From Natronoglycomyces albus (GTDB lineage Bacteria; Actinomycetota; Actinomycetes; Mycobacteriales; Micromonosporaceae), in the NCBI RefSeq assembly GCF_016925535.1, contig NZ_CP070496.1:1240001-1304000 (forward strand): a DNA stretch of 64,000 nucleotides, written 5' to 3'. A model generated the notes under the pieces. The model saw only the letters and a program-made list of their open reading frames with translations, was not told where the DNA came from and did no database searches. A program made the translations under genes and the position numbers. How positions within the stretch are numbered: position 1 is the first letter of the stretch; each line of letters begins with the position of its first letter. Of this stretch, positions 1 to 64,000 are shown one piece after another.

Positions 1-140
1 TTTACCCCATCGGATTCGTCAATCAAGAGATACCCGGCTATCAGACCCTCCACCCGTGAACCTCCCCTGGCCGCCCAGAGGTGGGCGAAACGATCCACAA
101 ACTGGTCTACTTTGGTCCCGCCATCCGAAGCCACCCGCAT
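1..140 (-). CDS. GbsR/MarR-family transcriptional regulator (5' end only, runs off the window)
   Basis: The reverse strand is open from an ATG at 140 to the window edge (46 codons). It reads MRVASDGG followed by KVDQFVDRFAHLWAARGG and then a hydrophobic helix ending in LIDESDG. The pattern of a short polar start, an F-x-x-x-F helix, an R-rich turn and then a helix with a D-E-x-x-G end matches the N-terminus of GbsR/MarR-like winged-helix repressors. A GTG at 134 is an alternative start, and no strong ribosome-binding site is visible for either. The gene is divergent from the DrrAB-like exporter at 342, a usual place for a local repressor of an efflux pump. The assignment rests on 46 residues only. 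Confidence 0.55.
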   Translation of the reverse strand, partial: MRVASDGGTKVDQFVDRFAHLWAARGGSRVEGLIAGYLLIDESDGV

Positions 141-341
141 GCACACATTAGAACATTGCCGAGTACGCGATACCGAGCCGACCGCGCCGCCCCAACCCGC
201 TACGCGACTACACCACGCCGCCGCACCACGAGCCGAAAAACACCCCACCTGAACAGGGGAGACAGCCCACTGACAGCGCCCCGACAGACTCCCACCCCAC
301 GATGGGTTGCGTAACGAAACTCAATGTGGGGAGCACAGCTC
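141..341. promoter_or_regulatory. Divergent intergenic region between regulator and DrrAB-like exporter
   Basis: About 200 bases separate the divergent starts at 140 and 342. They must hold both promoters and any operator. I see no clear -10/-35 pair and no strong inverted repeat. A GGGGAG ribosome-binding site at about 328-333 precedes the ATG at 342. Confidence 0.4.
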
Positions 342-1124
342 ATGACCTTTGCGATCCAGGTCGAAGGCCTGGTCAAAACCTATGGCGACGTCCGCGCCCT
401 CGACGGGCTCGACCTCGCCGCCCGCCCCGGCACCGTCCTGGGTGTCCTGGGGCCCAACGGCGCTGGCAAAACCACCTCGGTGCGCATCCTGGCGACTCTA
501 GCCCAAGCGGACGCGGGACGGGCCACCGTGTGCGGCCTGGACGTGGCCCGAGAGCCTCGGCGCGTACGCGAGGTCATCAGCGTGACTGGCCAGTTCGCCG
601 GACTGGACGACCAGCTGTCGGGCAAGGAAAACCTCGTCTTCATCGCTCGCCTGCTTGGGGCCTCCCGGAAGCAAGCGAGGGATCGGGCCGACGAACTGTT
701 GGAACGGTTCGAATTGACCGACGCGGCCTCTCGGGCCGCCGAGACGTTTTCGGGTGGGATGCGCCGTCGCCTTGATCTGGCCGCCAGCCTCATGCGTACC
801 CCACAGGTGTTGTTTCTCGACGAGCCGACGAATGGCCTTGACCCGGCTAGCCGCAACCAATTGTGGGAAGTGGTAGGAGAGCTGGTGGATGCGGGCACCA
901 CCGTATTGCTGACGACCCAGTACCTGGAGGAGGCCGACCGGCTGGCCGACGACCTGGTGATCATCGACGGGGGCCGCAGCATCGCCACTGGGTCACCCAG
1001 CGAACTGAAGAGGAGCATGGGCGCGGCCGACCTTGACGAGGTGTTCCTGTCTCTGACCGGGCGCAGCGTCACGGTGGACACCGGGAAGAGCGAAGACGAC
1101 AACGAGCTGGAGACGGTGGGCTAG
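342..1124 (+). CDS. DrrA-like ABC transporter ATP-binding protein
   Basis: This is a 260-residue ATPase subunit of an ABC-2 type exporter of the daunorubicin-resistance (DrrA) type. Walker [10 protein letters not shown] lies at about residues 37-45, the ABC signature FSGGM at about 136-140, Walker B LFLDEP at about 157-162, and a glutamine-containing switch region (TTQYLEEAD) follows. The ATG at 342 is preferred over the in-frame ATG at 324 because GGGGAG sits 8 bases upstream and [10 protein letters not shown] is the normal family start. The C-terminal VFLSLTG helix is the DrrA-type tail. The permease gene follows after 2 bases. The substrate cannot be read from sequence; hydrophobic drugs or lipids are usual for the family. 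Confidence 0.93.
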
Positions 1125-1126
1125 AT

Positions 1127-1936
1127 ATGACGACGATCGTGAACACCCAGACGTGGCGGCAACCGCCCACGGGGACCGCCATAATCTCGCAGAGCTCCAC
1201 GGTCGCGTGGCGCTCGCTGGTCAACCTTAAGCACTATCCCTGGCAACTGGTCGACTTCGCGATCCTGCCGGTGATGATCCTGTTGACCATCACGTTCTTT
1301 ATGGGTGGCCAAATGATGGGCTCCTGGCAGGACTTCCTTCAGTACGGAGGACCCGGAATCATCGCCATGGGAGCCATGTTCGCCACCCTGAACACGGCGC
1401 TTGGTTTCCACTCCGATCTCAAGACCGGCATCTTCGATCGGCTCTCGTCCATGCCGGTCTCGCGCGTGGCCCTGATCGCGGGCCGGGTCCTGGCAGACCT
1501 GCTCAAACACACCTGGGCGATCTTGATCGTCGCGGCCGTGGCCGTAGCGATCGGTTATCGTCCGGAGGCTGACGTCTGGAGTGTTCTAGGCGCGGTTGGC
1601 GTGTTGCTGATCTTCCTGGCCGCCATCTCGTGGTTCATGGTCTTTATCGGGTTGACGGCGAAGTCGGAGGAACAGATCCAGACGTACATGATCAGCATCC
1701 TCATGCCGATCGCCTTCAGCTCCTCTGTGTACATCGAAGTCGAGACGATGCCGCAGGTGTTGCAATGGTGGGCAAACGTTAACCCCATGACGTACCTGGC
1801 CGATTCGGTACGAGCCCTGCTCAATGGGACTGACATCGGCGCCTCGCTGTGGGGGCTGCTGGCATGGTGTGCCGCGTTGACCGCGATCTTCCTACCGCTG
1901 GCGCTGCGTGCCTACCGCCGCCGACTGAATTCTTGA
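1127..1936 (+). CDS. DrrB-like ABC-2 type transporter permease
   Basis: This 269-residue membrane subunit has an N-terminal cytoplasmic stretch, about six hydrophobic segments and the ABC-2 core (a long loop ending in PVSRVALIAGRVLADL, then a late NPMTYLADSVRALLNG motif). That motif is characteristic of DrrB/NodJ-type permeases. The start at 1127 lies two bases after the ATPase stop, so the two are co-transcribed and probably translationally coupled. Together they should form an exporter with a dimeric ATPase. The gene ends just before a bidirectional terminator shared with the convergent regulator. Confidence 0.93.
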   Translation: MTTIVNTQTWRQPPTGTAIISQSSTVAWRSLVNLKHYPWQLVDFAILPVMILLTITFFMGGQMMGSWQDFLQYGGPGIIAMGAMFATLNTALGFHSDLKTGIFDRLSSMPVSRVALIAGRVLADLLKHTWAILIVAAVAVAIGYRPEADVWSVLGAVGVLLIFLAAISWFMVFIGLTAKSEEQIQTYMISILMPIAFSSSVYIEVETMPQVLQWWANVNPMTYLADSVRALLNGTDIGASLWGLLAWCAALTAIFLPLALRAYRRRLNS

Positions 1937-1958
1937 GTGTTTGAGCACTGATGCGGGC

Positions 1959-1997
1959 GGTGTGGCACTCCTAGTCGGATGCAAGGAGCGCCACACC
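1959..1997. terminator. Bidirectional hairpin between convergent genes
   Basis: GGTGTGGC at 1959-1966 pairs with GCCACACC at 1990-1997, and CTCCT pairs with AGGAG inside, around an 11-base loop with one mismatch. It lies between the ends of the DrrB-like gene and the convergent LuxR-type gene and can serve both. Confidence 0.7.
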
Positions 1998-2025
1998 TTC
2001 TGGACTCATGATCTCTGGGAACCGG

Positions 2026-3425
2026 TCAGCCTCCGTGGTCGGCAAACCAGCGGGCTATCTCCACCCGAGAGGTGTAACGCAACTTGCGCAGCAGGGACCG
2101 CACGTGATTGACGGCCGTCCATTCGGCCACACCCAACTGGCGGGCGATTTCCCGGTTCGTCAAACCGGCCGCGTCCAGCTCGGCCACTTCGCGTTGCCGG
2201 CGAGTCAACAGCACCGAGGGCTTAGTTGCTTGGCCAAGGTCGGATCGAAACTGGGCCAGTAGTTCGGTGTGGTGTTGCGAGCGAGCCCGCGCCCACTCGT
2301 TGGCGAACTCCGTAGCTCCCACCTCTTGGCGCAGCTGCTCGGTGATGGCCTCTAGAAACGCTTGCAGCGGACGGGGCAGGACCGCGCCATCGGCGGCGGC
2401 GAGCTTGTGGCGCATGGAGAGTAGGCGGATTGCCAGCCCCCATCGATGGCGGCCCGCAGCCTTCGCCACCATCGCCAGCACGGTGAGACAGGCCCGCAAC
2501 AAGACCGGGCAGGGGTCGCTTTCGGGCAGACTGGTCGCGGCCTCCGGTATTGCCTCGGCTACCGCGTGCTGTGGCCCGTAGGCGCCCAATGCCTCATCGC
2601 CCCGCGAGAGTTGGTCGACCAGTGTTTGCGGTTGCAGTACTTTGAGCCGCTTGTCCGCCAGCTCCAACGCCAATGGGAGGCCATCGAGGAGCTGGCACTG
2701 GTGGGCGATAGCCGAGGCGTTGTGGTCGGTGAGGGTGAATCCTGGCCGTACGCAGGCCAGGCGCTGGAGCAGGAGGTTGACGGCCGGTTGCTCGGCGAGG
2801 TCGTCGAGTTGCCAGGGATGGTGGAGGGTAGGCAGTCGCAGGGGCGCGACGCGAAAGACTTGCTCCCCTTCGATGCCCAATGGCCGCGATCCGGTGACCA
2901 GGATGCGAAGGAATCGGCAGTGGGACAACAGGGAGTGAACGAGTGCGGCAGCCTCGTCGCCAAGGTGTTCGCAGTTGTCGAAGATGAAAAGGGTTGAGCG
3001 GGCTTCGAGCTGCTCGATGAGATGTTCGAGCGGAGGGGGACTTGCAAAGATCGCGCCGTCGGCTGCGGCAATCGCGGAAATGAGCTCCTCGGAGGTGGAA
3101 ACGGCGCTCAGGTCGGCTAGACGTAGGTCTGCGTGGTCGTTGCTCAGCTGCCGAGCCAAGCTGCTTTTGCCGACCCCGGGCGGTCCGATCACGGTGGTGA
3201 GGCGAAAGGGGCTGCCGCGCACCATTTCGCGCAAGGCGGGCAGATCACGGTCGCGGCCGATGAGGGGCGACAGCCGTCGCAGGGGGCGGGGACAGTGGAG
3301 GCGGGTCTGGCACCGGCGACCAAGTGGACTTCACCGGAGATAACACTGGAACTGGGGGAGTTGCTGCTTTCCCGTATATCGTCGAGGCTGGGATATCGAG
3401 CGGATGCGGCCAGTTGTTTCCTCAT
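2026..3425 (-). CDS. NB-ARC ATPase / LuxR-type regulator with an apparent frameshift
   Basis: The C-terminal 402 residues (2026-3234) hold a STAND-type ATPase with Walker A GPPGVGKSS and Walker B LFIFDNCEHL, ending in a LuxR helix-turn-helix (LTRRQREVAELDAAG ... NREIARQLGV). The open frame continues upstream as LRRLSPLIGRDRDLPALRE, the conserved lead-in of this family, but it has no start and hits a stop. A well-placed start (ATG 3425, GGAAAGGA upstream) opens the other frame, MRKQLAASARYPSLDD. The two frames meet at a run of five G at 3282-3286 on the plus strand; one missing base would explain the break. It is a short LAL-type regulator without the usual TPR region. It could be inactive, or the break could be a sequencing error. 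Confidence 0.75.
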
Positions 3426-3821
3426 AATTCCTTTCCAGGTCGAGGGCATGTCAACCGGGACAAAATTTAGTTAGACGGGCGCGACGCGACGGGCGTTTGT
3501 TGTAGTGAGGATGATAGCGCCTGACTATCAATGTTAAAGAGTAGTAGAAGACGTTGAACAGCGCACGTTTGTGGTTCGGTGCCAACGTTTCTAAGAATTT
3601 ACCGCCAATGTCGCAAGATAGCGCTTTCAGAAACCAAAATGTTTCCCCACGAAAATTTTTACGCGCTAACAAGGCTCACCAGCTGCGGTTACGTCGAAAT
3701 TTCTCGGGCGGTTATGGGGAGTGCGGAAAAGAATCATCGCGGAATAGGAAATCGAGACGGGGTATTCCGATGCCGCTGAGACGCCTGCTTGAAAAGGGGC
3801 AAGAGTGGTTACTGGTTTAAC
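3426..3821. other. AT-richer intergenic region upstream of the frameshifted regulator
   Basis: About 400 bases lie between the start of the LuxR-type gene and the end of the CPBP protease gene, both on the minus strand. The stretch is clearly less GC-rich than its surroundings, especially 3540-3700. I see no convincing gene, RNA or strong hairpin. It probably holds the promoter of the regulator. Confidence 0.4.
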
Positions 3822-4721
3822 TTAGGAAAGTAGTAGGGGAATGGTGTTGACGGTGCTGTGTGCCAACACTAGGACTGCGATATTGCGGTACCGCGACCAC
3901 AAATACCCCATGAACAGACCGAAGCAGCCTTGGAATGCGATTACGGTGCCCACAGTAAGCGGCAGCGCGCTCCACAACGATGTCCCCTGGATGTGGCTGG
4001 GCACGTGCAGCAGCGAAAACAACAAAGCGCTCAAGCCGATGGCAGACCATCGGCCCAACAGCAATTCGAGCCGCGATTGGAGCATGACCCGGTAGAACAG
4101 CTCCTCGAGCAGATTGGCCGTCAGGATTGTCAAGGCGGCAGCCACGATCACGAACGCCAGGCTCACATCGGCCACCTCCGCGCGAGGCGGAGCTACCGGA
4201 CTGAACAAGTACAGGTAGGCGAAGGCGCCCACCACGGGAAGGGGCCACAGTTGTCGCCAACGTTGGTGTGGCCACCACGTCATGAAGGCGCTGAACCCAA
4301 GACCTGCCTCGTCGCGACGCAGCCATAGCCATGGGATGAGGAGAAACAAGACGACCTTCACCACATGTAGGGCGGGATATGGCCCGATGCCAGCGACCAC
4401 CCCCAGCAGGCTTATCGACGGGGCGGCGAGTGCGAGAGCGATCAGTAGGTAGGCCTGGCGAGGCAACTGGGCTACCTGTGCCACCGTGAGTCGCCTATGT
4501 AGACAGGGAACCGCCGGTGGCAGTAGCCGTATCAAGAGCAGCGCTACCAAGGAGGGAGCGATGGCGGTGAAGAGTGCGATCTCTTGGTCGGTGTCGAACG
4601 AGCGGCGTATCGTGCTGTGGCCGGTGGCGACCAGTAGCACTGGGGTGAGTGCGAAGACGGCAAGGGTCGCGATCAGTATCGTTCGCCGGATGGCCACGGT
4701 AGCCATGGGCGGCTCGGTCAT
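3822..4721 (-). CDS. CPBP family intramembrane metalloprotease
   Basis: This is a 299-residue polytopic membrane protein with about eight hydrophobic segments. The three CPBP (CAAX protease / bacteriocin-processing, Abi) motifs are visible in order: EELFYR (EExxxR, near residue 210), FSLLHVPSH (FxxxH), and a late HSTVN. The glutamates and histidines are the expected metal and catalytic residues. Start ATG 4721 overlaps the stop of the upstream membrane-protein gene as ATGA, so the two are coupled. Substrates of such proteases in actinomycetes are mostly unknown; peptide maturation or immunity are the family precedents. Confidence 0.88.
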   Translation of the reverse strand: MTEPPMATVAIRRTILIATLAVFALTPVLLVATGHSTIRRSFDTDQEIALFTAIAPSLVALLLIRLLPPAVPCLHRRLTVAQVAQLPRQAYLLIALALAAPSISLLGVVAGIGPYPALHVVKVVLFLLIPWLWLRRDEAGLGFSAFMTWWPHQRWRQLWPLPVVGAFAYLYLFSPVAPPRAEVADVSLAFVIVAAALTILTANLLEELFYRVMLQSRLELLLGRWSAIGLSALLFSLLHVPSHIQGTSLWSALPLTVGTVIAFQGCFGLFMGYLWSRYRNIAVLVLAHSTVNTIPLLLS

Positions 4722-5311
4722 CGCGGATCATCACCGCCGCTTGCGGCAGCCTCCTCATGCGTGGGACTGGCAACCTGCGCAGCTTCCCAGCGGCGCAGGT
4801 GTAGCGACCGGCGCTGATAGATGAACACCGCGCACAACACCAGCAGCCCGCCCAGAATCCAATACGGTTGCCACAACCAGACATGCCAGCGCAGAATCTC
4901 GGGTGAGGGAGCATTGGGATGGTTGTTGATTCCTAGGTACACCGGCAGAGACATCGCCAACGGCCCGGCGCCGTAGAGCGCGGTGACAGTGCCGACTCCC
5001 CATCCGCCAAGCAACAGCAGCCAGCGCGGAAATATCCGGCCCCAGTCCTGCATCAGGGCCAGGGCATAGGCCGCGTAACCGAGTTTCACGATGGCAACCA
5101 TCCACAGCAGCAGCATGAACCACCAGATGCGTTCGGACACCATGTCGCGGGCGTCGGGTGAGACTTGCTCGGCGGCCCACGTTCCTCCCGCCGCCCAGTA
5201 GAAGCTGAGGGCGGCGAACGGGACGGACCACACGATCAGGGCCCAGGCCGCCCAGTTTGCGGACAGGGGGGTGGGCACTGTGGTGGGGGAAGAGGTCGAT
5301 GGGGTTTTCAT
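4718..5311 (-). CDS. DUF3995-like four-helix membrane protein
   Basis: The protein has 197 residues from the ATG at 5311, chosen because AAGGAG lies 10 bases upstream; an earlier ATG at 5362 has no such site and overlaps the upstream remnant. After a proline/threonine-rich cytoplasmic start come four hydrophobic helices. The first contains ALSFYWAAGGTW, which resembles the A-x-x-x-YWA-x-GG-x-W motif of DUF3995 proteins, and W/Y-rich loops follow. The tail is charged and acidic. Function is unknown. The 4-base overlap with the CPBP protease gene suggests the two act together, perhaps as substrate-presenting or accessory partner. Confidence 0.7.
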   Translation of the reverse strand: MKTPSTSSPTTVPTPLSANWAAWALIVWSVPFAALSFYWAAGGTWAAEQVSPDARDMVSERIWWFMLLLWMVAIVKLGYAAYALALMQDWGRIFPRWLLLLGGWGVGTVTALYGAGPLAMSLPVYLGINNHPNAPSPEILRWHVWLWQPYWILGGLLVLCAVFIYQRRSLHLRRWEAAQVASPTHEEAAASGGDDPR

Positions 5312-5348
5312 GACTGCTGGGTCTCCTTCAGGCGATGACGGAGCGCGC

Positions 5349-5945
5349 TCAGTGGTGGTCAATGGCCGAACGTGGTATCTGACGGTGGGCGCTGTGCGAG
5401 GGTGGGTCGAGGATGTGCGGTGAGCCCAGGAGCATCAACGCTTGCGCTAGTTGCCGATCGAATCCGCGCCGATGGTCATTGGGGGTGTTGTCGGCGACGA
5501 CGTCAGGGGCATGGCCATGATTTTCCAACCCATCATGGCCATGTGGGAAGACGAACGGATACTCCGGCTGCGTGGCTATCGTAGTATCGACCAGTGCGCT
5601 TCGGGGTCTGATTCCTATTGCGCCACCTAGGGTTTGGCGTCCCACGACTGACCCGAGCCGATGGATGGAGAACAGCCGTGCCAGTACTTCTCCCTCCGAG
5701 CCGGTGTACTCATTGCACAGCAATGCCAGCTTCGGCGTCCCGGCCATCGCCGGGTAGGGCAAAGCGGTTCCCCAGCGTTGGGCTCGGTAGGCCAAGGGGT
5801 GGCGTCGCAAGAGGTCGATCATCGCAGCGGCGGCGTGTCCACCTTCGTTGAATCGGATGTCAATGACCATTGCTTGCCGGTCGGCGTAAGCGAGGAGCCC
5901 TTCGCCTACGACAACGACACGGCCGGAGGTTGTGGCTAAGACAGC
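5349..5945 (-). pseudogene. C-terminal remnant of a tricorn-type S41 protease
   Basis: The longest piece from an ATG is 173 residues (5870 to 5349), but the frame is open back to a TAG at 5946-5948 and reads VVVVGEGLLAYADRQAMVIDIRFNEGG across that start. This is the C-terminal catalytic part of tricorn/S41 peptidases: a DIRFNEGGH strand, NEYTGSEGE (nucleophile Ser region), VGRQTLGGAIGI and a final PDVVADNTPND block. Intact tricorn proteins are about 1000 residues with propeller and PDZ domains, all absent here. The AfsR-type gene ends 14 bases upstream, so a deletion fused this remnant behind it. It is unlikely to make an active protease. Confidence 0.8.
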
Positions 5946-5959
5946 CTAGTCACGGCGGC

Positions 5960-8857
5960 TCAGCGGACGCGGCCGCGTAACCCGGCCGCGTCCCAGTGGG
6001 CTGCGAGCAGGTCCTGCTCGCGTCGCAGTGGAGTCCAAAGATCGGTCGTTCCACTGCGTACCGACAGCGAGTGCTCGACTCGGCGCACGACCTCTTGCGC
6101 ATCCCTCCAGCGGCCGAGCCGCCGCAGGCATATGGCGGTGGCCAAGTCTGTCGCCACTATGTTTTCGGTATTGCCCACCTGCCAAGCAAGCTGCCGCTGG
6201 GCGGCGATCTCCTCCATGACGGTGGCGGGATCGTCGTTGTCCGCCATGAGAATCCACAGCGAATACGTCACCACTGAGTCCCCCGGAGGAGCTCCGAACT
6301 GCGCTTCGGTGGCTCGCGCCCGCTGCAAGACTTCGCGCGCCGCTTCGACGCGTCCCTGTAGTTGCCACATCTCGCCCAGAGCGGCCAAGCTCAGGATCAG
6401 ACCGAATCGTTCGCCCAGCTTCTCGAAAATCCGGACTGAGGCCAGCAATAGCCGTTCCCGCTCCACCTCGGTGACGTTGTCCCCGGCGAAACACGCGCGG
6501 AAAAAGTGCCCCATGCCCCGAATCCAGGTGTTGGGGTCGTCCATGAGGTCCTCAGAGAGTCGGAAGATCGCCTCGCTGTCCCCGAGCATCATGGGGATCA
6601 TCAGGGGAGTCATCTTCACCGATGGAATCGAGTCTTCGAGCTGATATTCTTCGGCGAGTTTGGCAGCTTCCCGCAGCCGGGGCAGAATCGCTTTAGCCTC
6701 GATGGTGCCGTCCCAGATGCCCCAGGTGCCACCTTGACCGATCCGGACGCGTTGCGAGGCAGTCAATCGTGGATCGAACTGGGCGCCTTCTACCGTCCCC
6801 AGGTCCCACAGCACCTGCGCTAGGCGCATTCCTTCCAGCCGGTGGCCACGCATCCACATGTACCACGTCAGCGGCGCGTAAAGCTCGTATGCGCGCGCCA
6901 CTTCGTCAAGGTTGATCATGCGTTGAATCGCCGTCATAAAGTTGTCATGGTCGGCCGCCAACCGTTCCAAAGCCCCGACTTGCTTCCGCGTCATGAGCTC
7001 CGGCTCGGCCTCCTTGGCCACGCCGAGATAGAAGTCCGCGTGCGCGATGTGCATCCGGTGCGGCTCCCCGTCCTGAGTGGACAATTTTTGCGCCGCATAT
7101 TCTCGGATAATTTCCAACAGCCGGTATCTGCCGCCCGAGAGACGAGTGACTAGCGACTTGTCAACCAACTCACCCAGGACCTCGGCGTCGCCCGCGCACA
7201 CCGACTCCACGGCTTCCAGCGTGGCCGACCCGCTGAATACCGACATCCGCGCCAACAGCTCGCGCTCGGTGGCCGTGAGAAGGTCCCAACTCCAATCCAC
7301 GACTGCCCGCAGCGTGCGTTGCCGAGCCTGTGCCGACGAATCGCCTGCGGACAACAGTTGCAGTCGCCGGTCCAGCCGAGCCACCAAGTCGGCCGGGGTC
7401 ATGGTGCGCAGGCGCGCCGAGGCCAATTCCAAAGCCAGCGGTAGCCCGTCGACCCCCGTGCAGATGCGGACCACGTCCGCCGCGTTCTCCTCGGTGAGGG
7501 CAAAATCTGGCATGGATGACTGAGCTCGACTCACCAGCAACGCCACGGCGGGATACTCCAGCGCCTGGGCCACCGACAACCCGTCTGATGTTTGTGGGTA
7601 GGGCATCGGCGCCACGGGGAATACCAACTCGCCGGGCACCGTAAAGGGCTGGCGGCTGGTTGCCAAGATTCGCAACCGTGGGCAGTGGGCCAACAGCTCC
7701 CGCACCAGGCGTGCCACCGGGCGCAGCAGGTGTTCGCAGTTGTCGATAACCAGGAGTACCGGCCACTCCCGCAATGTCGAACGCAGCCGCGTCATCGCGT
7801 CGGCTTCGCCCTCGCCGTGCCGACTGGGGAGCCGGGAGCCCTGTCGCAAGGCGCTAAGGACGACAAATGGAACCTGGTCGGGGTCGGAGACGGCGGCCAA
7901 CTCCACCAGCCGCGCGGCCAAGGAGCCCTGCGCGGCCACCCGCGAACCCACTTCGAGGGCCAGCCGCGTCTTTCCCACACCGCCCGGTCCAGTGAGGACT
8001 ACTAGTCGCTCGTGCTCTAGCCTCCGAGTCAGGTTCGCGAGGTCGTCTTCGCGGCCCAAGAGCGAACTGAACGCGACTGGGAAGTTGGACTCGGGCCAAT
8101 CCTCCGTTGGCATAACCTGCGCTGGCGCTGGGCCGGGCTGGCCTCGTAGAACGTCAAGATGCGCTTGCGCCAGCCGTGGCGACGGGTCGATCCCCAATTC
8201 CTCCGACAGGTGTTTTCGCGTTCGTTCAAATACCTCCATTGCCTGCGTCTGTTGGCCCACCTCTCCCAGCGCGCGCATGTATTGAGCAGTGACCCGTTCG
8301 TCCCACGGGTCTGTGGCGAGGGCCGAGGACAACTCCGGCAGCAACTCCGCGGCCCGACCCAACGCGAGCTTTACGTCGATGAGTTGTGAGGCGACGTCCC
8401 GTCGCTCTTGGACGAGGCCCGTGATGAGCGAATCGGCGAATCCCCGATTGGCGACATCGGCCAAAGGCTCGCCTCGCCACAGTGATAGAGCCTGTGTGAA
8501 GGACTCCTCGGCGCTGTGGCAATCATGGGCCTCCCGGTGCCGTCGCCCTTGGGCGGCGTAGGAACGGAATTGGTCGATATCAGTTGTCACGTCGATGAGC
8601 GTGTAGCCACTGAGGCTGGACTGGATGCGGTCACCCACGATTTTGCGCAGGCGGGACACTTGCGTGTGAAGTGCGTTGAGGCGGGTTTCGGGGTCCTCCT
8701 CTGGCCACAAGGCGGCGATGAGCTGGGAATTGCTACTCATCCACCCGACTTTGTGCGCCAGCAGGGTAAGCAGGGCCCGTCCCTGTGAACCGGGAAGCGG
8801 CAGTGACTGACCGTGGGAGTCGGTGATCGTCAGTGGGCCGAGCAGGCTGATGCGCAT
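5960..8857 (-). CDS. AfsR/SARP-family regulator with BTAD and NB-ARC domains
   Basis: The protein has 965 residues. Residues 1-95 form an OmpR-type winged helix (MRISLLGPLTI start, LLAHKVGWMSS, LHTQVSRLRKIVGD), and about 100-245 the BTAD helical repeat domain. An NB-ARC/AAA module begins near 285 with Walker A GPGGVGKTR and Walker B LLVIDNCEHLL, followed by LATSRQPF and GLPLALELASARL. The last third is helical and TPR-like. This architecture is that of AfsR-like activators of secondary metabolism. The ATG start gives the usual N-terminus. No biosynthetic cluster is visible nearby. An ADP-ribosylglycohydrolase lies 90 bases upstream on the same strand and the tricorn remnant immediately downstream. 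Confidence 0.9.
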   Translation of the reverse strand: MRISLLGPLTITDSHGQSLPLPGSQGRALLTLLAHKVGWMSSNSQLIAALWPEEDPETRLNALHTQVSRLRKIVGDRIQSSLSGYTLIDVTTDIDQFRSYAAQGRRHREAHDCHSAEESFTQALSLWRGEPLADVANRGFADSLITGLVQERRDVASQLIDVKLALGRAAELLPELSSALATDPWDERVTAQYMRALGEVGQQTQAMEVFERTRKHLSEELGIDPSPRLAQAHLDVLRGQPGPAPAQVMPTEDWPESNFPVAFSSLLGREDDLANLTRRLEHERLVVLTGPGGVGKTRLALEVGSRVAAQGSLAARLVELAAVSDPDQVPFVVLSALRQGSRLPSRHGEGEADAMTRLRSTLREWPVLLVIDNCEHLLRPVARLVRELLAHCPRLRILATSRQPFTVPGELVFPVAPMPYPQTSDGLSVAQALEYPAVALLVSRAQSSMPDFALTEENAADVVRICTGVDGLPLALELASARLRTMTPADLVARLDRRLQLLSAGDSSAQARQRTLRAVVDWSWDLLTATERELLARMSVFSGSATLEAVESVCAGDAEVLGELVDKSLVTRLSGGRYRLLEIIREYAAQKLSTQDGEPHRMHIAHADFYLGVAKEAEPELMTRKQVGALERLAADHDNFMTAIQRMINLDEVARAYELYAPLTWYMWMRGHRLEGMRLAQVLWDLGTVEGAQFDPRLTASQRVRIGQGGTWGIWDGTIEAKAILPRLREAAKLAEEYQLEDSIPSVKMTPLMIPMMLGDSEAIFRLSEDLMDDPNTWIRGMGHFFRACFAGDNVTEVERERLLLASVRIFEKLGERFGLILSLAALGEMWQLQGRVEAAREVLQRARATEAQFGAPPGDSVVTYSLWILMADNDDPATVMEEIAAQRQLAWQVGNTENIVATDLATAICLRRLGRWRDAQEVVRRVEHSLSVRSGTTDLWTPLRREQDLLAAHWDAAGLRGRVR

Positions 8858-8947
8858 AGTGCCCTGGATTTCTCTTGGTCCGCAATAGCTAGCAGGGGCG
8901 CGACCTCGTTGGCCACGTTCACCTCGCCATATGGCTTGGTCATGGGG

Positions 8948-9910
8948 TCAATTGAGGGAGCCGGTGGCCTCAGCGACCAAGCGGTCGATGGTGCGACGCC
9001 CCTCGACGGTAGCCGCCCAAGTTTCGGGTAGTTTTCGGCCCGCGGCCCCCAACAGGTTTCCGCAGATCGCCGCCGTGGAGTCGGAGTCACCCGAGTGATT
9101 CGCGGCCAAGAGCAGGGCCTCTTCGGCCGTGTCTGACACCAGCGCGCAATAGACGGCGATGGACAGGGCTTCCTCAGCGACCCAGCCCCCGCCCAGCATT
9201 TCCACGGCCTCTGGTGAGGGCGTGGATTGTCGAGCGGCCTTGACGGCCTCACGCATGGCCAACCGGGTTTCCCCGGCACTGGGGACGTCGTAGGTCAGCA
9301 GACGCAGGCATTCGCGTACCGCGTCATTGAGGTCGTGCCCGCGTGTCAGCAGTGAGACAAGGCGAGCGAGGACTCCTGCGGATACGGCGGCGGTGGGGTG
9401 TCCGTGGGTAAAGCGGGCGCATTTGGCCGCCAAGAGGAATGCGTCGTCGGGGGAATGGTCGAACAGTCCGAAGGGCGCGGCGCGCATGACTGTTCCGCAG
9501 CCTTTGGCATCGGGGTTGACCACTTGGGCGTGATCGGTCTGCCGCAGGCCGGTCAGACAAGCTTGTCCAGGCCCGCGTCGCACATATAGCCACTCTTGGG
9601 CGGCGAGTCCGGTCGCTCCGGGGGAGGGCTGGCCCTGTTCTTGAGTGGCCAGCCAGCGCCGGTAGGCGTTGTAGACGGAACTCATCTCGTTGTCGACATC
9701 GGCCAGCATAAGACCTTCGAACGAAAAGAGGGTCATTTGTGTGTCGTCGGTGATCAACAGCGGCGAGATGTCGGTCAGTCCCTCGGTGCCGTGGGCAGCT
9801 CGAATTTGGGCCAGGTTCAAGTTTTCCAGTGGGTGACCGAGGGCGTCTCCGATGGCCCCACCCAGCAGGGTGGAGCGCAATCTGTCAGCGGGAAGCGAAG
9901 TCGTAACCAC
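8948..9910 (-). CDS. ADP-ribosylglycohydrolase (DraG/ARH family)
   Basis: The 320-residue protein carries the DraG-fold metal-binding motifs: GGAIGDALG near residues 17-25, TDDTQM at 54-59 (first Mg site) and SGDSDSTAAI near 270 (second Mg site). Family members remove ADP-ribose from arginine or other groups, reversing mono-ADP-ribosylation, or hydrolyse small ADP-ribosylated molecules. The start used is a GTG at 9910 with only a weak upstream site. No partner ADP-ribosyltransferase is seen in the window. The gene lies 90 bases upstream of the AfsR-like regulator on the same strand, so co-transcription is possible. Cytoplasmic. Confidence 0.9.
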   Translation of the reverse strand: MVTTSLPADRLRSTLLGGAIGDALGHPLENLNLAQIRAAHGTEGLTDISPLLITDDTQMTLFSFEGLMLADVDNEMSSVYNAYRRWLATQEQGQPSPGATGLAAQEWLYVRRGPGQACLTGLRQTDHAQVVNPDAKGCGTVMRAAPFGLFDHSPDDAFLLAAKCARFTHGHPTAAVSAGVLARLVSLLTRGHDLNDAVRECLRLLTYDVPSAGETRLAMREAVKAARQSTPSPEAVEMLGGGWVAEEALSIAVYCALVSDTAEEALLLAANHSGDSDSTAAICGNLLGAAGRKLPETWAATVEGRRTIDRLVAEATGSLN

Positions 9911-10022
9911 CTAAAAATTATGGCAGGAAGTCGGACGCTTGTGGTGTTCGCCGGACCCAATGGTTCCAGTTCGTGATGTCGAGGGTTTTACACAGCCACC
10001 CCAAAGGGGACATAATCGGCCC

Positions 10023-10862
10023 ATGCCGTGGATATCGATCATGAAGGTCGCAGTGGTCATTATCGTGGTCGGAGGGCTGATCGTCACTCTGATGTGGTTG
10101 GGGCAGCGGTTCTTGATCTATCACCCCGATAGCTCGCATCCGAGCGTTCCGGAGGGGGTGGAGGAGATCAGTTTTCACACAGAGGATGACCTGGAATTGG
10201 CCGCCTGGCGTTTCCATCCCCCGGCCGAGGTCGACCGGAACGCGGCGGTACTGGTCGTGCCAGGTAACGCGGGCAACCGCGCGGCCAGGGAACCGTTGGG
10301 CCGGGACTTGGCGGCCCAGGGTTTCACCGTCGTGACCATGGATTACCGAGGCTATGGCGGTAACGATGGTTCGCCCACCGAGGAAGGGCTGTATCGGGAC
10401 GTGCGCGCGGCCTGGGACTATCTGCGAAAGGACTTCAAGGACAGTGAGATTCTGCTGTTTGGGGAGAGTCTCGGTTGTGGAGTGGTGGCTGCCTTGGCGG
10501 CTGATGTCGATCCGGGAGGGATCGTCTTGCGATCACCGTTCACCAGCCTGGTCGATGTGGGTCGGTCTCACTATGGCTTCTTGCCGGTGGGTCTGCTGTT
10601 GAAAGACAGATTTCCGGTGACGGAGCATCTGGAGGAGAACACAGCGCCGGTGGTGGTGATCTACAGTGATGCCGATGAGATTATTCCCGCTGCTCAAAGT
10701 CGTGAGGTGGCGAGCAGGGCCGAGGATACGGGCGTTGAGGTCACAGTGGTGACTGTGTCGGGTAGGGGACACAACGCCCGTGAGTTGTCAGCTGGTCGGA
10801 GTGTGATTGAAAGTGTCTCAGACTTGGCCGATAGCCTGGGTATGACACATACTCAGCAATGA
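10023..10862 (+). CDS. Membrane-anchored alpha/beta hydrolase (BEM46/YfhR-like)
   Basis: Beginning at ATG 10023, the 279-residue product has one N-terminal membrane anchor (KVAVVIIVVGGLIVTLMWLG). An alpha/beta hydrolase domain follows: oxyanion-side VVPGNAGNRA, MDYRGYGGNDGSP, nucleophile elbow FGESLG (GxSxG), the acid in YSDADEIIP and the histidine in GRGHNA. This is the pattern of BEM46/YfhR-type serine hydrolases of unknown substrate. The longer frame from 9939 lacks a plausible N-terminus, whereas AAAGGGGA precedes 10023. A PlsC-type acyltransferase starts 15 bases after the stop, which hints at a lipid-related role. Confidence 0.85.
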   Translation: MPWISIMKVAVVIIVVGGLIVTLMWLGQRFLIYHPDSSHPSVPEGVEEISFHTEDDLELAAWRFHPPAEVDRNAAVLVVPGNAGNRAAREPLGRDLAAQGFTVVTMDYRGYGGNDGSPTEEGLYRDVRAAWDYLRKDFKDSEILLFGESLGCGVVAALAADVDPGGIVLRSPFTSLVDVGRSHYGFLPVGLLLKDRFPVTEHLEENTAPVVVIYSDADEIIPAAQSREVASRAEDTGVEVTVVTVSGRGHNARELSAGRSVIESVSDLADSLGMTHTQQ

Positions 10863-10877
10863 CGCCGGAGGAACAGG

Positions 10878-11816
10878 GTGCTGTATTGGTTCCTGAAGTA
10901 CATCTTGATTGGGCCTTGGCTCCGCCTCATCTGGCGGCCCAAGGTGGAGGGGCTTGCCAATATACCCGACTCCGGTCCAGCAATACTGGCGAGTAACCAC
11001 CTGTCCTTCAGCGACTCGATCTTTCTGCCGCTCGTGGTCAAGCGACAGATCACCTTTATCGCCAAGTCCGACTACTTCACGGGGCGCGGCATCAAAGGTT
11101 TGGTCTCCAGAATGTTCTTTGCTGGCGTGGGCACCATTCCCGTTGACCGCACTGGCGGCAAGGCCGCGCACGCGGCGTTGGAGACGGGTTTGCGCGTGTT
11201 GAAAGAAGGGCGCCTGTTCGGTATCTACCCGGAGGGGACGCGCTCCCCGGACGGTCGGTTGTACCGGGGCAAGACCGGGATGGCGCGGCTAGCACTGGAA
11301 TCGGGCGTTGGGGTGATCCCAGTGGCGATGATGAACACGCGGGAACTGCAGCCGATCGGGCGGGCGCTGCCACGGATGGGACGTGTACACATTCGCATCG
11401 GTGAGCCCATCGACTTCTCGCGCTATGCGGGGCTAGCCGGAGACAGAATCGTGGAACGGGCAGTGACCGACCAAGTCATGTACGCGTTGATGGAACTATC
11501 GGGCCAAGACTACTTCGATGAGTACGCCAGCAAGATCAAAGCGATGAAGGAAGTGACCGACGCGTCGCGGCAAGAAGCCGAACGCAAGCGTTCGGCCGAG
11601 AAGATGCGTCTGCGCGCCGAGACTGCCCACGGCGTCGAACCCGCCGGTGCCGTTGAACGGTCGACCAGTGACTCCGCTGAGGAAACCGGGCGGGACGACG
11701 CGGCTGTTATCAAGGCCGACACGGCACCAGAGAGCGGCTCGGCCCGCACCGAACGGGCCGATACGGGCGCACCGTCACGAGAAGACAAGGAAGCCCGAAA
11801 CGGCCCGGCTCGTTAG
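10878..11816 (+). CDS. 1-acyl-sn-glycerol-3-phosphate acyltransferase (PlsC family)
   Basis: The 312-residue protein starts at GTG 10878, five bases after GGAGGAA. The acyltransferase domain shows SNHLSFSD (H-x4-D catalytic motif) near residue 38, GTIPVDR, YPEGTRSPDG (substrate-phosphate motif) and VIPVAM. It transfers an acyl chain to lysophosphatidate in phospholipid synthesis, or acts on a related lipid. Residues from about 220 onward form a hydrophilic tail rich in E, R, T and A. Such tails are common on actinobacterial PlsC homologues and poorly conserved. It follows the hydrolase gene closely and is followed by the hairpin-repeat array. Confidence 0.9.
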   Translation: MLYWFLKYILIGPWLRLIWRPKVEGLANIPDSGPAILASNHLSFSDSIFLPLVVKRQITFIAKSDYFTGRGIKGLVSRMFFAGVGTIPVDRTGGKAAHAALETGLRVLKEGRLFGIYPEGTRSPDGRLYRGKTGMARLALESGVGVIPVAMMNTRELQPIGRALPRMGRVHIRIGEPIDFSRYAGLAGDRIVERAVTDQVMYALMELSGQDYFDEYASKIKAMKEVTDASRQEAERKRSAEKMRLRAETAHGVEPAGAVERSTSDSAEETGRDDAAVIKADTAPESGSARTERADTGAPSREDKEARNGPAR

Positions 11817-11894
11817 GCGACCGGAATCCCGGCTCGTTTGCTGCCCTGAGTTCCAGCTCATTAGCAGACGGCCATCTGTCAGCTGCGTGGCTGG

Positions 11895-12210
11895 TTCCCG
11901 CCTCTGGACGTGAGCTCTATTCCCGTCCTCACGAGGCCGTGCATTCATTTCCCGCCTCCAGGTGGGCTTGAACCCTACTTCAACCTTGCGGCGCGCAGTA
12001 TCGGGAGTCCCCGCCTACGGGCGGACGGTACTTCAAACTTCTGCCCTCAGGCGGGCTGTGTTGCTACTTCCCGCCCTCAAGCGGACTTTCCCGCCCTCAG
12101 GCGGGCTGTGCTGCTAATTCCCGCCCTCAGGCGGACTGTGTTCCTAATTCCCGCCTTCTGGCGGACTGTGTTCCTAATTCCCGCCCTCAGGCGGGAATCC
12201 CGCCCGTTTC
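11895..12210. repeat. Array of degenerate ~30-bp units each with a CCCGCC-NNNN-GGCGGG hairpin
   Basis: Units begin near 11950, 11980 (weak), 12010, 12040, 12070, 12090, 12120, 12150 and 12180, with looser copies near 11895 and 11920. Apart from the 20-base step at 12070-12090, spacing is exactly 30 between most units. Each has a CCGCC / GGCGG inverted repeat with a four-base loop (usually CTCA), followed by a spacer such as CTGTGTTCCTAATT. The array lies between the convergent ends of the plsC-like and Crp-like genes. It runs into the latter: the final residues and the stop codon of the Crp-like gene (12174) are repeat sequence. It may act as a multi-hairpin terminator. Confidence 0.85.
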
Positions 12211-12869
12211 CTCAGCGCTGCCAAATCGGTGACCACGATCTTGCGCCCCTCAGTGCGAAGCCAGCCCCGGTTGGCGAATATGCCGATAGCCTGGTTGACA
12301 CTTTGGCGGGAACCGCCCGCCATTTCGGCCAGCTGGGTCTGGTTGAGTTCAATGGTGATGATGGGGCTGGGATGCCTCTCCGCCAAACGAACAAGAGTCT
12401 TCGCGACCCTGCCCGGCAAGTCCAGGAACACATGGTCGGAACTCTGTTCAGTCAAGCGGCGAACCAGCATTCCCATAGACCGCATCACAGCGTCCAACAT
12501 CTTCGGATTGGAATGCACCATCTCGATGAACGACGACCTGGCCAAAGCCAGCGCCGTGGTGTCTTCGAGTGCCTCAGCGGAGGCGGAACGCGGAGACGAG
12601 TCGAGGAGCGAGACTTCCCCTAGGACCTCAGGTGGCCGAGCCACGTGCAACATGGCGCGTTCTCCGGTGGCGGCAGTGCGAAACACTGATACGGCTCCCG
12701 AGCGAATCATGATCAATGATTCGGCCGGTTCTCCCTCGAAGAAGAGAAGACGTCCACGGTGGTAGTGGCGGGGGACGGCTACTTCAGCGATGCGTTGGCG
12801 GGCTGGTAGGTCAAGCCCACTGAACATTGCGACGCCGCCCAGTGGATCCTCAGATGGGGTGACACCCAT
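12174..12869 (-). CDS. Crp/Fnr-family transcriptional regulator
   Basis: The protein has 231 residues from ATG 12869, chosen because GAAGGAGG precedes it; a longer frame to 12974 lacks a site. The N-terminal cyclic-nucleotide-binding beta barrel spans about residues 12-120 (MFSGLDLPARQRIAEVAV, HYHRGRLLFFEGEPAESL, RPPEVLGEVSLLD). The C-terminal winged helix (ELNQTQLAEMAGGSRQSVNQ) is typical of Crp. The GEVSLLDSSPRSASAEA stretch resembles the cAMP phosphate-binding cassette G-E-x-x-L-x(5)-R-[ST]-A and so supports ligand binding. The last seven residues and stop derive from a 30-bp repeat unit. It is monocistronic, with a long upstream region. Confidence 0.92.
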   Translation of the reverse strand: MGVTPSEDPLGGVAMFSGLDLPARQRIAEVAVPRHYHRGRLLFFEGEPAESLIMIRSGAVSVFRTAATGERAMLHVARPPEVLGEVSLLDSSPRSASAEALEDTTALALARSSFIEMVHSNPKMLDAVMRSMGMLVRRLTEQSSDHVFLDLPGRVAKTLVRLAERHPSPIITIELNQTQLAEMAGGSRQSVNQAIGIFANRGWLRTEGRKIVVTDLAALRKRAGFPPEGGN

Positions 12870-13614
12870 TGTTCGCCCTCCTTCGGTGGAACCAATCGGT
12901 GGGTTCCTTCCGATCTTCGCGGTATTTCGGCTAGATGTACAGGGCCCCGTGTCTGAAACTTTACCGAGTGTCAACTATCTTGCCGTTTAGTAGGGGTCGG
13001 CGCCTCTCCGACCGGCTTGTGGTTTATGTGACACCGGGTGCCTTAATGGGCTCAAGATCATCCTTGTGCCCAGCATTTATGCAGCTAGATCAATTGTCTA
13101 TTGTGTATCGCGGTTTGTGTTCATGTGCTAGTTCGCTTCGTGTGCTTCGCGTGGCCCAGCGTGAGGGCTAGTGGTTGCTTTGTTTCAGTGTGACGGTTAT
13201 TCGATGATTTCGCTCTTTAGTGGCAAAGATGTCACCACACCACAGCTGTGTCGCGGCTGTGTCCGATGAGTCGCCCGACCCCTCCCCGTGGGCCGTTTGG
13301 CTCGACAACTATTGCGCCCCAAGCATTTTGGCCGGTGTGTTCCTGACCGTGCGACCCACCCCCCTGTCGTTCTATGGGCTCGCACGTCACGTCTAAGTGT
13401 TATATAACGATATGTCCGTATAGCGCAACCATGGAAAGCGAAATGCGAGGTCAGGTTGCTGTGACTTGACGTGATGCCGTAGCGTCAAAGTGGCGATCGT
13501 GGCTGCTGGCGGCCGCTTCACCGCCCATTAAGCGACCCGACGACTTCTTTGTCCAGATGAAAGGCCAATGAGTGGCGCACCGGTATTTCTACGAGCTGCA
13601 CGAACCCGCTGCGG
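12870..13614. other. Long intergenic region, no gene recognised
   Basis: About 745 bases lie between the divergent Crp-like and RNase AS genes. Short open frames on both strands have no ribosome-binding site or recognisable composition. An AT-rich patch (TTATATAACGATATGT near 13400) could be promoter material. No tRNA, riboswitch or strong hairpin was recognised. Confidence 0.4.
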
Positions 13615-14160
13615 GTGGTCTCCGTGTTTAGGGACAGGGAACCGAAGTACCGCTATTTCTACGACACGGAGTTCATCGAGGACGGTCATACCATCGACCT
13701 TGTCTCCATCGCCGTGGTCGACGAGAACGGGCGCGAATTTTACGCCGTCTCCACCGAGTTCGACCCCAACAAGGCGATCGACTGGGTGCGGCAGAACGTG
13801 CTCGACAAGCTGCCCCCACCATCTAGTTCACTATGGATGGATCGTCGCACCATCCGCGATCGCCTCTATGAGTTCCTGGTCGAACCGATTCGCAATGGCA
13901 GCCCCAACGCGGGTGACAAAATTGAGCTGTGGGCTTGGTTCGGGGCCTACGATCACGTTGTCTTCGCACAACTATGGGGGGCGATGCCCGATCTTCCCCG
14001 CGTGCTTCCACGCATGACCAAGGATCTGCGACAGCGGTGGGACGATCTGGGTTGCCCACCTCTTCCCACGGCCGAGGCCAACCAGCATGACGCGCTGGCC
14101 GACGCCCGGCATAACCTCAAACGCTGGGAATCCATGGAATACGCCCGTCTGATGGGCTGA
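13615..14160 (+). CDS. 3'-5' exoribonuclease RNase AS (polyadenylate-specific)
   Basis: The product resembles mycobacterial RNase AS (Rv2179c), a DEDDh exonuclease that degrades adenylate-rich RNA. The acidic residues appear as YDTEF (D,E) at the start, GAYDHVVF (D), and QHDALADARHN (h, D) at the end. Length fits: about 170 residues from RYFYDTEF to the stop. The start is uncertain: GTG 13615 is given, GTG 13624 is equally plausible, and neither has a clear ribosome-binding site. It stands alone, about 100 bases upstream of the phosphofructokinase gene. Confidence 0.88.
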   Translation: MVSVFRDREPKYRYFYDTEFIEDGHTIDLVSIAVVDENGREFYAVSTEFDPNKAIDWVRQNVLDKLPPPSSSLWMDRRTIRDRLYEFLVEPIRNGSPNAGDKIELWAWFGAYDHVVFAQLWGAMPDLPRVLPRMTKDLRQRWDDLGCPPLPTAEANQHDALADARHNLKRWESMEYARLMG

Positions 14161-14265
14161 ATTCGCCGCCCCAGGCTGGCGCGTTAGGCTCTCAGTGAAC
14201 GATTTTGCGACGGCAATGGTGCCTGACCAGCGGGTTTTGCTATTTCTACTGAAGGAGCGATGCGC

Positions 14266-15291
14266 ATGCGCATTGGCGTGCTCACCGGCGGCGGCGACTG
14301 CCCCGGCCTCAACGCGGTCATCCGAGCCGCAGTCCGTAAAGGAACCGAGCTCGGGCACGAGTTCGTTGGTTTCCGCCACGGCTGGAAAGGCCCCATCGAC
14401 GGAATCACCCAGCCGCTGAACTGGGAGGAAGTCGAAAACATTCTCGACCAGGGCGGCACCGTCCTGCACTCCTCGCGCACCAACCCCTACAAGGTTGACG
14501 GTGGCGTCGAGGCCATCAAGTCCAACATGTCGAAGCTTGGCATCGACGCGCTCATCGCCATCGGCGGCGAGGACACCCTCGGTGTGGCCAAGAAACTCAC
14601 CGACGACGGTGTCAATTGCGTCGGTGTGCCCAAGACGATCGACAACGACCTCAACGCGACCGACTACACCTTCGGTTTCGACACGGCCGTCAATATCGCC
14701 ACCGAAGCCATCGACCGCCTGTGGACGACGGCCAAGTCGCACGACCGCTGCATCGTCGTGGAGATCATGGGCCGCCACGCTGGCTGGATGACTTTGCACG
14801 CGGGTATGGCCGGAGGGGCCAACGTCGTCTTGATCCCCGAGGTCAAATTCGACATCAAAAAGGTGATCGCCCAGGTCCAGGAGCGGTTCGACGCGGACAA
14901 GGCCACCATCGTCGCCGTATCCGAAGGCGCGCTGTCGGCCGACGGCGACATGATCCTCAAAGACGGTGAGGTCGACGCCTTCGGCCACGTCAAACTCGGT
15001 GGTGTCGGCGACTGGATCGCCAACCAAATCACCGAAGGTACTGGCCGCGAAACCCGTTGTGTGGTCCTCGGGCACACTCAGCGCGGTGGAACCCCCACGG
15101 CCTTCGACCGGGTGCTAGCGACCCGTCTGGGCCTCCAAGCCGCCGAAGCCGTGCACGAAGGTGACTTCGGCAAGATGATGGCGCTGCAAGGCACTGACAT
15201 CAAGCGAGTGGACCTCTCCGAGGCCACGGCCGAACTCAAGACTGTTCCGGCCCAGCGCTACACCGAAGTGGAAGCATTCTTTGGAGTGTAG
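14266..15291 (+). CDS. pfp: 6-phosphofructokinase, pyrophosphate-type signature
   Basis: The 341-residue protein starts MRIGVLTGGGDCPGLNAVIR. ATG 14266 lies 8 bases after GAAGGAG, so it is preferred to the ATG two codons earlier. PFK motifs are clear: GGGDCPGLN, PKTIDND (catalytic base Asp), MGRHAGW, and GHTQRGG near the end. At the nucleotide site it has GGEDT, with Asp where E. coli ATP-PFK has Gly104, and PKTIDND, with Lys where E. coli has Gly124. This pair is the established mark of pyrophosphate-dependent enzymes such as that of Amycolatopsis methanolica. It would phosphorylate fructose-6-phosphate reversibly using PPi. A 48-bp palindrome terminates it. Confidence 0.93.
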   Translation: MRIGVLTGGGDCPGLNAVIRAAVRKGTELGHEFVGFRHGWKGPIDGITQPLNWEEVENILDQGGTVLHSSRTNPYKVDGGVEAIKSNMSKLGIDALIAIGGEDTLGVAKKLTDDGVNCVGVPKTIDNDLNATDYTFGFDTAVNIATEAIDRLWTTAKSHDRCIVVEIMGRHAGWMTLHAGMAGGANVVLIPEVKFDIKKVIAQVQERFDADKATIVAVSEGALSADGDMILKDGEVDAFGHVKLGGVGDWIANQITEGTGRETRCVVLGHTQRGGTPTAFDRVLATRLGLQAAEAVHEGDFGKMMALQGTDIKRVDLSEATAELKTVPAQRYTEVEAFFGV

Positions 15292-15331
15292 GCGTCTGGG
15301 TCAGCCTAGATAGCAAAGCAGTAAGAGAACC

Positions 15332-15379
15332 AACCTCTGTGGGGGCGGGGCCGTCGACGGCCCCGCCCCCACAGAGGTT
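15332..15379 (+). terminator. Perfect 48-bp palindrome after the phosphofructokinase gene
   Basis: The left half 15332-15355 is the exact reverse complement of 15356-15379, with no loop and GTCGAC at the centre. It is GC-rich, has no U tract, and lies 41 bases after the PFK stop. It most likely ends the transcript. Confidence 0.8.
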
Positions 15380-15487
15380 GCGGCCAAAATGTGGAGCTGA
15401 ATTCGGTGGCGGAGGGCCCAGGGACTGGGCCGGAGGGAATGAGGGCCCAGCACGCAACCTGAGCCCACTCGACTCGTTGAGACACGT

Positions 15488-16135
15488 GTGACTGTCGTTA
15501 ACGTTGTGCAGGCTGAAGTTAGCCATGTCGATGTCGTGCCTTCCCTCGAGGCGCTACCGGACCTAGATTCGTTTCAGTACCGCAAGACCATCCACAACAT
15601 CGACTTTGAGGCGACGCCGATTTCGGGCCTGCACGGCCACTTCTATCGCCGTCCATGTGGTGCACGGACCCTCAGCGTTGGCGTCTACACGCTCCAGGGC
15701 GCGGAAGTCTTCCGCGCCTGGGGGTGGGTCGGAGACGAACACTGCTCGTGGCATGCCGTCCGTACCGCCCATCCCACGGCCCAGGTCCATGATCCGGCAC
15801 CACGCGGTGCGCGCCCTGATGGCCGACGCGAACACGCCACCACTGTCTACCCCGCCCGGGGCGCTGGCGCTCGGCACGATGATTTTGGCCAGGAGACCTC
15901 GCGACACTTCGGCATTGATGAAGCTGCTTGCGAATTTAACGATGAGTGGGACGGTCCGCACGAGGGCTGCCCCGATATACGGCTCGACCGCGATCGGGCC
16001 GGTCGCCTCATTGGCTTTACGCTCACCACCGGCCCACATCACAAAGTCGAGGGTGCGAGGACAGAATCCATCCGCACCCCACAGCTGACCGCATCAAGCC
16101 GGGCTGGACGCACTCTCCGTTCGTTCCGGCTGTGA
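15488..16135 (+). CDS. Hypothetical protein (not recognised, low confidence)
   Basis: A 215-codon frame opens at GTG 15488. I do not recognise it. Its first half contains GHFYRRPCGARTLSVGVYTL and FRAWGWVGDEHCSWHAV. The middle is R/A/H-rich and poorly protein-like. The later part (DEAACEFNDEWDGPHEG ... DIRLDRDRAGRLIGFTLTTG) looks more like a real domain. There is no ribosome-binding site. Overlapping open frames exist on the plus (15606-16088) and minus (15563-16042) strands, so the coding strand is not certain. The end overlaps the convergent membrane-protein gene by 42 bases. It may be a decayed gene. Confidence 0.35.
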   Translation: MTVVNVVQAEVSHVDVVPSLEALPDLDSFQYRKTIHNIDFEATPISGLHGHFYRRPCGARTLSVGVYTLQGAEVFRAWGWVGDEHCSWHAVRTAHPTAQVHDPAPRGARPDGRREHATTVYPARGAGARHDDFGQETSRHFGIDEAACEFNDEWDGPHEGCPDIRLDRDRAGRLIGFTLTTGPHHKVEGARTESIRTPQLTASSRAGRTLRSFRL

Positions 16136-16483
16136 GGCGCCCTCGGCGGTCATCCGCCGAACTAGCCAGATGGCGCTGACGGTGATCGCCAGAGACAAGA
16201 CGAGGGTGGTGGTTCGCAATGGGTAGCTAGCGATCGGCAGGAAAGCGAAGACCGCTACCGGGATCTGCACGGTCGTGATCAGACCCACGAGTGGCCACTT
16301 GCGGCCCGATCCCCATGCCAGTGCGGTCCAGATCGGCGCCAGGACCACTGCCAGGCTTAGTACATCGAAGACAGCGTGCAGCCACGGATTGGCTATTCGA
16401 TCGTGAGAGAAGGCCAACGCGGGTGCGGAAACCGCAACCGCCGCGATAACAGTAGTGACAATGATGGCTAGACGACGCCACAT
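16094..16483 (-). CDS. Small four-helix membrane protein, unknown function
   Basis: The protein has 129 residues from ATG 16483 (MWRRLAIIVTTV), chosen because AAGGAGG lies 7 bases upstream; the longer frame to 16702 is unsupported. The first hydrophobic segment ends APALAFSHDR and could be a signal peptide or anchor. Three more hydrophobic segments follow (HAVFDVLSLAVVLAPIWTALAW, LVGLITTVQIPVAVFAFLPI, TTTLVLSLAITVSAIWLV), then a polar Ser/Glu-rich tail. No family recognised. It lies downstream of folD on the same strand but 350 bases away, with a hairpin between them, so it is probably separate. Confidence 0.7.
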   Translation of the reverse strand: MWRRLAIIVTTVIAAVAVSAPALAFSHDRIANPWLHAVFDVLSLAVVLAPIWTALAWGSGRKWPLVGLITTVQIPVAVFAFLPIASYPLRTTTLVLSLAITVSAIWLVRRMTAEGASQPERTESASSPA

Positions 16484-16670
16484 GTCGCACCTCCTTGGGT
16501 TGCGAAACTTTGATGCTACGAGGCCGCAAGGAGTATTGTCTGTCGCGAATCTGCCACTATGCGTGATCAACTTGGGGAGTTTCTCCGCTTTAACTGCGCA
16601 TGACACGGCGGCGAAAAGCGCGGACGTACTACATATAACGCGCTGCTTGAGTGGGGCCAAGGTGGTAGAT

Positions 16671-16694
16671 CCCCACCGGCCATGGTCGGTGGGG
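16671..16694 (-). terminator. Hairpin downstream of folD
   Basis: CCCCACCG at 16671-16678 pairs with CGGTGGGG at 16687-16694 around GCCATGGT. It lies about 140 bases after the FolD stop. The rest of the 350-base gap up to the small membrane-protein gene shows no gene. Confidence 0.55.
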
Positions 16695-16836
16695 GCCCGC
16701 ATCAGTGCTGCGAGACCCCCACCAGTGCTTTTACCCCGGTGCGAAAGGGGAAAAGCGGCTCGCTATGGCAACGAGACCGACGTTGTCTCCAAAATGACCA
16801 CTCGCCGCGTCATCCTGGTGCGCGTCGAGGTCCCGC

Positions 16837-17682
16837 CTAAGCCGGGTTCTGTCGTTGTGCCGCCACGACGGTGTTGCGCAGCAGCAATTGTGTCGTCACC
16901 GGCCCCACCCCGCCCGGCACCGGAGTGATCGCCCCAGCCACCTCGGAGGCCGACTCGAAATCGACGTCGCCAACGAGCTGACCGTCCTCGGTGGGGGTAG
17001 TGCCCACGTCGATCACGATCGCGCCAGGCTTGAGGTGCTTGGCCGTGATCAGGCCCGGGGCACCGGCCGCCACCACTACCGCGTCCGCGGTACGGCATTC
17101 GGCCTCCAAGTCGACCGTTTGCCGGTGACAGATGGTCACCGTCGCGCCGTGGTCGAGCATCAACAACGCCGCCGGGGTGCCGACGACGGTGGAACGACCC
17201 ACCATGGTGATGTCCTTGCCATCGAGGTTGAAGCCGATCGCTTCGAACAGCACCATGACCGCTTCCGCCGTGGCTGGAGCGAATGTCTCCAGCCCTGCGG
17301 CCAGACGGCCCAGGCTCATCGGGTTCGCTCCGTCGACGTCCTTGCTCGGGGCGATGTGCGCCGCCACATCCGCCAGCTTGACGTTTTCGGGTAGCGGCGT
17401 CTGGCAGATGATGCCGTGCACGTTCTCGTCAGCCGACAGCGCCTCTAGCTTCGCCACCAGATCATCGTGGTCCGGCTGCGCAAGTTGCTCAATGCGGCAG
17501 TTGACTCCCACCCGATCGGCCGCGCGGGCGATGGAACGCACGTACCAGGCGGTGCCCTCATCGTCCGTTGGCACCACCACCGCCAACGTCGGATTGACGC
17601 CGCGGGCGCGCAGCGCCTCGGCGATGGAGGGAGTTTGCTTCCGCAGGGCCTTGGCCACTTCGCGGCCTTCGATCAACTTCAC
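16837..17682 (-). CDS. folD: FolD-type methylenetetrahydrofolate dehydrogenase lacking the cyclohydrolase lysine
   Basis: The 281-residue protein aligns along its length with FolD: MKLIEGREVAKALR start, PTLAVVV strand, ICQTPLP, SKDVDGANP (catalytic-domain Asp kept), GRSTVVGTP (NADP loop), GAIVIDVG and ITPVPGGVGPVT. The key lysine of the Y-V-x-x-K motif (E. coli Lys54, human Lys56) is isoleucine here (YVRSIARAAD). In the human enzyme, substitutions of that lysine abolish cyclohydrolase but can leave dehydrogenase activity. The gene overlaps the upstream cyclohydrolase-family gene by ATGA, so the missing step is probably supplied in trans. Expected role: methylene-THF to methenyl-THF with NADP. 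Confidence 0.93.
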   Translation of the reverse strand: MKLIEGREVAKALRKQTPSIAEALRARGVNPTLAVVVPTDDEGTAWYVRSIARAADRVGVNCRIEQLAQPDHDDLVAKLEALSADENVHGIICQTPLPENVKLADVAAHIAPSKDVDGANPMSLGRLAAGLETFAPATAEAVMVLFEAIGFNLDGKDITMVGRSTVVGTPAALLMLDHGATVTICHRQTVDLEAECRTADAVVVAAGAPGLITAKHLKPGAIVIDVGTTPTEDGQLVGDVDFESASEVAGAITPVPGGVGPVTTQLLLRNTVVAAQRQNPA

Positions 17683-18302
17683 GCGCGAATCCTCCTGAGT
17701 ACCGCGTCCATGATGGCCTCCGCTTGCACCTTTGAGGCTAGAGCCTCGTTAAGCTCTGCGGCCAGCCGTTCCCGTTGCTCCGGGTCCTTGATCGACTTCA
17801 CGTTGATGTCGACGTTGTAGGCGGCGCTTTCCAGGGCAGACTTCGCCGAGGAGGCCGCTACCCCAATATCGGACACCACGTTGGGGTTCGATCCGTTGAG
17901 GATGCTGCCCGCCAGCGCGATGATTCGAGCCGACACCTGTGCCACCTGCAATGGCACCTCGGCCGCTGCGACCAGTGCGGCCTGGATGGCCGCGGTTCGG
18001 GCGGCCTTTTCCTCGTCGGTGTCTTTGGGCAACTTGTATGCCGCCGAGACTGCGGCGAAGGCATCTGCGTCCGCCTCGGCGAGGTCGATTGCCGTTTGTC
18101 GATGCGCCTCTGCCTTCTGAAGTGCCACTTTCATGGCTTCTTCGGATTCGGCGTACTTGGGTTTTCCAATGGTCAAGTTGCACACCATCGAGATGAGTGC
18201 TGCTCCGAGAGCGGCGTTCATTCCCGCCGCTGCCCCTCCACCTGGGGCCGGTTGGGCTGACGCCAAAGCGTCCAGCCACTTCTGGGTTGTGGTTTCGCGC
18301 AC
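17679..18302 (-). CDS. fchA: FchA/FTCD-C family methenyltetrahydrofolate cyclohydrolase
   Basis: The protein has 207 residues from GTG 18302, which has GGAGAGG nine bases upstream; an earlier GTG at 18320 includes that site and is less likely. The all-helical formiminotransferase-cyclodeaminase C-terminal family is shown by TQKWLDALASAQPAPGGGAAAGMNAALG near the start and a late NPNVVSDIGVAASSAKSALE. Stand-alone members (FchA) hydrolyse 5,10-methenyl-THF to 10-formyl-THF. The stop overlaps the FolD start (ATGA), implying coupled synthesis. The gene is divergent from the DAHP synthase gene across about 240 bases. Confidence 0.9.
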   Translation of the reverse strand: MRETTTQKWLDALASAQPAPGGGAAAGMNAALGAALISMVCNLTIGKPKYAESEEAMKVALQKAEAHRQTAIDLAEADADAFAAVSAAYKLPKDTDEEKAARTAAIQAALVAAAEVPLQVAQVSARIIALAGSILNGSNPNVVSDIGVAASSAKSALESAAYNVDINVKSIKDPEQRERLAAELNEALASKVQAEAIMDAVLRRIRA

Positions 18303-18534
18303 CCGCCGTATCCTCTCCACGTTCGATAGGCCGTGACGTCGGTTATCCGAGATCAGGGTATCCGCAGGTAGTTCGCATACATTCGGGAGCGGACCAGGTT
18401 GTGTTCCAGCGCGCCCGAACTTCCTACGATATGGTCGTGACGCAGGCCACAGGAGAAGCTCGTTGGGGTGGGCAATCTGTTCAAAACGTGGGAACCGGCC
18501 CCGAGAGTCGTGTCACCGGCGGGGCACGTCGTAA

Positions 18535-19929
<1,395 letters not shown>

Positions 19930-19936
19930 TAGTAGC

Positions 19937-19957
19937 TAGCCCCGCTCGGCGGGGCTA
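19937..19957 (+). terminator. Hairpin after DAHP synthase gene
   Basis: TAGCCCCGC pairs with GCGGGGCTA around TCG, 8 bases after the stop codon. Confidence 0.75.
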
Positions 19958-19992
19958 TGTGAGTGACGAGGCCTTTATCGCTAAGGCTTGCT

Positions 19993-20030
19993 ACAGGGCC
20001 GGTAGCGGCAAAAGCCGCTACCGGCCCTGT
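19993..20030 (+). terminator. Second, longer hairpin after DAHP synthase gene
   Basis: A perfect 17-bp stem (19993-20009 with 20014-20030) closes on an AAAA loop. It stands 64 bases after the DAHP synthase stop and makes a tandem terminator with the smaller hairpin. No gene is recognised from here to about 20510; the DNA there is less GC-rich than average. Confidence 0.75.
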
Positions 20031-20654
20031 CATTGCCGTGAAACATCGAGGTGCCAATCCGATAGTTCTCGGCATTTCGGCGAATCCTGGGACGGTCGGT
20101 TTTTGGGGGATTCCTGGAATTGCGCCGCAGCGGGATCAGCCTTGCCAAGAGTTATTTAGGTGAGCGACACTCTGATGATGGAATTCCAGCCTGGTGGGAT
20201 TGACACAGAGATCTGGCAAGGCTTATGAAGATCGCCGGTGGCCGCATGAGTGACGGCTTCGAAGGCATTGTCCACTTAAGTCGAAGATGAGAATCGCCAT
20301 GCGCGTGGGTTAGCTGTCGTCGTAGCGGCCAGGGGTATAGCCAACCGAAGACTAAAGATCATTTCGCGACACGCTGTAATGGCTACAATTTTATGCGTCA
20401 CCAATGAGATGAAGTTTTCATTCCACCTCAGTCTGGTTGGTAATTTTGGGCAGTGAAATCCCTGATCAGCTGGCAATTCTTAGGCAATTGTCAGCTTCAA
20501 TTCAGGCGGTTTGGAGACACCTGACTTAGCCTCCTTTCAGGAGCACGGTGACGTATGGGCTCCGTCGGCGTTCGACCTCCAGATTTTCCGACGCTGGCGC
20601 AAGCGGCCTTGCTATGAACGACAGCCAACCATCAGAGTCAGCGTCGCCTCCCAC

Positions 20655-22952
20655 GTGAACGAACAGTCAGAGAACCCATGTTGCCCGATGGGCACATCCC
20701 GGTTAGATCGCTTGGAGAAGCTAAGGTTGGGACCTACAGCCGAACACCGCCAGGTACCAATACCCGACACGGTCGAAGCACGGTCAACTACCGTTTCCGA
20801 ATTCGATGCCGCGCACGTGCAACAGTCGCACACCGCCTCCAAACGGAAAACATCGATCAAGGCTGATCCTTCGCCCCCGAAGAAGAAGCAGTCCGGCCAA
20901 TCCCCGCCCATGCACTTCCGCTCCGATATCGAAGGGCTACGCGCCGTCGCTGTGGGTTTGGTCGTGTTGGCCCACATAAATGTTCCCTACTTCGCGGGCG
21001 GATACGTTGGCGTTGACGTCTTCTTCGTCATCTCTGGTTTTCTCATTACCTCTTTGCTGTTGCGAGAAATCGCGCGCAACGGCCGCATCAGTTTGGCCAA
21101 GTTCTACGCCCGCCGGGCTTTGAGACTGCTACCGGCCGCCGTGACGGTGCTAGTCGCGACGGTGGTCGCGGCATGGTTGTGGCTGCCCCGAACTCGTCTG
21201 TTCGATGTGGCCGCAGATGCCACAGCGGCGGCGTTGAATGTCATCAACGTGCGGTTGGCTGTTGAGGGCACCGACTACATGAACGCCGACGAGCCGCCCT
21301 CGCCGTTGCAGCATTACTGGTCACTGGCGGTCGAAGAGCAGTTCTACTTGGTCTGGCCTCTCATACTCATCCTTCTGGTGTGGCTGGCCTCGCGTTGGAA
21401 GGCCATCAACGTCACCAAGGCCGTGGTCGTGGTCCTGTCGCTGACCGTGGTGTGGTCGCTCATGGTGAGCATCGAGCGTTCGGCAGACTCACCGATCTGG
21501 TCATACTTCGGTATCCACACGCGGGCTTGGGAACTGGCAATCGGCGCACTGTTGGCCGTGGCGGCCGCGAAGCTCACGGTGATCCCGGACCGCTTGGCGG
21601 CGCTGGCCAGCTGGGTGGGTCTGGGCATGATCGTGCTAGCGGCGGTGCTGTACACCGAACAGACCACCTTCCCCGGTTATGCGGCGTTGCTTCCCGTCCT
21701 AGGCACGGCCCTCGTCATCGGGGCCGGATGCCGTCAACATGCCAGCGGAGCCGATGCGTTGCTGCGCCACCGCCCCTTTCAATTCACTGGCAAGATCTCC
21801 TACGGGCTGTACTTGTGGCACTGGCCGATCATCATGATCGGGCCCTCGGCTCTGGGGGTCGAGCCGAGTCTGGCGGTCATGGTGCCGCTGATGGTCCTAG
21901 CCTTCGTGCTGAGCGTCCTGACCTATTATCTCATCGAGAATCCCGTGCGGCGCAAGAAATTCTTCACGTTGAGGACCTCCCGTGGTCTAGCGTTGGGCGG
22001 AGGCCTGATGACCACAGCGATGGCGGTATCGGCGCTGGTGATGTTGCAGCCCGCGCCGGAATACGGTTTCGGGGAGGGGCAAGAGGTAACCACGGGTAAG
22101 GCAACTGTCTTTGAACTCTTGCCGGACTCGGCTGGCACTGAAGTGGTTCCGGACAATCTGTCCCCAGCGTTGGAAGACGCCCGCCAGGACCGCCCCGCCA
22201 TGTATGAGGCTGGCTGCCTGATCCCCCGAGAAGAAGTCGAGGTGGCCCAAGACTGCTGGTTTGGCGACGCCGAGGGCGACCACACGATGGTGCTATTGGG
22301 CGATTCACATGCCGCGCAGTGGTTCCCACCGCTGAACCAGCTGGCGGAGGCCTCGGGTTGGCAGCTGTTCGTGATGACCAAGACCGCGTGTTCGGTCCCC
22401 GACATCGCGGAGAACAACGCGACCTTGGACCGTGAGTACACCGAGTGCGCCCAGTGGCGCGAGAACGCGTTCGCACAGATCGAAGATCTTTCTCCGCAGA
22501 TGGTGGTTGCCGCCACCGGTGACCAGAAGGAAGTCATCGGCGATGACCCAGACACCACCTGGGTCGAGGGTTGGAGAGACACCACCGAGCGCTTGTTGGA
22601 CTCAGCGGAGGAAGTCGTCACGCTGGCCGACACCCCTTGGCATAGCACCCATGTGCCTGACTGCTTGTCGGACAGCCGCGACAATGCGCCCGAATGCGTG
22701 GAGAAAATTGACGATGTGATTCCCTTCCCCGAGCGTCGCGAGGACAGCATTGAGGCGATCGAGAATGCTGGAGCGCGGGTGATCGATCCGATCCCGTGGA
22801 TTTGTGATGAGCAAAGCGGCAAGTGCCCGGTCGTGGTCGGCGACCTGTTGGCCTACCGCGACTCCAATCACTTGACGACGACGTTTGCCTCCGCGCTTAC
22901 TCCGTACCTGGCAGCACAGTTGCCATTGCATTCGTTCGGAGAAGACGCTTAG
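20655..22952 (+). CDS. OafA/YrhL-type acyltransferase with C-terminal SGNH domain
   Basis: An acyltransferase-3 membrane domain begins at MHFRSDIEGLRAVAVGLVVL and runs through about ten helices (GVDVFFVISGFLIT, HYWSLAVEEQFYLVWP, ISYGLYLWHWP, YYLIENPVRRKK). A periplasmic SGNH domain follows, with LLGDSHAAQW (nucleophile Ser) and a late YRDSNHLT (catalytic Asp and His). Such proteins O-acylate cell-surface polysaccharides, peptidoglycan or lipids. The N-terminus is uncertain: the frame is open from 20511, GTG 20655 and ATG 20688 are candidates, and none has a convincing ribosome-binding site. The stretch before the first helix is basic (KRKTSIK ... PPKKKQSG), as expected for a cytoplasmic end. 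A 40-bp palindrome follows. Confidence 0.88.
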   Translation: MNEQSENPCCPMGTSRLDRLEKLRLGPTAEHRQVPIPDTVEARSTTVSEFDAAHVQQSHTASKRKTSIKADPSPPKKKQSGQSPPMHFRSDIEGLRAVAVGLVVLAHINVPYFAGGYVGVDVFFVISGFLITSLLLREIARNGRISLAKFYARRALRLLPAAVTVLVATVVAAWLWLPRTRLFDVAADATAAALNVINVRLAVEGTDYMNADEPPSPLQHYWSLAVEEQFYLVWPLILILLVWLASRWKAINVTKAVVVVLSLTVVWSLMVSIERSADSPIWSYFGIHTRAWELAIGALLAVAAAKLTVIPDRLAALASWVGLGMIVLAAVLYTEQTTFPGYAALLPVLGTALVIGAGCRQHASGADALLRHRPFQFTGKISYGLYLWHWPIIMIGPSALGVEPSLAVMVPLMVLAFVLSVLTYYLIENPVRRKKFFTLRTSRGLALGGGLMTTAMAVSALVMLQPAPEYGFGEGQEVTTGKATVFELLPDSAGTEVVPDNLSPALEDARQDRPAMYEAGCLIPREEVEVAQDCWFGDAEGDHTMVLLGDSHAAQWFPPLNQLAEASGWQLFVMTKTACSVPDIAENNATLDREYTECAQWRENAFAQIEDLSPQMVVAATGDQKEVIGDDPDTTWVEGWRDTTERLLDSAEEVVTLADTPWHSTHVPDCLSDSRDNAPECVEKIDDVIPFPERREDSIEAIENAGARVIDPIPWICDEQSGKCPVVVGDLLAYRDSNHLTTTFASALTPYLAAQLPLHSFGEDA

Positions 22953-22962
22953 CGATACTGGA

Positions 22963-23002
22963 ACGGGTGGGGCCGTCGCCATATGGCGACGGCCCCACCC
23001 GT
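22963..23002 (+). terminator. Perfect 40-bp palindrome after the acyltransferase gene
   Basis: 22963-22982 is the exact reverse complement of 22983-23002 (centre CATATG). It shares the core GGGGCCGTCG with the palindrome at 15332-15379. It lies 10 bases after the stop. Confidence 0.8.
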
Positions 23003-23528
23003 GTGCCCGGAGACCAAAATCGTTCCGGAGCGGAAAGCTCCGCCAAGACGGTTGGGGCGGTTCAGCGACACGGGTGCCCCATGGCATCGATGGTTATCGA
23101 TTTATTGTGGTCAGGCAAGTGTGGAGTCCAGACGAGGCCCGATAACTACCAAAAATACGTCTTGTGGCAATAGTCTCGAACGGCGTTGAATTAGTTGCGT
23201 TTCCTTGGGGAAGGGGTAAATTTCAGCGCGACGATAATGCGAGGCGATTCGCTTGAGCTTTGATGCGAATCGTGGCCGCATCCTTCAACCCCAACTATCG
23301 CGCGACGACTCTGTGGTGAAAAAGTCCGCTGATCCAAAGTGAATATTGGCCTCCAAGTCCAAGGTAGATACCTTGATGGCCTATGCAAAAGGCACTTTCA
23401 GCGTTCTCGTCGGCTCGTTTACCCGCGTAAACTTCGCCTCCTGCGGCCTTGAATTTGCACTTTTGCATAAGCCATCCTTGATGGCCCTTGGATCTTCTCA
23501 GCTGGAATGGTCACCACCGCTGCATAAG
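23003..23528. other. Gene-poor region with small inverted repeats
   Basis: About 525 bases without a clear gene. TATGCAAAAG at 23382-23391 is repeated inverted at 23460-23469. CCTTGATGGCC occurs at 23371 and 23476, the second within a GCCATC-CTT-GATGGC hairpin (23471-23485). These may be regulatory elements of the downstream operon. Confidence 0.45.
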
Positions 23529-23759
23529 AGAGGCGGAGTGGGCAATGACCACGATGACTGGCGGACCGTGTGGCTCAATAACGCTACCGGCAGCGGTGAG
23601 GCCTGGTCGTCGTCCGCGCGGCTGTCAATGGCCGTAAGGGACCGGCTCCACGTCGACCAATGGGCCGCAGTCGGCCATGCATCAGCTGGCATGCGGCACG
23701 TCACAAGAGCAAAATCGACCGAACCGTGTGCTTGTGGGGCTGCCGGAGCGCATCCGTAA
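23529..23759 (+). CDS. Candidate small protein upstream of the ABC transporter
   Basis: A frame ending at 23759 reads VGNDHDDWRTVWLNNATGSG and ends in STEPCACGAAGAHP (76 residues if GTG 23529 is used; the frame is open back to 23346). The AGAGGCGGA sequence just upstream is either its ribosome site or that of an overlapping 30-codon frame, MTTMTGGPCGS ... GCQWP, starting near 23536. Composition is less biased than neighbouring genes and no family is recognised. A hairpin separates it from the ABC operon, as often seen between a peptide precursor and its transporter. This is a weak call. Confidence 0.3.
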   Translation, partial: RGGVGNDHDDWRTVWLNNATGSGEAWSSSARLSMAVRDRLHVDQWAAVGHASAGMRHVTRAKSTEPCACGAAGAHP

Positions 23760-23786
23760 GTCGACGAGGCATTTAAGTCCGAATCT

Positions 23787-23812
23787 GCGGGGTCCGTGTT
23801 AGCGGACCCCGC
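23787..23812 (+). terminator. Hairpin (attenuator-like) before the ABC operon
   Basis: GCGGGGTCCG at 23787-23796 pairs with CGGACCCCGC at 23803-23812 around TGTTAG. It ends 19 bases before the ATG of the ABC ATPase at 23832. It can end a transcript of the preceding small frame or attenuate read-through into the ABC operon. Confidence 0.65.
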
Positions 23813-23831
23813 TTCGACGAAAGAAAAAGAA

Positions 23832-24587
23832 ATGAAACCCCTCATCGCAAAAGATCTAAGCCAGGGATATGGCACGAGCACCGTATTCGACGGGCTCAAC
23901 TTGGACGTGCCCGCCGGAGTGACGGGCCTACTGGGGCCAAACGGTGCTGGAAAGACCACCTTGCTGCAAACCTTGGCCACCGTTCGCCCTCCTCGTGCCG
24001 GCAGCTTGGAAATACGTGGCCTTGACGCCACTGTCCCGGCCTCATTGCCCCAGATTCGTAGCTCTATCGGTTACTTGCCACAAGAGTTCGGCTATCCGCG
24101 CGGATTCAGCATTCACGAATTCGTCTTGTATTGCGCCTGGCTGCGCGGGGTCGACCGCGCCCGTCGAGATGAGTTGGTCGCTCAGGCAATCCGGGCCGTC
24201 GACCTGCACGAGGACTCAAAACGCAAGATGCACAAGCTTTCCGGCGGAATGCGGCAACGCTGTGGGATCGCGGCAACTATTGTCGGCGACCCCGCCCTAG
24301 TGATTCTCGATGAACCGACCGTCGGTCTTGACCCGATGCAGCGCATAGCCTTTCGCGACATTCTCACCTCCTTGCCCAATCGCGACGACACCTGCGTGAT
24401 TCTCAGTACTCACCTGGTCGAAGACATAGCGACCACCTGCGACTCAGTAGCGGTCATGGACGGTGGTCGCATCATCTATTTCGGCTCAGTGGACGATTTC
24501 GCCTCCACCGCCGAGTCTGGGGCTCCGGGAAGTAGCGAACTAGAGCGCGCGTACTCCTCGGCGATTGCTCGAAACGAGGTCGCATGA
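23832..24587 (+). CDS. ABC transporter ATP-binding protein
   Basis: The ATPase has 251 residues from ATG 23832 (MKPLIAKDLSQGYG); the 12-codon longer frame would start inside the hairpin. Walker A is GPNGAGKTT near residue 38, the Q-loop is GYLPQEFGYP, the signature is LSGGMRQRC, Walker B is LVILDEPTVGLD, and the H-loop is STHLVEDIA. The ribosome site is a weak A/G-rich run. The stop overlaps the next start (ATGA). It drives the membrane proteins encoded downstream. The substrate is unknown; lantibiotic-type export or immunity systems have similar ATPases. Confidence 0.92.
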   Translation: MKPLIAKDLSQGYGTSTVFDGLNLDVPAGVTGLLGPNGAGKTTLLQTLATVRPPRAGSLEIRGLDATVPASLPQIRSSIGYLPQEFGYPRGFSIHEFVLYCAWLRGVDRARRDELVAQAIRAVDLHEDSKRKMHKLSGGMRQRCGIAATIVGDPALVILDEPTVGLDPMQRIAFRDILTSLPNRDDTCVILSTHLVEDIATTCDSVAVMDGGRIIYFGSVDDFASTAESGAPGSSELERAYSSAIARNEVA

Positions 24588-25846
24588 AGCAGCTATTGTG
24601 GGTCGAAATTCGGCGATCGCCAGCCAAGTGGTGGTGTGGCCTCAGTCTGACCGTCATCGTTGCCTACCTCCTGGTCTCCCACCAACAGTGGGTCGGGGTA
24701 TGGCCGCAGGCGAGCATGGCCGCGCAAGTAGGGGCGGGCTTGGCGTCGCCGTTGATGACCGCCGCCGCGGCCTGGGTGGGTTTTCAACGCAGCAAGTCGC
24801 AAATGGGCCCGCAAACGACCGCAAGCGCCCGTAACCCTTGGGAGCGGGAATCACTGCCTCTCCTCGCGGTGTTGGCGTGGGCATTTGTCCCCATCGTGGT
24901 GGGCTTCCTGGCCATGGCCGTGGTGAACTACGGCGCGACCAGTTCGGGTCACCTGTGGCCAACGTTCTTGTGGCTGGCGCTGGTAACCACCCTGATAGGG
25001 GTATCTGCCGGTTACTTCTTGGGACGATGCTTGCCTTCTCCTTTCACAGTTGCCGCCGCGGCCCTCATCATGTTTATGGTTTTGTTCTTGGGTGAAACCA
25101 ATGAACGCCTAGCGCTACTGACCTATTACGGCTATCCGGATGAAACCGTCTCCTGGCCCGCGCTGGCGGCCAGGGTCGGGCTAGCGGTGAGCCTTTTGCT
25201 GTTGGCCTTGTCGGTGGGGGCAATGCGCGACTGGGCCGCGACTAGGAGCCTGTCTCCAGCGACCGGATGGAAGGTGGTGACCGGACTGGTCGTGGTCATG
25301 GCGGTCGGTGTTTACGTGGCCGGGCCGCTACAGACCGAACGCTATTTTTATGGCCAGGTAGTTTGCACCGATACCTATCCGGTCGCATGTTTGTGGCCCG
25401 AACACGAGAAGTATCTGCCTTTGGTGAGCGAGTATGTGGAACGATTCAATGAACTAGACGAATTCTTGGTGCTGCCCGATGATCCCTATAAAGGCATCGA
25501 CGAGTTTTGGGAAGCGGGAACGCGTAACCCCAATGATCAGCTGACGATGTTTGGCGGGGAATTCGGCACGGCAAGTAGCATGGTTGAATACGCCATCGGG
25601 GCCACAGATTTTCCCGGTTGTCATGTCGATTCCGATCATGCCGAATATGAGACATTGGCAGAGGCCTATTGGCAGCTGGTCGACTGGTTCACGCTCTACA
25701 TCATGGACGTTGACTCACTGTCGACATTGGATGTTTTTGTACCGGGTATCGACGCGCTTGAACCGGTGCTCCAGCTGCCTATTGAGGAACAATTCGCTTG
25801 GGCCCGGGCGACGGTGGCGCAGATGAAAGCCCCTTGCGATGGGTGA
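24584..25846 (+). CDS. ABC transporter membrane protein with large C-terminal extracytoplasmic domain
   Basis: The protein has 420 residues. About six hydrophobic helices occupy the first 255 residues (start MKQLLWVEIRRSPAKWW, last helix VVTGLVVVMAVGVYVAG). A hydrophilic domain of about 165 residues follows, with cysteines in VVCTDTYPVACLWPEH, PGCHVD and a final APCDG that could form disulfides. No exact family recognised; it resembles DUF7224-type partners of actinobacterial ABC ATPases. It overlaps the ATPase gene by 4 bases and the next gene by 8, so the three form one operon. Confidence 0.7.
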   Translation: MKQLLWVEIRRSPAKWWCGLSLTVIVAYLLVSHQQWVGVWPQASMAAQVGAGLASPLMTAAAAWVGFQRSKSQMGPQTTASARNPWERESLPLLAVLAWAFVPIVVGFLAMAVVNYGATSSGHLWPTFLWLALVTTLIGVSAGYFLGRCLPSPFTVAAAALIMFMVLFLGETNERLALLTYYGYPDETVSWPALAARVGLAVSLLLLALSVGAMRDWAATRSLSPATGWKVVTGLVVVMAVGVYVAGPLQTERYFYGQVVCTDTYPVACLWPEHEKYLPLVSEYVERFNELDEFLVLPDDPYKGIDEFWEAGTRNPNDQLTMFGGEFGTASSMVEYAIGATDFPGCHVDSDHAEYETLAEAYWQLVDWFTLYIMDVDSLSTLDVFVPGIDALEPVLQLPIEEQFAWARATVAQMKAPCDG

Positions 25847-26486
25847 GCCGAGACCGCTGGTCTTGTGGTTGCGAGTGCGACAAGTTCCACTCTTTCTCAG
25901 TATCGTGGCTACATTGACCGCCGTGGGTCTGGTGTGGGGATATCAAACAATCTCGCTTCCCAAAATCAGTGGACTGGGCGGCGCGGTGGAAATGCTGTGG
26001 TTCTATCCTCATTTCGCCGCTTGCGCCCTGATGTTGATATCCGACTCGCCGATGCCAGACACAGAGAGCACCGCCTCGATTCGACTACGGCTTCTCCACG
26101 GTTCTCTCTTGTTCTCACTGTGTGCTCTGACCACAGTCTTGATCGCCTGGTTGGCACTGGTCGAGAACGGCCTGCACTCACCAGCTCAACTCATAGGCGG
26201 CTTCTATTACTGGGTGGCCCTGACCATGATCTCCAGACATCTGCTGGGGCCAAACCTGGGTTGGGTCCTGCCGTTGGTCGCCGTCATTCCGGTGACCTGG
26301 TGGGGGTTCTCCGTGCCTACCGATACGGGGCTTGCCTGGTGGGTGCTTCCGGCGCTGCCTGGCAATGGCGCGACGGTGGCGATCGGCGCGGGCATGGTCG
26401 GTCTGGCCTGGGGCATGACCATGATCGACGCCCACCGGTGGCGGCACTGGAGGCGGTGGCCCAACCGTCGGCAAACGCGGGTCTAA
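25839..26486 (+). CDS. Second membrane protein of the ABC operon
   Basis: The 215-residue protein has about six hydrophobic helices (from VPLFLSIVATLTAVGLVWG to TVAIGAGMVGLAWGMTM) and a basic Arg/Trp-rich C-terminal tail (HRWRHWRRWPNRRQ). No family recognised. Its ATG lies inside the last codons of the upstream gene (8-base overlap), so it is co-translated and likely completes the transporter. The gene ends three bases before a hairpin and is convergent with the response-regulator gene. Confidence 0.7.
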   Translation: MGEPRPLVLWLRVRQVPLFLSIVATLTAVGLVWGYQTISLPKISGLGGAVEMLWFYPHFAACALMLISDSPMPDTESTASIRLRLLHGSLLFSLCALTTVLIAWLALVENGLHSPAQLIGGFYYWVALTMISRHLLGPNLGWVLPLVAVIPVTWWGFSVPTDTGLAWWVLPALPGNGATVAIGAGMVGLAWGMTMIDAHRWRHWRRWPNRRQTRV

Positions 26487-26488
26487 AT

Positions 26489-26518
26489 GGGTGGCCGCTG
26501 GCTTGCGGGCGGCCACCC
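26489..26518. terminator. Hairpin between convergent ABC and two-component operons
   Basis: GGGTGGCCGC at 26489-26498 pairs exactly with 26509-26518 around a 10-base loop. It sits in the 94-base gap between convergent operons. Confidence 0.75.
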
Positions 26519-26580
26519 AAGGCTCGCCTTATGGAGTGGAATCGTTAGCGCGGCATGAGTCAAACCTGGGGGCTCACTGC

Positions 26581-27234
26581 TCATGTCCCCACCAGGCCCG
26601 ACTCATAAGCGGCTATGACCGCCTGCGTACGGTCCCGCACCGCCAGCTTGCGGTAGATGCTGCCCACATGCGACTTCACGGTCTCGCGCCCGAGGAATAG
26701 CTCGCGGGCGATCTCGTCATTGGACAATCCGTTCGCCATCAGTTTCAACACTTGCGACTCACGTTGACTCAAACCCGCCTGGGCCAGCAGATGAGGTTTA
26801 AGCCCTCGATGCGACGTGGCCAGGCGACGAATCTTGTCGGGAAACAGCAACGAATCCGAGCGCGCCAATAGCCGGATTGCCGCCAGCAAGTCATCGGCTC
26901 GGGTGCGTTTCAACAGAAATCCGTCCGCGCCAGCTTGCAGCGCCTGATACACGTAGTCATCGTTCTCGAAGGTGGTCACGATCAATATTTTTGGCACGGT
27001 GAGGTGAGTCCCCGCGCCTTCTAGAATCTGCCTGGTCGCCGCGATGCCGTTGACCTTGGGCATCCGCACATCCATGAGAATGACATCGGCGGCGCCAGAA
27101 CGAGCGATATTGACCGCCCCGACGCCATCGGCGGCCTCGGCCACCACTTCCATGTCCTCCTCAGCCGAAATGATCGCGCTGAAGCCGGTCCGGATCAGGT
27201 CCTCGTCATCGACTATTGCCACCCGCAGCGTCAT
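26581..27234 (-). CDS. NarL/FixJ-type (LuxR) response regulator
   Basis: The protein has 217 residues. The receiver domain spans 1-120: acidic pair VDDED, phospho-acceptor Asp in VILMDVRMP, Thr in LIVTTF and Lys in FLLKRTRAD. The C-terminal LuxR helix-turn-helix (LSQRESQVLKLMANGLSNDEIARELF ... ETVKSHVGSIYRKL) follows. It should be phosphorylated by the kinase encoded immediately upstream, with which it overlaps by 4 bases. It lies convergent to the ABC operon, a plausible but unproven target. Confidence 0.93.
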   Translation of the reverse strand: MTLRVAIVDDEDLIRTGFSAIISAEEDMEVVAEAADGVGAVNIARSGAADVILMDVRMPKVNGIAATRQILEGAGTHLTVPKILIVTTFENDDYVYQALQAGADGFLLKRTRADDLLAAIRLLARSDSLLFPDKIRRLATSHRGLKPHLLAQAGLSQRESQVLKLMANGLSNDEIARELFLGRETVKSHVGSIYRKLAVRDRTQAVIAAYESGLVGT

Positions 27235-28448
27235 CTGGTTCCCTTCCAGGGCAGCCGGGCGCGTACGACCCAGCGTCCCGCAGTGGTTGTGATATCGACT
27301 GATCCTCCGAATGCGCTAGCCCGCTGGCGAATGCCTTCGAGCCCGTGGCCGGTGCGACCAGCTCGTGGTGACTGCGTAGGTCGGTACGCATTGGCAACGC
27401 GAATGTCCAACCAATCCTCGTCTTGAACAATTCCCAGCTCGGCCGCGGAGCCGCTGCCATGCCGCAACACGTTCGTCAGACACTCCTGCACGATCCGGTA
27501 GGCCTCCCGAGACACCTGCGGGTTGAGACTATCCACGTCGATTGTCACTGACGCCGTCACTGAAGCACCGCAGCTGGCCACGAGATCTTCCCAGGACTCC
27601 AAGCCCCTTTGCGGTGCACTGTCGGCGGTCGCGTCGCCTCGAAGAACTCCCAGCATCCCGTCCAGTTCCTCCAGAGCCGCCCGAGCGGTCTCCGCTGAGG
27701 TCTCCATTGCTTGCCTAGCCGATTCCGGCTTGGTCTCCACCAACCGGGTGGCTGCCTCAGACTGAATCGAGATGACCGACAGCGCGTGCCCGACCGAATC
27801 ATGCAGCTGGCGGGCAATCCGGTTGCGCGCCTCCAACTTGGCAGTCTGCGCCTCAGCCGCCGCGATCCGCTCTCGCGCAGTCGGCCCCAACAAACCAGGC
27901 GCGCTCCGCCGGAAAACAGCCAAGACCCCCGCGACCACATACACCAAAGTCAGCAGCAGAAGGACGCCTACCAGCGGCCCCATCGGGTCATGCCACCCCG
28001 ATTCCAGCAGAGGACTCTCAAACTGCATTGGGTCGGATGTCAATGGCAAGATAGAGATGGCGATCGCGAAAGGAACCAACGCTAGAGTTGCCCCGGCCAG
28101 CAGAGCCCCGATCGACAAGTGCAGCGTGTACCACAGGGCGGTACGCCAGCGGGTCGCCCACGAAGCCACCTCTTGCGAGTCCTCCAGCCGCACCTGAAGT
28201 AGGTGGCGCACCATAGCTCGCAGCAGCTGGCGGATCGGCAGTACCAACCCAGTCAGAAACACCAATGGCAGCACGGCAAAGAACGTGTCGAACTGGTAGA
28301 TCGCCATGCCATCGATCTCGGGTGACTGACTGAGACTGATGACCACCTGGCCCAGAATCATGTAGGGCATCAGCAGTGCCCCACCGAGGATCAGCCAGAC
28401 CCAACCCAGATAGGTCGAGCGGCTATATAGCGGTCGCAGGAATGTCAT
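27231..28448 (-). CDS. Sensor histidine kinase (HisKA_3 type)
   Basis: The 405-residue membrane kinase has four hydrophobic helices in the first 185 residues with a short loop between the last two. The HisKA_3 helix follows (RNRIARQLHDSVGHALSVIS, phospho-accepting His), then the ATPase domain with N box YRIVQECLTNVLRHG and GHGLEGIRQRASAFGG. It is the partner of the downstream response regulator. Its start (ATG 28448) overlaps the stop of a 59-residue membrane-protein gene. The short sensor region suggests it senses membrane events or a partner protein rather than binding a soluble ligand. Confidence 0.93.
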   Translation of the reverse strand: MTFLRPLYSRSTYLGWVWLILGGALLMPYMILGQVVISLSQSPEIDGMAIYQFDTFFAVLPLVFLTGLVLPIRQLLRAMVRHLLQVRLEDSQEVASWATRWRTALWYTLHLSIGALLAGATLALVPFAIAISILPLTSDPMQFESPLLESGWHDPMGPLVGVLLLLTLVYVVAGVLAVFRRSAPGLLGPTARERIAAAEAQTAKLEARNRIARQLHDSVGHALSVISIQSEAATRLVETKPESARQAMETSAETARAALEELDGMLGVLRGDATADSAPQRGLESWEDLVASCGASVTASVTIDVDSLNPQVSREAYRIVQECLTNVLRHGSGSAAELGIVQDEDWLDIRVANAYRPTQSPRAGRTGHGLEGIRQRASAFGGSVDITTTAGRWVVRARLPWKGTR

Positions 28449-28624
28449 GCGGTCTCGCTCTCTGCTCGCACCAGGTCGGCCGGGGCGGCGTTAGCCACAC
28501 GGCCCCGGGTGCCGTAATAGTAGGTCACCGCTAGGAGTAGCAGGTGCAATCCCCGCCGCAGGAATACCGAGTAAAGCGGGTAGCCAAACCAGGAGGCGAA
28601 CGCGCCCGGCGGCTGGCCGTTCAT
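28445..28624 (-). CDS. 59-residue single-helix membrane protein in the kinase operon
   Basis: A small frame runs from ATG 28624 to a TGA that overlaps the kinase start (ATGA). It begins MNGQPPGAFASWFGYPLYSV, has one hydrophobic segment (LHLLLLAVTYYYG), and ends in a charged DLVRAESETA tail. AGGGGTAGG lies upstream, and the start is 6 bases after the stop of the previous gene. The tight packing on both sides is the main evidence that it is real. The position suggests an accessory or sensor-partner role for the kinase. Confidence 0.6.
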   Translation of the reverse strand: MNGQPPGAFASWFGYPLYSVFLRRGLHLLLLAVTYYYGTRGRVANAAPADLVRAESETA

Positions 28625-28630
28625 GTGAGC

Positions 28631-29485
28631 CTACCCCTGTCCGCATGAGGAACAGGGCTGAGAAGTTGCCCGTGCGAAGATCACCGTCACCGCCAGCAGA
28701 CACAACCCCCACACCAGAAACGGCGGATACACGGCCAGACCAAGCCACCACGCCAACGCCTCGTCGATGACCGTCCCCCGGATGGCCTGCAACGCCGCGA
28801 AGCCGCTGCCAATGATTCCCAATGGCACCAGCATGGCGATTCCGGCACTGGCGGGGAGTATCAGCATCAGGCGCGGAAGGCGAGGCCAGCGGTAGGCCAT
28901 GGCCATGATCATGACCGACCCCAGCGCGGACATGACCACGGTGTCACCGAATCCTGGGCTCCAGAAAGTAACCCCATCGAATATTGAGGGGTCACTCAAG
29001 GCAAAAGTGCCACCGAGGGCCCAATGCGTCTTCAAAGCCGCATATGCCCCAGTGGGGAGAAGGGAAAACCAGGCCAGTAGCTTCCCGAGGGCGAGGTGGT
29101 CGCGTCGTTGGGCCGCTGTACGGCCGCAGCGGACACAACTGGCCCGTAGCCGACGGCCACGCCGGATCAACCCGATCGCGAGGCCGACCGCCCCTGCCAT
29201 CGCCGCGACCCGAACCAAAAGATAGGGCCAGTCCGGTTTGAATGCGAGAACGTCGACGCTGGAGCTGAATACCCCGACGATGGCCATGACGACGAACATG
29301 ATGTCCAAGCCCAGTGTGCCCTTGTAGGCCATCGCGACGGCGACCATCCCGGCTACACCAATCCAGCCGAAGACTTGCGTCAATCTGTCTCGAGGTGAGA
29401 TTTCCTCAGCTTTGGGGGAGTGGTTGAAGTGAGGGGCAGACCTAACCCCAGGGCGGTGATCAGAGTTTTCCTCAGTGAGTTTCAT
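28631..29485 (-). CDS. Polytopic membrane protein with two CxxC motifs
   Basis: The 284-residue protein has about seven hydrophobic helices after a hydrophilic 30-residue start. Two CxxC pairs, CVRCG near residue 117 (in a basic loop between helices) and CSSCG at the extreme C-terminus, could bind metal or respond to redox state. No family recognised. It is the first gene of the operon with the small membrane protein, kinase and response regulator (6-base gap, then two overlaps), so it may feed the kinase. Confidence 0.65.
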   Translation of the reverse strand: MKLTEENSDHRPGVRSAPHFNHSPKAEEISPRDRLTQVFGWIGVAGMVAVAMAYKGTLGLDIMFVVMAIVGVFSSSVDVLAFKPDWPYLLVRVAAMAGAVGLAIGLIRRGRRLRASCVRCGRTAAQRRDHLALGKLLAWFSLLPTGAYAALKTHWALGGTFALSDPSIFDGVTFWSPGFGDTVVMSALGSVMIMAMAYRWPRLPRLMLILPASAGIAMLVPLGIIGSGFAALQAIRGTVIDEALAWWLGLAVYPPFLVWGLCLLAVTVIFARATSQPCSSCGQG

Positions 29486-29625
29486 GAGACCAACTCTGGC
29501 CTGTGGGCGTCGGGTTTTCCTCCCCCTGAGAAGCCTTCAACCTCCCCCTCCAGAGGGAATCACCCTGGTATAGGCCTCCTTCTCAGAAGGTGTTCGCCCC
29601 GGTAGAGCCCTCCATGGGCCGAGCC

Positions 29626-30546
29626 TTAACCGGTTGCGCTGGCCGCAGCCTGCCGCAGCGATCGCAACAGCAGCCGAGAATCGCCCAGTTTACGCTTGAG
29701 CTGCCGTTCCAACCCGGCGATCGGCGTGAGGTTTTGCGGAGCCCGGGCGTCCTTGTGTAGCGACGCCGCCATACGTGGGAGTGCCTGCGTAGTTCGGTCA
29801 GCCAACGCCACCGCGTGCTCGGAGGTGAGCTCGGCGGCAGCTTCCAATCGGGCGATTCCCGCCCAACCCTCGCTTTGCGAACCGGGGAGTCGCAGATACC
29901 AGCAATAGCGCGGCCAGGTCGTCGTCAGGTGAAACACGGGCGTGCGCTGACCGGCCCGCAGATGGGTGACGACCCGTGACAACTCCGGGCCCAAATAGGA
30001 ACGTTGGTGGCTCTTGATATATCCGACCGCGTCGTCAAGCGCCGTCCGGCCCCGCAGCGACCCGTCCATGACCAACAATTCGCACCTGCCCGCCACCTCG
30101 TTCGAGACTGCGCGCTCAAGCTGGTCGCGTGACTTTTGCACGGCCCCAGCTAGGTCGTCTAGTTCTGATTCGGGCACCGAATGCAGTGGGTAATACGGTG
30201 TTTGTGGTCCTTGAGCGGCTCCGGTGAAGAGGGCCCGATCGACTTCGGCGACACTCAGGTGGGCGCTAGCGGCGTCGATATCGCAGATGACCGCTCCGGC
30301 CGCCCACGAGGCGCACAGTCCAGCAAAGCGGTTGTCATCCTCATCGGTGAGTTCCACATGCGCGTCAAAGCGTTGCACCCCATCCACCAGCGCGACGCTG
30401 CGGGGACCGCCAGGGGCCGCATCGCAGGCTCGCCACCGATGGGCCGACATCTCCACATCGGCCTCAACCACGGCACTACCACTGTGGGTGGGGCCGTCGG
30501 CGTTGTCGGTGAACGCCGGATTCCACTGCGAAATGGACAGGTGCAT
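29626..30546 (-). CDS. nurA: NurA-type DNA end-resection nuclease
   Basis: The 306-residue protein has the NurA motifs: ALVDGVQRF (first metal Asp near residue 55), LLVMDGSLRGR (second Asp) and GYIKSHQRSYLG (conserved Lys), then a late YCWYLRLPG strand. NurA is a 5'-3' exo/endonuclease that works inside or beside the HerA hexamer to resect DNA ends with Mre11-Rad50. The gene overlaps the SbcC stop (TGATG), and the HerA gene lies in the same operon. That context makes the assignment much firmer than sequence alone. Confidence 0.85.
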   Translation of the reverse strand: MHLSISQWNPAFTDNADGPTHSGSAVVEADVEMSAHRWRACDAAPGGPRSVALVDGVQRFDAHVELTDEDDNRFAGLCASWAAGAVICDIDAASAHLSVAEVDRALFTGAAQGPQTPYYPLHSVPESELDDLAGAVQKSRDQLERAVSNEVAGRCELLVMDGSLRGRTALDDAVGYIKSHQRSYLGPELSRVVTHLRAGQRTPVFHLTTTWPRYCWYLRLPGSQSEGWAGIARLEAAAELTSEHAVALADRTTQALPRMAASLHKDARAPQNLTPIAGLERQLKRKLGDSRLLLRSLRQAAASATG

Positions 30547-32981
30547 CAGTTCGCGATTCTCTCTACCGATGAGCCGTTCATGTCCTTGGCAACATGGAAA
30601 CGGACCGGCACTCGCTCGGCCAGCGCGGCCACGTGCGTGACGACCCCGACTTGGCGGTTACGAGTGAGCGTGAGCGCCTCTAGTGTGGTGGCGACTTGGT
30701 CGAGGCTGTCGGGGTCGAGGGTGCCGAATCCTTCGTCGAGCAGGATCGAATCAAGGTGTGCTCCCGCCTGAGAGAGACCGGCGAGTTGTTCGCTGAGCGC
30801 CAGTGCCAGGGCCAGCGACGCGGCGAAGGTCTCTCCGCCCGAGAGGCTGCGGGCGGGGCGTTGTAGGTCGGCGTCGTGGTGGTCGATGACCCAGAATTCC
30901 TTGTCGCGGTAGATGAGGTCGTATTGCCCCCGGGTGATCTGGTGCAGGATTTCGGTGGCACCGGCGACCAGTTCGGTGAGCGCTTCGGTGAGCAGCCAGT
31001 CCATGAACCGGCCCGCTTGTAGGTGTGCGGCCAGGTCTTTGGCGACTTCGGCTTCGCGTTCGTGTTTGGCGCGGTCTGCGTCGAGTTCGGCCCGTTGGGT
31101 TCGGGCAGTGCGCAGCTTCTCGCAGGTGGCTTGGGCTGAGGCGAGAGCGCTGGCGTGGGCGGTGAGGTAGTCGCCGCCGGGACCGACGGCGGGGGAGGAC
31201 ACGTCGACTTCGGACAATTTTTGGTGCAGTCCGGCCTGCAACTTGCGTGCTTCGTGTTCGTGGTTGGCGAGGGTTTGGCGGGCGCGGTCGAGTCCGGATT
31301 GCGCTTCGCTGAGTTGTTGTTTGGCCCAGTCGACCAGTGTGTTCCAGCTCAGCGCGAGGTCTTCGGCGTGGTGGGACGGGGGAGAGAACGGTGCGACGTG
31401 GTCGCGGGCCTGGTGGAATTCGCGCCATGCCTGTTGTAGCTGTTTATCGACCCGCTGCCGGGTTTGTTCGGCCCCTTTGAGCCCGTTGCGGGCGGCTTGG
31501 ACGCGGGCGGCGGCTCCGGTCAGCTTCTTTTGATTCACTTCGGCGTCTGCGCGGCGCTTTTCCAGCGTGGGGATCTTGGGAGCACCCTTGAGGCGGGCTC
31601 GCAGCGCTTTCTTCTCGTCCCGCCGTACCTCTAGCTGAGCCTCGTACTTGTGCAACGTGACGCGTAGTTCATCGGCGTTGCTTTTGGCTTCCTCGTATTC
31701 GAGTTTGGCGATATTGACCGCTTCGCGGGCGGCTTTGTGTTCTGAGGAGATGTCACGGTCGGGCAGGACGGCGACTGTTTGGTCGCACACTGGGCATGGT
31801 TGGCCCACGGCGAGCTCTTCACGGAAGGTGCTGGCCAAGTCGTCGTGTTGCAGTTTGTTCCAGTGTTGACGGGCGATATCGAGTTCTTCTTTCGCCGCCG
31901 TGCACAGCTCGTCGGCGGCTTCGAATTCCTGGCGTTTGGCCTCGGTGAGTTCGGTGCCTTTGGCGAGGTTCTTCTCGCATTCGTCGAGTTGTCGCCATGC
32001 GTTGAGTTGGCCCTCGATCGTGGTCAAATCCAGGTCGGCCAGACTCTGTCGCAGCGCGGTTTCGTCGGCCTCGGCCAGTTCGACCTCCTGGCGTGCTTTA
32101 GCCACCTGCGCGGCGGCCTCGGCCGCCTGATCGGAAATGTCGGGGACTTCGGCGGGTGCCTTTATGTAGGTGAGGCGGCTGATCGTTTGCTCGATCTGGC
32201 TGACCGAGGCGCGAGCGGCCGATAGCTCACCGCTCAACGCGTCTAGCGCGGCCGCGTCGGAGCGCAGGCTCAATGTCATCTGCTCTAGCCGCGCGGCCCG
32301 GTCGATCGCCTGGTCGAGTTCAGTGTCGGACACGAGTGGGATCTTTCCCAGTTGCGCCGACAGCGTGGTCGCGACGGTCTCGGCTTTCGTCCGGCGGGCA
32401 CCTGCGGCGCGTTGGATGTCCCCATAGATCGTGTGCCCGAGTAGGTTCTCCAGAATTTTGCGACGTTCGGCGGCCTTGGCGTGGAGAAACTGTGCGAACT
32501 CTCCCTGCGGTAGCAATACCGATTTGGTGAACTGGTCGAATGGCAGCCCGATGACGCGAGCCATCGCTTCGCTGACGGCGGTCGGTCCAGTAGCCAGGCT
32601 GGTCCCCAGGCTTTCGGCTAGCTCGGTGTCGTCCATCGCGTTGACCGAGTCGGGAAGTTTTTCGGCCGCCGCGTGGCTGGTCTTGACCGCTCCGTGCTTG
32701 TCACGGCGCAGTCGCCGGGTGGCGACGTATTGGGTGTTCCCGGCGGAGAACACGAACCGCACCCGCCCTTCGGCGGCTGAGAGGGCTAGCAACGATTGCA
32801 CTTTTCCCTCGGCCCAACGCGGTGTCTTGCCATAGAGCGCAAAACACATCGCGTCCAAGACAGTGGACTTTCCAGCGCCGGTGGCGCCGGTGAGCGCGAA
32901 GAAGTCCACGCCCGTGAAGTCCAGCGTGACGCTGCGGTTGTATGAGCCGAAGCCTTCCACGTCCAGTCGGATGGGGCGCAT
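30546..32981 (-). CDS. sbcC: SbcC/Rad50-like SMC-family ATPase
   Basis: The protein has 811 residues from ATG 32981 (MRPIRLDVEGFGSYN), which overlaps the SbcD stop as TAATG; the longer frame to 33248 is shadow sequence. Walker A is TGATGAGKST near residue 38. Long coiled-coil arms surround a zinc-hook GQPCPVCDQTV, and the C-terminal ATPase half has a LSGGETF signature and a Walker B ending LLDEGFGTLDPDS. With SbcD it tethers and processes DNA ends. The length is shorter than E. coli SbcC (about 1050) and close to archaeal/actinobacterial Rad50. Confidence 0.93.
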   Translation of the reverse strand: MRPIRLDVEGFGSYNRSVTLDFTGVDFFALTGATGAGKSTVLDAMCFALYGKTPRWAEGKVQSLLALSAAEGRVRFVFSAGNTQYVATRRLRRDKHGAVKTSHAAAEKLPDSVNAMDDTELAESLGTSLATGPTAVSEAMARVIGLPFDQFTKSVLLPQGEFAQFLHAKAAERRKILENLLGHTIYGDIQRAAGARRTKAETVATTLSAQLGKIPLVSDTELDQAIDRAARLEQMTLSLRSDAAALDALSGELSAARASVSQIEQTISRLTYIKAPAEVPDISDQAAEAAAQVAKARQEVELAEADETALRQSLADLDLTTIEGQLNAWRQLDECEKNLAKGTELTEAKRQEFEAADELCTAAKEELDIARQHWNKLQHDDLASTFREELAVGQPCPVCDQTVAVLPDRDISSEHKAAREAVNIAKLEYEEAKSNADELRVTLHKYEAQLEVRRDEKKALRARLKGAPKIPTLEKRRADAEVNQKKLTGAAARVQAARNGLKGAEQTRQRVDKQLQQAWREFHQARDHVAPFSPPSHHAEDLALSWNTLVDWAKQQLSEAQSGLDRARQTLANHEHEARKLQAGLHQKLSEVDVSSPAVGPGGDYLTAHASALASAQATCEKLRTARTQRAELDADRAKHEREAEVAKDLAAHLQAGRFMDWLLTEALTELVAGATEILHQITRGQYDLIYRDKEFWVIDHHDADLQRPARSLSGGETFAASLALALALSEQLAGLSQAGAHLDSILLDEGFGTLDPDSLDQVATTLEALTLTRNRQVGVVTHVAALAERVPVRFHVAKDMNGSSVERIAN

Positions 32982-34141
32982 TATTTCTCCTCGGCGGCGA
33001 CTGTTTGGGTGTCGTCGTACAAGTCTGCAAAGAGCTTGCTGACGGCCTGGTCGTTGTGCCCCTGCTCGGTCAGATAGCTGTCGAACAGTTCCTGTGGGTG
33101 GCGACCCGCGCGCCGTGGGGGTGAGGCGGTAGCGTGACCGGCTTGGAGGACCGGGTCGATCTGGATTTGCAAAGCGCGGGGAAACAGCTCGGTGACTGCG
33201 GCGCGCAAGCCTGATCGCGGCGCTTCTGCGACGACGACTCGCACCCACGCCTCCGGGGGCACCTCGGTTTGCTCTAGCTCCTTCAGGGTGCCCTTGACCG
33301 TGACCAGCGGTAGTGCCTTGGTCAGCGGCACCGTTCGCACTCGCGCGGGGGTGGTCGAGGTGACATCGACGATGGTGACCGAGGGTTGATGGTGCTCCTC
33401 GCCGAAATCGACCGCGATGGGCGCTCCCGCGTAGTGAATGGGGCAGGGGCCGACGATCTTTTGTGCCTTATGCAGATGACCTAGTGCGACGTAGCTGGCT
33501 TGGGGGGGAAAGATCTGCGCGGGAACGACATAGTCTCCGACTGTGTGCACTTCGCGTTCCCCAGCTCCCAGGGTACCGCCGACGACGGTGAGGTGCGCGG
33601 TGATGATGTTGACCTCACCGTCGTCGAAACTCTGGGCCAACTGCGCGACCAGGCGACGCAGGTGGTCGGCGTACGACTGGTCGGCTTCGGCCGCTGTCAA
33701 TGCGAACAGTTCGGCGGCGCGCAGCGCATAGCGCTGGGAGATAAAGGGCAGCGCCGCGACTTTCCATCTTTGACCCCCGGCGGTGGTTCCGGCGATAACA
33801 TGGTCGCTGGCTTTGCCCAGGGCCCCTCGCAGGGAGATTCCGGCGGCCTCGGCCCACCCTCGCCACGCCTCGAGCACCGCCCCCGAGTCGTGGTTGCCCG
33901 CGATAGCCACCACGTCCGCACCAGTGTTGCGCAGCGCCGATAGCGCTCGAGTGAAGGTTTTCTGGGCAGCCGCCGAGGGGGCAGCGGTGTCGAAAAGGTC
34001 GCCAGAGACGATCACCAAGTCAGGCTTTTCTTCCCTCGCGATCGCTACCATCTGGGCGAACACCGCGATTTGTTCGTCTAGACGCGATTGGCCTTTCAGC
34101 GTCAGGCCGGTGTGCCAATCGGACGTGTGCAGGATGCGCAC
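32981..34141 (-). CDS. sbcD: SbcD/Mre11-like DNA repair nuclease
   Basis: The 386-residue calcineurin-type phosphoesterase shows the metal motifs in order: HTSDWHTG, VSGDLFDTAAPS, AIAGNHDS, then TAHLTV and ALGHLHKAQ. This is the nuclease subunit that makes DNA incisions near ends in complex with SbcC/Rad50. The C-terminal capping region follows. It begins 31 bases after the HerA stop and overlaps the SbcC start by one base, so it is the third gene of the resection operon. Confidence 0.94.
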   Translation of the reverse strand: MRILHTSDWHTGLTLKGQSRLDEQIAVFAQMVAIAREEKPDLVIVSGDLFDTAAPSAAAQKTFTRALSALRNTGADVVAIAGNHDSGAVLEAWRGWAEAAGISLRGALGKASDHVIAGTTAGGQRWKVAALPFISQRYALRAAELFALTAAEADQSYADHLRRLVAQLAQSFDDGEVNIITAHLTVVGGTLGAGEREVHTVGDYVVPAQIFPPQASYVALGHLHKAQKIVGPCPIHYAGAPIAVDFGEEHHQPSVTIVDVTSTTPARVRTVPLTKALPLVTVKGTLKELEQTEVPPEAWVRVVVAEAPRSGLRAAVTELFPRALQIQIDPVLQAGHATASPPRRAGRHPQELFDSYLTEQGHNDQAVSKLFADLYDDTQTVAAEEK

Positions 34142-34172
34142 TGTGTCTCCCTCGTATGCGGTGGTGTGGGTG

Positions 34173-35888
34173 CTAGAAGGGGATATCGTCGTCGTGGTCC
34201 GAAAGAGCGAACGGGTCGTGGTGGGCTGTCACCGACGAGGCGGCCGACTTCGGAGGAGGACCGGCCTCCGAGGGCCGAGTGGCCCAGGTGGGGAACGGGA
34301 AATTGACCACCAAGGGGACCGGTAGCTCTGGTTGGGCGACGAACATGGTGCCGGGTTTGGCCATCAGCACGCGCTGGCGTTGTGCTTGGCTAAGAAAACC
34401 GTACTCTGGGCGACCGGCTTCGGCTGCGTCGAGGCGGCCGACGACTTTAATGGCGCTATTGGCCACGATACGCCGTTCCACCTCGGAGGCGGTCTGTTGC
34501 GCGCCGATGAGGATGACCCCCAGCGAGCGGCCACGCTCGGCGATATCGAGCAACAACTCCTTGATGGGGCTGGAGCCTTCGCGAGGCGCGTACTTGTTGA
34601 GCTCATCGAGGACGATGAACTGGAGGGGTCGAGCCGACCCGGCTTTTTCCTTGCGGTCGAATTCGCTGCGCAAGATGACGCCTACGACGAATCGTTGGGC
34701 TCGGTCGGGAAGATTGTGCAGGTCAACGACGGTCACTTGGGCGTCGGTGGTGAACGAGTCGGCTTGTGGAGCCAGGTCGCCGCGCACCAGCCGTCCCACA
34801 TCCCGTTCGGAGGCGACCAGGCGACGAATGAAGGCGTTGACGGTACCTAGCCCGACGGCGCTACCGGCCCACTGGGTCCGGTCGTCCTCATCGGAGAGTC
34901 GGTCGCAGATGTATTGCACGAGACCGTCATAGGTGGTCAGGTGTTGGCCGTCGATGACGATGGAGCCGTTGCCCTTGGCCTGCGCGGTCTTTTCCAACTG
35001 CGCCGCGACCTGGTGAACAACCATTGTGTACTGTTGCCGGTCGTCGTCGGCGTCGGCGAAGACAAAGGGTAGTAGCTTTTGGTGGCAAAACTGGTCGAGA
35101 GTCCAGTAGAAGGGCGCCACACCCGTGGAGCGGCACGCCACGTCGGGGGTGCCGTTGACGTCGCCGGGGCGCGGCGGGGCCAGCACTGACACCGAGGCGA
35201 ACGCGCCGGGGCTGAGGCCAAGTCGGTGATAGTGATCGTCGATCGTCTCATCGGTGCGCGAGTTCGGATGGTCGAGCAGGAGCAGATCCTCGCCTTTGAC
35301 GTTGAAGATGAGCGCCTTGGTGTTCTTCGCTTCGCCGCCCAGCGCCTGTGAATTCAGCATCGAATACAGCAACCACGTGGCAAAGGACGTCTTGGTGGCG
35401 ACGCCGCTGACGCCAGAGATCGAAACGTGCGCTCCCCGGGTGCCATCGAGGAAATCCGGATTCAGCACTACTGGTAGCCCGTCACGGGAGAATCCGAGCG
35501 GAATTTTGCGCGTCATACCGTCGAAGAACAAGGCGCGTTCCCGGTCGGCTCCCTCAGCTCGGTGCACTGGCTGGCCTGGCTGAGGGGGAACGAACACTTC
35601 GGGCTCGACCCGGGTGACGGTGACTTCGGCGGCTTCTTGAATTTGGGCGGGGAGCAACCCGGAGGCGATATCGAAAACATCGGAATCGAACTGCGCTCCC
35701 TCGTGCCGGGAACGTACAGCGGTGACGACACCCGAGGTTTCCACCTGGCCGACCCCGGGCACCGTGCGCAGCGTGGTGAGGACATCGTCGAGCTGGGCGT
35801 ATTGGCCTTCGCTGACGCCGACCCAGAATGACAGTGGGGTGGAATCCTCAGTGCCGAGAACCCGGCCCACGGGTGCGGTCTCAGTCAT
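34173..35888 (-). CDS. herA: HerA-like hexameric DNA translocase ATPase
   Basis: The protein has 571 residues. The first 150 form a HAS-barrel-like beta domain. The ATPase core has an unusual P-loop (SGVSGVATKTSF near residue 158, with Thr instead of Gly before the Lys) and Walker B LQFIVLDELNKYAP. An arginine-finger region (TASEVERRIVANSAIKVVGRLD) and the HerA/FtsK-like KPGTMFVAQPELPVPLVV strand follow. HerA partners NurA and stimulates Mre11-Rad50, and all three are encoded directly downstream. The start lies 4 bases after the stop of the RibD-like gene. Confidence 0.9.
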   Translation of the reverse strand: MTETAPVGRVLGTEDSTPLSFWVGVSEGQYAQLDDVLTTLRTVPGVGQVETSGVVTAVRSRHEGAQFDSDVFDIASGLLPAQIQEAAEVTVTRVEPEVFVPPQPGQPVHRAEGADRERALFFDGMTRKIPLGFSRDGLPVVLNPDFLDGTRGAHVSISGVSGVATKTSFATWLLYSMLNSQALGGEAKNTKALIFNVKGEDLLLLDHPNSRTDETIDDHYHRLGLSPGAFASVSVLAPPRPGDVNGTPDVACRSTGVAPFYWTLDQFCHQKLLPFVFADADDDRQQYTMVVHQVAAQLEKTAQAKGNGSIVIDGQHLTTYDGLVQYICDRLSDEDDRTQWAGSAVGLGTVNAFIRRLVASERDVGRLVRGDLAPQADSFTTDAQVTVVDLHNLPDRAQRFVVGVILRSEFDRKEKAGSARPLQFIVLDELNKYAPREGSSPIKELLLDIAERGRSLGVILIGAQQTASEVERRIVANSAIKVVGRLDAAEAGRPEYGFLSQAQRQRVLMAKPGTMFVAQPELPVPLVVNFPFPTWATRPSEAGPPPKSAASSVTAHHDPFALSDHDDDIPF

Positions 35889-35892
35889 ATAC

Positions 35893-36630
35893 CTATCCTC
35901 GCAGGTAACGCAGCATCAAATTATCTGCCTCGTGCAGGGTGTGTCGCAAACGCAGGTTGTGCACAGCGCTCCTGGCGGGACCCGCGCTGATGCGACTGGC
36001 ACCCGGTCCCGTCAAGAGCGGAGACACTGTCAGGCACAGTTCGTCGACCAAGTTGGCCGCACTCAGGTAACCGAATGTCATGGCACCCCCTTCGCACAGG
36101 ATTTGCTTGAGCCCCCGTTTCCTTAGCGCGGCGATGGCAGCGGGAAAGTCGATCCCATCATCGCCTGCGGCTATGACATCGGCGACCTGTCGCAGGTCAC
36201 GGACGCGCTCGGTTGGGGCGGCGGCCGAGCAGATGACGATGGGGCGGCGGGGAGCTTTGGTGAAGAGTTCACTGCCGGGGTCGAGGCTGGCCGAACCGGA
36301 TACGACCGCCATGATGGGGACGTCCTCCATGCCGTGGGCGCGACGCCATGCGGTGCGGCCCTGGTCGAGGACCAATTCCCGATAGTTTTCGGCCTTGACG
36401 GTCCCGGCCCCCGCCAAAAGCACATCACAACGGGCGCGCAGCACTTTGAAGACGCGCTTGTCGGCGGTCCCCGAGAGCCCGCCAGATCGTCCCTCCACTT
36501 CAACGGCGCCATCGGCCGAGGTCACGAAGTTGACCCGTAGCCAGCTTTCGGCCTCCGCCGGTGGCGCGTACGCCGCGTAGAGCTGCTGTTCACTAAGGTC
36601 ACTGAGTTCAGAAAACCAAAATCCAGACAC
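35893..36630 (-). CDS. RibD C-terminal (DHFR-like) pyrimidine reductase family protein
   Basis: The 245-residue protein matches the RibD_C fold: LRVNFVTSADGAVEVEGRSGGLS near the start, DVLLAGAGTVKAENY, VVSGSASLD, and KQILCEGGAMTFGYL, the strand and loop that bind NADPH. RibD_C enzymes reduce the ribosyl chain in riboflavin synthesis, but stand-alone actinobacterial members often have other or unknown substrates. A GTG start gives the usual N-terminus. It is the first gene of the HerA operon, only 4 bases upstream of herA, and no riboflavin gene is nearby. That makes its role here an open question. Confidence 0.82.
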   Translation of the reverse strand: MSGFWFSELSDLSEQQLYAAYAPPAEAESWLRVNFVTSADGAVEVEGRSGGLSGTADKRVFKVLRARCDVLLAGAGTVKAENYRELVLDQGRTAWRRAHGMEDVPIMAVVSGSASLDPGSELFTKAPRRPIVICSAAAPTERVRDLRQVADVIAAGDDGIDFPAAIAALRKRGLKQILCEGGAMTFGYLSAANLVDELCLTVSPLLTGPGASRISAGPARSAVHNLRLRHTLHEADNLMLRYLRG

Positions 36631-37109
36631 GTGGACACCCTAGCCCGACTAGGGCGTCTGGGTATGAGCAGTGGGCCACCTGTGCTGGTCCGGGCCAAGG
36701 TGTGCCCCGGGGTGAAGGGTTCCACCGGGAGCCCAGCGCAGCGGCGAATGTGCTATCGGGAAAGGGAGGAAAGCGACTAGAGGCACTTTTATGACCTGCT
36801 CGGGTCGCGATCATCCTTGGAGGTTTCCGTCGGTCCCAGGGGTGGACTCCGGAAGTTACCGAGCGGTAGCATATGGGGGAGAGCGATGGCACAGGGTTGA
36901 CTGCGCCAGCCACACGTCCGCTTCGCCGAGGATTCCCTACGCTACGACTTGGCCGCAACCAAGAGCGACACGTCGTCTCAGCCCCGCCACGCGGGGTGCC
37001 GCCAGAAACCTCGAATGGCCGAGGGCAGGACCGTAACGTGCAGGTACGCGCAGTCGACGACCAACGCAGCGCCACGAACGATGTCACACAGACGACGAGG
37101 AGTCCACTC
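36631..37109. other. Divergent intergenic region
   Basis: About 480 bases lie between the start of the RibD-like gene (HerA operon) and the SDR gene. Open frames here lack ribosome-binding sites. It should hold the promoter of the HerA operon on the minus strand and that of the SDR gene on the plus strand. No clear operator was seen. Confidence 0.4.
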
Positions 37110-37955
37110 ATGAACGCAAACCCCCTGGAAGGCCGAGTCGCCTTTGTCACCGGTGCCTCGCGTGGCATTGGGCAATACATCGCAGTAGCGCTGGCGAAGT
37201 CCGGAGCCAATGTGGCGCTGGTGGCCAAGACTGGCGAGCCGCACTCGAAACTTCCCGGCACCGTCTTCGAGACTGCTTCGCTGGTCGAAGAAGCCGGTGG
37301 AAAAGCACTGCCGCTGGTGGGGGACGTTCGTGACGACGACTTCGTCACCGATGCGGTCGAGCGCACGGCCAACGAATTCGGCGGACTCGACATCGTGGTC
37401 AACAACGCCAGCGCCCTCAACCTCACCCCCATCGGGGACATGTCGCTCAAGCAATTCGACCTCATCCAGCAAGTTAATCTGCGAGGTACCTTCGCCGTCA
37501 CCTCCGCGGCCCTGCCCTACTTGCAAGAATCCAGCCACGCGCACGTGTTGACGCTCTCGCCCCCGCTGAGCACCGACCCCAAATGGTGCCAACCGGGCCC
37601 CTACACCGTCACCAAGTTCGGTATGACCACCTTGACATTGGGTCTGGCTCAGACCGAAGCGGGCAACCAGGTAGCGGGCAACTGCCTGTGGCCGACCACG
37701 ACCGTGGCCACCGCCGCCGTGCAGTACGCCTTGGGCGGCACCGAGATGATCAACCGCAGCCGCACCCCGCAAATCGTGGCCGACGCCGCGCTAGCGATGC
37801 TGCGCCGCGACCCCGCCACATTCACCGGCAACGCTCTCCTCGACGAGGAAGTGCTCAGGCAAGAGGGAATCACCGATTTCTCGGGCTACTCGGTAGTCGA
37901 GGGCAATGCCGACCTGCAACTTGACCTGTACGTGGAGGGTTTCGACGGCTTCTAA
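37110..37955 (+). CDS. HSDL2-like short-chain dehydrogenase/reductase
   Basis: The protein has 281 residues from ATG 37110 (GAGGAG 8 bases upstream). It has the Rossmann motif TGASRGIG and NNASA. The HSDL2 hallmarks are AKTGEPHSKLPGT after the second strand, LSPPLS where most SDRs have the catalytic Ser, YTVTKFGM (Tyr and Lys) and LWPTTTVATAA. HSDL2-type enzymes are thought to act on fatty acyl or related substrates; the human protein has an extra SCP2 domain that is absent here. Monocistronic with a strong terminator. Confidence 0.9.
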   Translation: MNANPLEGRVAFVTGASRGIGQYIAVALAKSGANVALVAKTGEPHSKLPGTVFETASLVEEAGGKALPLVGDVRDDDFVTDAVERTANEFGGLDIVVNNASALNLTPIGDMSLKQFDLIQQVNLRGTFAVTSAALPYLQESSHAHVLTLSPPLSTDPKWCQPGPYTVTKFGMTTLTLGLAQTEAGNQVAGNCLWPTTTVATAAVQYALGGTEMINRSRTPQIVADAALAMLRRDPATFTGNALLDEEVLRQEGITDFSGYSVVEGNADLQLDLYVEGFDGF

Positions 37956-37969
37956 GCCCATGAACATAA

Positions 37970-38004
37970 AGGTGGGGCCAAGCGCGTAGCGCTTGGCCCC
38001 ACCT
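37970..38004. terminator. Hairpin between convergent SDR and sucB genes
   Basis: 37970-37985 pairs exactly with 37989-38004 (16 bp) around a GTA loop. It ends the SDR gene and the convergent sucB gene. Confidence 0.85.
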
Positions 38005-38022
38005 GTAGTTAACGTCGGCGGC

Positions 38023-39783
38023 TTAGAGCCCCAACTGTCCTTCGAAGTTGCCCTCTTCCAGGCGTTCCTTCATCGTGCCCAAGAAACGAGCGGCGTCGGC
38101 ACCGTCGATGAGACGGTGGTCGTACGACAGCGCCAGGTACATCATCGACCGGACGGCGATGATCTCGCCCAGTTCCGGGTCGTTGACGACCATTGGCCGC
38201 TTCACCAGCGCACCAGTTCCGAGAATCGCCGACTGCGGAGCATTGACGATCGGCGTGTCGAACAGGGCGCCACGGCTGCCCGTGTTCGTCAGCGTGAACG
38301 TGCCACCCGACAGGTCGTCCGGGGAGAGCTTGTTGTTGCGCGCCCGGTCGGCAATGTCGGCCACTCGTTTGGAGATTCCGGCCAGGTTCAAGTCGCCCGC
38401 GTTCTTGATGACGGGAACCAACAGACCCTTTTCGGTGTCCACCGCGATACCCAGGTTTTCCGTGTCCGGGTAGGTGATGGTCTTGGCCTCGGTGTCGATG
38501 TGAGCGTTGACGACCGGGTGCTGTTGCAGCGCCTCGATGGCGGCCACGGCCAAGAACGGCAGGAAGGACAACTTGACGCCGTTGCGCTGTGCGAAAGCGT
38601 CCTTGTTCGCGGCTCGTAGCTTCGCCACCTTCGTCAGGTCCACCTCGACGACCGTGGTCAACTGGGCCTGCGTGTGCAGGGCCTCAGGCATCCGCTGTGC
38701 GATCACCTGACGCAGACGTGACATCTTTTCGGTACGTCCACGCAGCGGGCTCGGAGCGGCCGGAGCCGTGGGAGCCTGCGGAGCCTCCGCCTCGGAGCTC
38801 GCTGGTGCCTGCTTTTCGGCAGCGGCCAGGATGTCTTCCTTGCGGATACGACCCCCCACGCCGGTACCGGAGACCTGCGACAGGTCCACCCCGTGTTGAC
38901 CAGCGAGCTTACGGACCAGCGGCGTCACATACAGGCCCTTGGGCACGTCGGCTTTGGGAGGTGAGGACTGGGCCGGGGCCTCGGGGCCCTTGGCTTCCTC
39001 GGCCTTGCTCTCGTCGACCTTCGGCTTCGGAGCTTCTTCGGCTTTCGCGGCGACGGCTTCCTCGGCCTTGGCAGGCTCTTTGGTCTCCTGCTTTTGCTCA
39101 GTTGGCTCGCTCTTAGGCTCCGGCTTGGACTCAGCCGCGTCACCGGAACCGATGATCGCCAGCACCGCCCCTACCTCAGCGGTCTCGTCGTCTTCGACCT
39201 TGATTTCCAGTAGCGTGCCGGAGGCGGGAGAGGGAATCTCCGTGTCAACCTTGTCGGTCGACACCTCCAGCAACGGCTCGTCGGCCTCCACGGAGTCACC
39301 GACGGATTTCAGCCACTGAGTGACGGTACCCTCGGTGACGGACTCGCCCAAGGCCGGCAAGGTCACCTCGGTGCCCGACGCGGCGCCCTTCGAGGAACTG
39401 TCAGTCGAGGAAGACTCTGAGGTGGACGATTCCGCTTGCGCTTCAGGTTTCGATTCCTCAGAGCCGGACTTTTCAGCCTCGGGTTCGTCAGTCTCTTCGC
39501 TGGCGGAGGAACTGTCGTCGCCTCCACCGGCGGAATCGGCCTCGGAAGCATCTCCGATGACAGCCAGCTCTCCGCCGACTTCCACCTCATCGTCCTCCGC
39601 AGCCACAATCTTCAAAATGACGCCAGAGGCGGGGGAGGGGATCTCGGTGTCAACCTTGTCGGTCGACACCTCCAGCAACGGCTCGTCGGCCTCTACAGTG
39701 TCACCCTCTTGCTTCAGCCAGCGCGTGACTGTCCCCTCGGTGACGCTCTCACCAAGGGCGGGCATTGTTACCGAAGTCGGCAT
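38023..39783 (-). CDS. sucB: Dihydrolipoamide succinyltransferase (E2) with two lipoyl domains
   Basis: The 586-residue protein has two lipoyl domains (residues about 4-80 and 135-215, each with [10 protein letters not shown] around the lipoylated Lys), separated and followed by Ser/Glu/Ala-rich linkers. A peripheral-subunit-binding domain ([15 protein letters not shown] ... GRIRKEDIL) and the catalytic domain ending in [17 protein letters not shown] (catalytic His and Asp) follow. It is the E2 core of the 2-oxoglutarate (or pyruvate) dehydrogenase complex. The lpd (E3) gene lies 31 bases upstream on the same strand. Two-lipoyl E2 proteins are usual in actinomycetes. Cytoplasmic. Confidence 0.94.
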
Positions 39784-39814
39784 TTCTTTACGTGCTCCTT
39801 CTTAGCGGTGGCTG

Positions 39815-41200
39815 TTACGCGTGTGCGTGCAGCGGCTTCCCGGCCAGGGCCAGGTGGGCCTCACCGAGCGACTCGTTCTGGGTGGGGTGCATGTGGATTA
39901 GCTGCGCCACGTCCGATGCGTAGGCTTCCCAGTTGTAAATCAACTGAGCTTCACCGACTTGCTCCCCAATGCGAGCCCCGACCATGTGGATGCCGACCAC
40001 AGGGCCGTCTTCCACGCTGACCAGCTTCACGAAACCAGCCGTTTTCAAGATCCGGCTCTTCCCGTTTCCGCCCAGGTTGTAGTTGTACACCTTAACCTTG
40101 TCGCCGTAGCGCTCCTTGGCTTTTTCCTCACTGATGCCAACGGAGGCGATTTCAGGCTCGGTGTAGGTGACGCGGGGGATGCCGTCCTCGTCGATGGGAG
40201 CCGGGTTGAGACCCGCGATGTGCTCGGCCACGAGGATGCCGTGCCCGAAGCCGCGGTGGGCCAGCTGCACGCCCGGGACGATGTCGCCCACCGCGTAGAT
40301 GTGCGGCACGTTGGTCTGCATGTACTCATTGGTGGGAACGAATCCGCGGTCCATCGTGATGCCTTGGTCTTCAAAGCCGCAGCCGGAGGTGGTCGGCCCC
40401 CGGCCCACGGCGACCAGCAACAGCTCGCCGGTGACTTCGGTGCCGTCTTCGAGGGTCAGCGTGACACCATCGGCGGTCTTGTCAACGGACTTGAACGGTT
40501 TGCCCGTGTGGAACTTGATGCCACGCTTGCGGAAGGCGCGCTCGAGGGCCTTCGAGGAGTCGGGGTCCTCGGCGGCTACCAGGCGCGGCAGCGCTTCGAC
40601 GATGGTGACCTCGACACCCAGGGATTTCCACGCGCTGGCGAATTCGGAACCGATGACGCCGCCGCCGAGCACGATGGCCGACTTTGGCAGCGCGTCCAGG
40701 TTGAGTGCCTCATCCGAGGTGAGAATTTGTTCGCCGTCGATGTCTAGGCCCGGCAGGGTCTTGGAGTAGGAGCCGGTCGCCAAAACGATGTTCTTACCGG
40801 TGATGCGGTCACCGTCGACCTCGACGGTGTTGGGTCCGACCAGTTTGCCGGTCCCGTTGATCACGGTGATTTTCTCGTCGCCCTTGATCATGCCAGTGAG
40901 TCCCTTGTACAGGCGACCGACAATGGAGTCCTTGTACTTGTTGACTCCGGGCATGTCGATGCCCTTGAGCTCGGCTTGTACGCCGAATTGCTCGGACTCT
41001 CGGGCGGAGTCGGCGATTTCACCCGCGTGCAGCAGGGCTTTGGTGGGGATGCAACCGCGATGCAGACACGTGCCGCCCACCTTGTCTTTCTCGATGAGGG
41101 CCACAGTCAGCCCCAGCTGTCCCGCGCGCAGGGCGGTGGCGTAGCCACCGCTGCCTCCACCCAGGATTACTACGTCGTAACCTGTGTTCGGGTCGCTCAT
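39815..41200 (-). CDS. lpd: Dihydrolipoyl dehydrogenase (E3)
   Basis: The flavoprotein has 461 residues from ATG 41200 (MSDPNTGYDVVILGGGSGG); a GTG four codons earlier is less likely. The FAD motif GGGSGGYATA comes first. The redox disulfide GGTCLHRGCIPTK, the NAD motif LGGGVIGSEFAS, AVGRGPTT, YAVGDIVPG and the C-terminal HMHPTQNE (catalytic His, Glu of the partner subunit) follow. It reoxidises lipoyl groups of E2 and probably of the glycine cleavage H protein. It shares an operon with sucB. Confidence 0.96.
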   Translation of the reverse strand: MSDPNTGYDVVILGGGSGGYATALRAGQLGLTVALIEKDKVGGTCLHRGCIPTKALLHAGEIADSARESEQFGVQAELKGIDMPGVNKYKDSIVGRLYKGLTGMIKGDEKITVINGTGKLVGPNTVEVDGDRITGKNIVLATGSYSKTLPGLDIDGEQILTSDEALNLDALPKSAIVLGGGVIGSEFASAWKSLGVEVTIVEALPRLVAAEDPDSSKALERAFRKRGIKFHTGKPFKSVDKTADGVTLTLEDGTEVTGELLLVAVGRGPTTSGCGFEDQGITMDRGFVPTNEYMQTNVPHIYAVGDIVPGVQLAHRGFGHGILVAEHIAGLNPAPIDEDGIPRVTYTEPEIASVGISEEKAKERYGDKVKVYNYNLGGNGKSRILKTAGFVKLVSVEDGPVVGIHMVGARIGEQVGEAQLIYNWEAYASDVAQLIHMHPTQNESLGEAHLALAGKPLHAHA

Positions 41201-41489
41201 TGCTCTCCCCACTAATGCGTCTTTATTTGGGTACGTACCGTCCGCATAAGCGGCGATATCGTGTCACGTTCATACTCGCACCTGATTGCCTCGCTACGCG
41301 GCGAGACCCGTCGGTTGGAGTGTGTACCACCATTCAACTACGCGGGTTCACGGTGCGGGAGTCTGGTGCGTGTGTGTCTGGACACAGATGGCTCCATTGG
41401 CCCACTGTAGGCTTGTTTGAACGAAGCTGGCGTGAAACGCTGCGCCTTAAGCTTCTCGGTTGGTCTCGCACGTTTGGGAAGGAGAAGCG

Positions 41490-41825
41490 GTGGCCTGGTT
41501 TCGGCGTAAGAAGAAGCAAAACAATGACACCCTGGATCGCGCATCTGACAACGACGACCTCAAGCATTTGCTGGAGTTCGTGCGGTCGCGCACTGGTGTG
41601 GAGGCTTTTATCGAGCCGCGGACGACGGTGACGGAGACGACGGTCATGTTGATCGCCCATGATGGCGAGTGGACCCGGCGGCGTGTCGACGGAGTTGAAG
41701 GCGCGTTCAAATTTGGTAACAAGTATGAAATCCCCGTATACGAGGTGGCCAAGGTCGGCTATCCGCAGCGCAAGCGCGATTACGACAAACGGCAGAAGAT
41801 CTTGCGGCAGCGCGGGGAGATTTAG
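41490..41825 (+). CDS. Conserved actinobacterial hypothetical protein beside lpd
   Basis: The protein has 111 residues from GTG 41490 (VAWFRRKKKQNND), chosen because GGAAGGAG lies 6-7 bases upstream. It has a strongly basic start, a central helix HLLEFVRSRTGVEAFIEP, then a beta-rich part (TTVMLIAHDGEWTRRRVDG) ending in YPQRKRDYDKRQKILRQRG. No transmembrane segment. Genes of this size are found next to lpd and pepA in streptomycetes, so it is likely a conserved family member of unknown function. It is divergent from lpd and followed by a strong hairpin. Confidence 0.75.
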   Translation: MAWFRRKKKQNNDTLDRASDNDDLKHLLEFVRSRTGVEAFIEPRTTVTETTVMLIAHDGEWTRRRVDGVEGAFKFGNKYEIPVYEVAKVGYPQRKRDYDKRQKILRQRGEI

Positions 41826-41954
41826 ATACTGGACAATGCCGCCTACGGCGTTCCTCACCCCACCCGCCCGTATTGCCGGTGAACGTCACGGGCTGGCTGT
41901 CGTAGCGGTGACACTCACCCTCTGACCCCCGCCCCTCCCATTCGAGGACATGTG

Positions 41955-41992
41955 CCGAAGGGCCCCGAGCTAAAGCTCGGGGCCCTTCGGCG
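41955..41992. terminator. Hairpin between convergent genes (hypothetical / pepA)
   Basis: An 18-bp perfect stem (41955-41972 with 41975-41992) closes on AA. It lies between the end of the hypothetical gene and the end of pepA. Confidence 0.85.
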
Positions 41993-42013
41993 TGATGAGT
42001 GGAACTTGCGTTC

Positions 42014-43477
42014 CTAGCTTTGGAAGTCCTCGACTAGGCCCACCAGAGTGCGCACCGGAATTCCGGAGCCGCCAGCGGGAACATAGCCGTAGGCGTCGGG
42101 TCCGTCCGACGGGCCGGCGATGTCAATGTGCGCCCAAGCCTGCCCCTCGGGCAGGAACTTCGACAGGAAGTGTCCGCCCTGGAGCATGTGCCCGTCGCGC
42201 TTCATCCCACGTGCCACCTGCACCACGTCGGCGATGGTGGAGGACATGTTTTTCTTGATGTCTTCGGGGATGGGCATCGGCCACATCATCTCGCCGACGG
42301 AATCGCCGACGCGCTTGATGCGAGCGGTCTCCTCCTCATCGCCCATGACGCCAGCGCAGCGAGCGCCGAGGGCGATGACCTGACCACCGGTGAGGGTCGC
42401 CACGTCGTAGATAGCATCCGGGGAGTCCTCGGCGGCGCGCCACAGCGCGTCGCACAGCACCATCCGGCCCTCCGCGTCGGTGTTGAGCACCTCGACGGTC
42501 TTGCCCGAGTAGGTCGTGACGACGTCACCGGGGCGGTAGGCGTCGCCGGAGGGCATGTTCTCGGCCAGTGCCACCCAAGCGGTGACGTTGACGTTGGGCT
42601 TGACCTCTGCGATGGCGAGCATGGCTCCGCAAACCGCGGCTGCTCCGCCCATGTCTCCCTTCATGTCCCACATGCCTTGCGAAGGCTTCAAGGAGATTCC
42701 ACCGGTGTCGAAGGTGATGCCCTTGCCGACAAAGGCCACGTGCTTGGACGCACCCTCGGCCCGGTAGGTGATCTTGACGAGGCGGGGTTTTTCGGTCGAA
42801 CCCATGCCGACGGCCAGGATGCCGCCGTAACCGGCCTCTTGGAGAGCTGTTTCGTCGAGGATGTCGACCTCAAGGCCAACGGCGCGGCTCTTGTGAGCGA
42901 TATCGTCGGCAAAGCTCGGGGGGCGCAGGTAGTTTCCGGGCTGGTTCACCCAGTCGCGGGTCGCGAAGACCCCTGCGGCCAGGCCATGAACGCGGGTGAG
43001 GGTGGCCGCATCGGCGCCCAACACGGTGACCGCTTCGGGCGGAAGCTTGATGTCATCGGTGTCGGTTTTATAGGTTTTTGCCTGGTAGGCACCGAGGAGT
43101 GCGCCGGTGGCGATGGCTTCGGTGTCGCCGGGCAATGCGAAGGCGACGGTGGCGTGACCAAACGAGGCACGAACGGCCTCGCCTGCGGCACGGCGCAGGG
43201 TCTCGGCCTCGAAGTCGCCCTCGTCGTTGGCCTTACCCAATCCGACGCCGAGGATGAGTTTCGCGGCGACGTTGCCTTGTGAGGGGAGGAAAGTCACTGA
43301 CGAGGCCTTTCCCTCGTTTCCCAGCAGTTGGAATGTTCCGGCCAGGTCGTCGAAAGCGGAATTGACCTCGGCTGCGCCCACTAGCTCAGGAGCGTCATCT
43401 CCCGCTACCAGGCCCACTACCAGTACATCCACCTCAATGTCGGCGGCGGAAGTTGCCGCTGCCTTAAGTTGAGTCAT
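42014..43477 (-). CDS. pepA: Leucyl aminopeptidase (M17)
   Basis: The protein has 487 residues from ATG 43477 (MTQLKAAATSAADIEV). The C-terminal catalytic domain carries the M17 signatures: VGKGITFDTGGISLKPS (metal Asp, Lys), MKGDMGGAAAV, NTDAEGRMVLCDAL (NTDAEGR, metal Asp/Glu and Arg) and ATLTGGQVIALG. It is a cytoplasmic two-metal exopeptidase involved in peptide turnover. The N-terminal macro-like domain is present. It is divergent from gcvT across about 80 bases, and the order lpd - hypothetical - pepA - gcvT is typical of actinomycetes. Confidence 0.95.
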   Translation of the reverse strand: MTQLKAAATSAADIEVDVLVVGLVAGDDAPELVGAAEVNSAFDDLAGTFQLLGNEGKASSVTFLPSQGNVAAKLILGVGLGKANDEGDFEAETLRRAAGEAVRASFGHATVAFALPGDTEAIATGALLGAYQAKTYKTDTDDIKLPPEAVTVLGADAATLTRVHGLAAGVFATRDWVNQPGNYLRPPSFADDIAHKSRAVGLEVDILDETALQEAGYGGILAVGMGSTEKPRLVKITYRAEGASKHVAFVGKGITFDTGGISLKPSQGMWDMKGDMGGAAAVCGAMLAIAEVKPNVNVTAWVALAENMPSGDAYRPGDVVTTYSGKTVEVLNTDAEGRMVLCDALWRAAEDSPDAIYDVATLTGGQVIALGARCAGVMGDEEETARIKRVGDSVGEMMWPMPIPEDIKKNMSSTIADVVQVARGMKRDGHMLQGGHFLSKFLPEGQAWAHIDIAGPSDGPDAYGYVPAGGSGIPVRTLVGLVEDFQS

Positions 43478-43558
43478 TAATTGGCCTTTCGTGTCGGTGT
43501 TGACTATGACGCTTGGGGCGATCCTATTGCCCATAACACTCCGGTAACGTGCACGGTT

Positions 43559-44689
43559 ATGACAGAGACGTCAACATCACCAACTGACCTGGTGAACTCC
43601 CCGCTGCACGATCGTCATGTCGCTCTAGGTGCGAAGTTTGCGCCCTTTGGCGGCTGGACGATGCCTCTCGAATACGCCGATGGTGGCGTGATCTCTGAAC
43701 ACACCGCTGTCCGCGAACGGGTCGGGTTGTTTGATGTATCACACCTCGGCAAAGTCATGGTGTCCGGTTCGGGCACGATCGACTTCTTGAACCGCTGTCT
43801 GACTCGCAATCTGGAGCGCGCCGGTGACGGCGATGCCCTGTATACGTTGTGCTGCGACGACAATGGTGGCGTGGTCGACGACCTGATCGTTTACCGTTTT
43901 TCTGCGGACAAGGTCCTCTTGGTGCCCAACGCCGCGAATAACGCGGGTGTGGCCTCACGCCTGATCCAGGTGCAGCCTGAGGGCATCGAGATTGACAACC
44001 AGCACCACGACTGGGCCATCCTGGCGGTACAAGGGCCTGCCTCGCAAGGGCTGCTGGAACGCCTGGGCTTGCCCACGCCGGAGAAGTTCATGAGTTTCAC
44101 CGAGGCGAAGTTCGGTGGTACGACGGTGTTGGTGTGCCGTTCTGGGTACACCGGAGAACACGGCTATGAGCTGGTCGTCCCTTCCGAAGGAGCTGGCGAG
44201 GTATGGGACGCTCTGGTCTCGGAGGGCTCTTCCGATGGCATCGTTCCCTGTGGCCTGGCCGCCCGCGACACGCTGCGCCTGGAGATGGGCTACCCGCTGC
44301 ATGGCAACGAGCTCTCCGCCGAGATCTCCCCGGTCCAGGCGCGAGCCGGTTGGGCCGTGGGCTGGAAGAAGGACGAGTTCTGGGGTAAAGACGCGCTGGT
44401 GGCCGAGAAGGAGGCAGGGCCGGAGTGGAAGCTGTGGGGCCTGGAAGCCACCGGCCGCGGAGTGCCGCGCGCCGATATGACCGTCTTCGTGGGCGATAAG
44501 CCCGTGGGAGTGACCACCTCGGGCTCATTCTCCCCAACCAAGAAGGTCGGCATCGCTCTAGCCCTCTTGGACACCGACGAGGAGTTGGGTTTGGAGCCGG
44601 GCAGCGAGGTTGAGATCGAAGTGCGCAACCGCCGCCTCGCCGCAAAGGTCGTGAAGCCACCGTTCGTGGAGGCGAAGACCAAGAGCTAG
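43559..44689 (+). CDS. gcvT: Aminomethyltransferase (glycine cleavage T protein)
   Basis: The protein has 376 residues from ATG 43559 (MTETSTSPTDLVNSPLHDRHVALGAKFAPFGGW). GcvT landmarks are FGGWTMPLEY, EHTAVRERVGLFDVSHLGK (catalytic Asp), DDLIVYR, SGYTGEHGYEL, AARDTLRLEMGYPLHG and GVTTSGSFSPT. It moves the aminomethyl carbon from the H protein to tetrahydrofolate, giving methylene-THF. No gcvH or gcvP is in the window. No glycine riboswitch fits in the short upstream gap. A terminator follows. Confidence 0.95.
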   Translation: MTETSTSPTDLVNSPLHDRHVALGAKFAPFGGWTMPLEYADGGVISEHTAVRERVGLFDVSHLGKVMVSGSGTIDFLNRCLTRNLERAGDGDALYTLCCDDNGGVVDDLIVYRFSADKVLLVPNAANNAGVASRLIQVQPEGIEIDNQHHDWAILAVQGPASQGLLERLGLPTPEKFMSFTEAKFGGTTVLVCRSGYTGEHGYELVVPSEGAGEVWDALVSEGSSDGIVPCGLAARDTLRLEMGYPLHGNELSAEISPVQARAGWAVGWKKDEFWGKDALVAEKEAGPEWKLWGLEATGRGVPRADMTVFVGDKPVGVTTSGSFSPTKKVGIALALLDTDEELGLEPGSEVEIEVRNRRLAAKVVKPPFVEAKTKS

Positions 44690-44719
44690 CGCCGCTGGCG
44701 GTAAATCGAATGTCGAATC

Positions 44720-44759
44720 AGGGCTGGGCTCCCCCGGTAAAGCGAGGGAGCCCAGCCCT
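44720..44759. terminator. Hairpin between convergent gcvT and oxidoreductase genes
   Basis: 44720-44733 pairs with 44746-44759 (14 bp) around a 12-base loop. It lies between the convergent stops at 44689 and 44782. Confidence 0.8.
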
Positions 44760-44781
44760 TTCCGTTTGCGCTGGGTGTGCC

Positions 44782-45447
44782 TTAGCGGGTCACCTTGATA
44801 TTGAAGTCGAGTGTCCCGAGTGACTGGAACAGTCGCATCCACAGCCCCAGGTACATTTCGGTGCCGCGCGCGGTGGTGATGTCTCCCAGGTCGATCACGT
44901 CCTCGTGACCCAAGGCGGTCAGGATGTCGGTGACGGTGGCCTTGGCGTCGGCGTCATTGCCGGAGACGAAGACTGTGTGATCGCCGCCCGCGAGGCGCTT
45001 GGGCTCGATCATCAACTCATTGGCGATGGTGTTCAGGGTCTTGACGACCAGGGCCTGCGGGAACGCTCGCTGTACTTGTTCTCCCAGCGAGTCGGTGTCC
45101 TTCACCGTCAAGGTGGCGGGGAATCCGCCTCCGAAGTCGAGTGGGTTGGACACTTCGATAAGGATCTTGTCGGACAGGTTTTCGGCTCCGGCCGCGGTCA
45201 AGACATCGAGTGTCGCGGTGCCTTTGGCGGCGTTGACCACGAGTTCGCTGTTCGCTGCGGCGTCAGCGAAGGTCGCCAGCTTGACCTGTGGATGTTGCTC
45301 GGCCCAGCCGGCGAACGCTCCCGGCTCGGTAGCGGCCAGGGTGGTCTTCACGTCGCGGGTGCCGACGGTGATCTCGTGGCCGATATTGGCCAGCCCGGAC
45401 GCGAGGTTGCGTCCGACCTGCCCGGTTCCCAAAACTGCGATGCGCAT
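44782..45447 (-). CDS. NADP oxidoreductase, F420-dependent-like Rossmann protein
   Basis: The protein has 221 residues from ATG 45447 (AAAGGAG 8 bases upstream; the open frame continues far upstream but is shadow sequence). The N-terminal nucleotide motif MRIAVLGTGQVGRNLASG, the VGTRD strand end and the VVKTLNTIAN segment are typical of the NADP oxidoreductase coenzyme F420-dependent family (Fno-like). Many bacterial members act without F420 as small NADPH-dependent reductases. The TetR gene is divergent from it, with operator-like palindromes in the gap, so it is probably the regulated target. Confidence 0.85.
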   Translation of the reverse strand: MRIAVLGTGQVGRNLASGLANIGHEITVGTRDVKTTLAATEPGAFAGWAEQHPQVKLATFADAAANSELVVNAAKGTATLDVLTAAGAENLSDKILIEVSNPLDFGGGFPATLTVKDTDSLGEQVQRAFPQALVVKTLNTIANELMIEPKRLAGGDHTVFVSGNDADAKATVTDILTALGHEDVIDLGDITTARGTEMYLGLWMRLFQSLGTLDFNIKVTR

Positions 45448-45492
45448 GAGTCTCCTTTGTGGCGGGTGAGTCCCGCTGATCTCCATAAAAAT

Positions 45493-45506
45493 ACAGACAA
45501 GTCTGT
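45493..45506. promoter_or_regulatory. Probable TetR operator 1
   Basis: A perfect inverted repeat ACAGAC-AA-GTCTGT lies 46 bases upstream of the oxidoreductase start in the divergent gap. A related site lies at 45556-45573 nearer the TetR gene. Confidence 0.65.
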
Positions 45507-45555
45507 CTAATTGTAAAGCGATATCACCTCTCTTCGAACCCTTGGGATGCACATA

Positions 45556-45573
45556 ACGGACGGAACGGTCTGT
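45556..45573. promoter_or_regulatory. Probable TetR operator 2
   Basis: ACGGAC-GGAACG-GTCTGT is the same half-site with a longer spacer and one mismatch. It lies 43 bases before the TetR start, consistent with autoregulation. Confidence 0.5.
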
Positions 45574-45615
45574 ACGATTGTCGTGAGTAGGCCAGGCAGG
45601 CGAGGAGGTGTGGAC

Positions 45616-46200
45616 ATGGGTCGTCCCAAGGCGGGGGAGCCCTCGGCGCGAGAGCGCATCCTCGACGCGGCCTTCCGCCTGTTCTATCGCCACGGCGTTC
45701 GAGGTGTGGGCATTGACCGCGTGATCGCTGAGTCCGGCGTCGCCAAAGCCACGCTTTACAAACACTTCGCCAGCAAGGACGACCTGGTGTTGGCTTACTT
45801 GGACCAGGTGGACCAGCAGTGGTTCGACGCCTTGCACGCCGCCGCTCGCAGCGCGGGCGAGGCCCCCCGCGACCAGTTGCTGGGGATGTTCGACGCCGTC
45901 GTCGACGCGTGCAGTGTCGAGGGGTTCCACGGCTGCGCGTTCATTAACACCGCGATCGAGTCTGTTCCCGGCAGCGTCGTTCACACCCGCGCGGTCGAGC
46001 ACAAGGACCAGGTCCGCGGCTGGGCCACCGACCTGGCAAAGCGAGCCGGGGCGGCCGACGCCGAGGAGTTGGCGCGGCAGCTCATGGTCCTCATGAACGG
46101 GGTGTTGGCCGGAGGCGGCCTTGACGGCGACGTGCGCGACTCCTACGTGGCCAAGTCCGCCGCAGAGGCACTGATCGCGGGCGCACTCCCCGCGCGGTAG
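45616..46200 (+). CDS. TetR-family transcriptional regulator
   Basis: The protein has 194 residues from ATG 45616, placed 8 bases after AGGAGG. The N-terminal helix-turn-helix is typical: RERILDAAFRLFYRHGVRGVGIDRVIAESGVAKATLYKHFASKDDLV. The ligand-binding domain follows and includes VEGFHGCAFINTAIE. It resembles repressors of small oxidoreductase genes. It is divergent from the Fno-like reductase gene, with two ACAGAC-type palindromes between, so local repression is the likely role. Confidence 0.9.
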   Translation: MGRPKAGEPSARERILDAAFRLFYRHGVRGVGIDRVIAESGVAKATLYKHFASKDDLVLAYLDQVDQQWFDALHAAARSAGEAPRDQLLGMFDAVVDACSVEGFHGCAFINTAIESVPGSVVHTRAVEHKDQVRGWATDLAKRAGAADAEELARQLMVLMNGVLAGGGLDGDVRDSYVAKSAAEALIAGALPAR

Positions 46201-46223
46201 CTGTCGCCTCGGGCACCCAGACA

Positions 46224-46365
46224 AGCAAGGCGACATCGAAGGGCAGCTGCGCGAGGCGGCCCACGACGGGATCGACGTCTATGCCGACAACGTTGGCGGC
46301 GACCATCTGTAAGCGGCTCTGTCCTCGATCAATTCACTCGGGCGCATCGCGTTCGCCGCGCAGCT
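46224..46365 (+). pseudogene. Fragment of a zinc-type (MDR) quinone/enone reductase
   Basis: Translation of this stretch gives GQLREAAHDGIDVYADNVGG, then DHL, a TAA stop (46310-46312), and in the same frame AALSSINSLGRIAFAA. This matches the NADP-binding half of CurA/prostaglandin-reductase-type MDR enzymes (GIDVYFDNVGG-x-HL-x-AAL). Only about 45 codons remain and the frame is interrupted. It sits immediately behind the TetR gene, so the repressor may once have controlled it. Confidence 0.7.
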
Positions 46366-46493
46366 GCTGCGTCAGGGCCGGGCGTGGTCTCATCAGCGGG
46401 CCCGATTCTCTGCACTCTGGACCATAGGCGTAGCGCGTTCAGCGCTCGGTGAAATTCCTCGCTGGCGGCGCCGCCGCGTGGAAGGATCAGCTC

Positions 46494-47480
46494 ATGAAGC
46501 TATTGATACTAGGCGGAACTGTCTTTCTGTCCAAAGAAATTGGACGCCAAGCCATTGAACGCGGGCACGAGGTCACGGTCGCGGCACGCGGCGAATCCGG
46601 CGAGCCTCCACCAGGGGCACAGTTTATCCGGATCGACCGTACCGATCCCTCCACATTGGAGCCTCTGCGTGGTCGTGAATTTGACGCCGTCGTGGACGTG
46701 GCGCGGATTCCCGCCCACGTCGCGGAGACTTTGGAAGTGCTGGGCGACAACGTCGGGCACTACACTCTCGTCTCCAGCATCAGCGTCTATGCCGATCATA
46801 GTGAGCCGGGCAAGAGCGCGCAGACAGCCGAGACCCTAGAGCCCATCGAGGCCGATTTTGCCGAACCACCCGGCGACGCGCAAACTTACGGGCGCAGCAA
46901 AGTCACCGTCGAGAACCTGGTCCGAGACAAGTACGGCGACCGGGCCTTCATCCCGCGCCCCGGCCTTATCATCGGCCCGCACGACGACGCCGACCGCTTC
47001 GGCTACTGGCCCTGGCGGATCGCCCAGGGCGGCGAGATCCTCGCCCCCAGCGCCGACGCGCTAGTGCAGTGGATCGACGTGCGTGACCTGGCTTCCTGGA
47101 TCATCGGCGCGGCCGAGCGCAAATACAAGGGCACTTACGACGCCATCTGTGAACCCATCGCCTGGAGCGATTTCCTGTCGCAGATTGCCAAAGCGGTCGG
47201 CACTGACCCCGAGTTCGTCTACACCAATAGCGAGTTCCTGCTGGAACAGGGTGTTAACCCCTGGGCTGGCGAGGAGTCGCTGGGAATGTGGGTTCCCGAT
47301 TCGATGGCCGGAATGACAGGCTATGACGGTAAACCGGCCCGCGACGCTGCGCTACACATTCGTCCGCTGTCCGAAACCGTGGCCGGTTGGCAGGAGACGA
47401 ACACCGAGGCCGACTTGCAGGCGAAACTCTCGCCGGAGAAGGAATCCGCCGTGATCGCGGCCTGGAAGGCGCGAACCTAA
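46494..47480 (+). CDS. NAD-dependent epimerase/reductase (extended SDR)
   Basis: The protein has 328 residues from ATG 46494 (GGAAGGA 8 bases upstream). The Rossmann start MKLLILGGTVFLSKEIGRQA has the GGTxFL form of the CSP41/epimerase-like group. Later come VVDVARIP, SSISVYAD, TYGRSKVTVENLV (Tyr and Lys) and PGLIIGPHDDADRF. It likely uses NAD(P)H on a sugar nucleotide or other small molecule; the substrate is not evident. It ends just before a strong hairpin shared with the convergent TetR gene. Confidence 0.88.
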   Translation: MKLLILGGTVFLSKEIGRQAIERGHEVTVAARGESGEPPPGAQFIRIDRTDPSTLEPLRGREFDAVVDVARIPAHVAETLEVLGDNVGHYTLVSSISVYADHSEPGKSAQTAETLEPIEADFAEPPGDAQTYGRSKVTVENLVRDKYGDRAFIPRPGLIIGPHDDADRFGYWPWRIAQGGEILAPSADALVQWIDVRDLASWIIGAAERKYKGTYDAICEPIAWSDFLSQIAKAVGTDPEFVYTNSEFLLEQGVNPWAGEESLGMWVPDSMAGMTGYDGKPARDAALHIRPLSETVAGWQETNTEADLQAKLSPEKESAVIAAWKART

Positions 47481-47486
47481 GACTCA

Positions 47487-47522
47487 GCGGGGGCCGGATG
47501 GAATCTCCCGTCCGGCCCCCGC
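47487..47522. terminator. Hairpin between convergent epimerase and TetR genes
   Basis: GCGGGGGCCGGA at 47487-47498 pairs exactly with 47511-47522, with a 12-base loop. Confidence 0.85.
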
Positions 47523-47560
47523 GTGCTCAGCGCAAGACACTTCGGCCGATGCGCCGTTGG

Positions 47561-48154
47561 CTATCCCTCTGCCAACAGCGTCGAGACGACGTGCTCGACG
47601 TGGCACTTCCATTCGGGCGACTGAGTGGGAAGCAGTCCCCTCGATATGCGAATCAGCTGCAAGTGGCCCAGGTACACGCTCACCGCCAGCGCCGCCCTCT
47701 GCCATGCCGTGGTGGCATCGTCGCCCATCCGCTCGTACATCGCCGCCACGTGCTCCACGCGCCGCTGGGTGACGCGCTCCAGTACCGCTGCCACCGCCGC
47801 GTCGTCGGCGCTGGATAGCAGGCCGATCTCGATGTGATCGTTCAGGCTGTATTCGACGATGAGGGTGAAGAGCTCGCGCAGGTGTTCCTTCGGGTCACCG
47901 GCTTCGTTGGCGATGGTGCTGACGTGGGCGATGACCGCATCGGTGTGATCGCGTTCCCAGGTTTCCAAGGCCGCTTCGATAAGAGAGCGCCGATTGCGGA
48001 AGTGGTGGTAAAAGCTGCCCTTGGTGGTGCCGAGCTTGAGGGCCAGCGGCTCGACGGCGACGCTAGAGAGGCCTCCTTCACCGATGGCACGTAGCGCCGC
48101 GTCCGCCCAGTCTTCGGCGGTGAGCCGGCGGGATGTGCGGTCTTGCCTCGTCAT
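47561..48154 (-). CDS. TetR-family transcriptional regulator
   Basis: The protein has 197 residues from ATG 48154 (MTRQDRTSRRLTAEDWADAALRAIG). The helix-turn-helix is LSSVAVEPLALKLGTTKGSFYHHFRNRRSLIEAALETWERDH, and the C-terminal ligand domain is all-helical. The longer open frame upstream is not supported. The start lies beside two CATACG-N4-CGTATG palindromes shared with the divergent SRPBCC gene, so it probably represses both. Confidence 0.9.
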   Translation of the reverse strand: MTRQDRTSRRLTAEDWADAALRAIGEGGLSSVAVEPLALKLGTTKGSFYHHFRNRRSLIEAALETWERDHTDAVIAHVSTIANEAGDPKEHLRELFTLIVEYSLNDHIEIGLLSSADDAAVAAVLERVTQRRVEHVAAMYERMGDDATTAWQRAALAVSVYLGHLQLIRISRGLLPTQSPEWKCHVEHVVSTLLAEG

Positions 48155-48158
48155 GGAA

Positions 48159-48196
48159 CATACGCTACCGTATGTAAAAACATACGGATGCGTATG
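48159..48196. promoter_or_regulatory. Tandem TetR operators CATACG-N4-CGTATG
   Basis: Two perfect palindromes, 48159-48174 (spacer CTAC) and 48181-48196 (spacer GATG), have centres 22 bp apart, about two helical turns. They occupy the 54-base gap between the divergent TetR (48154) and SRPBCC (48209) starts and so can block both promoters. Confidence 0.85.
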
Positions 48197-48208
48197 GAAG
48201 GTGTGGGC

Positions 48209-48733
48209 ATGAAGAACATCCATGAGCGTGTGATCGAAGCGCCAGTCCAATCGGTGGCGGGCCTGTTGAATAACTTGGGACAGCCCGAGGATCGGCTCTG
48301 GCCGAGCGAAAAGTGGGTACCGATGGTGATGGATAGGCCCCTCGCCGTCGGAGCCGCTGGCGGACATGGGGAGATCCGGTACCGGGTGACCGAGTTCGAG
48401 CCCGGCAAACGAGTCCGATTCGCATTCCACCCCAAGAGCGGCATCGATGGAACGCACGAGATGACGCTCGTCGCGCTTGGGAAGCGCCGGTGCCGGTTGC
48501 GGCACGAATTCCACGGCCGCCCAACGGGCTTTATGCGCATTTTGCTGCCGCTGGTGGTGATACACCTACACAACGCGCTGCTGGAGGACCTGTTGGACAA
48601 TGCCCAGCGCGCGGCCACCGGGGCAGTGGCCAAACCCGCCACCTGGTCGTGGTGGGTGCGACTGTGGCACTGGATCGTCGAGCGACCAATGGTGAAGGCA
48701 CACCAGGCCAATATGGCCTTCGCGCGCCGGTGA
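48209..48733 (+). CDS. SRPBCC-family (START-like) protein
   Basis: The protein has 174 residues from ATG 48209 (GAAGG 7 bases upstream). The SRPBCC fold is indicated by MKNIHERVIEAPVQSVAGLL at the start, a WPSEKWVPM segment, alternating strands such as IRYRVTEFEPGKRVRFAF, and a C-terminal amphipathic helix (HLHNALLEDLLDNAQRA). A Trp-rich tail follows. Such proteins bind or transform hydrophobic ligands. It is divergent from a TetR regulator across paired operators, so it is probably induced by the ligand of that repressor. Confidence 0.82.
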   Translation: MKNIHERVIEAPVQSVAGLLNNLGQPEDRLWPSEKWVPMVMDRPLAVGAAGGHGEIRYRVTEFEPGKRVRFAFHPKSGIDGTHEMTLVALGKRRCRLRHEFHGRPTGFMRILLPLVVIHLHNALLEDLLDNAQRAATGAVAKPATWSWWVRLWHWIVERPMVKAHQANMAFARR

Positions 48734-48889
48734 GGCCGCAGCAGCTCACCGCCTGAGTACAGGCGCAAACCATCAATGTGGATGGGGCACCGACAGATTG
48801 ACCCTCAACCCAAACCGCTAGGTCGACCGAAGCAACCTCACCACATCCCGGAGAACTCTTCCCACCTAGACGTCGGGCTGTTAAAGGCC

Positions 48890-48912
48890 GCGCGGGCCAA
48901 GGAGGCCCGCGC
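48890..48912. terminator. Hairpin between SRPBCC and CobT-like genes
   Basis: GCGCGGGCC pairs exactly with GGCCCGCGC around AAGGA. It lies 5 bases before the stop of the convergent CobT-like gene. Confidence 0.75.
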
Positions 48913-48916
48913 AAAC

Positions 48917-50020
48917 TCAGTCTTCCAACAAGTTCGGATCAACGTTGGGCTGCAACTCCAATGGCAGCTCAGTGTCCTCCTCGGTGTCCTCCTCAGTCTC
49001 CTTCTCCACCGAATCGTCGGACTCACCATCCTCAGGGATGGGCAAAGACGCCGCCAGTTCCACCGCTCGCTGCATCAGCTGCCAGCCGAGCACATTGCTA
49101 ATGCCGTCGGCGATGTCGACACCCAAACCCGCGCCAGCGGCCATTCCCGTCTGTTTGGCCAGACGCTCCACCACCGGATGCGGCGAACGGTCAGGGGAAT
49201 AGCACCATTTCGGAGCCGCGAGAGTGTACTCGCGAGCGATCATCATCGCAGCCATCGCCCCGGGCCCGTCCAACAAAACCGGTACGCTGCGCACCGCGGC
49301 GGAAACAATCGCCGCCGCGGCCGCGCTGAGCGCCGCGCCTCCCAACCGGGCGGAAACGTCGTCGGCCTTGCGTTTGAAACCGCGGTTGTGCGCCATGTGA
49401 TCACGCAAAGCCGCGACGCGACGCATCCAACTGGCGTCGTCGATCAGCCCCTCGCGATTGAACATAGGCGCGACCAACTCGGTGATGTCCATGCGAGTGG
49501 TAAACGAAGTAACGGCCGCAGCGGCGGTGGCGGCCCCGGCACCGAAAGTGCCGATCAAGAGAATATCGGCACCCTGATCAATCGCGCGGTCAGCTGACTG
49601 ACGTCCAAGGCTTTGGGCCGAGTGCAAGCTGGCAGTATCGAGCAACCCCGGCGCCACAAACTCGTGACCAGGTACCTCGACGATCTCCACAGGCACCTGC
49701 GCCTGCGCGGCCGTGGAGGCCAACAGCGACTCCCCCTTGCGAGTCGACGCGATCAGCTCCGGGACCGCGATGAGTTCGCCCGCATCCCAACCGGGCGGAT
49801 ATGCTCCACAGAACTGGATCAGTCTCGGTGCGGAAAAAGGCACGGGAGAGGCCGTGCCCTGGACCCTGGCGGCCCAGCCGACTGAAGCGGCGAGACCTCC
49901 CAAACCACTACCGGGGATCTGAGCTCGCGCGAGTCGATTGAGAGCGCGGGTCGTCCATACTGCGTTGGGGAATTTGGCTTTTAGGTCCGTCATCGGGCCC
50001 GCCGCGGTTGATTCAGACAC
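48917..50020 (-). CDS. CobT-like phosphoribosyltransferase-family protein, divergent active site
   Basis: The protein has 367 residues from GTG 50020. It keeps the CobT layout: an N-terminal part with QFCGAYPPGW, ADILLIGTFGAGAATAAAAVTSF (the GxxGxGxTTAAAA region), LGGAALSAAAAAIVSAAVRSVPVLLDGPGAMAAMMIA, and a C-terminal KQTGMAAGAGLGVDIADGISN. True CobT enzymes have HRSAEPGH and the catalytic Glu in GEGTGA; here these are SPDRSPHP and VDIADGIS, so the nicotinate-mononucleotide:DMB transferase activity is doubtful. The tail is very acidic (DDSVEKETEEDTEEDTE). It is divergent from dapF. Confidence 0.65.
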   Translation of the reverse strand: MSESTAAGPMTDLKAKFPNAVWTTRALNRLARAQIPGSGLGGLAASVGWAARVQGTASPVPFSAPRLIQFCGAYPPGWDAGELIAVPELIASTRKGESLLASTAAQAQVPVEIVEVPGHEFVAPGLLDTASLHSAQSLGRQSADRAIDQGADILLIGTFGAGAATAAAAVTSFTTRMDITELVAPMFNREGLIDDASWMRRVAALRDHMAHNRGFKRKADDVSARLGGAALSAAAAAIVSAAVRSVPVLLDGPGAMAAMMIAREYTLAAPKWCYSPDRSPHPVVERLAKQTGMAAGAGLGVDIADGISNVLGWQLMQRAVELAASLPIPEDGESDDSVEKETEEDTEEDTELPLELQPNVDPNLLED

Positions 50021-50061
50021 GATCTAAGGTTATCGCGCCACGTTCGAGGGACAATTGCACT

Positions 50062-50913
50062 GTGACCACCATTGAATTCGCCAAGGGACACGGCACCGGA
50101 AACGACTTCGTGATCGTGCCAGATCACGACAACTCCAGGCCGCTGACACCCGATGAGGTCTCCTTTCTGTGCAACCGGCGCACAGGCATCGGCGGTGACG
50201 GATTGTTGCGGGTCATCCCCACAGCGGCCTACCTAGAGGACAGCGACACCGCGCCAGCGGCGGATCTGACAGGCGCCAAGTGGTTCATGGACTACTACAA
50301 CGCCGATGGCTCCGTCTCGGAAATGTGTGGAAACGGCGTGCGAGTCTTCGCCCGGTACCTGCTGGAACAGGGAATGGCCTCCGGCGACCACATCAAAGTG
50401 GCGACCAGGGCCGGCATCAAAGAGGTACGAATAGACGGCGACAACCTCGTGGTCGACATGGGCCCCGCCGAATTCGGGCCCACCTCCCAAGCCTCGCTAG
50501 AGGGATACGCCTGGCCCGGACAAGCAGTGTCGATGGGAAATCCGCACCTCGTGTGCCACCTGGGGTCACAAGCCGAGGTCGACGACCTGAACCTGCACAC
50601 CGCCCCGATTGTGGACAAACGCATCTTTCCCCACGGAGCCAACGTCGAGTTCATCGCCGGAGAAGCCCCACACATACACATGCGCGTCTTCGAACGCGGA
50701 GTCGGTGAGACGGCCTCGTGCGGAACCGGTACCTGCGCCGCGGCCGCAGTGGCGCTGCGCCACAGCGCTGGCCCCATCGAACCGGGCACGGTCGCAACCG
50801 GTTCCTGTCGGGTCGACGTGCCCGGCGGAACCCTGCACATCACCGTCACCGCGGAGACCATCCTCATGAGCGGACCAGCCCTCATCGTGGCATCGGGAAC
50901 CGTCCGTCTCTAA
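50062..50913 (+). CDS. dapF: Diaminopimelate epimerase
   Basis: The protein has 283 residues from GTG 50062 (VTTIEFAKGHGTGNDFVIV). The two catalytic cysteines are in EMCGNGVRVFARYL and ETASCGTGTCAAA. MGNPHLV and NVEFI are also typical. It interconverts LL- and meso-diaminopimelate for lysine and peptidoglycan synthesis. An alternative longer start at 50008 would overlap the divergent CobT-like gene. GAGGGA lies about 12 bases upstream of the GTG. A strong terminator follows. Confidence 0.95.
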   Translation: MTTIEFAKGHGTGNDFVIVPDHDNSRPLTPDEVSFLCNRRTGIGGDGLLRVIPTAAYLEDSDTAPAADLTGAKWFMDYYNADGSVSEMCGNGVRVFARYLLEQGMASGDHIKVATRAGIKEVRIDGDNLVVDMGPAEFGPTSQASLEGYAWPGQAVSMGNPHLVCHLGSQAEVDDLNLHTAPIVDKRIFPHGANVEFIAGEAPHIHMRVFERGVGETASCGTGTCAAAAVALRHSAGPIEPGTVATGSCRVDVPGGTLHITVTAETILMSGPALIVASGTVRL

Positions 50914-50972
50914 CCGGCCGGGAACGACCGCCGCGCGCTGGCCACTTCCACAAAGGGTGGCAACGCAAACAA

Positions 50973-51017
50973 GGGAAGCGGGGGCCGCGACAGCACATGT
51001 CGCGGCCCCCGCTTCCC
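50973..51017. terminator. Hairpin between convergent dapF and malic enzyme genes
   Basis: A perfect 20-bp stem pairs 50973-50992 with 50998-51017 around a 5-base loop. It is GC-rich and without a U tract. Confidence 0.85.
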
Positions 51018-51059
51018 AACGAATATGAGTTCCCCGGTTGAGGAAACACCAAGGAGGAG

Positions 51060-52466
<1,407 letters not shown>

Positions 52467-52981
52467 GGAGGCTCCTTGAGATAAGACGCGGCGTCAGTTG
52501 TGAAACTTCTCTAGCTTCATTTGTGAAATGGCTCTAATTATCATTCTTATCACTACAATGGGTGATCGGCATCAGTGGAGGCCACACCTACGGTGGAGAC
52601 CACATCAGGTTGAGTACCCCTGTTCCACCGGCGAACATGCGCTCATTATCGGTTCTCCAGGCTGCCAGTGACGCCGAGGGGCCATGCGTACCTGGCCTAG
52701 CCGGTGACAACCGACCTCACCGCTGTTTTGGGCCCGATATCGGGAATGCCCCAAAAATCAGATGCGTTATGCCAATTGAGCTGCCATGCTCGTCGCTAGC
52801 ACCAATTCGCCGCACTTACGGAGGTACTCTCACAGTGGAGTCCATGACCTTGATTTTCAGCTGAGCTAACGGACGCCTCAGCGAGGTCGGATCACGTGCC
52901 GAATCGCGAACGCTCCCGCAGCAATAATCCCGCAACGCAAACCACAGCGGATGGAAACACCCGTAACCGATCGCCCGCATA
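52467..52981. other. Intergenic region upstream of malic enzyme and HflX genes
   Basis: About 515 bases between divergent genes (610 if HflX starts at 53078). Short frames present are not gene-like. An AT-rich stretch near 52520-52560 (TGGCTCTAATTATCATTCTTA) may hold the malic enzyme promoter. Nothing else is recognised. Confidence 0.4.
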
Positions 52982-53077
52982 ATGCGAACCGGTGGGATCG
53001 CCACTCAGCCCGCTGTAGGTGACAAACTTTATCCGGCTGAAGGATGGACATCCAACTTGAGACACGAAGTATCACGT

Positions 53078-54481
53078 ATGCATGAAGACAATCACTTTGA
53101 GGACCTGCCAACCGGCGGAGACCTCGATCTGGAGGCCCGCCAGGCGCTACGCCGCGTCGACGGCCTCACCACAGAACTTGCCGACGTCACCGACGCCGAA
53201 TATCGACAGCTACGCCTGGAGCGCGTGGTCTTGGTCGGTGTCTGGACCGAAGGTACCGTCGTCGACGCGGAGAACTCCCTGAGTGAACTCGCCGCTCTGG
53301 CTGAGACCGCAGGTTCGGAAGTTCTCGACGGCATGTTGCAACGCCGGTCCAAGCCTGACGCGGGCACGTACATCGGTTCGGGCAAGGTCGAAGAACTTAA
53401 GGACGTTGTGGAGGCTCTCGGAGCCGACACCGTGATCTGCGACGGCGAACTCTCGCCGGGTCAATTGCGCACTCTGGAAAAAGAGGTCAACGTCAAGGTC
53501 GTGGACCGCACGGCGCTGATCTTGGATATTTTCGCCCAGCACGCCAAGAGCCGCGAAGGTAAAGCCCAGGTCGAGCTGGCTCAATTGCAGTACCTGCTGC
53601 CGCGACTGCGCGGCTGGGGTGACGCCATGAGCCGACAGGCTGGCGGTCGAGCCGGTGGCGCCAGTGGCGGTGTCGGTCTGCGTGGACCCGGTGAGACGAA
53701 ACTGGAGACGGACCGGCGGCGCATCAATACCCGCATCGCCAAATTGCGCAAAGATCTCAGTCGCATGAAGACCTCGCGCGACACCAAACGCTCGGACCGC
53801 ACCCGGCACGAGGTACCCGCCGTCGTTATTGCCGGCTACACCAATGCGGGCAAGTCTTCGCTGCTCAACCGGCTCACCGGTGCGGGCATCCTGGTGCAGG
53901 ACGCGCTTTTTGCGACCCTGGACACGACCACGCGCCGTACTCAGACCTCCGACGGTCGGGAATACACCCTGTCGGACACGGTTGGATTCGTGCGGCATCT
54001 ACCGCACCAGCTAGTCGAGGCATTCCGTTCCACACTGGAAGAAGTGGCCGATGCTGACCTGGTGTTGCACGTCATCGATGGTGACCACCCGGACCCGGCC
54101 TCCCAAGTGGCGGCTGTGCGGGAAGTGTTCAGCGAGGTCGACGCGCAAAACGTTCCCGAGCTCTTGATTGTCAACAAGGTTGACGCCGTCTCGGCTGAGA
54201 CGCTGCTGCGTTTGCATTCGGATTGGCCCGATGCCGCGTTCGTCTCCGCGGCGACCGGTGAGGGCATCGACAAGCTACAAGAGCGAATTGAGCAGGCGTT
54301 GCCCCGTCCTCAAGTCACGCTCACGGTGAGCCTGCCATATGACCGGGGTGACCTGGAGTCGAGGGTGCGCACGCACGGAGAGGTCGTCTCGGTTGAACAC
54401 ACCGGGGAAGGCACCGTGATGACGGCTGCGGTCGGACCCGCTTTGGCCTCCGAACTGGAGCCGTATACGACGACCTCCTAG
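53078..54481 (+). CDS. hflX: GTPase HflX
   Basis: The protein has 467 residues from ATG 53078 (MHEDNHFEDLPTGGDLDLEARQALRRVDGL), the usual actinobacterial start; a TTG at 53057 with GAAGGATG upstream is an alternative. The N-terminal ribosome-binding domain includes ERVVLVGVW and GSGKVEELKD. The motif GGVGLRGPGETKLETDRR precedes the G domain (GYTNAGKSSLLN, DTVGFVRHLP, NKVD). HflX splits stalled or stressed ribosomes. The C-terminal domain is present. A terminator hairpin follows. Confidence 0.95.
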   Translation: MHEDNHFEDLPTGGDLDLEARQALRRVDGLTTELADVTDAEYRQLRLERVVLVGVWTEGTVVDAENSLSELAALAETAGSEVLDGMLQRRSKPDAGTYIGSGKVEELKDVVEALGADTVICDGELSPGQLRTLEKEVNVKVVDRTALILDIFAQHAKSREGKAQVELAQLQYLLPRLRGWGDAMSRQAGGRAGGASGGVGLRGPGETKLETDRRRINTRIAKLRKDLSRMKTSRDTKRSDRTRHEVPAVVIAGYTNAGKSSLLNRLTGAGILVQDALFATLDTTTRRTQTSDGREYTLSDTVGFVRHLPHQLVEAFRSTLEEVADADLVLHVIDGDHPDPASQVAAVREVFSEVDAQNVPELLIVNKVDAVSAETLLRLHSDWPDAAFVSAATGEGIDKLQERIEQALPRPQVTLTVSLPYDRGDLESRVRTHGEVVSVEHTGEGTVMTAAVGPALASELEPYTTTS

Positions 54482-54499
54482 TGGGCTCCCGCGCTTGAT

Positions 54500-54541
54500 G
54501 TGGTGGGGAGGGAACACCGAAAGGTGCTCCCTCCCCACCAC
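54500..54541 (+). terminator. Hairpin after hflX
   Basis: GTGGTGGGGAGGGA at 54500-54513 pairs with 54528-54541, and ACACC/GGTGC extend the stem with one mismatch. No gene is recognised from here to 54841. Confidence 0.85.
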
Positions 54542-54840
54542 GCTTTCTGGTGATGTGTGTGGGTGGGGCCGTTTCGCCGTGGGGGAGACGTCATACCGCC
54601 TGCGGTGGTGGAGCGGGATGCGGAATGCGGCACGACAGTCTGGGATGACCGTTTCCTAGGGATATACGCGATTGGGGCCTCTATGGCACATGTCGATCTC
54701 TAACAAAGGAGACAAATACCCCCGACAAAGCGGTATCCATTGACGACTGTGGATGCTGAGCTGCACTTTGAGAGTGGTTTTGAGCATGATTCACTAGCCC
54801 GCTGCGGTGGGGTGTTGGTGTTCTGGGACACTGTTTTGCG

Positions 54841-56685
54841 ATGCGTGACAGTGACCAGCGAACGTGGCACTGGGGCAGCCGTTTTCTCGCCGGAGTCGTT
54901 GCGACGGCATTCGTGGGAATGGCCGTTCCGGTACATGCCCAAGAGGGTGATGACGACGACGCCGAGGGAGACCCCTCCGGTGGCGAAGTCGTGTGCGAAG
55001 TCGCCGACGATCGTCTAGCGAATATCGCCGGAATAGCCCCTGCCGACAATGGCTACTGGGTGCTGCCCGATAGTTCCTATCACGGTGCCGCCATGGAGAT
55101 CTTCCGTGTCGACGCGAGCTGTCTGGTTCATGAGCCGATCATGATCAACCATCAGCCGCGTGAACCAGAGGACCTGGCGATGGCTTCGGACGGGTACCTC
55201 TGGGCGGCCGATACAGGCGACCAACTCACCGATCGCCCGCAAGTGGCCGTTACTCGCGTTAACCCCAACGACGCCAGCGATCGGCAAATGTTTCGTTTCG
55301 TCTATCCCGACGGCCCCAAACACGTCGATACGATGCTGCTTACTCCAGACGACTCCGTCGTCTTCTTGTACAACGACGGCGCCGACGTCGTTCTCTATAG
55401 TCCTCCCACCGACCAGTATCTCGAAGAGAACACCCCGCTAGAACGCGTCGCCACGGTCAGCCTCGAACCGACTGACACTGGGCACGGCGGCACCGATGTC
55501 AGTGGAGCGGCTATGTCACCAGACGGAGAGCGCGTAGTCCTGCGTACCGCCTCCGACGCCTATGAATGGGACATAGACGGGGACATCTTCTCTTCGCTTG
55601 AGGAGAATGAACCTCGTATTACTCCGCTGCCGGGCCAGACCGGTGGGACCATCGCCTATGACGAGGACGGTGAATTCGTCACCGCTGGCCCCGGCGACTC
55701 TGGTGCGTCGCTGCGCAGCTACGTTCCCGCAAGCGTGGCCGAAGAAGAGGACGATGAGGGCGGCGAAGAGGCGGCCAGCGAAAGGCCGGGCAGGGACCAG
55801 GGTTTCACCGACTGGCTCATTGACACTCTTGGACCTGACGGGATTATCAAGACGCTCGCGGCCGCGGCTGTTATCGGCCTGCTGATCATGTTCGGCGGTA
55901 TCTGGATCATCGTGCGCTACCGCCGCCAGGCCCGTGAGCGGGCGTTGAGCCTTGAGGACGACTCTGACCTCGATGACGACTTGGACGACTTGGACGATTT
56001 CGACTCGGAGAATCACGCGGCCGCGTTCGCGCCCGATATCAAGGTCGAGGAAAACTACGGCGACCCCGAAGTCAGTCAGCTGGCCAATCGTGCTCGTCGC
56101 GACGAAGGCGGCACGGTGTATGGGGGAGCCAAGAACAGCGAAGGATCCGTCTACGGAGCTGCTGGGGCCCGCGAAGGCGGCTCGGTGTACGGATCGGCGC
56201 AATCGCGTACCGGGGCCGGGTCCGATGCCGAAGTAGAGGCCAACGCCGAAAACGGTTGGTTCAAAGGCACGTCCGGACGTTCAGCCACCGGAGGTGGGAC
56301 CACCTACGGCGCAGGTGCGGCAGCACGTGGTGGGAACGTCTATGGCGCGGGGGCTAACGACGAGGCCGGTTCGGTTTACGGTGGTGCGCCTTCGCCTTCC
56401 TCGGCTGAATCCGAACGGACGCCGGGGACGACTTACGGTGCGACGGGTGCGGCCCGGGGTAGTACCTACGGCGCTTCGGATTCCGGCAGTCGAGGGAACA
56501 CCTACGGCAGTACGGGCACAAGCGGTACCACCTATGGCTCGGGCGGAGGCAGCGTCTACGGAGGTGGTGAGTCCGGTTCGGTCTACGGGGACACAAGCGG
56601 GGCGGGGCCATCCGGGTCGGTATACGGCGCCAGTTCGCACGAAGATGACCAGTGGCGAGGCCAAGGCCGGGGACGCGAGGGCTGA
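54841..56685 (+). CDS. Membrane protein with extracellular propeller-like domain and cytoplasmic [V/T]YG-repeat tail
   Basis: The protein has 614 residues. A signal peptide (FLAGVVATAFVGMAVPVHA) precedes an acidic linker and an extracellular domain to about 325 with propeller-like strands (DGYLWAADTGDQ, AMSPDGERVVLR). One transmembrane helix follows (TLAAAAVIGLLIMFGGIWIIV, about 340-360), then RYRRQARER and an Asp-rich stretch. The last 190 residues are Gly/Ser/Ala-rich and hold 13 copies of a [GSTN]-[VT]-Y-G motif (SVYGG, TTYGA, NVYGA and so on). The intracellular Tyr-rich disordered tail is unusual; scaffold, phase-separating or phosphorylated functions are possible. A homologue-like gene near hflX is known in other actinomycetes, with unknown function. 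Confidence 0.75.
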   Translation: MRDSDQRTWHWGSRFLAGVVATAFVGMAVPVHAQEGDDDDAEGDPSGGEVVCEVADDRLANIAGIAPADNGYWVLPDSSYHGAAMEIFRVDASCLVHEPIMINHQPREPEDLAMASDGYLWAADTGDQLTDRPQVAVTRVNPNDASDRQMFRFVYPDGPKHVDTMLLTPDDSVVFLYNDGADVVLYSPPTDQYLEENTPLERVATVSLEPTDTGHGGTDVSGAAMSPDGERVVLRTASDAYEWDIDGDIFSSLEENEPRITPLPGQTGGTIAYDEDGEFVTAGPGDSGASLRSYVPASVAEEEDDEGGEEAASERPGRDQGFTDWLIDTLGPDGIIKTLAAAAVIGLLIMFGGIWIIVRYRRQARERALSLEDDSDLDDDLDDLDDFDSENHAAAFAPDIKVEENYGDPEVSQLANRARRDEGGTVYGGAKNSEGSVYGAAGAREGGSVYGSAQSRTGAGSDAEVEANAENGWFKGTSGRSATGGGTTYGAGAAARGGNVYGAGANDEAGSVYGGAPSPSSAESERTPGTTYGATGAARGSTYGASDSGSRGNTYGSTGTSGTTYGSGGGSVYGGGESGSVYGDTSGAGPSGSVYGASSHEDDQWRGQGRGREG

Positions 56686-56915
56686 GACGGCCCTTGGAGT
56701 CCCGCACGTCACGCAAGAGTGACACACGGGATGGATGCGTTGAGTGGCCTGTGTGGTGATGAGCCATCTGTTGTAGACGCACTCGGCGACAGCTGCCAAC
56801 TTATTCCGTCGCCGAGGCGGCTTAAGGATCGTCGTGCTCGGCTGGTCGTGACCGGTCTATGGACAGCCCGAAGGCTCTCGCGAGACCCGGGGGTTCGCAG
56901 CGGCTCGCAGCGTGG

Positions 56916-57572
56916 CTATAGCTTGCGCAGTACTGCTACGACGCGGCCCAAAATCTCGGCTTCCCCGGCTTCGATGGGTTCATAGCGGGGGTTGGCCGGT
57001 AGCAGGAGCGGTTGCCCATTGTTGCGCTTCCACTTCTTGACGGTCGCTTCGCCGTCGATCATGGCCGCTACGATCTCGCCGTTGTAGGCCTCGGGCTGTT
57101 GTCGTACGACCACCCAGTCGCCGTCGGCTATGGCCGCTTCGATCATGGAGTCGCCTTTGACGCGAAGTAGGAAGTGGACGCCTTCGCCAACGAATTCGGC
57201 CGGCAGCGGCATGACGTCGTAGTCGCGCTCTTCGGCCAGTATCGGGGCCCCGGCGGCGATCTCGCCGACCATGGGAACGTAGCGTGGGCGTGGGTGTTTA
57301 GTGCATGTTTGTACCCCAGCTGGGGTCTTCTGCTTGACTCCGACGGCACGCGGGCGTCCCGCCTGGCGATGCAGATAGCCTTTGGCTTCAAGTTGTTTAA
57401 TCTGATAGGCGACCGACGAGGCTGATGCCAAACCGACTACTTCGCCGATCTCGCGCACGCTGGGTGGGTAGCCCTTGTTGCTCGTGAATTCCTCGATGTA
57501 CTCCAGCACTTGCTTTTGACGCATCGTGAGAATATTCGATTTGGATTTCACGGGAGTGGGATTGCTGGCCAC
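56916..57572 (-). CDS. lexA: LexA repressor
   Basis: The protein has 218 residues from GTG 57572 (CAGGAG 6 bases upstream). The N-terminal winged helix is MRQKQVLEYIEEFTSNKGYPPSVREIGEVVGLASASSVAYQI. The self-cleavage site is the Ala-Gly of EIAAGAPIL; the catalytic Ser is in KGDSMIE and the Lys in GEATVKKW. It represses the SOS regulon until RecA-triggered cleavage. No clear actinobacterial SOS box was found in its upstream region. It is divergent from nrdR. Confidence 0.95.
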   Translation of the reverse strand: MASNPTPVKSKSNILTMRQKQVLEYIEEFTSNKGYPPSVREIGEVVGLASASSVAYQIKQLEAKGYLHRQAGRPRAVGVKQKTPAGVQTCTKHPRPRYVPMVGEIAAGAPILAEERDYDVMPLPAEFVGEGVHFLLRVKGDSMIEAAIADGDWVVVRQQPEAYNGEIVAAMIDGEATVKKWKRNNGQPLLLPANPRYEPIEAGEAEILGRVVAVLRKL

Positions 57573-57819
57573 GGTATCTCCTGTATTGGCAAAAGGGACA
57601 GCACATGCGATTTCGCTAATCTAACTCATTGTCCCGCCTGAGTCAAACACAAGTACGACTTCAGCGTGTCAGCTAGGGCAGATGACGGGCGTCTTGGGTC
57701 GGCGATTCACCCCACAGGCGGCGAAAACGGTCAGTAGGGTAAAGAAAAAATAGAGGCGTGATACACCTCGCATTGAAGTGAACTGGTCATTCGTATTTTC
57801 GCTCGAATTCTCGTTGCTA

Positions 57820-57867
57820 ACACAATATATAGTGGTTTAATGTAGAGGTGATCACTATTTATTGGGG
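57820..57867. promoter_or_regulatory. Pair of NrdR boxes upstream of nrdR
   Basis: ACACAATATATAGTGG at 57820-57835 fits the NrdR-box consensus (ACACWATATWTNGTGT) almost exactly. A weaker copy, TCACTATTTATTGGGG, lies at 57852-57867. The 32-bp offset (three helical turns) is the spacing known for NrdR box pairs in streptomycetes. They lie about 120-165 bases before the nrdR start and should mediate autorepression of nrdR-nrdJ. Confidence 0.85.
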
Positions 57868-57986
57868 TCGGATTGATAAATTCTGGGGCTGTGACACTCT
57901 CGAATGCGTGGCGGTGGCACAGAGATTGTCATCGTTCGTCCGTTATCGGGAATTAGTACGTACATACGGTTTTGAAGGAGGCGTAG

Positions 57987-58460
57987 ATGCGGTGCCCATA
58001 CTGTCGGCATCCCGACTCACGGGTCGTGGACTCGCGCGAAGGGGACGACGGGATGCTCATTCGCCGCCGCCGAGCCTGTCAAAGCTGCGAAAAGCGTTTT
58101 ACCACTGTAGAGGAGTCCGTCCTCGCCATTGTGAAGCGCTCTGGCGTCACAGAGCCATTCAGCCGCCACAAGGTCGTCACTGGGGTCATGAAGGCCTGTC
58201 AGGGGCGGCCGGTCACCCGGGATGCCTTGGAGGCCCTCGCCCAACAGGTCGAGGATGAAATCCGCTCTCGCGGTGTGGCCGAACTGGCCAGCAACGAAGT
58301 GGGCCTGGCGATCCTGCCGCCCTTGCGTGAGCTCGATGAAGTGGCCTACCTACGTTTCGCCTCGGTCTACCGTTCGTTCGATTCGGTCGAGGATTTTGAG
58401 GCGGCCATCGCGGATCTGCGCGGGCAGAGCGACCAGACTTCGGCGGCATCGACCGGGTAG
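57987..58460 (+). CDS. nrdR: Transcriptional repressor NrdR
   Basis: The protein has 157 residues from ATG 57987 (AAGGAGG upstream). The N-terminal zinc ribbon has cysteine pairs MRCPYC and CQSCEKRF, followed by the ATP-cone domain ([34 protein letters not shown] ... FASVYRSF). NrdR binds ATP/dATP and represses ribonucleotide reductase genes. Its target nrdJ lies downstream, and two NrdR boxes precede its own promoter. Confidence 0.96.
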
Positions 58461-58830
58461 GCACCCAGTTGTCCAGCCCGACCCATGTTCATAGCGTTCA
58501 GCTGCGGTGTAGGCCCAGCTTGTGGCCACGAACTCGCTCCTGGCCAGGGATGAGCTGGCTGCCGGACACATCGCGCTTTACGGTCCGCCGTTGGCCGCGC
58601 ACAGGTCGTTTGCCGCTCGGAAGTGTCACACCCGAGACCGACGATGAAGAAGTGGCACCGGTGGACCAAGGCGACGTCGTCTGTCTAGACGCGTCGGACC
58701 AACCCAACCTCGCCTAGCGCGGTGTTGGGAGATCGACGGTAAAAAGTAGCGCCGATGCCGGGTGAGAGCGGCACCGTGAGACTGGACCGTCGAAAAATGA
58801 CAGCGGATCAACAGTAAGAACGGGGACAGC
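58461..58830. other. Spacer between nrdR and nrdJ
   Basis: About 370 bases. It contains an 82-codon plus-strand frame (58469-58717) without a ribosome site, ending DDEEVAPVDQGDVVCLDASD, which I do not count as a gene. No B12-riboswitch landmarks were seen. Confidence 0.4.
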
Positions 58831-61758
58831 ATGGCCAGCGGGGAAGCGTCGGTTCCACATCAAACTGCGAACAGCGCGCATGCGAAGGCATCGAATAAGA
58901 AGAACCGGGTCAAGACCACCCGGACTGATGGCAAGAAGACCTCAACTACCGGTACCAAAGGCAAGCACATGGGCGAGAACTCAGGCGGATTGACAATTTC
59001 CCGCGCCTTCACCAGCGAGGGCGTTCATCCCTACGACGAGGTCGTATGGGAGAAGCGCGACGTGGTGATGACCAATTGGCGCGACGGGACGGTCAATTTT
59101 GAGCAGCGTGGGGTAGAGTTCCCCGCGTTTTGGAGCCAGAACGCCACCCAGATCGTGACCTCGAAGTACTTTCGAGGGGCGGTGGGGACCTCACAGCGTG
59201 AGCACAGCCTGAAGCAGCTGATCGACCGGGTGGCCAAGACCTATCGTGCCGCAGGCGAGAAGGGCGGCTACTTCGCCTCCGTAGCTGACGCCGAGGTCTT
59301 TGAAGCCGAACTCACCTGGCTGATCTTGCACCAGTACTTCAGCTTCAATTCCCCAGTGTGGTTCAACGTGGGCACCGAGTCCAAGCAGCAGGTCTCGGCC
59401 TGTTTCATCCTCAGCGTTGACGACACGATGGAGTCCATCCTTGATTGGTACAAAGAGGAAGGCCTGATCTTCAAAGGGGGTTCCGGATCCGGAGTCAACC
59501 TTTCGGACATCCGCTCATCCAAAGAACTGCTCTCCTCGGGCGGCAACGCCTCGGGGCCAGTCAGCTTCATGCGCGGAGCCGACGCCTCGGCGGGGACCAT
59601 CAAGTCCGGCGGTGCGACTCGCCGGGCCGCCAAGATGGTCGTCCTCGATATCGACCACCCCGATGTCGAGGAATTCATCGACACCAAGGCTCGCGAAGAG
59701 GACAAGATCCGCGCATTGCGCGACGCTGGTTTCGACATGGATCTGGGCGGCGAAGACATCGTCTCGGTGCAGTACCAAAACGCCAATAACTCGGTGCGTG
59801 TCACCGATGAGTTCATGGCAGCCGTGGAGAAGGGCACCGACTTCGCGCTGCGGGCCCGCACCACAGGCGAGCCGATCGAAAGGCGTGACGCCCGGGAACT
59901 GTTCCGCAAGGTGGCCACGGCCGCATGGGAATGCGCCGACCCGGGCATCCAGTACGACGACACCATCAACGAGTGGCACACGTGCCCGGTCACCGGGCGT
60001 ATCACCGCGTCCAACCCATGCTCCGAATACGTCCACATCGACAACTCATCGTGTAACTTGGCCTCGCTCAACCTCATGAAGTTCCTCAACGACGACGGCT
60101 CGTTCGACGTGGAGCACTTCACCAAGGCGGTCGAATTCGTCATTACCGCTATGGAGATCTCGATTTCGTTCGCGGACTTCCCCACGGAGAAGATCGGCGA
60201 AAACACCCGCGCCTATCGCCAACTGGGCATCGGCTATTCCAACTTGGGGGCCCTGCTGATGGCATCGGGGCTGCCCTATGACTCGCCCGAAGGGCGCTCG
60301 GTCTCCGCCGCGATCACTTCGTTGATGACCGGAGTCTCCTACCGCCGCTCCGCCGAAATCGCCGCAGTGGTCGGACCATACGAGGGCTACGCCAAGAACG
60401 CCGAGGCCCACCAGGCTGTCATGCGCAAGCACGAGGCGGCCTGCGAACAGGTCGAGACATTCAACGATGTCGACGCCACGGTCTTGCGCGCCGCAACGCA
60501 GGAATGGCATCGGGGCAATGAGTTGGGCGCTACCCACGGCTGGCGCAACTCCCAAGCCAGTGTCCTCGCGCCCACCGGCACCATTTCATTCATGATGGAC
60601 GCCGACACGACGGGCATCGAACCGGATTTGGCGTTGGTCAAGTACAAGAAGCTCGTCGGCGGCGGTTCGATGCAGATCGTCAACCAGACAGTTGGACGGG
60701 CACTGGACCGACTTGGATATACGGCCGAAGAACGACAGGCGATAGTCGACTACATTGCCGAGCATGGTCACGTCATCGACGCGCCCCACTTGCAAAAAGA
60801 TCACTATCCGGTCTTTGATTGTGCGATGGGGGAGCGCTCAATTTCTCCGATGGGCCACGTTCAGATGATGGCCGCGGCACAGCCATTTCTCTCCGGTGCG
60901 ATCTCAAAGACCGTCAACGTACCTGAGACGGCCACTGTCGAGGACTTCGAACGCATCTACTTCGAAGGATGGAAGCAAGGGCTGAAGGCCCTGGCGGTCT
61001 ACCGCGATAACTGCAAGGTGGGGCAGCCGCTGTCCATCTCCAAGACCGACCAGAAAGCGACCGAGAAGTCTACCCAGACGCAGAAGGTCGTCGAGTACCG
61101 TCCGGTACGCCGCCGCTTGCCGAAAGTCCGGCCCAGTCAGACGGTCTCCTTTGCCGTCGGTGGAGCCGAGGGCTACTTGACCGCTTCGTCCTATCCAGAC
61201 GATGGAGTTGGCGAAGTGTTCCTGAAAATGTCCAAGCAGGGCTCGACCCTGGCGGGAATGATGGACGCGTTCTCCGTGGCGATCTCGATAGCGCTGCAAT
61301 ACGGAGTGCCACTGGAGAAGTACGTCGAAAAGTTCACCAACATGCGCTTCGAACCAGCTGGCATGACCGACGATCCGGACGTACGCATGGCGGCCTCGGT
61401 GGTCGACTACATCTTCCGTCGTTTGGCGTTGGACTACCTCCCGTTCGAAAAGCGGGCCGCGCTGGGCATTATGACCACCGCCGAGCGCACGGCCGAACTC
61501 AATGGGGACGACCCATCGTTGGTCCACTCTTCGGAAACCGAACGCGAGTTCGCCGCCATGTCCGCCTCGGCTCCGATCGAAAAGGTCGTCGAAGTGGTGC
61601 AGGACAACCTGGGAGCGACTGCCCGCGAGGACATTTTGACGGGCTCGCGTAGCAGGGCCGCCGATGCTCCGCTGTGTATGAACTGCGGAACCACCATGCG
61701 GCCCTCAGGGTCGTGCTACGCCTGTGAAGGATGCGGAGCGACCTCAGGTTGTTCGTAG
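58831..61758 (+). CDS. nrdJ: Class II (adenosylcobalamin-dependent) ribonucleotide reductase
   Basis: The protein has 975 residues. A basic low-complexity extension of about 50 residues precedes the core beginning GVHPYDEVVWEKRDVVMTNWRDG. Class II landmarks are SACFILSVDDTMES, KGGSGSGVNLSDIRS, ATRRAAKMVVLDIDHPD, NPCSEY with SSCNLASLNL (active-site Cys/Glu), and LAPTGTISFMMD. The C-terminal zinc-ribbon tail (CMNCGTTMRPSGSCYACEGCG) handles redox recycling. It reduces ribonucleotides using vitamin B12, so no oxygen is needed. GGGGACAGC precedes the ATG. It is probably repressed by NrdR encoded just upstream. Confidence 0.96.
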   Translation: MASGEASVPHQTANSAHAKASNKKNRVKTTRTDGKKTSTTGTKGKHMGENSGGLTISRAFTSEGVHPYDEVVWEKRDVVMTNWRDGTVNFEQRGVEFPAFWSQNATQIVTSKYFRGAVGTSQREHSLKQLIDRVAKTYRAAGEKGGYFASVADAEVFEAELTWLILHQYFSFNSPVWFNVGTESKQQVSACFILSVDDTMESILDWYKEEGLIFKGGSGSGVNLSDIRSSKELLSSGGNASGPVSFMRGADASAGTIKSGGATRRAAKMVVLDIDHPDVEEFIDTKAREEDKIRALRDAGFDMDLGGEDIVSVQYQNANNSVRVTDEFMAAVEKGTDFALRARTTGEPIERRDARELFRKVATAAWECADPGIQYDDTINEWHTCPVTGRITASNPCSEYVHIDNSSCNLASLNLMKFLNDDGSFDVEHFTKAVEFVITAMEISISFADFPTEKIGENTRAYRQLGIGYSNLGALLMASGLPYDSPEGRSVSAAITSLMTGVSYRRSAEIAAVVGPYEGYAKNAEAHQAVMRKHEAACEQVETFNDVDATVLRAATQEWHRGNELGATHGWRNSQASVLAPTGTISFMMDADTTGIEPDLALVKYKKLVGGGSMQIVNQTVGRALDRLGYTAEERQAIVDYIAEHGHVIDAPHLQKDHYPVFDCAMGERSISPMGHVQMMAAAQPFLSGAISKTVNVPETATVEDFERIYFEGWKQGLKALAVYRDNCKVGQPLSISKTDQKATEKSTQTQKVVEYRPVRRRLPKVRPSQTVSFAVGGAEGYLTASSYPDDGVGEVFLKMSKQGSTLAGMMDAFSVAISIALQYGVPLEKYVEKFTNMRFEPAGMTDDPDVRMAASVVDYIFRRLALDYLPFEKRAALGIMTTAERTAELNGDDPSLVHSSETEREFAAMSASAPIEKVVEVVQDNLGATAREDILTGSRSRAADAPLCMNCGTTMRPSGSCYACEGCGATSGCS

Positions 61759-61813
61759 CCTTCTCGAAGGAACGTGACCGAACAGAACGCCTTCACTGAC
61801 CAACGAGAGTGAG

Positions 61814-61850
61814 CCGATGGGCCCGGAAGCCTTAGTTTCGGGCCCATCGG
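61814..61850. terminator. Hairpin between convergent nrdJ and extensin-like genes
   Basis: CCGATGGGCCCG at 61814-61825 pairs exactly with 61839-61850 around a 13-base loop. Confidence 0.85.
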
Positions 61851-61894
61851 GCATGTGGTGGCCATAGCTAGCGTTGGGTCGATGCTGGGTCCAC

Positions 61895-62884
61895 TCACTT
61901 CACATCATCGCCAGCGGACAAATCACTGTAGGTGATGTCTCCGGCGGCGAAGTTTCCCAGCGAGGTGCGCGCGATCAGGTCCAAGAACAGATACGTCGAC
62001 TCCCGGTTGCCGATGGGACTGGGAAGCGTATCGATCTTGAAGGCTTTGCGCAGGTCCTGAAACGCGCGTTCGGTGATCGGCCCCCAAATCCGGTCGATGT
62101 CGATGTTGCGATTGATGCCCAACAAGCGGGCCGAGACCTGCACGAGGGTTACATCGGTGCGCGCATTGGGTTCGTTGCGAAACGCCAGCCGCGTCGTCGA
62201 GCCGGCATTGTCGAAGTGAATGTGATTGCCGTGGGTCCCATCAGTGTCGTGCCAGCCGTTGAGAACCACGCGGAAGTATTGGCGGCACGAAGCCATCACC
62301 CCTAGGTAACGACGCCGATGTCCCCGCGATTGTCCGGGGCGCCAATGCCGATTCATGTCGACGCGCAAATTGCCGGTGCCATTGATACGCGTCAGATCGA
62401 ACGCCGAACCCGTCCCATGTTGTCCGGATGTGCACGCGAACGTTCCCGCGCTTCCCACCCAGTCGATATTCTCCGATCGCACATCCCGCACCACCTGGTT
62501 GAGATACTTCGCCCAGTCATTGCACAGCCCTTTGAAGTTTCCGTTGAAGGGAAATGTCGTCACGTTCGGATGGCTGCCCAACGCGGGCTTGTCTGCCAAG
62601 TTCGGTCCCTGATACCCGGTGCGATACCGCAGCTTGCACGAAGACACCCCTACCCAATTCCATTGGCCGGAGGGACGAGCGCACTCGGCGAACGACTCTT
62701 CGGTTCTGCAAGCGACGGTGAACTCCGCGTCCGCGAGGTCGGTGTGTGCCATTGCGGAGGGCCCCCACGTCATCGACGTGGCACCGGCGGTGAGACCGGC
62801 CAACCCGGCGCGCAGAAACGTGCGGCGGCCCAGACGGGTGGTTTGCCTCCGATGCGGAGAAGGCGAGGGTTGCTGATGCGACAT
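61895..62884 (-). CDS. Tat-exported extensin-like / M15-type peptidase-fold protein
   Basis: The protein has 329 residues. A twin-arginine signal (RRTFLRAGLAGLTAGATSM, cleavage after AMA) marks folded export. The mature part has paired cysteines (VACRTEESFAECARPS, SSCKLRY, GTFACTSGQ) and the metal-type motifs GQHGTGSAFDLTR and HGNHIHFDN. These resemble the H-x(n)-D and H-x-H ligands of M15/extensin_C domains acting on cell-wall peptides. The last 90 residues resemble a peptidoglycan-binding module (LGINRNIDIDRIWGPITERAFQDL). The probable location is cell wall or secreted. Substrate not known. Confidence 0.82.
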   Translation of the reverse strand: MSHQQPSPSPHRRQTTRLGRRTFLRAGLAGLTAGATSMTWGPSAMAHTDLADAEFTVACRTEESFAECARPSGQWNWVGVSSCKLRYRTGYQGPNLADKPALGSHPNVTTFPFNGNFKGLCNDWAKYLNQVVRDVRSENIDWVGSAGTFACTSGQHGTGSAFDLTRINGTGNLRVDMNRHWRPGQSRGHRRRYLGVMASCRQYFRVVLNGWHDTDGTHGNHIHFDNAGSTTRLAFRNEPNARTDVTLVQVSARLLGINRNIDIDRIWGPITERAFQDLRKAFKIDTLPSPIGNRESTYLFLDLIARTSLGNFAAGDITYSDLSAGDDVK

Positions 62885-63156
62885 GAGGGAGGTCCTTCCG
62901 ACGCTAGAGCGGCAGATGTGAGGCCCGCTGATCCAGAGGCTTGGAACAGCATCGGCGTGTTTCGCAGATTAATGCCTCACACGGGGGCAAAAAGCGTATT
63001 GCCGCGAATCCACCCAAAAGTACGAGCGTTGTCGATTCAGGCGTATAAGGGCCGGTCGTCGGCTAGGAACCGCTGCGGGGCGCTCGTTAGCGTCGCCATA
63101 TGTCAAGCGGTGGCGTTGGGCCTCACGACCTGGGCCGTAGCATGTTGGCAAGGAAG

Positions 63157-63213
63157 CGCATACGTATCAAGCCCTCTACCCCTGCCAGGGGAAGAGGGCT
63201 TGATACGTATGCG
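63157..63213 (-). terminator. 57-nt hairpin after the GNAT gene
   Basis: Sequence from 63157 pairs with that ending at 63213 over about 22 bp, and a nested CCCCTGCCAGGGG hairpin forms the tip. It lies 9 bases after the GNAT stop. The rest of the 338-base gap to the extensin-like gene shows no gene. Confidence 0.85.
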
Positions 63214-63222
63214 TGGTCGGGT

Positions 63223-63765
63223 TTAGAGGCGCAGGCGGTAAGCGTGCAGGGTCACCGTTGGGATGGGCATCCAATCGCGCTCGGGCATGGTCTCGAAACC
63301 AAGTTTTTCGTATAGGGCGACCGCCTCGGCCGCCACGGCTGTGCGCACGTAGATCACCAGCTGATGGCAGTCGAGTTCTCGTGCCCTGTCGCAGACTGCT
63401 TGGACAAGTGCTCGACCCACTCCGCGCCGCTGCGCGGAGGTCGATACGGCTAGCATGCGAAACTCCAACTCCCCGGGTTGAGCCAGTTCGGAGAGTGGGC
63501 TATCCACTGGGCAGATGGTGACTGATCCGAGAACGTCGTTGCTGGTGGCGTCCACGGCCACGATGACCTCGGCCTTTTCGACGCGACCGGCCACGTCACG
63601 AAGTTCTTGTTCGTAAAAGCTGGCGGTGCCCTCCAACTGGCCCACAGCCCGATAAGCCTGTGTCACGACCTCGGCTATGGCTGCGTAGTCACCGGGTTCG
63701 GCGGGCCTGACCACGAGGCCCGAAGAGGGATAGGTGTCGATGTTGGTGGTGGGGTTGGTGGTCAT
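63223..63765 (-). CDS. GNAT-family N-acetyltransferase
   Basis: The protein has 180 residues from ATG 63765 (GGAGG upstream). GNAT motifs are the start LVVRPAEPGDYAAIAEV, motif A LEFRMLAVSTSAQRRGVGRALVQAVCDRARE with the acetyl-CoA R-R-G-V-G-R-A loop, and the C-terminal ALYEKLGFE. It transfers an acetyl group to an amine, protein or antibiotic; the substrate is not predictable. Single gene, with a large terminator. Confidence 0.9.
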   Translation of the reverse strand: MTTNPTTNIDTYPSSGLVVRPAEPGDYAAIAEVVTQAYRAVGQLEGTASFYEQELRDVAGRVEKAEVIVAVDATSNDVLGSVTICPVDSPLSELAQPGELEFRMLAVSTSAQRRGVGRALVQAVCDRARELDCHQLVIYVRTAVAAEAVALYEKLGFETMPERDWMPIPTVTLHAYRLRL

Positions 63766-63936
63766 GATTCCTCCAAATCACAGTGGCCCGATGGGCGGTG
63801 TAGCCCTCGGCTGGCCAGGGGGAGTGCCGCCAGCTGTCGCGAGGATTTACTCCTGCCACAGTAACGCCGCGAAGTGACGCTTCCTTGAGGTCACAGTGGC
63901 CTGTGTGACAGGGCTTGCCGCAAGCCTGGATAGGGA

Positions 63937-63969
63937 GGGGCCGCACCAGCGCTGAGCTGGCACGGCCCC
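63937..63969. terminator. Hairpin near the right edge of the window
   Basis: GGGGCCG at 63937-63943 pairs with CGGCCCC at 63963-63969, with CCAGC/GCTGG nested inside. It may end a gene that begins beyond the window, on the minus strand, since no open frame from the left leads into it. Confidence 0.65.
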
Positions 63970-64000
63970 CGTGACGTGTATTCGGTTGTGTATGTCAGTT

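Follow-up and report, generated by a model that had tools for sequence, protein, structure and literature searches.

Bacterial HerA-NurA pairs have been studied in Deinococcus, Thermus and Thermotoga (PMC9960219, PMC4663267). In Deinococcus radiodurans, the two proteins are reported to perform a translocation-driven resection of the 5′ strand and leave a 3′ tail (PMC9960219). The same source identifies D53 of the D. radiodurans NurA (drNurA) as the catalytic aspartate, assisted by K201 and R309. In the partner protein (drHerA), mutation of the Walker A lysine, K175, impaired the ATPase, mutation of R96 had no effect, and R154 was proposed from the structure to be a second neighbour-subunit arginine contacting the gamma-phosphate (PMC9960219). 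Deletion of nurA/herA in D. radiodurans led to a roughly 10-fold higher tolerance of UV and mitomycin C, so a straightforward role in repair in vivo is disputed; the in vivo role of bacterial HerA-NurA is called controversial in PMC9960219, and lower recombination of the mutants is mentioned in PMC4663267. PMC4663267 also describes the link of sbcCD with HerA-NurA in D. radiodurans as still to be uncovered. In archaea, herA, mre11, rad50 and nurA form one operon (Constantinesco 2002, 2004; Hopkins and Paull 2008, as cited in PMC4663267), and Mre11 interacts with HerA (PMC2288612). The bacterial and archaeal types of HerA and NurA share less than 20% identity (PMC9960219).

We analyzed a 64,000-nucleotide stretch (the window) of the Natronoglycomyces albus chromosome NZ_CP070496.1, and in it the genes at window positions 29626-36630. 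An original prediction, made from this sequence, had described five tightly packed minus-strand genes, two junctions being gaps of 4 and 31 bases and the other two overlaps of a single base, and the ORF coordinates agree (Table 1). The 4-base gap lies between the reductase and HerA genes and the 31-base gap between those of HerA and SbcD, while SbcD overlaps SbcC in TAATG and SbcC overlaps NurA in TGATG. SbcC is given from its ATG, compared with 900 residues for the upstream-extended version in the mechanical ORF list. The predicted identities of HerA, Mre11/SbcD, Rad50/SbcC and NurA were likewise borne out by profile searches, hallmark motifs and the predicted NurA fold. Taken together with the comparisons below, four of the five genes very probably make up a resection set, and the remaining one, for an unrelated metabolic reductase, probably just adjoins it.

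Table 1. Genes of the cluster, in window coordinates
Gene product	Position	Strand	Length and start
RibD_C-type reductase	36630-35893	minus	245 aa, GTG start
HerA	35888-34173	minus	571 aa
SbcD	34141-32981	minus	386 aa, GTG start
SbcC	32981-30546	minus	811 aa, ATG start
NurA	30546-29626	minus	306 aa

Annotation at the level of Pfam overlooks HerA and NurA proteins of this kind. For HerA, Pfam gave DUF87 at 11.8 bits, under the cut-off of 23.2, and NCBIfam returned weak matches alone (0.016 for the archaeal-type HerA model). For NurA, the Pfam family scored 18.7 bits against a cut-off of 21, a genome-wide search with the same family gave no match at E ≤ 0.001, and there was no useful match in NCBIfam. 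We built an alignment of each protein with its relatives (from Actinomycetota, from plasmids of a cyanobacterium and a member of Chloroflexota, and from a Marinitoga phage) and searched the resulting profiles against solved structures. The HerA profile matched drHerA (PDB 7f6d/7wrw/7wrx) with an E value of 1.2e-185 over profile positions 5 to 549 of 573. The next HerA structures, which we take to be those of defence systems, followed at 1.7e-8 or weaker and over a partial stretch.

In a pairwise alignment, the window HerA was 53% identical to drHerA over 531 residues, and 9 of the 11 functional positions compared were the same. K175, T176, K217, D220, D487, E488, R495, R513 and R552 of drHerA correspond to K166, T167, K198, D201, D428, E429, R436, R454 and R493 in the window. 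The kept residues thus include those of Walker A (K166/T167) and Walker B (D428/E429), the trans-arginine R454 (drHerA R513) and the DNA-translocation arginines R436 and R493. The two positions that differed in this alignment were both arginines of drHerA, R154 and R96, replaced by D145 and E88; R154 was not counted as family-defining. The Walker A motif GVSGVATKTS is one residue longer than GxxGxGKS, and its D. radiodurans counterpart reads GISGVATKTS. The protein is very probably a hexameric DNA translocase of the bacterial (Deinococcus) type, as predicted from these sequence comparisons.

The NurA profile matched the NurA of PDB 7f6d at 1e-40 and Thermotoga TM1739 at 7.3e-20. Structure prediction for positions 29626-30546, a check proposed with the original prediction, gave a NurA fold (pLDDT 89.2, pTM 0.87; 40-row alignment). 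For HerA (34173-35888), the profile comparison above took the place of this check. The model superimposed best on 1zup_A (Z 22.9, rmsd 3.0, 255 residues aligned) and 7f6d_G (Z 22.8, rmsd 2.9, 282 aligned), followed by the archaeal 2ygk_A (Z 15.3, rmsd 4.3, 225 aligned); lower matches were chain G of TdpAB (Z 13.6), other archaeal NurA proteins (12.9 or less) and endonuclease V (10.8 or less). D55, K178 and R268 of the window protein correspond to drNurA D53, K201 and R309, making all three compared positions identical, and they are invariant across 22 aligned proteins. W8 is also invariant, and drNurA has a tryptophan at residue 8 too, a likeness by residue number and not by alignment. Since both the fold and the residues are present, we attribute the shortfall in Pfam to the score convention of the library. 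The gene very probably encodes a bacterial-type NurA, a predicted RNase H-like nuclease.

The two proteins encoded between HerA and NurA were more readily recognized. SbcD scored 175.5 bits with the NCBIfam sbcd model (cut-off 77.65), also matched SbcD structures in the PDB, and carries the motifs DWH, GDLFD and GNHD and the later histidines. SbcC matched NCBIfam sbcc at 1.5e-71 (241.6 bits, below the cut-off of 478.5) and Pfam AAA_23 and SbcC_Walker_B at 7.2e-20 and 2.2e-11, with Walker A at residue 32, a CPVC zinc hook at residue 396 and LSGGE at residue 713. The copy in this cluster is the sole SbcD gene above the cut-off in the N. albus genome. The genome also encodes two adjacent proteins (1124 and 1062 residues) that both combine UvrD helicase domains with PDDEXK_1, presumably an AdnAB layout. 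Because such a pair is present, HerA-NurA would add to the normal helicase-nuclease and not substitute for it.

To compare the arrangement in relatives, we used 80 named HerA loci from Glycomyces, Stackebrandtia, Micromonospora, Actinoplanes and others. Downstream of HerA, SbcD and SbcC were each found in 78 loci and NurA in 68. The contig ends in 11 of the 12 loci without NurA. The genuine exception is a metagenome bin (L073), which has no SbcD, SbcC or NurA in the 6 kb downstream of HerA. Gaps of at most 50 bases separate HerA from SbcD in 62 of 78 loci, SbcD from SbcC in 67 of 78 and SbcC from NurA in 46 of 68; the last gap exceeds 200 bases in 10 of the 68. One Glycomyces locus has a carbonic anhydrase gene inserted between sbcC and nurA (L059:15397-16185), and another a gene for a TnpB-like protein between the reductase gene and herA (L061:8677-9966).

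HerA was found in all 250 sampled Micromonosporaceae genomes, representing 38 of 38 genera, and in 61 of 296 genomes across Actinomycetota at E 1e-50 (the counts include N. albus), which runs against the earlier view of the set as rare in actinomycetes. Long HerA matches, one of them partial, occurred in 20 of 296 genomes across the class Actinomycetes, and none of the 20 came from a large neighbouring Mycobacteriales family (f8). As a separate observation, two adjacent fragments of a HerA N terminus in one genome (G050:C44:31766-32064), of 59% and 43% identity and with an in-frame TAG in the second, may be what is left of a decayed herA.

We then followed joint inheritance in 52 genomes, namely 41 with long HerA matches (23 Micromonosporaceae and 18 from other families) and 11 without HerA. 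From the 296-genome class sample, genomes with long HerA matches entered this set, and HerA-negative ones only if they were already in it. Three fragmented or incomplete genomes (G002, G005, G024) and one with a partial match (G171) were left out of the positives, and three incomplete ones (G029, G035, G037) out of the negatives. G039 and G040 were scored as negative, with matches of only about 100 residues (4.8e-7 and 2.4e-4). NurA was detected in 41 of 41 HerA-positive and 0 of 11 HerA-negative genomes. The best SbcD match in the 40 other HerA-positive genomes was 43 to 67% identical to the window SbcD, compared with 31 to 38% in six of the HerA-negative genomes and no match at E 1e-10 in the remaining five. 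All 11 negatives belong to Mycobacteriales and 16 of the positives lie outside that order, so the similarity of SbcD tracks HerA and not taxonomy. In all 41 genomes SbcD is encoded downstream of HerA and on its strand, at a distance of less than 1 kb in 39; the other two have it 3.1 and 4.6 kb away. NurA follows 2.3 to 3.7 kb beyond SbcD in 38 of the 41, an SbcC-sized space from which the position of SbcC in this set is inferred, and is on another contig in three. The order herA-sbcD-(sbcC-sized gap)-nurA therefore also holds outside Mycobacteriales. Because it recurs both there and in the named relatives, the arrangement is not due to chance, and the tight coupling of all four genes noted originally stands. 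We regard the four-gene set as a fixed chromosomal housekeeping feature of Micromonosporaceae.

From these comparisons, it is highly likely that herA, sbcD, sbcC and nurA encode a DNA-end resection machine of the bacterial type to which SbcCD is linked, and that the reductase is a separate neighbour. According to our model, SbcC-SbcD (Rad50-Mre11) would, as expected of its family, capture a broken or protein-blocked DNA end and clip it. A HerA hexamer carrying a NurA dimer on its exit face would then thread onto the opened end. At the cost of ATP, HerA would draw the duplex in, and NurA would split it and cut the 5′ strand repeatedly, so that a 3′ single strand remains for RecA. The module would run beside the AdnAB-like helicase-nuclease as a chromosomal housekeeping set. 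The HerA-NurA steps are carried over from D. radiodurans because of the homology and the identity of the residues compared. That SbcCD hands ends to HerA-NurA we infer from the tight linkage of the genes and their joint inheritance.

The same linkage could reflect shared regulation only, with SbcCD and HerA-NurA acting in separate pathways. This reading agrees with the fact that drNurA-HerA resects DNA by itself (PMC9960219), and PMC4663267 gives the connection with sbcCD in D. radiodurans as not demonstrated. However, a distinct SbcD lineage accompanies HerA beyond Mycobacteriales, a similar linkage occurs in two other phyla (on plasmids of Cyanobacteriota and Chloroflexota), and archaeal Mre11 and HerA interact (PMC2288612), and on this evidence we consider separate pathways unlikely. 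As to how close the connection between SbcCD and HerA-NurA would be, we put forward more tentatively, at somewhat under an even chance, that in Actinobacteria and certain other bacteria one SbcCD lineage is reserved for work with HerA-NurA, the four proteins being one physical machine parallel to AdnAB and distinct from a stand-alone SbcCD. Of the 18 HerA-positive genomes from other families, 11 encode a second, diverged SbcD, as such a division of labour would predict. None was found at E 1e-10 in the 23 Micromonosporaceae genomes, where the HerA-linked copy would thus have to serve both roles.

The original prediction had placed the RibD-type reductase at the head of the resection system. 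Its homology is clear (Pfam RibD_C, 1.5e-31; NCBIfam pyrimidine reductase family PRK14059, 2.2e-56), although it passes no equivalog cut-off, with 191.4 of 226 bits for PRK14059 and 181.8 of 184 and 160.2 of 274 for other models. The nearest solved relative is Mycobacterium tuberculosis Rv2671 (PDB 4xrb; 2.5e-39), which by sequence homology is of the same reductase family. At E 0.001, all 52 genomes of the co-inheritance set have a match, RibD-type paralogues included. Two HerA-negative genomes (G026, 1e-10; G027, 8e-19) and one HerA-positive genome (G048, 7e-21) have weak matches alone. A role for the reductase in resection as part of a five-gene operon, for example to supply or sense a nucleotide or folate cofactor, is favoured by the 4-base gap in the window, by an 8-base overlap between the predicted ORFs of the reductase and herA in 8 of the 9 Glycomyces loci, and by the position of the reductase gene, no more than 5 kb upstream of herA and in the same orientation, in 20 of the 23 Micromonosporaceae genomes. 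Against such a role, 9 of the 11 HerA-negative genomes encode a close relative (E value of 1e-39 or better), and the gene was not seen near herA in any of the 18 HerA-positive genomes of other families. Four of these 18 carry both genes on one contig, 58 kb to 3.9 Mb apart, and 14 carry them on different contigs, although fragmented assemblies could hide linkage in some. In the 73 named relatives, the reductase gene and herA are a median of 199 bases apart (extremes, -8 and 7794); only 11 have a gap of at most 50 bases, and in 22 a predicted opposite-strand ORF lies in between. Of six gap ORFs scanned, three were without a match in Pfam and the others were identified as an M4 peptidase, a GDPD (these two from among the 22 opposite-strand cases) and a TnpB-like protein. 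A part for the reductase in resection is therefore very improbable. Since its relatives occur in HerA-negative genomes, its linkage to herA is seen only in Micromonosporaceae and unrelated genes often lie between the two, we consider the reductase probably an old neighbour with a separate metabolic job, outside the resection module. The 4-base gap makes co-transcription with herA likely in N. albus, where the reductase may share a transcript with it.

Independent promoters between the genes would have spoken against one transcription unit, and we scanned for one promoter type. The sole candidate, a -35/-10-like place before herA at 35949-35920 (2 overlapping matches versus 0.8 expected), is not conserved in 8 close relatives, 6 of them Glycomyces, and is likely due to chance. 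The terminator search found 6, against 6.0 expected; all lie on the plus strand and give no support for an interruption of the operon. The palindrome CCCTAGTCGGGCTAGGG (CCCTAG-N5-CTAGGG) is located at 36638-36654, immediately before the start of the reductase gene, and the pattern searched for occurs in 0 of 73 relatives. On the other side of the cluster, positions 28631-29485 encode a 284-residue membrane-type protein with CxxC motifs; searches for it in Pfam, NCBIfam, PADLOC and, at 1e-5, the 80 related loci came back empty. The ORFs that come next, at 26581-28448, resemble a histidine kinase and a response regulator.

Related phage-defence systems had also been mentioned in the original prediction. 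Defence systems are usually patchy in distribution. That the locus is an anti-phage or anti-plasmid system akin to HerA-Sir2, HerA-DUF4297 or TdpAB is the least probable reading and is not supported: the resemblance of the NurA fold to TdpAB chain G (Z 13.6), the weak PADLOC matches (mad8, 5e-12; HerA, 9e-7), the related sets on plasmids, one of which adjoins TIGR02678/TIGR02680/DUF2397 genes, and the nurA-herA pair of a Marinitoga phage stand against a HerA found in 250 of 250 sampled Micromonosporaceae genomes, presumed defence-system HerA structures that reach 1.7e-8 at best, and only over part of the length, compared with 1.2e-185 for drHerA, and a NurA without any PADLOC match. Neither a Sir2 nor a DUF4297 partner was found beside HerA among the six proteins scanned with Pfam, NCBIfam and PADLOC.

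Mobile elements provided several separate observations. Marinitoga camini virus 1 (L140, 2690-5398) carries an annotated Rad50/Mre11-associated exonuclease and a HerA 24% identical to that of the window, with no sbcCD in the stretch shown. When viral contigs were searched with the HerA alignment, a single relative of 27% identity emerged (L144); in the NurA alignment, no segment was sufficiently conserved for such a scan. A gene for an ImmA/IrrE family metallopeptidase lies near the HerA cluster in two phyla, on the Streptomyces plasmid NZ_CP134205.1 (L142, 1-15447) and on a Candidatus Chlorohelix plasmid (L143, 4834-12891), which might point to damage-responsive control. On the Streptomyces plasmid, TIGR02678/TIGR02680/DUF2397 genes, which we assume to be Wadjet-like, adjoin the HerA cluster.

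Returning to the resection module, the locus presents a complete archaeal-style set, built of bacterial-type proteins, in a mesophilic bacterial family. Because the four genes stay together on the chromosome throughout a large family that can be cultured, the question of how HerA-NurA and SbcCD are connected becomes testable in mesophilic actinomycetes. We found no description of the actinobacterial four-gene set in the titles and abstract openings listed, a coverage outside which most subscription journals fall.

Compared with D. radiodurans, both HerA and NurA are homologous over most of their length, HerA at 53% identity, and the two organisms have in common the unusual Walker A GxSGVATKTS, the overall NurA fold, and 9 of 11 HerA and 3 of 3 NurA positions. 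The differences are that R154 and R96 of drHerA are not kept in the window, and that sbcD and sbcC lie between herA and nurA, whereas in D. radiodurans nurA and herA are treated together as an operon (PMC9960219). Plasmids of a cyanobacterium (AP018315) and a member of Chloroflexota (NZ_CP128402) carry a run of genes for HerA, SbcD and SbcC together with a hypothetical protein alignable with NurA; their HerA proteins are 48% and 28%, and their NurA-like proteins 30% and 24%, identical to those of the window, respectively. In these clusters the NurA-like gene comes first and the location is a plasmid, whereas in the window nurA is last and the set is chromosomal. The archaeal herA-mre11-rad50-nurA operon holds the same four functions in one operon, and to that extent the original description of an archaeal-type resection set was right. 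The HerA and NurA of the window are, however, of the bacterial (Deinococcus) type, as reflected in the NurA model, with a Z of 15.3 to the archaeal 2ygk and 22.8 to 7f6d_G. HerA-NurA and the archaeal four-gene operon were already known; what is added here is the conserved actinobacterial set.
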